NCBI GenBank assembly: GCA_002007315.1
Contig: LNZQ01000164.1
Span: 1-37,697 of the forward strand
Length of the DNA stretch: 37,697 nt
Source of the DNA: Epulopiscium sp. Nele67-Bin004
GTDB lineage: Bacteria > Bacillota_A > Clostridia > Lachnospirales > Cellulosilyticaceae
Reading direction: 5' to 3'
Below, piece by piece: positions 1 to 37,697 of the stretch. The notes under the pieces are model-generated. The model was not told where the DNA came from, made no database searches, and saw only the letters and a program-made list of their open reading frames with translations. Made by a program: the position numbers and the translations under genes. Each line of letters opens with the position of its first letter. The first letter of the stretch is position 1.

Positions 1-2
1 GC

Positions 3-200
3 GTAAACCACACGTTGCCAACAAATGCAACAGCAAAATTTTCTTCGGCACTATCAGTTGAAACATTCGTTAAAAAGTCAACTTTTGTATGTTATAACAA
101 AGAGGCTCTTGAAGATGCGACAGATGATGTTGTACTTTTTGCAACGAGAGAGGGGCTTGACGCACATGCAAAAAGTGTGCAAATTAGGAGGGAGCTATGA
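3..200 (+). CDS. hisD: Histidinol dehydrogenase, C-terminal end (partial)
   Basis: Only the last 65 codons are present; the gene begins before the window. The reading frame from base 3 gives VNHTLPTNATAKF, the HisD signature in which the His of the NH(V/T)LPT stretch precedes the substrate-binding loop. It continues with a typical HisD tail ending near HAKSVQIRREL. HisD oxidises histidinol to histidine in two NAD-dependent steps, the end of the pathway. The TGA stop at 198-200 overlaps the ATG of hisC at 197, so the two are translationally coupled. An internal TTG at 15 starts a shorter open frame but is not a real start, because family similarity extends upstream of it. Confidence 0.9.
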   Translation, partial: VNHTLPTNATAKFSSALSVETFVKKSTFVCYNKEALEDATDDVVLFATREGLDAHAKSVQIRREL

Positions 201-1225
201 GTAGATTTTTTACGTTAAAAAATTTAGTTCCGTACACTCCTGGTGAACAGCCAAGTTTAAATGATTATATCAAACTTAATACGAATGAAAATCCATATCC
301 GCCATCAAAAAACGTTAGAAACGTGTTGAATGGTGGCAATTTGCACCTATACCCAGACCCAAAATGTTCAAAGCTTACAAAAGCATTTAGCGATTATTAT
401 AATATTGATAAAGAAGAAGTTATATTCGCAAACGGTTCAGACGAGATACTTGCCTTTTGTTATTTTGCATTTTGTAAAGACAAGGTAGCTTTTCCGTCTA
501 TATCATATGGATTTTATGAAGTGTATGCAAACTTGTTTGAGCTTGAAAGCAATAAAATACCACTACTAAGCAATTTTAAAATAAATCCAGCTAATTATTT
601 ACGACTAAATCAAACTATTATAATTGCAAATCCAAATGCACCAACGGGTATAGCATTAAGTGTTAGTGATATCGAAATAATTTTGGAACACAATCCAAAC
701 AACATAGTAATTATAGATGAGGCGTATAGCGATTTTGGCGAAGTAACTTGTCGACAACTAATAAATAAGTATGATAATTTGGTTGTTGTTGGGACGTTTT
801 CAAAGTCACGAAACCTTGCAGGGGCAAGACTTGGGTATGCGATAGCAAACAAAGAAGTAATTTCTGATTTACAAGTTGTGCGAAATTCGTTTAATCCATA
901 CAATGTGAACACTTTGACGCAAGCACTTGGAGTTGCATCGATTGAAGATGATGAATATTTTAAAAGTTGTACACAAAAAATAGTAGAAGAACGCCAACGT
1001 TTTATAACTAATTTAGATAAGTTGGGTTATATGACATTGGAATCTGGAGCAAACTTTGTATTTACAAAACATAAGTCGTTATCAGGTGAACAATTGTATA
1101 CAGAACTACGAAGTAACAAAATACTAGTACGATATTTTGATAAAATTAAAGACTATGTGCGAATTACGATAGGTACACCCGAACAAATGGCGTATGTTAT
1201 AAAAGTTATGGAGGGGCTAAATTGA
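197..1225 (+). CDS. hisC: Histidinol-phosphate aminotransferase
   Basis: A PLP-dependent class I/II aminotransferase of 342 residues that converts imidazole-acetol phosphate and glutamate to histidinol phosphate. Visible motifs are NENPYPPS near residue 30, ANPNAPTG (144-151), DEAYSDF (174-180), the PLP lysine K203 in TFSKSRNLAGARLGY, and R211 in RLGY. The length is usual for the family. GGAGGGAG lies just before the ATG, which overlaps the hisD stop. Its own TGA overlaps the TTG start of hisB. The motifs alone would fit other small aminotransferases; the position inside a his operon makes the HisC call firm. Confidence 0.95.
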   Translation: MSRFFTLKNLVPYTPGEQPSLNDYIKLNTNENPYPPSKNVRNVLNGGNLHLYPDPKCSKLTKAFSDYYNIDKEEVIFANGSDEILAFCYFAFCKDKVAFPSISYGFYEVYANLFELESNKIPLLSNFKINPANYLRLNQTIIIANPNAPTGIALSVSDIEIILEHNPNNIVIIDEAYSDFGEVTCRQLINKYDNLVVVGTFSKSRNLAGARLGYAIANKEVISDLQVVRNSFNPYNVNTLTQALGVASIEDDEYFKSCTQKIVEERQRFITNLDKLGYMTLESGANFVFTKHKSLSGEQLYTELRSNKILVRYFDKIKDYVRITIGTPEQMAYVIKVMEGLN

Positions 1226-1809
1226 GAATTACAACTTTGGATAGAAAAACAAAAGAAACAGATATAGCACTTTGTTTAAATTTGGACGGAACAGGCAAAA
1301 GCGACATACAAACTGATTGTGGATTTTTAAATCATATGCTTACACTTCTTGCGTCACATTCAAAAATGGATATAACATTAAGTTGTGCTGGAGACAGCGA
1401 TGTTGACTTTCATCACACAGTTGAAGACATTGGCATATGCCTTGGGCAAGCTATACATACAGCACTTGGCGACAAGCGAGGTATAAATAGATACGGAACG
1501 TTTACTGTTCCGATGGACGAGGCACTTATAACTGTGTCATTAGATTTTAGTGGACGTGCAATGTTGTGTGAAGATATAAAGTTGTCAGCTCAAAAAGTGG
1601 GTAACTTTGACACGGAACTATGCAAAGAATTTATGGTGGCGTTTTCTCGAGAGGCAAAAATGACACTACATATATTGCAGATTAGAGGAGAAAATACGCA
1701 CCATATAATAGAAGGGATTTTTAAGGCATTAGCAAGAGCGATAAGAATTGCAATAGCGATAGATGAAGATTTTGCCAATGAAATACCATCTACAAAGGGG
1801 GTAATTTAA
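1222..1809 (+). CDS. hisB: Imidazoleglycerol-phosphate dehydratase
   Basis: Monofunctional HisB of 195 residues, which removes water from imidazole glycerol phosphate to give imidazole-acetol phosphate. The paired metal-binding His motifs are present: GFLNHML, HHTVEDIGICLG in the first half and ENTHHIIEGIFKALARA in the second, with the family ending PSTKGVI. No phosphatase domain is fused, as expected outside enterobacteria. The start is TTG at 1222, chosen because GGAGGGG sits six bases upstream at 1210-1216 and the family's N-terminus begins there. The stop shares one base with the hisH ATG (TAATG). Confidence 0.96.
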   Translation: MRITTLDRKTKETDIALCLNLDGTGKSDIQTDCGFLNHMLTLLASHSKMDITLSCAGDSDVDFHHTVEDIGICLGQAIHTALGDKRGINRYGTFTVPMDEALITVSLDFSGRAMLCEDIKLSAQKVGNFDTELCKEFMVAFSREAKMTLHILQIRGENTHHIIEGIFKALARAIRIAIAIDEDFANEIPSTKGVI

Positions 1810-2411
1810 TGATAGCGATTATTGACTATGGAGTTGGAAATTTATTTTCGCTTGAGGCGTCGCTTGCAAAAATTGGGGCAAAATCAGTTGTAACAAACGA
1901 TGTAGATACTATAAGTAGTGCAACTCATATAGTGCTCCCTGGAGTTGGGGCATTTGGTGATGCTATGAAGTTGTTGAAACAATCGGGAATGGACGAGGTT
2001 TTGCTTGATAACGTGGGCAAAAAGCCAATACTAGGAATTTGTTTGGGAATGCAACTGTTGTTTGATAAAAGCTATGAATTTGGGGAAACAGCAGGGCTTG
2101 GCATAATATCAGGTGAGATAAAAAAAATAGATTGTGACCTAAAAATACCTCACATGGGGTGGAACAAGCTTGAGCATACAAATTCCACGCCTATATTATC
2201 GGATATCGGTGATAGCAAGTATGTATATTTTGTACATTCTTTTTACGCCCAAACAGAGCCTAAATATATAACTAGTGTTGCTGAGTATGGACTACAAATA
2301 ACAGCAAGCGTGCAAAAAGATAGTGTGTTTGGGTGTCAGTTTCACCCTGAAAAATCAGGTGATGTGGGGCTTGAAATACTGAAGAATTTTTATGAGTATA
2401 AGGGGGAATAA
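1809..2411 (+). CDS. hisH: Imidazole glycerol phosphate synthase, glutaminase subunit
   Basis: Class I glutamine amidotransferase of 200 residues that feeds ammonia to HisF. The catalytic triad is visible as C78 in GICLGMQLL and H179/E181 in QFHPEKSG. The N-terminal IDYGVGNL and the PGVGAFGDAM oxyanion region are typical. It acts in the cytoplasm as a HisH-HisF heterodimer, and hisF lies two genes downstream in the same operon with hisA between, a common Firmicute order. Start ATG overlaps the hisB stop. Nothing odd is seen. Confidence 0.96.
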   Translation: MIAIIDYGVGNLFSLEASLAKIGAKSVVTNDVDTISSATHIVLPGVGAFGDAMKLLKQSGMDEVLLDNVGKKPILGICLGMQLLFDKSYEFGETAGLGIISGEIKKIDCDLKIPHMGWNKLEHTNSTPILSDIGDSKYVYFVHSFYAQTEPKYITSVAEYGLQITASVQKDSVFGCQFHPEKSGDVGLEILKNFYEYKGE

Positions 2412-2413
2412 AA

Positions 2414-3124
2414 ATGAGAATATTTCCAGCGATAGATATAAAAGATAATCAAATAGTTAGGTTATCACAAGGTGATTATGACAAAGTTAAAGTGTATGGA
2501 GCAGAAGTTGGCGTTGTGCTAGAGTCGTTTTATAATGCGGGGGCAAACAGTTTGCACATCGTTGACTTAGATGGAGCAAAAGAAGGCAAGCTTGCAAATC
2601 AACAGGCTATAGGCGAAATTCTTAATGGCAATAAGTTGTTTTGTCAAATTGGTGGTGGCATACGTGATGAACATAGAATAAACCACTATTTGGAAATGGG
2701 TGTATCACGTGTAATTCTTGGGACGATTGCTGTTCAAGACCCAAAATTTGTGCAGCAGATGGTAAAAAAATATGGCAATCAAATTGCAGTTGGAGTTGAT
2801 GCAAAAGATGGAATGGTGGCAACGCATGGTTGGATAGAAAAATCTACGCTTAACTCGTTTGAATTTTGCAAAATGCTTGTTGAAATAGGTGTATCAACTA
2901 TAATTTATACTGATATTTCAAAAGATGGAATGCTTAGCGGTTGCAATATGCAGTCATACGAAACGTTGGTACAACATAAAAATTTAGATGTTGTTGCAAG
3001 TGGCGGAATAAGTTCACTTGAAGAAATTCAAACTTTAAAAGACATTGGCTGTGGCGGTGCGATTGTTGGCAAAGCTGTTTATGAAGGCAAAGTGTCTTTA
3101 AAGGAGGCAATCGCCTTATGTTAA
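2414..3124 (+). CDS. hisA: ProFAR isomerase (phosphoribosylformimino-AICAR-phosphate isomerase)
   Basis: A (beta/alpha)8-barrel enzyme of 236 residues that performs the Amadori rearrangement of ProFAR to PRFAR. The two catalytic aspartates are D8 in AIDIKDNQIVRL and D129 in GVDAKDG. The first phosphate loop QIGGGIRD and the second VASGGISS are both present. The ATG follows the hisH stop by two bases, with AGGGGG about nine bases upstream. The end overlaps the hisF start by seven bases, indicating tight coupling. Sequence is clearly paralogous to HisF but shorter and with the HisA-type D8 context. Confidence 0.95.
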   Translation: MRIFPAIDIKDNQIVRLSQGDYDKVKVYGAEVGVVLESFYNAGANSLHIVDLDGAKEGKLANQQAIGEILNGNKLFCQIGGGIRDEHRINHYLEMGVSRVILGTIAVQDPKFVQQMVKKYGNQIAVGVDAKDGMVATHGWIEKSTLNSFEFCKMLVEIGVSTIIYTDISKDGMLSGCNMQSYETLVQHKNLDVVASGGISSLEEIQTLKDIGCGGAIVGKAVYEGKVSLKEAIALC

Positions 3125-3876
3125 CAAAAAGAATTATACCATGTTTGGACATACGAAATGGGCGGGTTGTAAAAGGTGTCAACTTTCAAGATGTTCAAGA
3201 TGTTGATGACCCTGTGGAGCTTGCCAAGTTTTATAACGCTTGTGGTGCAGACGAACTTGTTTTTTATGACATAACGGCGAGTGTTGAACAACGTGCACTG
3301 TTTACGGATATATTAAAAAAAGTTGCAAGTGAAATATTTATTCCGCTTACAGTGGGTGGTGGGATAAACACTGTTGATGATTTTGATAGAGTTCTAAAAT
3401 GTGGTGCAGACAAAGTTTCGGTTAACTCTGGGGCAATTCGCAACAAAATGCTGATTGCTGAGGCATCAAAAAAATATGGCAGTCAATGTGTTGTGCTTTC
3501 GATAGATGCAAAAAGGGTTGATGGGCAATTTAAAGTTTGCACTATGGGCGGACGAAATGTTACGGAAATTGATGCGATAAGCTGGGCACAAGAAGGGGAA
3601 AAACTTGGTGCTGGCGAAATTGTGTTAAATAGTATAGATACTGATGGTGTGAAAAATGGCTTTGACCAAGATATGCTTGGTGAATTGTGTTCGGTGGTAA
3701 ATATACCAGTTGTTGCAAGTGGTGGAGCTGGCAATATGGACGATTTTTTGAGCTTATTTCAAAATGTATCAGGAGTTGATGCAGGGCTTGCGGCGTCTAT
3801 TTTTCATTACAATCAAGTTGGAATAAAAGATTTGAAACAATTTTTACATTCAAATGGGGTGGAGGTAAGATTATGA
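3118..3876 (+). CDS. hisF: Imidazole glycerol phosphate synthase, cyclase subunit
   Basis: A TIM-barrel cyclase of 252 residues that uses ammonia from HisH to turn PRFAR into imidazole glycerol phosphate and AICAR. Catalytic aspartates D11 (PCLDIRNGRVVKG) and D130 (SIDAKRVDG) are present, with phosphate loops TVGGGI (79-84) and ASGGAG. AAGGAGG precedes the ATG at a short distance inside the hisA end. The stop overlaps the hisIE start (ATGA). The length and ending match the family. Confidence 0.96.
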   Translation: MLTKRIIPCLDIRNGRVVKGVNFQDVQDVDDPVELAKFYNACGADELVFYDITASVEQRALFTDILKKVASEIFIPLTVGGGINTVDDFDRVLKCGADKVSVNSGAIRNKMLIAEASKKYGSQCVVLSIDAKRVDGQFKVCTMGGRNVTEIDAISWAQEGEKLGAGEIVLNSIDTDGVKNGFDQDMLGELCSVVNIPVVASGGAGNMDDFLSLFQNVSGVDAGLAASIFHYNQVGIKDLKQFLHSNGVEVRL

Positions 3877-4463
3877 AATTTAATAAACATGGGTTGATAC
3901 CAGCAGTTGTGCAAGATTTTTACACAAGGGAAGTTTTGATGCTTGCATATATGAATGAAGAAAGTTTGGAAATCACTAAGGCAGAGGGTTACACTTGTTT
4001 TTATTCAAGAAGCAGACAAGAGTTGTGGCGAAAAGGTGAAACTAGTGGGAACAAACAAAAAGTTGTGCGTATGTATGCTGATTGTGACCAAGATTCGATT
4101 TTGGTAGAAGTTATACAAACTGGTGTTGCGTGTCATACAGGCGTAAAGTCTTGCTTTTTTGAAAAAATCGTTGAGGAACAACCTGCATTTTCGGTAGATA
4201 TGTTAGAAAGTATGTTGCAAGGGCGTAAAGAGCAGATGCCAGAGGGGTCATACACAACGTATTTATTTGAAAAAGGTAAAGAAAAAATACTTAAAAAAGT
4301 TGGTGAAGAAGCAACGGAAGTTGTTATTGGGGCTATGAAAGCTGATAAAGATGAAACTATTTATGAGATTGCTGACCTAGCTTATCATGTGATGGTGCTT
4401 ATGGTTGATATGGGAATTGAAGTAAACGACATACGAAAAGAGCTTGCAAAACGTCATAAATAA
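3873..4463 (+). CDS. hisIE: Bifunctional phosphoribosyl-AMP cyclohydrolase / phosphoribosyl-ATP pyrophosphatase
   Basis: A fusion of 196 residues catalysing steps 2 and 3 of histidine synthesis. The HisI half (about 1-100) has MLAYMNEES, FYSRSRQELWRKGETSGN and the metal ligands in DCDQDS and GVACHTG. The HisE half (about 108-196) has the MazG-like helical motif KKVGEEATEVVIGAM and EIADLAYHVMVLM. It is the last gene of the operon; a strong hairpin with a T-run follows within 10 bases. hisG/hisZ are not in the window and would be expected upstream. Confidence 0.96.
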   Translation: MKFNKHGLIPAVVQDFYTREVLMLAYMNEESLEITKAEGYTCFYSRSRQELWRKGETSGNKQKVVRMYADCDQDSILVEVIQTGVACHTGVKSCFFEKIVEEQPAFSVDMLESMLQGRKEQMPEGSYTTYLFEKGKEKILKKVGEEATEVVIGAMKADKDETIYEIADLAYHVMVLMVDMGIEVNDIRKELAKRHK

Positions 4464-4471
4464 TTTGAAAG

Positions 4472-4500
4472 GTACACTGTGCATATGGTGTACTTTTTTT
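4472..4500 (+). terminator. Rho-independent terminator of the his operon
   Basis: Perfect 6-bp stem GTACAC (4472-4477) / GTGTAC (4488-4493), 10-base loop, followed directly by seven T residues. It lies eight bases after the hisIE stop. Confidence 0.85.
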
Positions 4501-4516
4501 GGTTGAATGCGTATAA

Positions 4517-4545
4517 TTGACAAAATTTTTAACTTAATATATAAT
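4517..4545 (+). promoter_or_regulatory. Consensus sigma-A promoter for the lipoprotein gene
   Basis: TTGACA at 4517-4522 and TATAAT at 4540-4545 are both perfect matches with a 17-base spacer. Transcription would start near 4552, about 27 bases before the chosen ATG at 4579. It sits right behind the his terminator, so the lipoprotein gene is an independent unit. Confidence 0.85.
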
Positions 4546-4578
4546 AGTCCAATACAAAATTTTAGAGGGGAAATGGAA

Positions 4579-4992
4579 ATGAGAAAATTTGGAATATTAT
4601 TAATAGCAAGTAGCTTGTTGTTGACTGCTTGTTCGGATTCAGGTGCAGCAGAGGAAGTAGTTATAGAAACTCAACAATCAACACCTACATTAGCTAATTA
4701 TTATACACAAATGTGGACAAACGATACAGATATTATGCCAGGGTGGTCATTGACTACATATATTGATGGAAACACCATGACTTGGGAATACACATCGCTT
4801 GAACAATATGATGGTGCAGAAGCTGAGCTAATGGTAGAGATATTAACTAGCGAGGAATTTGAAGCAGAAAATAGAGAAGTTTTAGTATCAATTTTTGGTG
4901 GTGTGGCACAACAATTAGATGAAGTAACTATTATTTATATATTTAAAAATTTAGATGGAACTGAACTGTCTAAAACTGAATTTAAAATTTAA
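4579..4992 (+). CDS. Small predicted lipoprotein, unknown function
   Basis: A 137-residue secreted lipoprotein. MRKFGILLIASSLLLTAC is a classic lipoprotein signal with the lipidated Cys at residue 18. The mature part is acidic (SDSGAAEEVVIETQ) and has no family I recognise; the pattern of short aromatic-rich beta strands could be a small extracellular sensor or binding fold. Start ATG at 4579 is chosen because GAGGGG ends eight bases upstream. An ATG two codons earlier (4573) is too close to it, and a longer in-frame start at 4507 lies upstream of the promoter and would destroy the signal peptide. Terminator directly downstream. Confidence 0.8.
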   Translation: MRKFGILLIASSLLLTACSDSGAAEEVVIETQQSTPTLANYYTQMWTNDTDIMPGWSLTTYIDGNTMTWEYTSLEQYDGAEAELMVEILTSEEFEAENREVLVSIFGGVAQQLDEVTIIYIFKNLDGTELSKTEFKI

Positions 4993-5013
4993 GGGGCGAT
5001 AAGCCTCTTTTTG
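4992..5013 (+). terminator. Rho-independent terminator of the lipoprotein gene
   Basis: Stem AGGGGC (4992-4997) / GCCTCT (5003-5008) with one G-T pair, five-base loop, then TTTTT. It overlaps the last base of the stop codon. Confidence 0.75.
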
Positions 5014-5154
5014 TTTGTCCAAAACAACATCTTATGAAAATATTACCTTGCAGGGGATAATAATAAACATTATAATTAACTATAAATACAATTTGATGTG
5101 AAAGGGCTTGAGGAGTTTGTGAGCTTGTTAGGTGGGCAGAAATAGATAAAAAAA
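5014..5154. other. Gene-poor AT-rich stretch with a short coding-like remnant
   Basis: No complete gene is present. From 5095 a plus-strand frame reads DVKGLEEFVSLLGGQK before a TAG at 5143-5145. This looks like a natural protein tail, but an in-frame stop lies only a few codons upstream (TAA at 5083-5085). It may be the relic of a gene lost when mobile elements inserted here. No family assigned. Confidence 0.3.
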
Positions 5155-5192
5155 CACTGGAAAACGAGAAATTTCGTTATCCAGTATTTTTT
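5155..5192 (-). terminator. Hairpin terminator, probably of the transposase remnant
   Basis: ACTGGA (5156-5161) pairs with TCCAGT (5180-5185), and after one mismatch AAACGA continues pairing with TCGTT(T), giving a stem of about 12 bp. A-runs on the left and T-runs on the right make it usable in both directions. On the minus strand it follows the stop codon of the transposase relic at once. Confidence 0.75.
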
Positions 5193-5275
5193 AGTTGGTG
5201 CTGTCGTTTATTTTTAAATATTTTTTGTCGTGTAATAAGCCATAGAAAATTCTAATCATTTGGTTCATAATATAG
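5191..5275 (-). pseudogene. C-terminal remnant of a transposase, probably IS110 family
   Basis: The minus strand reads YIMNQMIRIFYGLLHDKKYL, then KINDSTN and TAA at 5193-5191. The basic-hydrophobic pattern (MNQMIRIFYGLLHDKK) resembles the last helix of IS110-type transposases. Nothing upstream belongs to it, because the reading frame runs straight into the end hairpin of the iscB element. The rest of the gene is absent from both sides of that element, so this was not a simple clean insertion. Family assignment rests on a short stretch and is tentative. Confidence 0.45.
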
Positions 5276-5284
5276 GCAAGGAGA

Positions 5285-5304
5285 CACGTCACTTTAGTGA
5301 TGTG
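5285..5304. repeat. Subterminal hairpin at the iscB 3' end of the element
   Basis: CACGTCACT / AGTGATGTG forms a 9-bp stem with one G-T pair and a two-base TT apex. Positions 5287-5302 are identical to 6789-6804 at the other end. Confidence 0.8.
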
Positions 5305-5328
5305 AGGAATTGCCCCTTTTTCTCCTTG

Positions 5329-6561
5329 CTACCTCCTCTCTAATAATAAACTTCTTCTTAAACCTATTAATTTTAACTTCCTATAACTTGCACTTTTGTG
5401 AATGCTTATACCATCTAAAGTTCTTATGTCAAAATATCCTGTACTTCTTCTTCCAAATATAAATCCTTCCTTTCCCACATACTCCACCTTATCAAATAAT
5501 CTAAATTCTTTTACCTCATAGGGGGCTTGATTTAACTTCTTTTTACCACCCTTTAGAATGTTTGCTTTGTGTATCTGTCTATTATTTTTTCTCACTTGTT
5601 TGACAAAATACCAACATTCCAACGATTTTGCTAATGGATTACCACTAATACAGCGTGCATCTACTCTATGACTTTTTTCTAGTCCAGATTGTATTCTAGT
5701 ATTTTTAGTAATATATCCATATGTTAGGCTAACATTTGAATACTGTAACTTTAATCTATTATAAAAACTCCATCGCATTATTCCCATAAAAGTTGCATCT
5801 TTAAAACTCATACCCCTTTTAATAGTCTTCGGTAGTTTGACTGTACCATTATGATAACCATTATGGCAAGTTTCACATAGTGTGATCAAATTATTCGGTG
5901 CATCTCCACCAGTCTTTCTACTTTCAATATGATGTACATTTAGGATTTTGTCTTTCTTTTTGCCCTTACAACATTGACAAGTATGACTATCTCTGAATAA
6001 TACATATTCCCTTACATTCCAAAAATCTAGTTGCTCTCCTTGTTGGTATTCAATCCCTTGTATGTCTGGGTTTTTAATTTTCTGAATATCAAAGCTTGCC
6101 ACTTCTACAATTATTTTACTAATGGGCAATATCTTATGAGCATTTTCTATACATCTTAAATGAGTAGCTATCTTATGCTCTATACTTGGTGCTAACCAAC
6201 CTTTATTTTTACTTCTTACTCTATTTAAAAATCTAGGTTTTCGGTATCTAAGTCTATTTCTTCTAGTACGTCTATTTTGCCTACGAGTTGATAGTAAGTC
6301 TACAATATCAGTTCTTAATTGTATTTCTGATGAATATAACTCACTCTTTTCAGTAGTAGCCGATAAACCAATATTTTTAGAACCAGCATCTACTCCTAAA
6401 GTAATTTCTTGCTTGTATCCACTACTACCGTATAACAATTGTATAGTAAATGGTTCTCTTTTTACTACTTTTGCTTTCTTTTCTTCTAGTAATTTTCTAG
6501 CTTTTCGTGGTTTGCATGGCATTAATGGTTTTCCATCTTTGTTTAATACATATACTAACAT
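5329..6561 (-). CDS. iscB: IscB RNA-guided HNH/RuvC nuclease
   Basis: A 410-residue IscB, the ancestor-type relative of Cas9 that cleaves DNA guided by an omega (HEARO) RNA. Domains in order: PLMP domain (PLMP at 12-15), RuvC-I with D58 in GVDAGSKNIGLS, arginine-rich bridge helix (93-108), RuvC-II with E153 in IIVEVASF, HNH with H210/H211 in NVHHIESR and zinc cysteines C195/C198 and C229/C232, RuvC-III with H298 and D301 in KSHRVDA, and a C-terminal TAM-interacting domain (about 320-400) with FRLFDKVEY and FGRRSTGYFDIR. All catalytic residues are present, so it looks active. The ATG at 6561 is preceded by AAGGAG. It is the only gene of its mobile element. Confidence 0.95.
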   Translation of the reverse strand: MLVYVLNKDGKPLMPCKPRKARKLLEEKKAKVVKREPFTIQLLYGSSGYKQEITLGVDAGSKNIGLSATTEKSELYSSEIQLRTDIVDLLSTRRQNRRTRRNRLRYRKPRFLNRVRSKNKGWLAPSIEHKIATHLRCIENAHKILPISKIIVEVASFDIQKIKNPDIQGIEYQQGEQLDFWNVREYVLFRDSHTCQCCKGKKKDKILNVHHIESRKTGGDAPNNLITLCETCHNGYHNGTVKLPKTIKRGMSFKDATFMGIMRWSFYNRLKLQYSNVSLTYGYITKNTRIQSGLEKSHRVDARCISGNPLAKSLECWYFVKQVRKNNRQIHKANILKGGKKKLNQAPYEVKEFRLFDKVEYVGKEGFIFGRRSTGYFDIRTLDGISIHKSASYRKLKLIGLRRSLLLERR

Positions 6562-6592
6562 CTAGCATATCACTCCTTTTAAAATTCAAAAT

Positions 6593-6812
6593 TAGTGTTA
6601 GTTATCCTTCGACAATGTTATAGTAGCTTTTAGGTAAAACCTACAAATCAGGTTGACTTCTCCTACCCTCAGAGATGTTTACAGTGCCTGCATAGAGCCT
6701 AGAACTAGGATAAATATTCTAGGGTATGATAACTATAATAACGTAGTAATTTAATACTTAGTCTAATCAATAAAGGCTTTTTCAAGCCCGTCACTTTAGT
6801 GATGGGTTATTG
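6593..6812 (-). ncRNA. HEARO / omega RNA partner of IscB
   Basis: About 220 bases between the element's 5' hairpin and iscB have no reading frame but are rich in pairing. On the minus strand the order is the CCCATCAC/GTGACGGG hairpin (6787-6806), GGCTT-GAAA-AAGCC just after it, and several further helices towards iscB, for example GGTTTTACC near 6630-6640. Position, length and context match HEARO RNAs, the guide RNAs encoded directly upstream of iscB. In this family the guide is the flanking sequence at the RNA 5' end, here reading in from above 6812. Exact RNA ends are not determinable by eye. Confidence 0.8.
6787..6806. repeat. Subterminal hairpin at the 5' (RNA) end of the iscB element
   Basis: CCCGTCACT / AGTGATGGG forms a 9-bp stem with one G-T pair. 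It shares CGTCACTTTAGTGATG exactly with the hairpin at the other end, and it would lie near the 5' end of the omega RNA. Confidence 0.8.
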
Positions 6813-6814
6813 AC

Positions 6815-6847
6815 TTCTCGTTTTCCTAAACTTTATCTAGGCGAGAA
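6815..6847 (-). terminator. Hairpin downstream of polC, probable terminator
   Basis: TTCTCG (6815-6820) pairs with CGAGAA (6842-6847), and inside it CCTA (6825-6828) with TAGG (6838-6841). It lies 62 bases past the polC stop. No T-run follows on the minus strand; instead the iscB element begins, which could have inserted at the terminator's T-run. Confidence 0.45.
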
Positions 6848-6908
6848 ACGTGCTTGAATGATTAAAATATATTTTACTTTAGCATAGCTTAACATATTTG
6901 TAAATAAC

Positions 6909-9900
6909 TTATCCCAACAAATCCATAATACTTATTTGGTTAGACTCTGGAATATCTCCAAGAAGTCCAAATTCACTCATTTTATCAGTAATAGTTTGAC
7001 TTACTTTTGTTCGTTTTCTAAAATCATCTTTTGATAAAAACGGTCCATCTTTTACTGCACTAACTACCGACTCCGCTGCCTTTTCACCAAGCCCTTCAAT
7101 TACTCCTAGCGACGGCATAATTTTATTATCAATAATTTGAAAGTTTTTGTCGTGCACAACTGTCAAATCTATTGGCAAAAATTCAAACCCTCTAGCATAC
7201 ATTTCCTGTACAATTCTCATATCTTTAAGCGTATCTTGCTCTTTTGCCGTCTGCATATCTTTAGGCTTACTTGAAATTGCCTTCATATTGTCCTCAAGTT
7301 GCCTTTTACCAAAGCACATAGTATCATATGAAAATGACGATGCACGTATACTAAAAAATGCGGTATAATACGCAAGCGGCCAAAACACCTTATACCAAGC
7401 GATACGCCAAGCCATCATAACATACGCCGCAGCATGTGCCTTAGGGAACATATACTTGATTTTTTTGCAAGACCATACATACCAATCTGGCACATCATTT
7501 GCTATCATTTCTTCTTCCCATTCTGGCGTTAGTCCCTTACCTTTTCGGACACTTTCCATAATAGTAAACGCAAGCCCTTTTTCAAGCCCTTTACCAATAA
7601 GATAAGTCATAATATCATCACGAGTACAAATAACTGTCGAGATAGTCCCCTTGCCTTCTTCTATAAGCGTTTGCGCATTTCCAATCCAAACGTCTGTACC
7701 ATGAGAAAGCCCCGATATCCGCACCAAGTCCGAGAAATTTTGCGGTTTTGCATCAACAAGCATCTGAATAACAAAGTCTGTTCCAAACTCTGGTACACCA
7801 AGTGATCCAAGTCTTATACCACCTATATCATCTGGCGTAATCCCCAGAACTTCTGTTCCATGAAACAATTTCATAACGTCTTTATCGTCAAGCCTAATTG
7901 TATCTGAGGATATCCCTGTTATATCTTCAAGTCGCCTTATAATAGTAGGGTCGTCGTGCCCTAGTATATCAAGTTTTAGCAAGTTGTGGTCTATAGAGTG
8001 ATACTCATAATGCGTCGTTATAATCGGAGTATGGACATCATTTGCGGGACGTTGTATCGCACAAAATTCATAAATTTCCCTGTCATGCGGCACAACAATT
8101 ATACCCCCAGGGTGTTGCCCTGTTGTACGTTTGACACCTGTACAGCCTGCTGCAAGTCGTTTCATTTCTGCCTTTCGCTTGCTAAGTGCTCGTGTTTCGC
8201 AATATTTTAGAACATACACAAACGCAGTCTTATCGGCAACCGTTCCTATCGTTCCTGCTCGGTACGCCTTTCCTTCCCCAAACAACACCTCCACATATTT
8301 ATGTGATGCCGCTTGATATTCACCCGAAAAGTTTAGGTCAATATCTGGCTCTTTATCACCTTTAAATCCTAAAAATGTTTCAAACGGAATGTCATGTCCT
8401 TCCTTATTAAGGGGAGTGCCACATTTTGGACAATCTGCATCTGGCATATCGCACCCAGAGCTACCCGCAAACGATTTTACAACTTCCGAATCAAAATCTG
8501 TATAAAAACAGCTTGGACAAATATAGTGCGGTGCAAGCGGATTAACTTCAGTTATCCCTGACATAGTTGCAGCAAACGAAGAACCTACCGAGCCCCTAGA
8601 CCCAACCAAATACCCGTGGTCATTTGAGTCCCAAACAAGTTTTTGTGATATAATATACATCACTGCAAAGCCGTTGTTAATAATCGAATTTAGTTCTCTT
8701 TCAAGCCGTTCAACAACAACTTCATGAAGATTTGGGCCATATATTTCATGTGCTTTATCATAACAAATTTGTCTAAGTTCCACATCAGAATTTTCTATTT
8801 CTGGCGGACATTTATCAGGCAAAACGGGCGATATTTTTTCTATCTCGTCGGCAATAGCCCTAGTGTTCGTAACAACAACTTCATATGCTTTATCTTGCCC
8901 CAAATACGCAAATTCTTCAAGCATTTCATTAGTCGTCCTAAAATATAATGGTGGCTGAAAATCTGCATCTTTAAAGCCTTTATATGACATAATAATTCGG
9001 CGATACACCTCATCTTCAGGGTTCATAAAATGTACATCACATGTCGCAACTACACGTTTGTTATACTTTTCACCAAGGCTAATTATTTGGCGATTGTATT
9101 CCCTCAAGTCTTCTCTTGAAGTAGCTTTATGTTTTTCGCTACGTATCATAAACTCATTGTTTAGCTCAGGCTGAATTTCCAAATAATCATAAAATGAAAC
9201 TAGCTTTTGCATTTCAACCTCATCTTTTTCACGCATAATTCCTTGAAAAATTTCGCCAGCCTCACACGCAGACCCCAAAATTAATCCCTCACGATATTTT
9301 TGTATCAAGCTTTTTGGCATGCGTGGACGTCTATTAAAATAATCTAAATGTGATATAGACACAAGTCTATTTAAGTTTATTCGCCCCACCTCATTTTTGA
9401 CCAAAATTATACCATGATACGTCGGCAACTTTTTGATGTAATCTGGAGATGCATCACACAGTTTGTTAAGGTCTGTAAGCGTATAAATTTCTTGTTGTTT
9501 AAGTCGCTCACAAAATTTCAAAAATATATCACTTGTCGCTTTTGCATCATCAACTGCACGGTGATGATTTTCTAGTGATACCCCTAGTTTTTTTGCGATA
9601 TTTCCAAGTTTTGCATTTCCAAGGTCTGGCAACAACGTTCTAGCAATCGCTACTGTATCAACGACTGTTTTTTGTACATCAAGCCCGATAGCCTTTGCAT
9701 TTGAATATATAAAGCTCATATCAAATTCAGCGTTGTGTGCCACCATAACCACCCCCTCACAAAATTGCAAAAACTCTGGCAATACTGTTTCTATACTTGG
9801 AGCATTTTTGACATAGTCATCTGTAATTTTTGTTAGCTCAACTATATTTTTAGGTATTTCACAATGCGGATTGACAAATGTGCTGTACGCATCAACAACT

Positions 9901-11291
9901 TTCCCACCCACAATTTTTACAGCACCAATTTCAATTATTTTGTTCGTTGTTGGGCTAAACCCTGTCGTTTCTATATCAAACACGACAAACTCATCGTCTA
10001 GCGATTGCCCTTTGTCATTTTCAACCGCATGCTTTAAGTCATCAACAAAATACGCCTCAACTCCATAAATAATTTTAAATGGGTCGTCTTTTTTGATACA
10101 GTGGTTCGCTATCGGAAACGCCTGCAAACAACCATGGTCAGTTATTGCAACTGCTGGCATTCCCCAAGCTTTTGCACGAGAAATCATCTCTTTTATGTCA
10201 ACAACGCTGTCCATATCACTCATTTTTGTATGAAGATGCAGTTCAACACGTTTTTCTTCTGCTGTGTCTTCTCTAACAGACCTAAAATCAGGAATAATAC
10301 GAATTCCACGTATTGAGTTTAGGGCAATTTCTTTATCAAACTTATCTAGTGTGGCAACACCTTTAACTTTATAAAACTTGCCTTTTTGTAGCTGTGATAA
10401 AATTTCAGCCAAATCTGCATTTTCCACAAAAAGCTTAAATGTAATTGTATCTGTAAAGTCTGTTATGTCACATATAATAATAGTTTTTTCTGACCTGATT
10501 TCACGTGTTTCCATTGCGATAATTTGCCCTTGAACGCACACCTCACCAATTTCATCAACTATATGATATATTTCTATCACATCACCTTCACAGTTTCGTC
10601 CATATATAAGCCCCTCAGTATTAACTTTTTGACGTGGTTTTCTTTCTGGCTGTTGTGGACGTGAATTGAAGTTGTCAAGCTGATCCATCGGCTTTTGTTT
10701 TGGTTTTGCTGTTTGACTTGCTTGTTGTGCTTGTGATTTTGCCATATAAACTTTAAGCTTTTGTGTTTCATCAAAGTTTTCATCTGTTATATCGCTAAGT
10801 TGTAATGTGCAGTTTATTTGCTTATTAAATCGCTGTTTATATAATTTGCTAATATAAAGTTTTATATCACCAAAAGACTTTTCTAATAATGGATTATTTG
10901 CATTTTTAATAATAAGTGTATCGTTACTAATTTCCCAATCAGAATTTTTTAATAACAAATAATACATTAGTTCATTATCTTGAAGTTCATCAACTATACT
11001 TTCTTTGTATTCGGTAGTTATACGCTCAACCGAATAATCTTCATCTAGTGCATACGATATATTAAAATCTATTTTTACTTCGGCTGTATTAAATAGCTTA
11101 GTTTTTATTTGTTCACGCATTTTCTTTTTGCTATAGTAAGGTAATAAGTTTGGACTTTCTATATTAAAAACTAATTTATTTGATGCCTTTTGAAATTCAA
11201 CTTCATTTATTGTAGATGGTGCGAACAACTTGTGTAGATTTTTTTCTACAACTAAATCTGGCAACACCTCAAAAAACGCTTTTGTACTCAA
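6909..11291 (-). CDS. polC: DNA polymerase III PolC-type, alpha subunit with proofreading exonuclease
   Basis: The replicative polymerase of low-GC Gram-positives, 1460 residues (B. subtilis PolC is about 1437). Order: N-terminal domains (1-200), Q/P/K-rich linker, OB fold (about 230-330), PHP part with ELHLHTKMSD (from 350), inserted DEDDh exonuclease with FDIETTGF (D439) to HHRAVDDAKA, second PHP part, zinc cysteines in CPSCFYTD/CPKCGTP, palm with PDIDLNFSG (D983, D985), TGQHPGG, fingers and C-terminal helix-hairpin region. Start is TTG at 11291, supported by AGGAAGGGG seven bases upstream. It acts in the cytoplasmic replisome. Intact, with nothing missing. Confidence 0.97.
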   Translation of the reverse strand: MSTKAFFEVLPDLVVEKNLHKLFAPSTINEVEFQKASNKLVFNIESPNLLPYYSKKKMREQIKTKLFNTAEVKIDFNISYALDEDYSVERITTEYKESIVDELQDNELMYYLLLKNSDWEISNDTLIIKNANNPLLEKSFGDIKLYISKLYKQRFNKQINCTLQLSDITDENFDETQKLKVYMAKSQAQQASQTAKPKQKPMDQLDNFNSRPQQPERKPRQKVNTEGLIYGRNCEGDVIEIYHIVDEIGEVCVQGQIIAMETREIRSEKTIIICDITDFTDTITFKLFVENADLAEILSQLQKGKFYKVKGVATLDKFDKEIALNSIRGIRIIPDFRSVREDTAEEKRVELHLHTKMSDMDSVVDIKEMISRAKAWGMPAVAITDHGCLQAFPIANHCIKKDDPFKIIYGVEAYFVDDLKHAVENDKGQSLDDEFVVFDIETTGFSPTTNKIIEIGAVKIVGGKVVDAYSTFVNPHCEIPKNIVELTKITDDYVKNAPSIETVLPEFLQFCEGVVMVAHNAEFDMSFIYSNAKAIGLDVQKTVVDTVAIARTLLPDLGNAKLGNIAKKLGVSLENHHRAVDDAKATSDIFLKFCERLKQQEIYTLTDLNKLCDASPDYIKKLPTYHGIILVKNEVGRINLNRLVSISHLDYFNRRPRMPKSLIQKYREGLILGSACEAGEIFQGIMREKDEVEMQKLVSFYDYLEIQPELNNEFMIRSEKHKATSREDLREYNRQIISLGEKYNKRVVATCDVHFMNPEDEVYRRIIMSYKGFKDADFQPPLYFRTTNEMLEEFAYLGQDKAYEVVVTNTRAIADEIEKISPVLPDKCPPEIENSDVELRQICYDKAHEIYGPNLHEVVVERLERELNSIINNGFAVMYIISQKLVWDSNDHGYLVGSRGSVGSSFAATMSGITEVNPLAPHYICPSCFYTDFDSEVVKSFAGSSGCDMPDADCPKCGTPLNKEGHDIPFETFLGFKGDKEPDIDLNFSGEYQAASHKYVEVLFGEGKAYRAGTIGTVADKTAFVYVLKYCETRALSKRKAEMKRLAAGCTGVKRTTGQHPGGIIVVPHDREIYEFCAIQRPANDVHTPIITTHYEYHSIDHNLLKLDILGHDDPTIIRRLEDITGISSDTIRLDDKDVMKLFHGTEVLGITPDDIGGIRLGSLGVPEFGTDFVIQMLVDAKPQNFSDLVRISGLSHGTDVWIGNAQTLIEEGKGTISTVICTRDDIMTYLIGKGLEKGLAFTIMESVRKGKGLTPEWEEEMIANDVPDWYVWSCKKIKYMFPKAHAAAYVMMAWRIAWYKVFWPLAYYTAFFSIRASSFSYDTMCFGKRQLEDNMKAISSKPKDMQTAKEQDTLKDMRIVQEMYARGFEFLPIDLTVVHDKNFQIIDNKIMPSLGVIEGLGEKAAESVVSAVKDGPFLSKDDFRKRTKVSQTITDKMSEFGLLGDIPESNQISIMDLLG

Positions 11292-11304
11292 TGTATACCC
11301 CTTC

Positions 11305-11562
11305 CTAGCTGTCCATATCTATTAAAAAAGTTTTTTCTGGCGTATTGATTTTTACATATGATAAGTTGATTTGCTCATCAAAAACGTCAACTTTATATTC
11401 AAAATAAGTGTCATCAGTTTGTTTGTGCATAAAAATATATGTGCCGTTTTCGCTCTCTTCAACTTGATCTGAAATGTTATCATAAATTTCTTCACCGTTA
11501 ACTTCACCGTCATATCCTGCTTGTTTAATTTTATCTTCTATTGCTTTAAAATATTGTTCCAT
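11305..11562 (-). CDS. Small acidic hypothetical protein upstream of polC
   Basis: An 85-residue protein beginning MEQYFKAIEDKIKQAG. The ATG at 11562 has GGAGGG seven bases upstream; a TTG five codons earlier overlaps that site and is rejected. The first half is an acidic helix (YDGEVNGEEIYDNI) and the second reads as beta strands (TYIFMHKQTDD, FEYKVDVFDEQINLSYVKI). It resembles the many small DUF-type proteins of Clostridia, but I recognise no family. It ends 13 bases before polC and may be cotranscribed with it. Confidence 0.7.
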   Translation of the reverse strand: MEQYFKAIEDKIKQAGYDGEVNGEEIYDNISDQVEESENGTYIFMHKQTDDTYFEYKVDVFDEQINLSYVKINTPEKTFLIDMDS

Positions 11563-11641
11563 TGTTGTTCCCTCCAAAAAAATTTTATAGTTTTAAGCGT
11601 ACCATTTTATTGGAAATTTTTCAAGCTGATTTTTCAAACTC

Positions 11642-11679
11642 AAAAAAAGTAGCTCACAAAAAATACGAGCTACTTTTTA
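11642..11679 (-). terminator. Strong hairpin terminator after the 5-oxoproline locus
   Basis: AAAGTAGCTC (11646-11655) pairs perfectly with GAGCTACTTT (11667-11676). A seven-A run on the left gives a T-run on the minus strand and TTTTT follows on the plus strand, so it can work both ways. It lies five bases past the stop of the gene at 11684. Confidence 0.85.
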
Positions 11680-11683
11680 AATT

Positions 11684-12103
11684 TTATATCGTTTTGTTTT
11701 GTATATACTTTTTCCAATCGCCACTTTTAACTGGAATTCTAACATCTTGTTTGTTAAAATTGCTGTTCAAATTATACTCATAAAAATATGCTGTTTTAAT
11801 TGTATTATCATCTAATTTGACATCAACAATTTTTCTACAGTACTCACTATTATTTATATCATTGGATATATATTGCTCCAAGTCATCAAGATAATTTAAA
11901 GTTTCGTTAACATCTTTTAACTCCACCAGCTCACCAACAATATAATCATCACCTTCCACAACAGCAGGATAGCCCTTATTGCTAAGATGATACAACTGCC
12001 CCTTAATAGCTCCTTTTATAGAACGTTTAATTTTGCCTTTTAGATATGCATCATGATTATGCATACCTTGTCTTAAACTTCCATATACAAACACTGTATC
12101 CAT
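11684..12103 (-). CDS. Gamma-glutamylcyclotransferase family protein (AIG2/GGCT-like)
   Basis: About 139 residues with the fold signature VFVYGSLRQGMHNH near the N-terminus and a central LDDLEQY whose Glu is at the expected catalytic position. Members release 5-oxoproline from gamma-glutamyl or N-terminal glutamyl groups. The chosen ATG at 12103 overlaps the pcp stop (TAATG). A TTG two codons upstream (12109) is nearer to the GGTGGAG site and is an alternative. It is the last gene of an operon with pyroglutamyl peptidase and the DUF969/DUF979 pair, so a role in making or handling 5-oxoproline is a natural inference. Substrate cannot be told from sequence. Confidence 0.8.
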   Translation of the reverse strand: MDTVFVYGSLRQGMHNHDAYLKGKIKRSIKGAIKGQLYHLSNKGYPAVVEGDDYIVGELVELKDVNETLNYLDDLEQYISNDINNSEYCRKIVDVKLDDNTIKTAYFYEYNLNSNFNKQDVRIPVKSGDWKKYIQNKTI

Positions 12104-12744
12104 TAACAAATTTCTCCACCAATAGCTTTTATATCAACATCTTGTGTTATACAAGTTTCTATTGCAAGCTCTATCCCTTTAACAATTTCTGCTAAAGACA
12201 TAAAAGGCATTCCCTTTTTGTTGATTACTTGTGATGTCATATAAGGAATATGCATAAATCCGCCTTTAATGTTTGGATATTTTTTGTTAGTTAAATATAA
12301 CAATCCATACATAACATGGTTGCATACAAACGTTCCTGCTGTGTTAGAAATAGATGCTGGAATATCGTTGTTATTTAGATTCTCAACAATTGCCTTTATA
12401 GGTAGTTGCGAAAAATATGCTGTGTCACCATCTATATAAATCGGCTCATCAACTGGCTGATTTCCATCGTTATCTTTAATACGATAGTCGTCAACATTTA
12501 TTGCAACTCGTTCTGGAGTAATGTCAAATCTTCCCCCTGCTTGCCCTATACAAATAACGATGTTAGGCTGATGCTTTATAATAGCCTTTTCTATTATTTC
12601 GATTGATTTTTGTCTAACTGTTGGAATTACTATTTTTATAATTTCGGCATCTGCAATATTGTCTGACACTTGCATTATCGCCTCACTTGCTGGGTTTACA
12701 GGTTCTCCGCCAAATGGATCAAATCCAGTTACTAATACTTTCAT
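12103..12744 (-). CDS. pcp: Pyroglutamyl-peptidase I
   Basis: A cysteine peptidase of family C15, 213 residues, that removes N-terminal pyroglutamate from peptides in the cytoplasm. The start [18 protein letters not shown] is the family signature. The catalytic triad is E78 (TPERVAIN), C141 ([10 protein letters not shown]) and H165 (FMHIPY). AGGAGGA precedes the ATG. It lies downstream of the DUF979/DUF969 transporter genes and overlaps the GGCT-like gene by one base. This gene order is widespread in Firmicutes. Length is normal and no residue is missing. Confidence 0.95.
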
Positions 12745-12765
12745 AAAAATTCCTCCTAAAATATA

Positions 12766-13698
12766 TTAAAATCCAAATATATACATTGCAAAAATATGAA
12801 GCACTAACAAAATGATTGCTACAGGTACTTGATACTTAATTACGTTGTATTGATTTTTCATGTCTAGCAACGCTGCTGGTACAATGTTAAAGTTTGCTGC
12901 CATCGGTGTCATCAAAGTTCCACAATATCCTGCTGTAAGTGCCAAAGCTCCAACAACTGCTGGATTTGCTCCTTGTGACAATACAAAAGGTATCCCAATA
13001 CCTGCTGTAATAACTGCAAATGCTGCAAACGCATTACCCATAATCATTGTAAACAATGCCATTCCAACACAATACGCAACAACTCCCATAAAACGGTTGT
13101 CAGCTGGCACAATTATCGAAATTAGTTGTGAAATTACATCGCCAACACCAGCTTGTGTAAACAACGCACCTAACGCAACTAAAACTTGTGGCAATATACT
13201 AGCTGGCCCCATTTGTTGCAACAGTCTAGCACTATCGCTAACAGCAACGGCTGGATTTGCTTTTGTTATGCCAAATGCAAAAAACAAAGCAACTATACCA
13301 CCAATACCAATCGCAAAGTATGAACCCCCAGGTAGTGATGACCACAATGTTGCTGCAATAACTGCTACAACTGCAAGAATAAGCGATGGTAAAAATATTT
13401 TATTTCCTAATTTTTCAGACTGCTCTTGTCCAAATTCTTCAGACGGCATGTCATATGTTGCAAAAACAACTTGTTTTGATACTGTTAGCAAACTTGCTAA
13501 TATTAACAATAAACCTACTAGTTCTGATGGTAAATAGTCACCCAATATAAAAGGAATTGCTAACAATGTCCAAAATAAAGCAGTACCAAATTTTTTCGTA
13601 TCATTAATTGTCATAAACGATTTATACGCAATAAAAAGCATCAAAAATCCCATAGATGCATAAAAAATAGTTAGTGAAATGCTAATAACTTGTGCCAT
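12766..13698 (-). CDS. DUF979 membrane protein, putative 5-oxoproline transporter subunit
   Basis: A 310-residue, strongly hydrophobic protein with about 8-10 membrane segments, for example residues 5-25, 37-52, 110-130, 180-200 and 285-308. It matches the DUF979 pattern (SISLTIFYASMGFLMLFIA near the start, AGYCGTLMTPMAANFNIVP towards the end). DUF979 and DUF969 proteins occur as a pair and have been linked to 5-oxoproline uptake through their clustering with 5-oxoproline enzymes. Here they precede pcp with 21 bases between. GGAGGGG is placed well before the ATG. Direction of transport is not known from sequence. Confidence 0.8.
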   Translation of the reverse strand: MAQVISISLTIFYASMGFLMLFIAYKSFMTINDTKKFGTALFWTLLAIPFILGDYLPSELVGLLLILASLLTVSKQVVFATYDMPSEEFGQEQSEKLGNKIFLPSLILAVVAVIAATLWSSLPGGSYFAIGIGGIVALFFAFGITKANPAVAVSDSARLLQQMGPASILPQVLVALGALFTQAGVGDVISQLISIIVPADNRFMGVVAYCVGMALFTMIMGNAFAAFAVITAGIGIPFVLSQGANPAVVGALALTAGYCGTLMTPMAANFNIVPAALLDMKNQYNVIKYQVPVAIILLVLHIFAMYIFGF

Positions 13699-13710
13699 AA
13701 TTTGCCCCTC

Positions 13711-14385
13711 CTATTTACTTTTTTTGTTATATTTAGACTGTAATCTCTTGTCCAATAAGTAGTTATATATTGCAACAACTATTAATGCTAGTCCAGCAAC
13801 AATAATACTAGCTTGTGCAATATCTATTGTGCTAACGTCAAACCCTTGGTCTGTTAGCGTTGATGCAATTAATAAAACACCACTGCTACCCGCAAACAAG
13901 TTTTGTCCAAAAAAGTTCCCAAAATTTTCAGATGCAGCAGACATAGCCTTAATCATTTCTTCGTCCTCGCTATCAACTTTGCCATGATTTGCCTCAGTTG
14001 CAGCTTGTGCCATCGGATTAACTAGCGGTCTTACAAATTGTGGGTGTCCCCCAATTCTTATTGACAGTGCACCTGCTATTTGTCTAACCAACATATAAAT
14101 AGTTAGTAGCCCTCCTGTTGTCAAGTTTTTTATATTGCCAATAAGCGTAACTGCTCGTTGTTTAAGCCCATATCTTTCTAAAATTCCGATTGCTGGCAAA
14201 GTTAGTATAAATAATGTTACTCCACGGTTTGCCACAAATGAACTGCCCAAAATATTCAACGTTTCAGTTATATCTAGGCCAGCAACTAGCCCTGTAATAA
14301 CACCAGCTAACAATATTGTAAATAGCGTTTCTATTTTAAATACAAATCCTACAACAACTACTAAAATACCGATTAGTCTTATCAT
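13711..14385 (-). CDS. DUF969 membrane protein, putative 5-oxoproline transporter subunit
   Basis: A 224-residue membrane protein with about five or six hydrophobic segments. The conserved core RIGGHPQFVRPLVNPMA and ENFGNFFGQNLFAGSSGVLL marks DUF969. ATG at 14385 is chosen over the TTG one codon earlier because GGGGGG lies six or seven bases upstream. It is the first gene of the four-gene unit DUF969-DUF979-pcp-GGCT. No clear promoter fits the 52 bases before it, which hold only the terminator of the preceding gene, so expression may depend on a promoter inside that gene or on read-through. Confidence 0.8.
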   Translation of the reverse strand: MIRLIGILVVVVGFVFKIETLFTILLAGVITGLVAGLDITETLNILGSSFVANRGVTLFILTLPAIGILERYGLKQRAVTLIGNIKNLTTGGLLTIYMLVRQIAGALSIRIGGHPQFVRPLVNPMAQAATEANHGKVDSEDEEMIKAMSAASENFGNFFGQNLFAGSSGVLLIASTLTDQGFDVSTIDIAQASIIVAGLALIVVAIYNYLLDKRLQSKYNKKSK

Positions 14386-14401
14386 CAAAATCCCCCCTTA
14401 A

Positions 14402-14437
14402 AATAATAACACCCTCTAAATATCGAGGGCATTATTT
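14402..14437 (-). terminator. Hairpin terminator of the copper-amine-oxidase-domain gene
   Basis: On the minus strand GCCCTC ... GAGGGTG extends with AATAAT/TTATT pairing and is followed by an AT-rich T-run. It separates the gene at 14441 from DUF969. Confidence 0.7.
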
Positions 14438-14440
14438 GTA

Positions 14441-15475
14441 TTAGTTAAGATAATCCATAATAAGTAACGAACCATCTAAGTCATATTGATATGCATCTAT
14501 TTTTGCTCCATCATCTCTTATAATAAAAGATAGTTTGTCCGCATCATCTGTTGTAAAATGGTAATAGTTTTGCTCATCTTCAGTTAATAATAAATAATAA
14601 GTTACATCTCGTCCAAGAAGTTGTTTTGCAATATTTACGATTTCTTCCTCTGTTAAAGGACCATCTTCCTCAACATCTTCTTCAACGTCTTCATCTTCAG
14701 TTGTAATTTCAGGAATATCTGGTACAAATATTTCTGGCGTCGGTTCTTGCGACTCTACGGTTGGTTGTGGCTGTTCAACAGTTGGCTCTACAACTGGTGC
14801 AAACAATTCCTCTTCAACCCCTCCTTGAATTAAAAATACTCTAGCATTGTCTTTATGTACGCAAAATACGCCATTAAATAATTCTCCGCCTGCTTCATAC
14901 ATAACAAAGTAGTAATAATTGTCGCCACTTTCGTCATTAACTGTTAGACGACTTTCAAGCATTCCTTGATACGAGTAGTCAATTTGGTCAGAATACGTTT
15001 CTCTTAATACATCTAACGCTTGAGTCGCTGTAAGATTTTTTGGTAACTTTTCAAGGTCTGTTTTGCTTGAATTGATAAGCACTGTTTGAGTATCGTTATC
15101 CCAATCTATCGGAACATTTAAATTTTCTGATACAAATCTAAGTGGTATCATAGTTGTTCCTTCGATGATTTCAGGTGCTAATGTTAGTTCTGTTTGGACA
15201 CCATTTACATAGGCTGTTTCATTTCCTATTTGCAGCTGAATAACTTTTCCCGAACTTGAAATAGTTATCGTTTCTGTTTCGCTGTCCCAACCTACTGTTG
15301 CTCCTAACTGCTCACTTACAATTCTTACAGGAACTAAAGTTGTCCCTTCAACTTGCACTGGATTTACTGATGGTACTACAATATTACTATTAATAATTAA
15401 GTTTATATTTGATGCCATTACTGTTTGTGCTGATAATATTAATGTAGCTACCATTACGCAAAATTTTTTATTCAT
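14441..15475 (-). CDS. Secreted protein with copper amine oxidase N-terminal-type domain
   Basis: A 344-residue exported protein. MNKKFCVMVATLILSAQTVMA is a signal peptide, cut near residue 21. Residues 30-140 form the Cu_amine_oxidN1-type repeat pair (GTTLVPVRIVSEQLGATVGWD and GTTMIPLRFVSENLNVPIDWD are its two halves), a wall-associated module in Clostridia that does not itself carry oxidase activity. A P/E-rich linker (about 225-270) leads to a C-terminal domain with YYYF/YYHF strands resembling PepSY-like folds. Start 15475 has GGGGGAGAGG upstream; a longer frame reaching 15604 would bury the signal peptide and overlap the divergent gene. Role unknown, probably at the cell surface. Confidence 0.8.
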   Translation of the reverse strand: MNKKFCVMVATLILSAQTVMASNINLIINSNIVVPSVNPVQVEGTTLVPVRIVSEQLGATVGWDSETETITISSSGKVIQLQIGNETAYVNGVQTELTLAPEIIEGTTMIPLRFVSENLNVPIDWDNDTQTVLINSSKTDLEKLPKNLTATQALDVLRETYSDQIDYSYQGMLESRLTVNDESGDNYYYFVMYEAGGELFNGVFCVHKDNARVFLIQGGVEEELFAPVVEPTVEQPQPTVESQEPTPEIFVPDIPEITTEDEDVEEDVEEDGPLTEEEIVNIAKQLLGRDVTYYLLLTEDEQNYYHFTTDDADKLSFIIRDDGAKIDAYQYDLDGSLLIMDYLN

Positions 15476-15579
15476 ATAAGCCTCTCCCCCTAGTGTTAAT
15501 GTACTCTTATATATTATCATACTTTGATAGTTTTGAAAATATACTAAAATAAGTAAATTTGTAAAAAAGGAGCAAAAAA

Positions 15580-16032
15580 ATGAATAATCCATTGGACAAT
15601 GCAATAAATACGGAGTTTATGCTTGTAGTAAAATGTATATTACCATATCTTGACGATGATATCCAAAAAACGGTAGCTATCGGAATAAAAGCTTTAGAGT
15701 TGATTGAAACTTTTAAACTTTATGACGAGGAAACGTCGCCTATTTCTAAAGACAAAAATGGGGATTGGCAAAAAGATTTATTGTTAGATGTGAGCAAAAA
15801 TTTGCATCCAGATAAAGCAGGATTACTTGAGCTACTAGTGTTAGCTGGTGAGCGTAAACCTCCTGTTACTTCGTATCAACACAGTTATCAACCTAAGCAA
15901 CAAGCTGAAAATATAGATTATTCGCAAATTGATAAATTTGATCCAAACACTTTACTTAAAACGATTACGCCACTTCTTGAACCAGAGCAACAACAATTCA
16001 TTTCTATGTTATCAAACGCTATGGCTAACTAA
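15580..16032 (+). CDS. Hypothetical protein, 150 residues
   Basis: A lone plus-strand gene among minus-strand neighbours. AAAGGAG stands nine bases before the ATG. No signal peptide or membrane segment is visible. The N-terminal two-thirds look helical (EFMLVVKCILPYLDDDIQKT), then a Q-rich linker (YQHSYQPKQQAE), then a second helical part ending in FISMLSNAMAN. I do not recognise the family. It is divergent from the copper-amine-oxidase-domain gene with about 100 bases between them, and convergent with the M23 peptidase gene. Confidence 0.75.
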   Translation: MNNPLDNAINTEFMLVVKCILPYLDDDIQKTVAIGIKALELIETFKLYDEETSPISKDKNGDWQKDLLLDVSKNLHPDKAGLLELLVLAGERKPPVTSYQHSYQPKQQAENIDYSQIDKFDPNTLLKTITPLLEPEQQQFISMLSNAMAN

Positions 16033-16064
16033 AAAAATAGGGCAGTCCATTGTTAGACCGCCCT
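16032..16064 (-). terminator. Convergent terminator between 15580-16032 and the M23 gene
   Basis: AGGGCAGTC (16039-16047) pairs with GACCGCCCT (16056-16064) with one A-C mismatch. The A-run at 16032-16038 gives a good T-run for the minus strand; the plus-strand tail is weaker. Confidence 0.75.
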
Positions 16065-16071
16065 CTATAAT

Positions 16072-17829
16072 TTAATATATAAAACTGTATGGGTTCATAC
16101 GATTTCCGTTATATCGTACTTCAAAATGTAGGTGATTTCCTGTTGAATATCCTGTTGAACCTACATCTGCAATATATTGCCCTTTTGAAACTTTTTGACC
16201 AACTTGTACTTGGTTTTTGCTGTTGTGTGCATAATATGTTTCATAACCGTTTCCATGGTCAATAATTACCATATTACCATACCCACCACTATTGTAGCCC
16301 GAATACGTTACAGTTCCAGCGTCTGCAGCATATATAGGCGTGCCGTATGGTGCCGCTATATCAAGTCCACCATGGAATGTACCCCATCTTGGACCATACG
16401 TTGACGATATAGAACCAGCCCAATTAAGTGGGTGCATAAACTGCTTGCTTGATGATGACGACACAATCGTGTTTGATGATGTTGACACTGACACTTCTGG
16501 CTCTGGTTCAGGGCGTTCAAGCGTACCAAACTCAATTATTGTAGTTGTTGGCTCAATCAAAATATTTTCTTCAACAACTTCACGATCAATTTCAATATTG
16601 TTAAGTTTTTCAAGCCTAACTATAATTTCTTTAAGCCCATCGTTACCTTCTTGTACGATTTCTTCTTCATCGTCATACATTTCATCATTTTCAACATATT
16701 CAATTTCTCTGACAAGTTTTTCGTTAAATGTTGCTATTTCAGTTGTTTTAAGACCTAACACTGGTGATGGTGCTGACACTTGAATTCCTTCGCCTATCTG
16801 CATTTTTGTTTCATCAACTATTTGTGGGTTTAGAGCTATAATTTCTTCCATTGTAGTGTTATACATAAGTGCAACACCCCATATAGTGTCTCCCGACTCC
16901 AAAGTGTATTCTATCACTTCTTCAGTGTTTGACAACAGAAATTCGGTTACTTCCTGAGAATCTTGGATTTCTTCCTTCTCTATGTAGACAATTCTACCTG
17001 CTACTTCACCATCAAATAATAACGTTTCCATCTCTTGTGATATAGGTGTATCTGCATCAATTTCGTCTTCTTCCTCTTCTTCAGCTAATTCCTCATCAAC
17101 TTCTGTTTCTTTAGCTTCTTCTGTAATCACTTCTTCTGTAGGTTCGATAACTTCTGTTTCGTCTTCAGATGATATTATTTCTTCTAGCAACTCATTTAAT
17201 GCCTCAAGTTCTTCATCTTCAGTTGTTTCTTCAGGCTCTTTAACAACAAAGTCAACTACTTGTATCGTTGTTATTGGACTTTCTGCAAGGCTTGCTCTAG
17301 TCATAACAGGTATCGCATCAGTTTGTGCAAGCTCAACTATTGACTCATCTGGCAATATCGATTTTGCAACTGTTTCTAAAATTCCAATTGCAATTTCTTC
17401 ATTATCAACTGTTCCTTTTGGCTCACCATCAACTAAAATTTCATAACCTTCAACTAAATACGTTAAACTAGTTTGTAAAATCTCTTGCAATGTGTCGATT
17501 TCTATCCACGTATCTTTTTTTGCATTTATAAACTCTATATTCATAGTTTCTTTTACTTGTATACTGCGACCTTCATCTTCCTCAAGTTGCTCTATAACGC
17601 CAGCTAATATTTCTTCAATCGTATCCTCTGTCATTTCTTCGGTTGTTTGAACTATTGCTACTGGTTCACCATCAAGCGTAACTTGCCACGAATTAGGTTT
17701 TAAACTTTCCTTGTAGAGGCCAACTGCTCCGCCAATTATTCCAAGAGTTAAAGGAACTAATATCCATTTTATCTTTTTCTTTTTCGGTGTAGCTTCAAGT
17801 TCTTCTGTTATAATGTCGTTATTTTCCAT
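16072..17829 (-). CDS. M23-family peptidoglycan endopeptidase with LysM and G5 domains
   Basis: A 585-residue membrane-anchored wall hydrolase. A short cytoplasmic part precedes a membrane anchor at about 22-40 (WILVPLTLGIIGGAVGLY). Two small repeat-like domains follow (LDGEPV, VDGEPKG), then a very acidic segment (about 195-275), a LysM module (308-353; ESGDTIWGVALMYNTT), a G5-like domain (355-455), an S-rich linker and the M23 domain (480-585). The zinc ligands are H and D in HGGLDIAAP and the second His of HLHFEV, with another His in YYAHNS. It should cut cross-bridges in peptidoglycan. Own promoter upstream; terminator downstream. Domain order fits Clostridial DD-metallopeptidases, and a role in division or sporulation is open. 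Confidence 0.9.
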   Translation of the reverse strand: MENNDIITEELEATPKKKKIKWILVPLTLGIIGGAVGLYKESLKPNSWQVTLDGEPVAIVQTTEEMTEDTIEEILAGVIEQLEEDEGRSIQVKETMNIEFINAKKDTWIEIDTLQEILQTSLTYLVEGYEILVDGEPKGTVDNEEIAIGILETVAKSILPDESIVELAQTDAIPVMTRASLAESPITTIQVVDFVVKEPEETTEDEELEALNELLEEIISSEDETEVIEPTEEVITEEAKETEVDEELAEEEEEDEIDADTPISQEMETLLFDGEVAGRIVYIEKEEIQDSQEVTEFLLSNTEEVIEYTLESGDTIWGVALMYNTTMEEIIALNPQIVDETKMQIGEGIQVSAPSPVLGLKTTEIATFNEKLVREIEYVENDEMYDDEEEIVQEGNDGLKEIIVRLEKLNNIEIDREVVEENILIEPTTTIIEFGTLERPEPEPEVSVSTSSNTIVSSSSSKQFMHPLNWAGSISSTYGPRWGTFHGGLDIAAPYGTPIYAADAGTVTYSGYNSGGYGNMVIIDHGNGYETYYAHNSKNQVQVGQKVSKGQYIADVGSTGYSTGNHLHFEVRYNGNRMNPYSFIY

Positions 17830-17852
17830 AATTATCCTCCTTACAAAAATAA

Positions 17853-17881
17853 ATTATAACAAATAACTCGTATTTTGTAAA
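17853..17881 (-). promoter_or_regulatory. Sigma-A-type promoter of the M23 peptidase gene
   Basis: On the minus strand TTTACA (17881-17876) and a perfect TATAAT (17858-17853) are 17 bases apart. The predicted start is close to 17846, and the ATG at 17829 has AAGGAGG upstream. Confidence 0.7.
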
Positions 17882-17913
17882 CTATTATATTATAAAAGAG
17901 TTTTATGAATTAT

Positions 17914-17943
17914 AAATAGTGGACAAAAATTTGCCCACTATTT
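17914..17943 (-). terminator. Hairpin after the nicotinamidase-like gene
   Basis: AAATAGTGG (17914-17922) pairs with CCACTATTT and pairing continues inwards (CAAA/TTTG) after one mismatch, a long and stable hairpin. The T-run is poor, but the position just after the stop at 17948 fits a terminator. Confidence 0.65.
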
Positions 17944-17947
17944 ATCA

Positions 17948-18502
17948 CTAATTTATAATATCTACTTGAATCATTTTCATAGCATTTATAGCATTTTCGT
18001 GACTTTCGGGCGTAACTCCTGCACAACATAAGGCATCAACTTGAACTGTTGCTTCTGGCAAAAATGCCTTTATAAGCACCACATTTGATATAACACAAAT
18101 ATCTGTGCAAAGCCCAATCACTTCTATTGCTACCTTTTCATTTTCTTGCACTGAATTTTTTATCGTTGTTGGCAAAACTTCACTACCAAAACTTGGCTTT
18201 TCAAATATAATAGGTTGCAAACTATCTTTTTGTATCTCATCAGCAAGCTTTTGTATTTCAGGATTAAGCTCCCACCCCGCAGTGTTTCTAATGCAATGTT
18301 CTACAGGTAGACGCTTACCTTCTTGCGTATTCAAATAATCTGTCGTATGGGTGTCTTTTGTAAAATAAATAGTTTCGCCATCTTGCATATATTTCTTTAT
18401 TTTTTGTATAACATTTGGCACAATATTTTGTGCTTGTTTTGTACCTAAAACTCCATCAATAAAGTCATTTTGCATGTCTACTACAACTAATATTTTTTTC
18501 AT
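17948..18502 (-). CDS. Isochorismatase-family hydrolase, nicotinamidase-like
   Basis: A 184-residue cysteine hydrolase. The catalytic triad of the family is D9 (VVVDMQNDFIDG), K102 (EKPSFGS) and C136 (GLCTDICV). The metal-site residues of nicotinamidases are visible as D50 and H52 (KDTHTTDY) and H69 (EHC), which favours nicotinamide deamidation to nicotinate (NAD salvage) over isochorismate cleavage. It begins nine bases after the alaS stop, so it is probably cotranscribed. AGGGGG lies upstream of the ATG. Substrate is inferred, not proved. Confidence 0.85.
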   Translation of the reverse strand: MKKILVVVDMQNDFIDGVLGTKQAQNIVPNVIQKIKKYMQDGETIYFTKDTHTTDYLNTQEGKRLPVEHCIRNTAGWELNPEIQKLADEIQKDSLQPIIFEKPSFGSEVLPTTIKNSVQENEKVAIEVIGLCTDICVISNVVLIKAFLPEATVQVDALCCAGVTPESHENAINAMKMIQVDIIN

Positions 18503-18511
18503 TGTATCCCC

Positions 18512-21157
18512 CTATTTTGTTAATTGGTCTTTAATAGTTGATAACGCTACTTCCAATGCTTTGTTTATGTTTGCTGGATTTTTACCACCTGCTTGTGCCA
18601 TATTTGGACGACCACCGCCGCCACCATCAACTGTTTTTGCTGACGCTGATATAACTTGCCCACAGTGCACGCCTTTATCATTCGCCGCTTTAGTTGCCAT
18701 ACACACTAAACTCACTTTTCCATCAACATGAGATGCTAAAAATACCACGCCATCGCCTAACTGATCTTTTAGTGTGTCTCCCATTTGTTTTAGACCGTTT
18801 GTGTCCATTCCATCAAATTGTTTAGCCAACACTTTTATATCTGCAACATCAACAACATCACTTAATACGTCGCTTGCTTTTTGATTAGCAATTTGTGTCT
18901 TTAAGCTCTCGTTTTCTTTTTGCAACTTTTTATAATCAACACTCAAAGTTTCTACACGTTTTGCTACATCTGACTTTTTAGCTTTGATAGCAGTTGCAAC
19001 TTCGTCTAACGTTTTTTCCACTAAGCGATAGTATTCAATAGCTTGACGCCCTGTAACGGCTTCAATACGTCTAACGCCTGATGCAACACCTGTTTCAGAT
19101 ACAATTTTGAACGTACCAATTTGTGCGGTATTACTTAGATGCGTTCCTCCACAAAGCTCAATTGAATACCCCCCCATATCAACAACTCGTACAACATCAG
19201 AGTATTTTTCGCCAAACAGTGCCATTGCACCCATCTTTTTAGCTTCATCAATAGATGTTTCTACTATATTAATATCAAGCCCCTCAAGTATTTTTTCGTT
19301 TACTAACGTTTCAACTTGCTCAATTTGACTTTGTGTCAACGCCTCAAAATGCGTATAGTCAAAACGAAGTCTATCTTTTGTTACGTTTGAGCCTGCTTGT
19401 TCGATATGGTTTCCAACAACATCTCTAAGTGCTTTTTGAAGTATGTGAGTTGCACTATGATTTCTTGCTGTGTCAAGGCGTAATACGTTGTCCACAATCA
19501 ATGTTGCTTGTTGCCCAACACTTATTGTTCCTTCAACAATCTCAGCATGATGTGCAATTTTTGCTCCAGCAACTTTTGTTGTGTTTGTAATTTTCGCCTC
19601 ACCAGTTTGTGTTTTGATTGTACCAAAGTCACCTGCTTGCCCCCCACCTTCTGCATAAAACGGAGTTTCTGCTGTTATTATAAACACTGTTTCGCCTGAA
19701 GTTACTTCGTCAACAATGTTATCATTTGTTGTAATAAATACAATGTTAGACGTCACTTCTTTTGGTGTATAGCCTACAAACTGTGTGCTTACTTCTGTAT
19801 CAAGTTTGTTAAATATCGTTTCTTCTGCACCCATATAGCTTGTTTCGGCTTGGGCATTTCTTGCACGCTCACGTTGTTTTTCCATTTCTTGCTTAAAGCC
19901 TTCTTCGTCTATACCAAGTCCTTTTTCTTCAAGAATTTCAAGCGTCAAATCTATTGGGAACCCAAATGTGTCATACAATTTAAAACATGCATCACCATCC
20001 AAAACTTTTTTTCCAGACTTAGTTAACTCATCAATATACCCTTCAAGTATCGTTAACCCTTGCTCAATCGTTTGGTTAAAGTTTTGTTCTTCAACTGTTA
20101 ATGACTTAATAATGTAGTCATATTTTTCTTCAAGCTCTGTGTACTCGTGTTTTGAATTGTCAACAACTGTACGGATAAGTGGTTCTAAAAATAGTCCTTC
20201 TATTCCTAATATTTTTCCGTGTCTAACTGCACGTCTAAGCAGCCTTCTCATAACGTATCCACGACCTTCATTTGACGCACGAACTCCATCAGATGCCATA
20301 AACACAACCGAACGAATGTGGTCAGTTATAACTCTAATCGATACATCTGCTTTTGCATCTGCACCATATTTTTTGCCTGAAAGCTCACAAACGTGATCAC
20401 GAATCGCACGAATAGTGTCAACATCAAACAACGTATGCACATCTTGCATTATTGCAGCAATACGCTCAAGCCCCATACCTGTATCTATGTTAGGATTTGG
20501 AAGTGGCGTGTATGAACCGTCTTCATTTTTGTCAAACTGCGTAAATACTAAGTTCCAAAACTCTAAATATCTATCGCAATCACACCCAAGTTTACAGTCA
20601 TCAGAACCACAACCAAACGATTCGCCTCTATCATAATAAATTTCAGAGCAAGGTCCACAAGGTCCAACTGTACCAACTTCCCAGAAGTTATCTTCTTTTC
20701 CTAAGTAGAAAATTTTCTCTTTAGATAGTCCAATTTCTTTGTGCCAAATTTCAGCTGCTTCTTCATCTTCTTCATAAACAGAAATGTATAGTTTTTCTAC
20801 TGGAATTTCTAAAACTTCTGTTACAAATTCCCACGACCAAGCAATTGCTTCTTTCTTAAAGTAATCACCAAAAGAAAAGTTTCCGAGCATCTCAAAAAAC
20901 GTACCATGTCTTGCTGTTTTACCTACGTTTTCGATATCACCAGTACGTATACATTTTTGGCAAGTTGTTATTCTTTTTGATGGTGGCACTTCTTGACCAG
21001 TAAAGTATGGCTTTAGAGGTGCCATTCCTGCATTAATTAATAGCAAACTTTTATCATTTTCTGGCACAAGAGCAAAACTTTTAAGTCTAAGGTGGTTTTT
21101 GCTCTCAAAAAACTTTAAGTACATCTCACGTAATTCATTTAATCCATAATTTTTCAT
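18512..21157 (-). CDS. alaS: Alanine--tRNA ligase
   Basis: AlaRS of 881 residues, the normal length. The class II core begins with NELREMYLKFFESK and has TCQKCIRTGDIENVG and the HGTFFEMLGNFSFGDYFK motif. The editing domain has HSATHILQKAL (about 563) and CGGTHLSNTAQIG (about 669), the HxxxH and CxxxH zinc ligands that clear mischarged Ser/Gly. The C-terminal coiled coil and DHHA1-like domain end in GGGGGRPNMAQAGGKNP. AGGAGG precedes the ATG. There is no room for a T-box leader because the M15-like gene ends 15 bases upstream; control must come from the upstream operon promoter or an internal one. Confidence 0.97.
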   Translation of the reverse strand: MKNYGLNELREMYLKFFESKNHLRLKSFALVPENDKSLLLINAGMAPLKPYFTGQEVPPSKRITTCQKCIRTGDIENVGKTARHGTFFEMLGNFSFGDYFKKEAIAWSWEFVTEVLEIPVEKLYISVYEEDEEAAEIWHKEIGLSKEKIFYLGKEDNFWEVGTVGPCGPCSEIYYDRGESFGCGSDDCKLGCDCDRYLEFWNLVFTQFDKNEDGSYTPLPNPNIDTGMGLERIAAIMQDVHTLFDVDTIRAIRDHVCELSGKKYGADAKADVSIRVITDHIRSVVFMASDGVRASNEGRGYVMRRLLRRAVRHGKILGIEGLFLEPLIRTVVDNSKHEYTELEEKYDYIIKSLTVEEQNFNQTIEQGLTILEGYIDELTKSGKKVLDGDACFKLYDTFGFPIDLTLEILEEKGLGIDEEGFKQEMEKQRERARNAQAETSYMGAEETIFNKLDTEVSTQFVGYTPKEVTSNIVFITTNDNIVDEVTSGETVFIITAETPFYAEGGGQAGDFGTIKTQTGEAKITNTTKVAGAKIAHHAEIVEGTISVGQQATLIVDNVLRLDTARNHSATHILQKALRDVVGNHIEQAGSNVTKDRLRFDYTHFEALTQSQIEQVETLVNEKILEGLDINIVETSIDEAKKMGAMALFGEKYSDVVRVVDMGGYSIELCGGTHLSNTAQIGTFKIVSETGVASGVRRIEAVTGRQAIEYYRLVEKTLDEVATAIKAKKSDVAKRVETLSVDYKKLQKENESLKTQIANQKASDVLSDVVDVADIKVLAKQFDGMDTNGLKQMGDTLKDQLGDGVVFLASHVDGKVSLVCMATKAANDKGVHCGQVISASAKTVDGGGGGRPNMAQAGGKNPANINKALEVALSTIKDQLTK

Positions 21158-21172
21158 AGTTTCCTCCTATAT

Positions 21173-21757
21173 CTACAAATTAAATCGTAGATTTTTGTAT
21201 TGGTTTAAATATTCTTCTAAACATAAATTGAGTTTACACATTTTTTTTGCGTGATTTATTCCAACATATCTAAAGTGATAAGGTTTGTAATCAACTTTAG
21301 TTATATGCACTTTATCAGCTGGATATCTAATTACAAAGCCATAGTTTATACAATTAGAATGTGCCCATTTTTTATGAAAAGTAAACTCAAATTCATGAAG
21401 TTCTTTTTCTTCTTCTATCATTGTAGTTGTGCATACCTCTACAGAAAGCCCAGCTTGAAATTCGCTTGAACCAGGTGGCAACACATTGATAACTGACTGT
21501 GCGTCATCACTTGGCATAAGTCTCTCAAGATTTTCAAGCTTTGTATTGTAGAGTAGCTTTTGGTGTGCAAACGAACGATACCCCGTTACTAATATTAGAG
21601 GGGATAGCCTCGCTTGTTGCATAGCTTTATTCATGTTATAAAAACTTTTTAGCACTTCTTCTTCAAGCCAAATTTTTGTGATTGGGTCTTGTGCCAAATT
21701 TTGTGGACGATATTTTGGTGTAACTCTAAATTCATTGTTGATCAATTTCAGATACAT
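21173..21757 (-). CDS. VanY/M15B-like protein with altered zinc ligands, putative pseudoenzyme
   Basis: A 194-residue protein with the D-Ala-D-Ala carboxypeptidase (VanY, M15B) frame: VTGYRSFAHQKLLYN, then PPGSSEFQAGLSVEV, then FVIRYPADKVHITKVDY and PYHFRYVG. In active members the second motif is SEHxxGxxxD, whose His and Asp bind zinc. Here the His is Phe (codon TTT) and the Asp is Glu, while the final His (PYH) is kept. No signal peptide or anchor is seen, also unlike VanY. It overlaps the cdaR end by 26 bases and precedes alaS. It may bind peptides without cutting them. The family call is good; activity is doubtful. Confidence 0.75.
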   Translation of the reverse strand: MYLKLINNEFRVTPKYRPQNLAQDPITKIWLEEEVLKSFYNMNKAMQQARLSPLILVTGYRSFAHQKLLYNTKLENLERLMPSDDAQSVINVLPPGSSEFQAGLSVEVCTTTMIEEEKELHEFEFTFHKKWAHSNCINYGFVIRYPADKVHITKVDYKPYHFRYVGINHAKKMCKLNLCLEEYLNQYKNLRFNL

Positions 21758-23111
21758 CTTCTACCTCTTCCATATCTCCTTCCTCAGATTGTTCTTCTAT
21801 AGTTGCTTCAATTGTTTCAGGGTCAGGAAGTTCCAGCTCCACAATAATTTCTTCGGCAAAAATTGATATATCAAGCGTAATAAATTCATCTACTATTTGT
21901 ACTGTATCATCTATACTCACTTCAACTGGTAGCGTATATTCTCCAGGCTCTAAGTCACGCAAACTTATACTTGCAGCCACACTTGTTTTGTCAAAGCCAA
22001 GAAGTTCTTCTGCAGTGCCTCCAAGCGTCAAAATTAGATAATTGCTTATAAATTCATACTCCAGATGATCACTTAACCCTGTTATAGTTAAGTTTACATT
22101 ATCTATATCTATATTAAATTCATAAGTACTAATTTTTTGTATTTCCATAGTTACAACAGCATTATTATCTATTTTATCCATATATTCTATACCATCAGGC
22201 ATAATAAATTCAACTTGTTTAGTTGTATTTTCTATTAGGTTGGTTAAATATATAGGATTTAATTTTATGCTTGCAATTTCATCTACAACTTCTTCTTTTC
22301 CAACGATAGTAATTTCACTTGGAGTTATAATTGTATTTGTGTGTATATATCCACTTGGCAGCGACCCCCCAATTTGGGCTTCTATTGGCACTGTTACTTT
22401 TTTACCTATAGGCAAAATTACTTCTGCTGTTTGTGGATTTTTTACAAGTTCAGTGACTTCATTCCCATCTATATCGTATGCTATAATAGGCAATTTGTAT
22501 GTCAATGTATCTTCACTAAATTCGTCAACGTTTATATTTACCATAACTTTTTCTATACTTGCAAGTTTGCTTTCAGGTCCTGTAATTTCAACATCTGTTA
22601 CTTTAATAATCGGGTCAAGCGTCATATATTGGCTATCTTCTTTTCCTTCAATCTCATACTCAATTTGAAAAGTTCTAATGTCTTCGCTTTCAAATGTGAC
22701 GTATATAAGTTTGGGGTTATAATCGTCAATTACAACGTTATCAATCATCAAATTTACTGTTATTGGAACCGACCTTTCAGACGTGCCTGTATTTGGGTTT
22801 AGTTCCGTGGCATATCTACTGATGTTTACTTCGGCTTGTATTAGCGAATCTTGATTTGATAGCAACTGCTCAAGTTCAAGGCGTTGGCCTTGCAAATCGA
22901 CATTTATTGTCAAATTCATAAGTTCATCTTCATTTTGTACAACAAATCCTTTATCTTGAATTAAAGCAAGACCAACAACATCAACTTCGAGATTTTTAAT
23001 ATCTTGCGATTGTATCGGATTTTGTGTGTTTATTACAAATAACCAAAGCATTATAGCAAGTACCAACGAATATATTTTTAAGTGTAAGTTATGAGCTAAA
23101 AATTTATTCAT
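21732..23111 (-). CDS. cdaR: CdaA regulatory protein CdaR (YbbR domains)
   Basis: A 459-residue protein with one N-terminal membrane segment (about 11-28, IYSLVLAIMLWLFVINT) and an extracellular part built of four YbbR repeats, recognisable by recurring LxVDVVGL-, ITGPESKLASI- and ITIVGKEEV-type strands. The tail is strongly acidic (EEQSEEGDMEEVEDVSEIDQQ region). In Firmicutes CdaR binds CdaA and modulates c-di-AMP synthesis. It overlaps the cdaA end by eight bases, as usual for this pair. Length is close to the B. subtilis protein (483). Confidence 0.92.
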   Translation of the reverse strand: MNKFLAHNLHLKIYSLVLAIMLWLFVINTQNPIQSQDIKNLEVDVVGLALIQDKGFVVQNEDELMNLTINVDLQGQRLELEQLLSNQDSLIQAEVNISRYATELNPNTGTSERSVPITVNLMIDNVVIDDYNPKLIYVTFESEDIRTFQIEYEIEGKEDSQYMTLDPIIKVTDVEITGPESKLASIEKVMVNINVDEFSEDTLTYKLPIIAYDIDGNEVTELVKNPQTAEVILPIGKKVTVPIEAQIGGSLPSGYIHTNTIITPSEITIVGKEEVVDEIASIKLNPIYLTNLIENTTKQVEFIMPDGIEYMDKIDNNAVVTMEIQKISTYEFNIDIDNVNLTITGLSDHLEYEFISNYLILTLGGTAEELLGFDKTSVAASISLRDLEPGEYTLPVEVSIDDTVQIVDEFITLDISIFAEEIIVELELPDPETIEATIEEQSEEGDMEEVEDVSEIDQQ

Positions 23112-23964
23112 GGCGTCGTCTTCCTTTCCATAATGAGATTTTTCTTTTTTGGGCGTCTTTTGGTTTTTTTGGCTTCGTTAAAAGATTTGTTAACGTTTCT
23201 GTGTCCAAATTTCGTTTTATTTTTCCGTTTGCAACATAAGATATAGCCCCTGTTTCTTCTGATACAACGACGACAGTTGCATCTGTTTCTTCTGATACCC
23301 CAATAGCTGCTCGGTGTCTTGTTCCAAGTTCTTTACTAATTGATAAACTATCGCTTAGTGGCAAAAAGCAAGTTGCAGCAGCAATACGGTTTTTGCTAAT
23401 AACAATAGCCCCGTCGTGTAGTGGCGTATTTTTTTCAAATATGTTAATTAACAGTTGGCTACTAATACATGCATCAATATTTATTCCCGTTCGCTCATAG
23501 TCAGTAAGCGGTGTGTGGGACTCTATTACGATTAATGCACCTGTTTTAGTTTTTGACATTTGACTACATGACTTGACTATACTTGCAATAGTTTCTTCTG
23601 TAATCGTTTCTTTTTCTTTGTCATTGTTGCTACTTGCCATTTCCCATATTTTCCCCTGACCTAACTGTTCTAATGCACGTCTAAGTTCAGGCTGAAATAG
23701 TACAATTATAGTTATAGTCCCTACCGTAATTGTGTTAGTAATTATAAATGAAACAGTGTGTAACTCTAACAAATAGGCAAAAACTGCTACAGTAAATATT
23801 ATGACTATTCCTTTAAATACTGACCAAGTTCTTGTATCTTTAATCCACAAAATTATTTTATATAATGCAATACCCACTAACGCTATATCTAATGCATCTT
23901 TTATTTGTATGCTCGGAATAGTAAAAAACGGTATTTGCTCCAAAGTTGACTGTAAAAAATCCAT
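23104..23964 (-). CDS. cdaA: Diadenylate cyclase CdaA
   Basis: A 286-residue membrane enzyme that condenses two ATP into c-di-AMP. Three N-terminal membrane segments (about 26-42, 51-67 and 71-92) precede a DAC domain with the catalytic DGA (184-186, HDGAIVIS) and RHR (216-218, GTRHRAAIG) motifs, both intact. The C-terminus is basic (KPKKPKDAQKRKI). It is the first gene of a run cdaA-cdaR-M15B-like-alaS-pncA-like. In most Firmicutes glmM follows cdaR; it does not here. A TATAAT lies about 30 bases before the ATG but no good -35 pairs with it. Confidence 0.95.
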   Translation of the reverse strand: MDFLQSTLEQIPFFTIPSIQIKDALDIALVGIALYKIILWIKDTRTWSVFKGIVIIFTVAVFAYLLELHTVSFIITNTITVGTITIIVLFQPELRRALEQLGQGKIWEMASSNNDKEKETITEETIASIVKSCSQMSKTKTGALIVIESHTPLTDYERTGINIDACISSQLLINIFEKNTPLHDGAIVISKNRIAAATCFLPLSDSLSISKELGTRHRAAIGVSEETDATVVVVSEETGAISYVANGKIKRNLDTETLTNLLTKPKKPKDAQKRKISLWKGRRRHE

Positions 23965-24026
23965 CTACCTAGCCCTTTCTACTCTATTTTAATTTATTAT
24001 AACACACATTTACCAAAACTTGTATA

Positions 24027-24054
24027 CAAAAAAGAGCTAAAATAATTTAGCTCT
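24027..24054 (-). terminator. Perfect hairpin terminator of the 24053-26679 gene cluster
   Basis: AGAGCTAAA (24033-24041) pairs perfectly with TTTAGCTCT (24046-24054), four-base loop, and an A-run on the left gives TTTTTT on the minus strand. It overlaps the stop codon of the membrane protein gene. Confidence 0.85.
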
Positions 24055-25018
24055 ATAAAGATTCTTGTTGGTCATCAAATTGACCGCCATACACTTTTTG
24101 GGTTTTTGCTTGTTTAGCATTCACTTCAATTTTAGGTACAACTTTAACATAGTAATAGTTGCTCTCATCTTCAAATTGAACCATCTCAGCTCTACTATAA
24201 TCAAGTACAACTGACATAAATACAAATATACAACCTACAGCCACACTAAGTATAGTAAATAATATAGTAGTTGCTATATTTATATTAACACCTAACAATA
24301 TGTGCGAAATCAAAAAACCTAACACATTTATAACTCCACCAATTCCAACAGCAATGTAAGATGCATAATCGATTGGCTGAATTTTTATTACATATACAAT
24401 TGTGTATACGATTGAAAGTACTGTAATAGTCGCAAGCATTTCTGTATTAAATAACGTATTATCAGCTATAGTCATCACAACAAGTTCTATTGTATCAATA
24501 GAAAGTTCTGATATTTTGTTGCTCATCAAAAAATGAAATTGGTCAAATGTATAATAAAACAAACAACCAAACATAATCCCTCCGATGCCTCCGATTCCAA
24601 AAAACAGCGGTGCAACAAGCGGTACAAGATATACTGTACCTGTAGGTATTAAAAGCAATGTTAACATAATTAAAATTGTTTCTTGTGTAAATAGTCTTAT
24701 GTACATAACATAAGAAAGTATACATATTACAGCAACAACTGCCCCTAAAATCAAACTAATGTTAAGTAATTGAAAAACCACAATCCCCATCAACACACAA
24801 AGTATAGTAGACGGTTGTACTACTGCTCCAATCGAGGCAATCCCCATAGTTACCCACAAGTTATTTGCACTAACTGATACCCCTATAGCTGTATTTATAG
24901 TCGTTAATGATAGTGTTACGATAATAAATTTTACCATCAACAATATAATAGTTTCGTAGTTTTTATAAAATTTTACTAATGACTGTCTAAATAACAACAA
25001 ACTATCTGTCCCCATCAT
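24053..25018 (-). CDS. Polytopic membrane protein, unknown function
   Basis: A 321-residue protein with about eight or nine hydrophobic segments (for example 26-48, 55-75, 78-100, 110-130, 135-155, 200-215, 222-245, 250-275), ending in a soluble tail with YYYVKVVPKIEV. The pattern is conserved among Lachnospiraceae-type proteins of unknown function that I cannot name. Some are labelled ABC permease, but no permease EAA loop is visible. Its start overlaps the preceding gene by 17 bases, so it is translated with it. A role in envelope transport is only a guess. Confidence 0.75.
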   Translation of the reverse strand: MMGTDSLLLFRQSLVKFYKNYETIILLMVKFIIVTLSLTTINTAIGVSVSANNLWVTMGIASIGAVVQPSTILCVLMGIVVFQLLNISLILGAVVAVICILSYVMYIRLFTQETILIMLTLLLIPTGTVYLVPLVAPLFFGIGGIGGIMFGCLFYYTFDQFHFLMSNKISELSIDTIELVVMTIADNTLFNTEMLATITVLSIVYTIVYVIKIQPIDYASYIAVGIGGVINVLGFLISHILLGVNINIATTILFTILSVAVGCIFVFMSVVLDYSRAEMVQFEDESNYYYVKVVPKIEVNAKQAKTQKVYGGQFDDQQESL

Positions 25019-25424
25019 CTACTCCTCCATTCTCATTTTCATAAAGTTGTACTAATTCTTTAGAAATTTCGTTATATTCTTTTACTCTTGCATTTGCTTC
25101 ATTGTATCGCTTGCGGTGCACCAAACTTGAAACAATTGTTGCAACAATTAAGCATACTAAAATTATTTTTACACTAGGATATACATAAACTTGCATAAGC
25201 TCATCTTGTGATGTTGGGATATTTAATCCTTCTTCTATCTCCCACAAAAAATATGCCCCAATCAATGTCACTGCAACCAACAGTATACTAAGTCTAGTTT
25301 TTAAATTGTTGATGTAAACGTAATAACGTCTATCATGATTAACAATTTCACGATCACGTTTCATATGGTTTTTATCACGTTGTGCAAGCTTTGTCATAAG
25401 AATCACTTTATCCTTATCTACCAT
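25002..25424 (-). CDS. Small two-segment membrane protein, unknown
   Basis: A 140-residue protein: a charged, basic N-terminal region (KLAQRDKNHMKRDREIVNHDRR) and two membrane segments (about 44-61 and 84-101), followed by a helix-rich acidic tail (KEYNEISKELVQLYENE). AAAGGAG lies seven or so bases before the ATG. It sits between the GH-like gene and the large membrane protein, and overlaps the latter. The three likely form one unit. No family recognised. Confidence 0.72.
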   Translation of the reverse strand: MVDKDKVILMTKLAQRDKNHMKRDREIVNHDRRYYVYINNLKTRLSILLVAVTLIGAYFLWEIEEGLNIPTSQDELMQVYVYPSVKIILVCLIVATIVSSLVHRKRYNEANARVKEYNEISKELVQLYENENGGVDDGDR

Positions 25425-25437
25425 ATTATTTGCTCCT

Positions 25438-26679
25438 TTAATCTGTTTTTAGTGCCTCTTGGGTGTAAATTGCTGCTCCATTCCAAAGTATCCATTCTTT
25501 TAGAAGTGCATCATATACCGCATCAATTTGTTCTCTAACTTGTACTTCTGTATATTGTTGATGTGGAGTTACCCAAGTAGCTGTAAAATCTTGTAGCCAC
25601 GGTCTAACTATTGCCTTTCTTTCTTCTATAGGCAAAGTTCTAATAACTTCATTTGAAGATTGCAATGCACCAAGTATAATTTCATATGGTGCAAGGTCAG
25701 GATTTTGTTGTCCAAACGAGCCCGTTCCATAATGCGACGGATAAATCATCGGACATATTACATCAAGCCGTTTTACCAGTTCTTTATAATCTTGCCCAAC
25801 AATATTAGCGTCTATGCTACTTGTAATTATAGCTCCAAACACATCTGCTGAAATAACTACTCCATACGGGTCAAGATGTTCAACCATATAGTCAACAAAT
25901 TCTGTAATAACTTCGGTTTTTGTTATCTCCTCTGTTGGTAAATCAACACGTTCTGTTGTCATAGACTCATGAAATCGTATATAGTCAAACTGAATTTCTT
26001 TAAAACCAACATTTATTGCCTCTTTACAAACTTCCAAAATATATTCCCAGTTCGTTTTGTCATAAGGATTTAACCACGTTTCGCCTTGTGAGTTTTCATA
26101 TACATCACCTTCGTAATTTTGTACCATTCGTTCTGGAAACGTATTTCCTACCACTTTATCTTTAAATACAACAATTCTAGCTATTGGATATATATTATTT
26201 TTATAGAGTTTATCCATTAAATCTTCTATATCCGAAATCGCTGGGTAAGTACGCACACTTCTAGCTTCAACAAGTAGCGGATTGTCACTGTCAAAGGTTA
26301 AATAACCGCTATCGTCTTTTATATCAATAATAAAACTATTAATTTCTGAAGTATTTGCAATTTCAATAAGACTATCAATGCTACTGTTTGCTTTGTAGGC
26401 TGGAACATAAAGCCCTTTAACAGTCGGAATTTGTTTGTGCGTTGAATAACTTATTGTTGATTGCACAAAATCGCCTGACTGTTCCTCTGTCATTACAAAT
26501 TGGGGATCTGTTTTATGTTCATATGCATAGTCAATAAAAATTTGAACACTATACACCACAAATATTACAAGCATAATTAAGCCAATTATTTTCAGTTTCT
26601 TGTTGTATTTTTGAGTGCTTCTGTATTGATAATAGCTATTGTATGGATTAAAATTTGTTCGTTTTTTCATTTGTCTCAC
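25438..26679 (-). CDS. Putative glycoside hydrolase (DUF4015 / COG1306 type), membrane-anchored
   Basis: About 413 residues. A basic N-terminus and one membrane anchor (about 29-51, LKIIGLIMLVIFVVYSVQIFI) precede a TIM-barrel-like domain. Signature stretches are VKGLYVPAYKA, INSFIIDIKDDSGYLTFDS, YPIARIVVFKD, IQFDYIRFHESM and VICPMIYPSHYG, typical of DUF4015 proteins, which are distantly related to GH13/GH-like barrels with Asp in IDIKDD and FDYIRF as candidate catalytic residues. It probably acts on an extracellular polysaccharide or wall glycan. The start is GTG at 26679 with GAGGGG four bases upstream; ATG at 26670 is the alternative. Confidence 0.8.
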   Translation of the reverse strand: MRQMKKRTNFNPYNSYYQYRSTQKYNKKLKIIGLIMLVIFVVYSVQIFIDYAYEHKTDPQFVMTEEQSGDFVQSTISYSTHKQIPTVKGLYVPAYKANSSIDSLIEIANTSEINSFIIDIKDDSGYLTFDSDNPLLVEARSVRTYPAISDIEDLMDKLYKNNIYPIARIVVFKDKVVGNTFPERMVQNYEGDVYENSQGETWLNPYDKTNWEYILEVCKEAINVGFKEIQFDYIRFHESMTTERVDLPTEEITKTEVITEFVDYMVEHLDPYGVVISADVFGAIITSSIDANIVGQDYKELVKRLDVICPMIYPSHYGTGSFGQQNPDLAPYEIILGALQSSNEVIRTLPIEERKAIVRPWLQDFTATWVTPHQQYTEVQVREQIDAVYDALLKEWILWNGAAIYTQEALKTD

Positions 26680-26796
26680 TACACCCCTCTTATTATAACA
26701 TAATTTTTTTGGATTTTCGAGTATAAACGAGTATATTTTTTCTTAACGTATCCACATATTGTATATTTTACCATAGTGTTATATTTTATGCCATAC

Positions 26797-26823
26797 AAAA
26801 ATTGGGCGACCTTATGGTCACCC
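26797..26823 (-). terminator. Terminator of spoVB
   Basis: GGGCGACC (26804-26811) pairs with GGTCACCC (26816-26823) with one G-T pair; a T-rich tail follows on the minus strand. It lies directly after the stop. Confidence 0.8.
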
Positions 26824-28350
26824 CTATTTAAAGCTCAGTTCTTCTTTCGTAACATTTTGTAATATATACAAACAATATGTGTAAAAAATTGTTGCAACAC
26901 CAATGCTACCCATTAGTTTTATGTTTACATTGAAATCTGCTAAAATTCTATCCATTACAATTGTTTTAGAAACGATGCTTGCAGCTAAAGCAGATATTGC
27001 TGGGTGCAAAATCCATTTAGTAAAATCAATTTTTAGCGTTGTAACTGTTAACAATCTATTTAGGTGTAACGTCGCAGATATTACATTGCTTAACATAATC
27101 GTAATAAGCAAACCACTAATACCCATTCTTGGTATCAATAAATACATCATTGAAATTCTAAGTATTGCATCTACTATTCTATAATTCAAACATTTTCTCT
27201 GTTCACCCATACCTTTAAGAATACCATCAACAACAATTTCTATGTACATAAATGGCGATATAAATACCATAATTTGAAGTAATCTTCCAACTTCATTGTT
27301 GCTATAAATAGTTAGTCCAAGTTCTTTGCCATAAATACCAAATGTACTAATTATAAAAAATGCAAGCACTAGTGTTAGGTGTAGCACACGGGCAGCAAGA
27401 CTCTCAACACGACCTTTATATCTAAGCGATTGTGCTCTTGATATTTCTGGTGTAAGTATCGTTGAACACGCCGAAAGTAATGCCGTTGGGAAAAATAGTA
27501 GCGGCATAACCATACCTTTTATCATTCCATAAATACTAACACTTTCAACGTCTGATAGCCCAAATTCACGTAGCCCCATAGGTATAAGCGTATTTTCTAA
27601 CAATACGAACACTGCAGTTAAATATGATGATGCTGTTATTGGCAATAGCACACTACAAATTTTAGGTATTAAGCTACGTTCGCCTTTGCTAGTTTCGTCA
27701 TACTTAGGATTTTTAATTCGGCTTATATAGTACAAAAAGCCTAAATATAAAAACGACAGCACTTCACCAACTGTTATTGCAAGACTCATCCCGACACACG
27801 CCATAACTAAATCACTTGTACCAAAATGACCTAAAAATATAACAGTTAAAATCAGTTTAATAAACTGCTCAAATACTTCTGCACTAGCTGGCTTTATTAT
27901 ATCTTTTATAGCATAAAAATATCCTTTAAAACAAGCTGACAACGTCATAAACGGGATACTAAGCACAAGTATACGTAAACCGCTAACGATACGAGTATCT
28001 TTAATTATCATAATACTTAACGCTTCTGCATTAATATAGGCAAGTCCTGTAACAAATAGACTCATTACAAAGCCAATAGTTAAAAAAATCGTCATAACTT
28101 TTTTGGCTCGATACATCCAACCACGGCTTATTTCTTCGGCTACAAGTTTGGATATCGATGTAATTATACCTGCCGATGCAATCATATACGCCATTAAATA
28201 TACTGTCATAGCAAGTTGGTATAGCCCTACACCCTCAGCTCCAATTTGGTTAGAAATGTATATCATAGACAACATTCCAACAAGTCGTGTGGACACCGAT
28301 CCTGCAGTAGAAATTAGCGTATTAACTGCCAATCCGCCTTTCTTTACCAT
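26824..28350 (-). CDS. spoVB: Stage V sporulation protein B-like lipid flippase
   Basis: A 508-residue polytopic protein of the MATE/MOP superfamily (polysaccharide transport, MurJ/SpoVB branch), with about 14 hydrophobic segments. The start GGLAVNTLISTAGSVSTRLVGM and the early YISNQIGAEGVGLYQLA are close to the SpoVB signature. SpoVB is thought to flip lipid-linked precursors for spore cortex peptidoglycan. AGGAGG precedes the ATG. It is a single gene with its own terminator. A general Wzx/MurJ role is possible, since Clostridia carry several paralogues. Confidence 0.85.
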   Translation of the reverse strand: MVKKGGLAVNTLISTAGSVSTRLVGMLSMIYISNQIGAEGVGLYQLAMTVYLMAYMIASAGIITSISKLVAEEISRGWMYRAKKVMTIFLTIGFVMSLFVTGLAYINAEALSIMIIKDTRIVSGLRILVLSIPFMTLSACFKGYFYAIKDIIKPASAEVFEQFIKLILTVIFLGHFGTSDLVMACVGMSLAITVGEVLSFLYLGFLYYISRIKNPKYDETSKGERSLIPKICSVLLPITASSYLTAVFVLLENTLIPMGLREFGLSDVESVSIYGMIKGMVMPLLFFPTALLSACSTILTPEISRAQSLRYKGRVESLAARVLHLTLVLAFFIISTFGIYGKELGLTIYSNNEVGRLLQIMVFISPFMYIEIVVDGILKGMGEQRKCLNYRIVDAILRISMMYLLIPRMGISGLLITIMLSNVISATLHLNRLLTVTTLKIDFTKWILHPAISALAASIVSKTIVMDRILADFNVNIKLMGSIGVATIFYTYCLYILQNVTKEELSFK

Positions 28351-28419
28351 AGATTTTCCTCCTTATAAATAATAATATCTTGTACTATTTATATGCGGAC
28401 ATGTTTAATTTATGTACAA

Positions 28420-28440
28420 GGTGACAACGTGTGCCACCTA
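28420..28440. promoter_or_regulatory. Inverted repeat between spoVB and the Cys/His-repeat gene
   Basis: AGGTG ... CACCT with partial inner pairing. It could be a weak terminator of the Cys/His-repeat gene, whose stop is at 28448, or an operator of spoVB. No T-run follows. Confidence 0.35.
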
Positions 28441-28447
28441 AATTTAA

Positions 28448-28969
28448 TTATCTGCCCCAAGGTCTTTGTGGTTGGTATGGTTTACAAGGTCTTGGTGGAC
28501 GTGGTGTTGGTGCTGGTTTACAACATGGTTTTTTTGGCTTATTGCAACCGCAACCACATGGTTTTTCTGGTCTTGCTGGTTTTGGTGGCTCTGGTTTATG
28601 GTGATGACAGCCGCACCCACATGGTTTTTCTGGTCTTACTGGCTTTGGTGGCTCTGGCTTGTGATGATGACAGCCACAACCGCATGGTTTTTCTGGTCTT
28701 ACTGGCTTTGGTGGCTCTGGCTTGTGATGATGACAGCCGCAACCGCATGGTTTTTCTGGTCTTGGTGGCTCTGGCTTGTGGTGATGACAGCCACACCCGC
28801 ATGGTTTTTCTGGTCTTGGTCTTGGTGGCTCTGGTTTATGGTGATGACATTTGCACTCGCACTCACATTCGCATTTAGGTTCTGGTTTGTGATGACAACA
28901 GTGGTGTGTCATAAGGTCAGGACGTGGGTATTCTGATACATACATATTTGGTGCTTCTTCATATCTCAT
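28448..28969 (-). CDS. Cys/His/Pro-rich tandem-repeat protein, possible spore-surface or metal-binding protein
   Basis: A 173-residue protein of very low complexity with 25 cysteines. After a normal-looking start (MRYEEAPNMYVSEYPRP) come five linked units of the form CxCxC-HHH-KPEPP-(K/R)P-(V/A)-RPEKP, 18 to 21 residues each (about 33-142), then a Cys/Pro/Lys tail ending in PQRPWGR. Such triple-Cys plus triple-His units suggest metal binding or disulfide cross-linking, as in spore coat or exosporium proteins, and spoVB is next door. ATG at 28969 is used, eight bases after AAGGAGAG; a TTG two codons upstream is too near that site. Family unknown. Confidence 0.75.
   Translation of the reverse strand: MRYEEAPNMYVSEYPRPDLMTHHCCHHKPEPKCECECECKCHHHKPEPPRPRPEKPCGCGCHHHKPEPPRPEKPCGCGCHHHKPEPPKPVRPEKPCGCGCHHHKPEPPKPVRPEKPCGCGCHHHKPEPPKPARPEKPCGCGCNKPKKPCCKPAPTPRPPRPCKPYQPQRPWGR
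28544..28873. repeat. Coding tandem repeat, units of 54-63 bases
   Basis: Five in-phase units within the Cys/His-rich gene. The middle three are nearly identical 63-base units (21 codons), one is 54 bases, and the first is divergent. All length differences are multiples of three, as expected for slippage or recombination kept in frame. Confidence 0.85.
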
Positions 28970-29088
28970 AGACAACTCTCCTTAATTCAACAATTTTCTA
29001 CATACTCCATATTAGTATATTATTTGCTGACGAAAGTTGTGCTAATATTTATTTATTTTTAGCTCTTGTCAAAAAGTAGTTTAGACAC

Positions 29089-29125
29089 AAAAAAACCCTC
29101 TATCTTGTTTAAATTAGATAAAGAG
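29089..29125 (-). terminator. Terminator of the zinc-ribbon gene
   Basis: On the minus strand CTCTTTATCT ... AGATAGAG pairs with a two-base bulge and is followed by GGG and seven T residues. It lies just after the stop at 29139. Confidence 0.7.
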
Positions 29126-29138
29126 CTGAAAGTGGTGA

Positions 29139-30005
29139 TTAGTGTTTATTATCTTGGTTTACTCTCATTGATAGCATACATCTTCTAAGAATTTGGTTCT
29201 TACAATTAATTTCTAGTTGTTGTTGATTGCAAGTGTTGATATGGTCTAGTTCTTTTGTGCTTAAATGTTCATGTGTTATGTGACCGTGCTTGTTGTGTGG
29301 TTGGTGTTCTTGTGTTTTGATAAGTTCCCCAACTATTATACGTTGAATTGTTTCAACTGGAGTATCTTGATACTTTGTTAAAACAGTGTGAACTAATTTC
29401 TGTGCATAGTCACTTAATATAATGTTAAGCTCAAGAGCCTCTTTTGCTGTTACAGTTTTCGTTAGATTTGGAAGTACAAACATATATTCTGAGTCTTCTA
29501 TTGGAAGAAGTATTGAGAGTTCAGTGTTGTATAAGTTGCTTTGGTTTTGTGTTGTAATATAGCTAAGTAATCCAAGCTTAGAGTCTACTAAAAATTCTTC
29601 TTGAATAATGTTTGAGTAAAGGTTATTAGAAAATTGTTTCTCCTGTGACACTTTAGGCTCACTTATTTTAATTTGTTCCAACATTTGAGTTATGATATGT
29701 TCTCTGTTCACTAAGTATACTAGGTTATTAATGTAGTACTCTAAATTGTACTCGGTTAATGTTGGTGATTTAAGTTCTGGTTGTGATTGCAACGTAAGTA
29801 AAAGGTATCTTGTGATATCCTCTATTGTGTATGAACGGTTTTGTTGTTCGTAAAAGCAATTTGTACATACATATCTGTCTACATTTTCTGAGTTTGTATA
29901 TATTTCTTCTTTAATATAGTAGTCTGTTGCTACATATTCCTCTTCGTGGAAGAAATGGTTTTTGCATACTGGGCATTGAATCGTATTGTGTAAGTAATCG
30001 TGCAT
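29139..30005 (-). CDS. Hypothetical protein with N-terminal zinc ribbon (two CxxC)
   Basis: A 288-residue protein. C11/C14 (QCPVCKNHF) and C47/C50 (VCTNCFYEQ) form a zinc-ribbon-like pair, followed by a mostly helical body with a His-rich stretch near 250 (NKHGHITHEHL). The first part loosely recalls DUF2225-type proteins, but I would not assign it. ATG at 30005 has AAAGGAGG eight bases upstream. The longer in-frame opening to 30134 runs through the tRNA gene and is not real. It follows the tRNA terminator and ends at its own terminator. Confidence 0.75.
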   Translation of the reverse strand: MHDYLHNTIQCPVCKNHFFHEEEYVATDYYIKEEIYTNSENVDRYVCTNCFYEQQNRSYTIEDITRYLLLTLQSQPELKSPTLTEYNLEYYINNLVYLVNREHIITQMLEQIKISEPKVSQEKQFSNNLYSNIIQEEFLVDSKLGLLSYITTQNQSNLYNTELSILLPIEDSEYMFVLPNLTKTVTAKEALELNIILSDYAQKLVHTVLTKYQDTPVETIQRIIVGELIKTQEHQPHNKHGHITHEHLSTKELDHINTCNQQQLEINCKNQILRRCMLSMRVNQDNKH

Positions 30006-30033
30006 AATTTTATCCTCCTTTGTTTTTAAACGC

Positions 30034-30064
30034 AAAAAGGACAATACCCCGAAAGATATCGCCC
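30034..30064 (-). terminator. Hairpin after tRNA-Met, probable terminator
   Basis: On the minus strand GGGCGATA (30064-30057) pairs with TATTGTCC (30046-30039), with two G-T pairs, then TTTTT. It lies 12 bases past the tRNA and could end its transcript or attenuate read-through into the zinc-ribbon gene. Confidence 0.65.
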
Positions 30065-30075
30065 CTTGAATATCA

Positions 30076-30149
30076 TAGCGGAAGAGGGAGTCGAACCCCC
30101 GACACCATGGGTATGAACCATGTGCTCTAGCCAACTGAGCTATTCCGCC
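30076..30149 (-). tRNA. tRNA-Met (anticodon CAT)
   Basis: A 74-base cloverleaf. Acceptor GGCGGAA/TTCCGCT with a G-U first pair (usual for clostridial elongator tRNA-Met), D arm GCTC-AGTTGGCTA-GAGC, anticodon arm CATGG-TTCATAC-CCATG, five-base variable loop, T arm GGGGG-TTCGACT-CCCTC, discriminator A. The CCA end is not encoded. The CAT anticodon could also mark a tRNA-Ile with lysidine, but the acceptor and arms look like elongator Met. Confidence 0.93.
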
Positions 30150-30163
30150 TTACATATGTCCAT

Positions 30164-30192
30164 ATTATGCACTATGTTGGCGGAAATGTCAA
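30164..30192 (-). promoter_or_regulatory. Promoter of tRNA-Met
   Basis: On the minus strand a perfect TTGACA (30192-30187) and CATAAT (30169-30164) are separated by 17 bases, with the tRNA beginning 14 bases downstream. Confidence 0.8.
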
Positions 30193-30210
30193 CCCTTTTT
30201 TCTAATTTTT

Positions 30211-30930
30211 TTACATTTTTTTCAGTAATGCTTTTGCTTCAGCAGCATATTGAACTTTTTCTCCTATTTTTGAATCAAGCCAAATTGGTGGCGATGTTTC
30301 ACTAACAATAGCTTTAAGTTCAGCAATTGTGTCAAACGGCTTATCAAACTCTGAATGTATTACCCCTGCTTGCAAATAAATATGCGTATCGCTACCTGCA
30401 ACGACAGGCAACCCCAAAAATTTAGCAAACAACTCTGTATCAGACTTTAGAAACCAGTCTTTTCCATTTACATCTAATGCATCAAGCTTTTTCAAACTTT
30501 CGATATCCATTCCAACAAGCTCTCGACCTTCCCTATAAGGATGTGCCCCAACAATAAATGTATCATACTCTCTCGCCTCATTAATAAGCTCCTCAAGCTT
30601 AGGTTCATTTTCATAAGCCAAAAATTTTCGCCTAAGCACTAAGACGTCATTTCGCTCACCCATAACTAAAATATGTCCACGCCCTTCAATATCCACTTCC
30701 ATTCCAGTGTATAACCTAAAGCCATCTACATTATAGCACAATCCATTATACAGAAAATTTTCTTGCAAATATTCAAACATTTGTTCAAAGTATTGTGCTG
30801 GCATATGCTCTGTTAATACCAGTGCATCAAGTCCCATCTTTTTTGCTTGTGCAATCGTTTTTTCAAAAAGCCATTTATCAAAAGGTGTTTTTTGTGATAA
30901 TAACATATGACAGTGAAAATCTATTTTCAT
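30211..30930 (-). CDS. PHP-domain metal-dependent hydrolase
   Basis: A 239-residue protein of the polymerase-and-histidinol-phosphatase superfamily. Metal-binding motifs are DFHCH at the N-terminus, LTEHMPA, a central GMEVDIEG, GAHPYREG and GSDTH. It is a cytoplasmic phosphoesterase; substrate is unknown. It does not match the histidinol phosphatase HisK length or pattern closely, but that role is an alternative to test, as no histidinol phosphatase gene lies in the visible part of the his operon. It starts four bases after ecfT, so it is the third gene of the ecfA-ecfT-php unit. Confidence 0.85.
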   Translation of the reverse strand: MKIDFHCHMLLSQKTPFDKWLFEKTIAQAKKMGLDALVLTEHMPAQYFEQMFEYLQENFLYNGLCYNVDGFRLYTGMEVDIEGRGHILVMGERNDVLVLRRKFLAYENEPKLEELINEAREYDTFIVGAHPYREGRELVGMDIESLKKLDALDVNGKDWFLKSDTELFAKFLGLPVVAGSDTHIYLQAGVIHSEFDKPFDTIAELKAIVSETSPPIWLDSKIGEKVQYAAEAKALLKKM

Positions 30931-30934
30931 TTTT

Positions 30935-31750
30935 TTATCCTCCGAATTTTGATATAATAATTGTAAATAATAATATTAATAGTGCATACAACGAAAATAA
31001 TAAATCTAACATTGATAATTTCATATGGCTAGTTTTTAATTTAATTACTTCGGGATCATTTATGCTATATGTGAATCCTTTAAGTTCTAAAGTTTCTCTA
31101 ATAGTACGAAAACGTTTATTAGTATTTAAAACTATAGGATAAAAACACTTTATAATTCTAGCAACCTCTATAGCTACAGTTCGTGCCACTTTAAAATTTG
31201 TTCCCGAAATGCCTTTATCTCTAATTTTATAAGTTTGATATGTGCCCACAAATTCATCAATAAATATTGGAATAATTTTATATCCATATGAAATACCAAA
31301 ACAATACATTTGCGGAACTTTAAGCCTTAATAGGGAATCACTAAGCTTTTCTGGTCCGATAGCCTTAAACATACAAGCAGTTGCAAGGCAACTAACTAAT
31401 ATTTTAAAACTCAGCACAGAAATTTGCGTAATCGTTTCAAAATTGTTGCTAAAAATTAGCAACATAATAAACATTCCCCCAATATTAATAAATACACTTA
31501 TCGCCATTATGCCTAAAATAACTTTACTAACTTTGCAAGCTAATGCAACAAGCAAAAATTGCACAGCCCACAACAAAATTAAAGTGTTATCTTGAACAAG
31601 CCACGGTGCAACTACATAAAATAGATACCATATCAATATAACTCGACCATCTATTTTTGCAAGAAAATTATTATTTAATCCATATGAACTTCTAAATAGT
31701 GATAATTTAATATTTTCTATAGATAAAATTTTTAAGATATTTTCTTTCAC
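30935..31750 (-). CDS. ecfT: Energy-coupling factor transporter transmembrane protein EcfT
   Basis: A 271-residue membrane protein with five or six hydrophobic segments (about 35-50, 58-75, 80-105, 110-130, 245-268). The conserved cytoplasmic coupling helices that contact the ATPases are present in variant form (YKIRDKGISG and RTIRETLELKGF in place of the usual ARA/ARG motifs). EcfT couples ATP hydrolysis by EcfA to a substrate-specific S subunit. Its start overlaps the ATPase gene by four bases. No S subunit gene is seen next to it. Confidence 0.85.
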   Translation of the reverse strand: MKENILKILSIENIKLSLFRSSYGLNNNFLAKIDGRVILIWYLFYVVAPWLVQDNTLILLWAVQFLLVALACKVSKVILGIMAISVFINIGGMFIMLLIFSNNFETITQISVLSFKILVSCLATACMFKAIGPEKLSDSLLRLKVPQMYCFGISYGYKIIPIFIDEFVGTYQTYKIRDKGISGTNFKVARTVAIEVARIIKCFYPIVLNTNKRFRTIRETLELKGFTYSINDPEVIKLKTSHMKLSMLDLLFSLYALLILLFTIIISKFGG

Positions 31751-33261
31751 ACCTCAACCTCCTCTTTCAATATGCCCCATTTTTTCATATCAATAGTGCT
31801 AGTTGCAAAGTATTTTGGCGTGTCATCAAACACAATTTCCCCTTGAGACATAACTATAACACGATTAGACCATTCAGTCACTAGGCTTAAATCATGCGTT
31901 GTAATTATAACAACTTTTGTATCAATTAAACTAAGTAGCTTAAATAATTCATTTCGGCTTGATACATCAAGTGCTGCTGTTGGTTCATCAAGCAACATCA
32001 CAGCTGGTGTCATAGCCATTCCAATCGCAAGCGTTGCTCTACGTCCCTCTCCCCCGCTAAGAAGTCGCCCATCTTGTTCTTTAAGTGATTGCAAATCAAA
32101 TTTTGTAATAATATCATCACAAAGTTCCTTAACATCATACTTATAACGTGATGTTGGAAACAATTCTATATCTTTTTGCACTGAGCTGTGTAAAAACATC
32201 TCCTCAGGATTTTGATATAAATACGCTATCCACTCTGAAATCCTCGTTAGCGATACTTTTTTTATAGACTTATTATTATACAAAATATCCCCATTTTTTA
32301 GTGCAATAAGTCCCCCCATAAGTCGCATAAGAGTCGTTTTTCCTGCTCCATTGTTGCCCAAAATAACAACTTTCTCTCCCTCACAAAAGCTCAAATTTAT
32401 GTCGTGTAATATTTGTTTTTTCTTCTTATTTAATGACCTAAAATAATGATTAATATTTTTAACTTCTAATACAGTTGAATTTGCAAAAAATTGATTTGTA
32501 TTTGTTTGCAATATATATTTTTCTTTTATAAGCTGTGAATTTAAAATTAACTTATTGATTTCTGGTAAACTTTGATTAATGCAGTTTTGAAATTTTACAC
32601 AACCATTGTCCATATATATAACTTGATTACAAAATTGTGTTATAAATTTTGCATTGTTTTCTACTACAATTATAGTTTTGTCATATTTAGTATTTAATTT
32701 ATTTAGCAATTCATACACCATGACACTATGCATCATATCCAGTTGTGATGTCGGGTCGTCTAAAATCAGCACCTCGGGATCAAGTGCTAATACCGATGCT
32801 AATGCAAGCAAATGTTTTTGCCCACCACTTAGCGACAACACTATCTCATCTTCTAAGTGCAGTATACCGACTTCTTCCATCGCCCATTGTGCACGTTTTT
32901 TATAATCTTCATATCCAAAATTTTGTGGTGCAAATTCCACCTCATCACGCACACGATGTCTAACTAACTGATTTTCAAAATTTTGGTACACGTATCCAAC
33001 TTTTTTAGCAAGCCCTGATATATGTTTATTATAAATAGATTTTGCCTCAAATAAAATTTCTCCAAAAAATTCCCCTTTAATATATGTAGGTATAAGCCCC
33101 ATTAACGCTTTACAAAGTGTAGACTTTCCCGCTCCATTCTTCCCAATAATACTAACAAAATCCCCTTTATATATAACAAGATTAACATTGTTTAAAACAT
33201 TTTCACTCGCTCCAATATATTTAAAATTTACATTTTTTGTTTCAAACAAAAATTCTCTCAC
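31747..33261 (-). CDS. ECF-type ABC transporter ATPase with two fused nucleotide-binding domains
   Basis: A 504-residue protein holding both EcfA-like ATPases. First domain: Walker A GKNGAGKST (40-48), signature LSGGQ (about 142), Walker B ILILDDPTSQLD. Second domain: GNNGAGKTT (about 300), signature LSGGEGRRATLA (about 397), LLDEPTAALD. The position after the Walker B Asp is Asp in the first domain and the normal catalytic Glu in the second, so the two sites may not be equal. GTG at 33261 is chosen because GGAGG sits eight bases upstream; a TTG five codons earlier overlaps it. First gene of the unit, just downstream of a terminator. Confidence 0.88.
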   Translation of the reverse strand: MREFLFETKNVNFKYIGASENVLNNVNLVIYKGDFVSIIGKNGAGKSTLCKALMGLIPTYIKGEFFGEILFEAKSIYNKHISGLAKKVGYVYQNFENQLVRHRVRDEVEFAPQNFGYEDYKKRAQWAMEEVGILHLEDEIVLSLSGGQKHLLALASVLALDPEVLILDDPTSQLDMMHSVMVYELLNKLNTKYDKTIIVVENNAKFITQFCNQVIYMDNGCVKFQNCINQSLPEINKLILNSQLIKEKYILQTNTNQFFANSTVLEVKNINHYFRSLNKKKKQILHDINLSFCEGEKVVILGNNGAGKTTLMRLMGGLIALKNGDILYNNKSIKKVSLTRISEWIAYLYQNPEEMFLHSSVQKDIELFPTSRYKYDVKELCDDIITKFDLQSLKEQDGRLLSGGEGRRATLAIGMAMTPAVMLLDEPTAALDVSSRNELFKLLSLIDTKVVIITTHDLSLVTEWSNRVIVMSQGEIVFDDTPKYFATSTIDMKKWGILKEEVEV

Positions 33262-33280
33262 TTTAACAACCTCCAAACAG

Positions 33281-33322
33281 AAAAAATGTGTTGCGTAAGT
33301 AAATTATACTACACAACACATT
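33281..33322 (-). terminator. Terminator of the NMT1-type transporter operon
   Basis: AATGTGTTG (33285-33293) pairs perfectly with CAACACATT (33314-33322), 20-base loop, followed by TTTTTT on the minus strand. It also marks the start of the separate ECF operon. Confidence 0.85.
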
Positions 33323-33370
33323 GAATTATAGTTAATATTAGGTTAAAATCTAGTTAAATTATTGTTGGAT

Positions 33371-34438
33371 TTACTGCATTGCAGTTTGTGCAAATGAATT
33401 GTCAACGATAATATCATACGGTGCACGTTGGTCAAGCTCTCCAGCAAGCTCCATAACGTCCATAAGTTTCTCAAAACTTTCCTCAGTCATAACTGGGTCA
33501 CTACACCAAGCATCAAAATCTTTATATCGTTGTATAACTGTTGTTAAGTCCTCTAAACTAGTTTCGCTAAATTGAGGCGAAATTATTACTGCTAAGTCAT
33601 ACGCATCAGTTTCGGCAACATATTGTTGTCCTTTATATATTGCATTAGCAAAACTTTGGATAATATCAGGGTTTTCTTCTATATAAGTGTCAAGAGCACT
33701 ATATGCTGTATATGGAATTTCTCCTGATTCCTCACCAATTGATGCAATAATATAGCCTTGCCCCTCTTTTTCAAGCTGAGTTGCTGTTGGTTCAAATAGC
33801 GTCACATAATCGCCAACGCCTGCAACAAACGTTCCCGCCATAACATCAAACTGAATGTCTGAACGTACATTTGTTTCACCTGCTGCAACGTTTTCACCAA
33901 TAGTTAAGCCGTTATTTTTCACAACATATTCAACTGTCATAAGCGGAACGCCACCTGCTCTGCCTCCTATTATTTCTGCTCCTGCTAAGTCAGAAAATTC
34001 AAAGTCTGGGTCAGCTTCACGCCCAACCAAAAAGCTTCCGTCACGTTTTGTAAGCTGTGCAAAGTTGATGGCATATTCTGGGCTACCTTGGTTGTAAATG
34101 TAAATTGATGATTCTGGACCCATCAAACCAATTTGAACTTCACCAGACAAAAGTGACGCCATAGTTTTATCTGCACCTTGAGCTGCAAGCAAATCAATTA
34201 CTAGCCCCTCTTCCTCAAAAAATCCCATTTCAATTGCAACATATTGTGGTGTATAAAAAATTGAATGTGTTACTTCTGCAAGACTAATTTCAGTTAGTTG
34301 CTTTGTTTCAACCTCAGCTTCTGTCGTAGTTTCAGTTTTTGTAGTTGTACTAGTTGTATTTGTAGTGTTTGTTGTGTCTGACGAACAACCAACTAAAGCG
34401 ATAGAAGTTATCATAAATAAAGCCATAAATTTTTTCAT
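33371..34438 (-). CDS. ABC transporter substrate-binding lipoprotein, NMT1/THI5-like
   Basis: A 355-residue exported lipoprotein. The signal MKKFMALFMITSIALVGC ends at the lipidated C18, followed by a Thr-rich linker, then a periplasmic-binding-protein type II fold with FYTPQYVAIEMGFFEEEGL and LLAAQGADKTMASLLSGEVQIGLMGPE segments typical of the NitT/TauT/NMT1 family. Substrates of this family include thiamine precursors, taurine, nitrate and riboflavin-type compounds; sequence alone does not choose, and no TPP or other riboswitch is seen upstream. It follows its permease and ATPase genes. Confidence 0.88.
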   Translation of the reverse strand: MKKFMALFMITSIALVGCSSDTTNTTNTTSTTTKTETTTEAEVETKQLTEISLAEVTHSIFYTPQYVAIEMGFFEEEGLVIDLLAAQGADKTMASLLSGEVQIGLMGPESSIYIYNQGSPEYAINFAQLTKRDGSFLVGREADPDFEFSDLAGAEIIGGRAGGVPLMTVEYVVKNNGLTIGENVAAGETNVRSDIQFDVMAGTFVAGVGDYVTLFEPTATQLEKEGQGYIIASIGEESGEIPYTAYSALDTYIEENPDIIQSFANAIYKGQQYVAETDAYDLAVIISPQFSETSLEDLTTVIQRYKDFDAWCSDPVMTEESFEKLMDVMELAGELDQRAPYDIIVDNSFAQTAMQ

Positions 34439-34477
34439 AAATTACACCCCTCATAATTTCATTTACTTATAGTTTAA

Positions 34478-35287
34478 TCAATGAGGTTTGTTTGTGTTAC
34501 TTTTTGCGTAGTATAACTTTTCTACAAAATTCAACATTTGGTACATAACAAGTGCACAAATAGCTAAAACTATTACGCCCATCATAACTAAATCAAGTCT
34601 AAATACTTGACCGCCGTACATAATTAAATATCCGATACCAGCACGTGACACCAAAAATTCGCCAACTATTACCCCAACCCAAGACAAGCCAATGTTTATT
34701 TTTGTAATGTTAATTAAGTTTCCGATGTTGGCTGGCAATATTAATTTTGTTAGAATTTGATATTTAGTTGCCCCAAAACTTTTAAGCATTTTAACTTTAT
34801 CTTCCTCAACATTTATAAAGTAGTTATACGCTGATAAAATTGTAGCAACAAGTGAAATCATAACTGCAATTACAACGATACCTTTCACACCAGGACCAAC
34901 CCAAACAATTATTATTGGGGCAAGTGCTGTTTTTGGCAACGCATTTAAAACAACTAAAAATGGATCTAGTATTTTTGCAAGCTTTTCAGAACTCCATAAC
35001 ATTATCGCTATCAAAATTCCAAGCGATGTACCTATCGTTAAGCCCAAAAACGTTTCCCAAACCGACACACTAATGTGCGTCCATAGCGTTCCATCTTGCA
35101 CATATTGCAAAAATAGCGTCCAAATTTTGCTTGGATAACTAACTAAAAATGTATTAATCCACCCTAGATGGGCGAACAATTCCCAAAATACGATTATCCC
35201 AACCAACAATAAAATTTGTGTAATTAGTAAGTTGCGTTTTTGTTTTTTCTTTTTGTCCATATAATTTTTGTATCCATCACTTTGCAT
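34478..35287 (-). CDS. ABC transporter permease, NitT/TauT/SsuC-like
   Basis: A 269-residue permease with six membrane segments (first at about 18-38, LLITQILLLVGIIVFWELF). The EAA-type loop LKSFGATKYQILTKLILPANI for ATPase contact is present, and the C-terminal half shows the usual VGEFLVSRAGIGYLI stretch. Start is ATG at 35287, inside the end of the ATPase gene (11-base overlap), with AAGGAG upstream. A further in-frame extension to 35374 lies within the ATPase gene and an internal ATG at 35260 lacks a site; both are rejected. Confidence 0.9.
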   Translation of the reverse strand: MQSDGYKNYMDKKKKQKRNLLITQILLLVGIIVFWELFAHLGWINTFLVSYPSKIWTLFLQYVQDGTLWTHISVSVWETFLGLTIGTSLGILIAIMLWSSEKLAKILDPFLVVLNALPKTALAPIIIVWVGPGVKGIVVIAVMISLVATILSAYNYFINVEEDKVKMLKSFGATKYQILTKLILPANIGNLINITKINIGLSWVGVIVGEFLVSRAGIGYLIMYGGQVFRLDLVMMGVIVLAICALVMYQMLNFVEKLYYAKSNTNKPH

Positions 35288-36023
35288 ACGCCTCAAGCTC
35301 CTTCCACAATAAATCAAAATAATCTTTAAATTCAGGTGCTTTTCTTGCTTCAAGTGGCGTACGCTCACCTTCAAGCGTTAGGGATATGTTGCAAGTAGTT
35401 TTAATTGTTGCTGGACGTTTTGACAATACTGCTATAGTGTCTGACATAGAAATAATTTCCGAAATGTCATGACTTACAAGTATTGCGTCTTTATTTTCTT
35501 GTTTAATTATTTTATAAATATCGTCACTAACTAAAAGTCTAGTTTGATAATCTAGTGCCGAAAATGGTTCATCTAACAACAAAATATCTGGGTCAGTCGC
35601 AAGTGTACGAATTAGTGCAACACGTTGACGCATACCGCCAGAAAGTTCACGTGGATAGCGATTTCTAAATTCCCATAAGCCATAAGCTTTAAGTAGATGG
35701 TCAATTTTTTCAGTTGATTGCTTTTGTTTCTTTTGGATTTCAAGTCCAATCATAATGTTATCTTTAATAGTTCGCCATTCAAGCAAATGATCTTTTTGAA
35801 ACATATAGCCAATTTTACCATTAACAGTTACTTCGCCTGAAGTTGGCTGTAACAAATTAGTTAAAATGTTTAGCAATGTAGATTTTCCGCTTCCTGATGG
35901 TCCTAGTATCCCCAAAATTTTACCTTTTTCTAAAGTTAAGTTGATGTTTTCCAAAACAGAAATTTCACCTTCATCAGTATAAAAGCTTTTGTATATGTTG
36001 TTTAATTCGATAATACTTGACAT
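35277..36023 (-). CDS. ABC transporter ATP-binding protein, NitT/TauT/SsuB-like
   Basis: A 248-residue ATPase. Walker A GPSGSGKST (about 41-49), Q-loop in YMFQKDHLLEW, signature LSGGMRQRVALIRTL, Walker B LLLDEPFSALD, H-loop in LVSHD. The YMFQKDxLLEWRT segment is characteristic of the SsuB/TauB/ThiZ group. First gene of the three-gene unit ATPase-permease-binding protein. GAGGTG lies before the ATG. Confidence 0.92.
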   Translation of the reverse strand: MSSIIELNNIYKSFYTDEGEISVLENINLTLEKGKILGILGPSGSGKSTLLNILTNLLQPTSGEVTVNGKIGYMFQKDHLLEWRTIKDNIMIGLEIQKKQKQSTEKIDHLLKAYGLWEFRNRYPRELSGGMRQRVALIRTLATDPDILLLDEPFSALDYQTRLLVSDDIYKIIKQENKDAILVSHDISEIISMSDTIAVLSKRPATIKTTCNISLTLEGERTPLEARKAPEFKDYFDLLWKELEAYAK

Positions 36024-36083
36024 ATAATCACCTCACAAATAGTGTTTATACATTATAATATTACCATTTTATGTATTTGGGCA

Positions 36084-36108
36084 CAAAAAAAGGGCATAAG
36101 TTGCCCTT
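36084..36108 (-). terminator. Terminator of the Rpn-type gene
   Basis: AAGGGCA (36090-36096) pairs with TGCCCTT (36102-36108), five-base loop, then a T-run of seven on the minus strand. It lies five bases after the stop at 36113. Confidence 0.85.
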
Positions 36109-36112
36109 AGTG

Positions 36113-37054
36113 TTATTGTAAGTTTAATGCTCTTAGTGTACGCTCAACTTCTGTTAAAGATAGTTTAAGTTTATCTGCAATTTCATTTGGTGAAAAACTA
36201 AAATCTTTGTATAACATTTCAATTTTCCCTTCGTTTCTTCCCTCAGCTTTTCCTTCTTCTTTTCCCTCTGCTTTTCCTTCTGCAAACTTAAATGTATCCC
36301 ATTCTTCTTGTGTGATTTGTGCCATCACCATACTTTTAACACCTTCCCTTTCTTTTAACAAAAGACTTACTAATAGTTGTTGATTAATTGTATAATCAAT
36401 TGCTAACTCAACTGCTTCTTCTTTAGTATGCCCTTTGGACTGATAATGTTTCAAACTTTGGGTAAATATTGCATAGCCTTTTAAGCTAGGAATTGTATCT
36501 AAAAATTTTTCATTATCTGGGTGATTTAAATACACCACTTGAACGCAAACCTCGATATAACTTTGATATATATCGTCTATTTTTATTAAACCTTGCTTAT
36601 CATCTTTAATATTTGGTTCAAACATATCGGATAATTTAATTATTTCGCTTGATATTCCTTTTGGATTTCCATTTACAAAAGTTATTAATATCGGTCGTGG
36701 AATTTGTTTTTTTGTTGTTGAGTGAAATACAGCGTTTCCAAACAACTCTGATAATGTGTTAAAATAATAGCTCCCTTGTCTAACAGGCATATTTGGATTG
36801 ACTTTTGACTGTTGTTCTACCAAAAAAATGTCTGCACCTATTATGAAAGATAAGTCGTTTCTTATTTGCACGTATATTGCATTTGTCTCTTTCAATGTTG
36901 TAACTGTTATATCGGCTTCTGTGATGTCATCTCTACCTGTTAGCCCCCTGCACAGCGAAACTAGTTCGGCTTTATCCTCATAAATTTTCTTAAAAAAGCT
37001 ATCATTTGTATTTGGATATACTTTTGTTGGTTGTATTTTATTATTTTTATTCAT
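36113..37054 (-). CDS. Rpn-family PD-(D/E)XK nuclease / transposase-like protein
   Basis: A 313-residue protein of the Rpn (recombination-promoting nuclease, PF12784-like) family. N-terminal NTNDSFFKKIYEDKAELVSLCRGLTG, then the nuclease core with IGADIFLVEQQSKVNPNMP, where D and the E-Q-Q/K set are the PD-(D/E)XK residues, then YYFNTLSELFG. The C-terminal part has the family's EGKAEGKEEGKAEGRNEGKI-type linker and a small helix-turn-helix-like end (FSPNEIADKLKLSLTEVERTL). Common as scattered, rapidly spread copies in Lachnospiraceae. AGGAGG precedes the ATG. Cleaves DNA by homology; its role in the cell is unsettled. Confidence 0.88.
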   Translation of the reverse strand: MNKNNKIQPTKVYPNTNDSFFKKIYEDKAELVSLCRGLTGRDDITEADITVTTLKETNAIYVQIRNDLSFIIGADIFLVEQQSKVNPNMPVRQGSYYFNTLSELFGNAVFHSTTKKQIPRPILITFVNGNPKGISSEIIKLSDMFEPNIKDDKQGLIKIDDIYQSYIEVCVQVVYLNHPDNEKFLDTIPSLKGYAIFTQSLKHYQSKGHTKEEAVELAIDYTINQQLLVSLLLKEREGVKSMVMAQITQEEWDTFKFAEGKAEGKEEGKAEGRNEGKIEMLYKDFSFSPNEIADKLKLSLTEVERTLRALNLQ

Positions 37055-37086
37055 TTGTGCCTCCTTTTGATAATATTATACCTAAA

Positions 37087-37560
37087 TTAAAGATAACTTG
37101 CAATCTCCACACAGTTATAATAATGCTCTATAATTTCCTCATATGTATAACCACGGCTCACCATTCCTCGCACACCCTCTTGGCTCATACCAACTCCGTG
37201 CCCATAGCCACCACCGTAAATTGTAAATTCACCTATTGTGCCATCTTTTAAAAATGTTGTATCTGAAACAAAAAATGCACTAGGTAACAATGACATATTT
37301 GACACATTGTCTGCAGTTTCTCTCACAATTTCAATCGTTCCAAGTGACGAGTCAAGCTTATTAGGTGCAAGTAGCGTCCTAATCATATACTCCGTTTCAA
37401 CCAAAATAGTTTCTTTTTGACCAACAACTAAGAGAGACATAATATTGCCACCTTCACCGCGCTCTATAACGTCAATTGACTCAAGCTCGCCAATATCACT
37501 TACCACACTTGAAATAAATCCACTAAGACAATCTGCTGTAAGAACAGAAAAATATATCAT
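37087..37560 (-). pseudogene. spoIID: SpoIID/LytB-domain protein, 5'-truncated
   Basis: About 157 residues with the C-terminal SpoIID domain signature YGGGYGHGVGMSQEGVRGM and GYTYEEIIEHYY. SpoIID is a lytic transglycosylase needed for engulfment in sporulation; complete proteins have a signal or anchor and roughly 200 more N-terminal residues. Here the frame ends a few codons upstream of MIYFSV at a TAG, and the DNA beyond 37560 encodes no SpoIID-like sequence in any frame I can read. It therefore looks broken by insertion or rearrangement at about 37560. A frameshift or an assembly join is an alternative. The ATG at 37560 lacks a good ribosome site. Confidence 0.7.
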
Positions 37561-37697
37561 GTAACTCTAATGCAGCCAGTTACACCCAGAAAATACTTTT
37601 GCCATATCTGGATAAATAATTACAGAATTATAAAGAATTATTTTTGGGTAAGGGCTATAGGTTTACCTTTACTTTACCCTTACTTTATAGGTCAATA
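37561..37697. other. Unexplained sequence abutting the broken spoIID
   Basis: It begins with inverted repeat GTAACT (37561-37566) / AGTTAC (37578-37583), and holds a second pair GTAAGGG (37648-37654) / CCCTTAC (37677-37683). A plus-strand frame from ATG 37570 stays open to the end of the window (43 codons, MQPVTPRKYFCHIWINNY...), but its composition does not look convincingly coding. The hairpin at the junction suggests the end of a mobile element. Identity unknown. Confidence 0.3.

Follow-up and report, generated by a model that had tools for sequence, protein, structure and literature searches.

An intact iscB gene with its HEARO/omega RNA downstream of polC in Epulopiscium sp. Nele67-Bin004, and related elements at host start codons

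We report that a 37,697-nucleotide stretch of DNA from Epulopiscium sp. Nele67-Bin004 (contig LNZQ01000164.1; the whole stretch analysed is referred to as the window) carries what is, on its sequence, an ordinary intact IscB locus: IscB and its omega RNA are intact and tnpA is not visible, which confirms the initial annotation in these respects. Specifically, our data suggest, with a probability of roughly 0.8, that the locus is a non-autonomous IS200/IS605-type element that encodes an OMEGA RNA-guided nuclease, takes its guide from the host flank and is moved by TnpA in trans. The locus belongs to a known kind because IscB loci rarely adjoin tnpA; according to a passage in PMC9755519, few HEARO nucleases are associated with TnpA. 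In relatives of the element, the ATGA that follows the right end is in many cases a host gene's start codon, and we propose how a hairpin at this end might bear on the translation of that gene.

The iscB gene and its omega RNA

The predicted 410-residue protein matches the NCBIfam family guided_IscB (NF040563) with 385.6 bits (cut-off 175), and Pfam assigns it RRXRR (225.8 bits) and HNH (35.6 bits; cut-off 21.4). A search of the minus strand with the HEARO covariance model (RF02033), which the initial annotation had suggested as a check, gave a match at 6814-6597 of 129.2 bits (gathering score 83; E = 1.1e-26) that covers model positions 1-211, i.e., the whole length. The RuvC and HNH residues read as preserved from the translation are indeed in place, since D58 (in LGVDAGSKNIG), E153 (IIVEVASFD), H298/D301 (KSHRVDARC) and the HH of VHHIE align to their counterparts in IscB proteins of solved structure. 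The locus thereby resembles the IscB/OMEGA systems (HEARO nucleases; OgeuIscB and others in the PDB), with a PLMP motif close to the N terminus, an HNH that splits RuvC, the HEARO RNA directly upstream and a target-type motif at the far end. Among PDB IscB chains the best match has an E-value of 7.8e-47; unlike the closest of them, which comprise 495-496 residues, the window protein has 410, and in the alignment its residues 2-110 correspond to chain residues 3-113 and its residues 103-341 to chain residues 144-393, so that the chain is some 30-40 residues longer at this point.

Homologues of the window IscB are very common (at least 7999 at E 1e-3), and a 96% identical IscB is present in another public contig (P0002). 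By its sequence the host of the window is close to a family that includes Eubacterium oxidoreducens and Lachnospiraceae MAGs. In that family, IscB at E ≤ 1e-150 was found in only 4 of the 397 genomes sampled, so the distribution is patchy; G016, G012 and G023 belong to the family of G119. A 65% identical IscB (L006) is encoded on a contig of a Methanobrevibacter MAG, which reflects either transfer or a binning error. Moreover, tandem pairs of iscB genes, close together and in the same direction, occur at L028 (G018 C22:468522-470645) and L157 (G481 C4:7601-10517).

Limits of the element and its neighbours

The limits of the element were drawn from its relatives as the points between conserved interior and diverging exterior, using 56 IscB-relative loci taken from genome contigs. 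Where a left end is detectable in these loci, the sequences diverge outside GTCAA and are alike from its G inwards, and the HEARO start given by Rfam coincides with the projected left-end base in all eight relatives scanned; at the right end the sequences are alike through the hairpin and a further 5-10 nt, followed by ATGA, and diverge beyond it. These shared limits place the window element at 5269-6814 with its ATGA at 5268-5265, which refines the first estimate of about 1.5 kb (Table 1). Both end hairpins, each reported earlier to hold a 16-base repeat, are preserved, and the repeat is exact and in the same orientation in the two (5287-5302 and 6789-6804). Subterminal hairpins in the same orientation are a trait of IS200/IS605 that the window element has, and a Y1 transposase of its own is one that it lacks, iscB being its sole gene; judged from these sequence features it is a non-autonomous IS200/IS605 relative, not a complete IS.

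Table 1. Features of the window element and its immediate surroundings (positions in the window)
Feature	Position	Strand	Remarks
iscB element	5269-6814	minus	1546 bp; first base of HEARO (GTCAA) to last base before ATGA
Presumed guide	6815-6834	minus	Host sequence beside the left end, transcribed as the 5' part of the omega RNA; placed as in known IscB
HEARO/omega RNA scaffold	6597-6814	minus	Rfam RF02033
Left-end hairpin, CCCATCACTAAAGTGACGGG	6787-6806	minus	Within the omega RNA
AGGAG before iscB	6573-6577	minus	Presumed iscB ribosome site, from sequence
iscB CDS	5329-6561	minus	410 aa
AGGAG after iscB stop, 5' of right-end hairpin	5322-5326	minus	Proposed hairpin-bridged Shine-Dalgarno motif
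Right-end hairpin	5275-5314	minus	Outer stem GGCAA/TTGCC plus inner hairpin; resembles TnpA left ends on the other strand
ATGA at right end	5265-5268	minus	Presumed TAM; complement of TCAT in the TnpA target
polC	6909-11291	minus	NCBIfam PRK00448, 1743 bits; co-directional, upstream of the element
Terminator-like hairpin and T run	5147-5186	minus	Downstream of the element; from the fold

The element lies between polC, whose stop codon is 94 nt upstream, and the terminator-like hairpin, and is oriented as polC. Those neighbours in the window that match a family are ordinary metabolic, transport and cell-wall genes.

Ends shared with tnpA/tnpB elements and movement in trans

No transposase family was found in the 37 of 55 window ORFs that were scanned (some with Pfam only, some with NCBIfam only), in agreement with the earlier remark that the element has no transposase of its own; the other 18 ORFs overlap scanned ones in different frames. 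Evidence on how such an element might move comes from Duodenibacillus massiliensis (G018), whose IscB is 61% identical to that of the window. Its genome holds 28 iscB matches, many of them fragments, and six tnpA+tnpB elements that are 98.5-99.6% alike. For each of the two genes one copy was checked: tnpA (L069) scored 152 bits against the IS200/IS605 transposase model (cut-off 55), and tnpB (L084) 78.5 bits against Pfam Cas12f1-like_TNB and 40.4 bits against OrfB_IS605. The right end of one iscB element (L018, reverse complement) is identical to the left end of the tnpA/tnpB element L073 at 55 of 55 nt, including the TTCAT target, and among other copies the same two ends gave 51-nt matches of 88-100%. 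The opposite ends are also alike, with hairpin-GTTTAC in the tnpA/tnpB elements and hairpin-GTTGAC in the iscB elements (common form hairpin-GTTKAC). Since the ends are shared, one TnpA should act on both kinds of element in this species. Broken iscB remnants lie beside full-length copies in this genome, an observation that points to long-lasting activity.

L018 sits between lepA and lepB (LepA was confirmed), and in 21 of the 66 other genomes of the D. massiliensis family one alignment spans the insertion point; the ATG is present in all four of these empty sites that were inspected. This one relative thus shows insertion beside a short target with no duplication, which by analogy probably applies to the window element too. 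The search for an empty site of the window element in a closer relative was given up, as the best PolC match among the 397 genomes drawn (G498; 75% over the last 459 residues) is too distant; the polC 3' flanks of L197-L199 looked unrelated by eye, with L194-L196 left out.

Compared with TnpA left ends, the right end of the window element gave scores of 46 (G031/L107, whose junction is uncertain), 41 (G008/L109) and 41 (G019/L075), the maximum among 2100 shuffles being 29. These TnpA ends are from other genomes, namely two Solobacterium MAGs and one Sutterella. A pairing of iscB and TnpA ends within the same genome was rejected as a general rule: among 16 genomes in which an iscB right end could be compared with sampled TnpA ends (35 regions upstream of TnpA, which do not cover every copy), the ends of the same genome ranked first in only two. 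A TnpA match was absent from 3 of the 32 genomes of relatives, many of which are MAGs, and in a fourth none exceeded the cut-off.

The initial annotation had left it at either mobilisation in trans or retention for some other role. The end identity between iscB and tnpA/tnpB elements in the multi-copy relative favours the former, and by extension from that species the window copy is probably mobilised in trans. Retention by the host for regulation or defence, in an element no longer mobile, strikes us as highly improbable, because the transposon ends and the target motif are intact, the family-matched neighbours are of the ordinary kinds named above and the relatives occupy many different places; what speaks for a host role is that no tnpA is seen and that the element is placed directly after polC. 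A stranded copy, with intact genes in an immobile element and an idle nuclease, is an unlikely reading. It would fit the facts that the window has only one copy and no visible TnpA and that the distribution within the family is patchy, but the ORF, the omega RNA and both ends are intact, and the nearly identical IscB in P0002 also argues against it.

Proposed working of the element

The element mobilised in trans might work as follows. Read-through from polC would give an RNA in which roughly 16-20 nt of flanking host sequence come first and act as guide, the length of guides in known IscB, and which continues through the HEARO scaffold into the iscB mRNA; the polC transcript would include both guide and omega RNA. 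The promoter must be that of the host because the guide lies outside the element, in the host sequence that precedes it. The nearest upstream ORF, polC in the window, is co-directional in 37 of 51 elements, which supports read-through without being decisive. IscB with its omega RNA would then cut the flank where it is followed by ATGA, i.e., the site without the element, and repair from the element-bearing copy would keep or restore the element, so that cutting would favour the allele that has it. This homing step is taken from the known behaviour of IscB-class elements. Movement to other sites would need a Y1 TnpA in trans, supplied, presumably in the host of the window, by an element whose ends are of the same kind.

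Motifs such as ATGA or GTGA beside HEARO elements are reportedly described in the early work of Weinberg (2009), Kapitonov (2015) and Altae-Tran (2021). The nickase relative IsrB has no HNH domain, unlike the window IscB, in which Pfam finds one. For IsrB, a passage in PMC9581776 gives a target motif of NTGA or NTGG, which the motif of the window element resembles, and by analogy IscB may read the ATGA at the right junction as its target motif. Among 53 junctions the motif is ATGA in 47, the window included, ATGG in five and ATGT in one (L012). The ATGG junctions (L021, L029, L118, L153 and L156) belong to iscB elements of the Sutterellaceae group and may be compared with the NTGG of one published IsrB.

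The window element and the IS200/IS605 elements with tnpA and tnpB have in common the end hairpins in the same orientation, the TTCAT target and the hairpin-GTTKAC form of the other end, and in one other genome a tnpA/tnpB element and an iscB element have an identical end. Unlike these, the window element has no tnpA, its iscB reads towards what would be the left end of TnpA elements, and iscB right ends carry a Shine-Dalgarno motif that is absent from four clusters of TnpA ends.

As a separate observation, the 12 guide-proximal bases GGAAAACGAGAA (minus strand, 6815-6826) recur exactly, inverted, in the downstream terminator hairpin (plus strand, 5159-5170). Including the guide itself there are two matches in the window, with 0.10 expected, and the second copy precedes ATTT, not ATGA.

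Relatives at host start codons

Of the 26 junctions in a first set, 22 begin an ORF of at least 50 codons, as compared with 33% of 2245 control ATGA sites, and 15 have a Shine-Dalgarno motif in the left flank within 18 nt of the element, against 10.6% of the same controls; for L012 the ATGA 15 nt further on was used. The enlarged set of 53 junctions was obtained from 72 junction rows by removing 11 TnpA-type ends and eight iscB rows in which the left end was missing or N runs occurred. Here 28 of 53 junctions are start-like (an ORF of at least 60 codons together with a short upstream frame), compared with 365 of 3912 controls (p ~1e-15), and the left-flank motif is found in 22 of 53 against 421 of 3912 (p ~8e-9), where the p-values treat junctions as independent although a single genome (G018) accounts for 17 of the 53, as separate insertions of few lineages. 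By ORF length alone the counts are 37 of 53 and 1328 of 3912.

As classified by position, 29 junctions are starts, 19 fall inside an ORF and five are non-coding; several of the 19 resemble gene-caller errors and were left as called. A fairer control considers only junctions outside gene interiors, and of these 29 of 34 are starts, compared with 150 of 350 non-coding ATG[AG] sites (p = 4e-7). Ten of the downstream ORFs were scanned and nine gave a family match at E 1e-10 or better, most of them from the first few residues. Six exceed the curated cut-off (SerC, NtrC, a heavy-metal ATPase, a diphosphatase, LolC/E and signal peptidase I), and three are below it (YhbY, a histidinol-phosphatase-like protein and a PHP protein). 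In D. massiliensis, ORFs of at least 60 codons follow 15 of 17 iscB ends and two of seven TnpA-type ends (p = 0.009), one of the seven, beside L031, being recognised by its end sequence only; over all genomes such ORFs follow 5 of 11 TnpA-type ends.

The window copy is not at the start of a gene, although it has the AGGAG and the hairpin parts discussed below. The ORF that follows its ATGA has 25 codons, and the copy therefore looks like an insertion into a 3'-UTR and not like one at a start codon.

No description of IscB insertion at start codons was recognised in the literature searched, which did not cover the early key papers. The "start codon" passage of PMC13180657 is about gene calling and the Shine-Dalgarno passages of PMC9581776 are about the ribosome site of IsrB itself.

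The right-end hairpin and a Shine-Dalgarno motif

Outer and inner stem of the right-end hairpin are backed by two-sided changes among relatives: 85% of cells are paired and 117 cells have double changes, in an alignment of 30 of 35 end sequences (L012, L016, L038, L052 and L020, with longer or shifted ends, were left out). None of 500 shuffles reaches the observed value in four of five measures, and 83 do so for the count of pairs with double changes; slid controls gave 31-41% paired. Such covariation is expected of a TnpA end and is by itself no proof of a role as RNA.

Just before the outer stem, a Shine-Dalgarno motif (duplex energy with the anti-Shine-Dalgarno sequence of -7 or lower) is present in 24 of 36 clusters of iscB ends and in none of four clusters of TnpA ends; 3.9% of 5980 random 20-mers reach the same threshold. 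Two elements in which the end motif was not located (L151 and L029, the latter with a decayed motif) are not included in the cluster count. The Shine-Dalgarno motif is absent from the ends of L122, L123, L132 and L029. With the hairpin skipped, the motif lies a median of 9 nt (range 5-17 nt) from the ATG, as measured in the 21 aligned ends, out of 30, that bear it. In 31 of 35 cases no more than 70 nt separate the end of the iscB stop codon from the host A (extremes -145 and +4), and in L035, L053 and L009 the stop codon overlaps the ATGA.

On the basis of these sequence patterns we propose a hairpin-bridged ribosome site at iscB right ends. A wider reading, to which we would give even odds, is that this IscB clade is built for host start codons: the ATGA of the start would be the target, the guide would come from the promoter and 5' leader of the host, and the transposition hairpin would be reused to bring an element-borne Shine-Dalgarno motif to the host ATG. 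The interrupted host gene would still be translated, coupled to iscB. If true, an RNA-guided nuclease would here be combined with a device for benign insertion. No promoter within the element can drive the omega RNA because this RNA begins with host sequence. The start-codon niche with its built-in ribosome site would account for expression of the guide, and also for the tolerance of insertion before genes such as lepB, lolC/E and serC.

The bias towards start codons might also arise without any special device, if selection clears insertions within genes and the ATGA sites that remain are often starts anyway, a reading that we regard as possible and hold only tentatively. The proportion of starts among non-coding control sites (150 of 350) is in keeping with it, as is the presence of ORFs after 5 of 11 TnpA-side ends, and across elements the strength of the motif does not predict the position at a start codon (p = 0.34). 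However, the excess of starts among junctions outside gene interiors goes beyond that control, TnpA-type ends in D. massiliensis do not share the preference of the iscB ends in the same genome, and the four clusters of TnpA ends lack the Shine-Dalgarno motif that iscB right ends carry.
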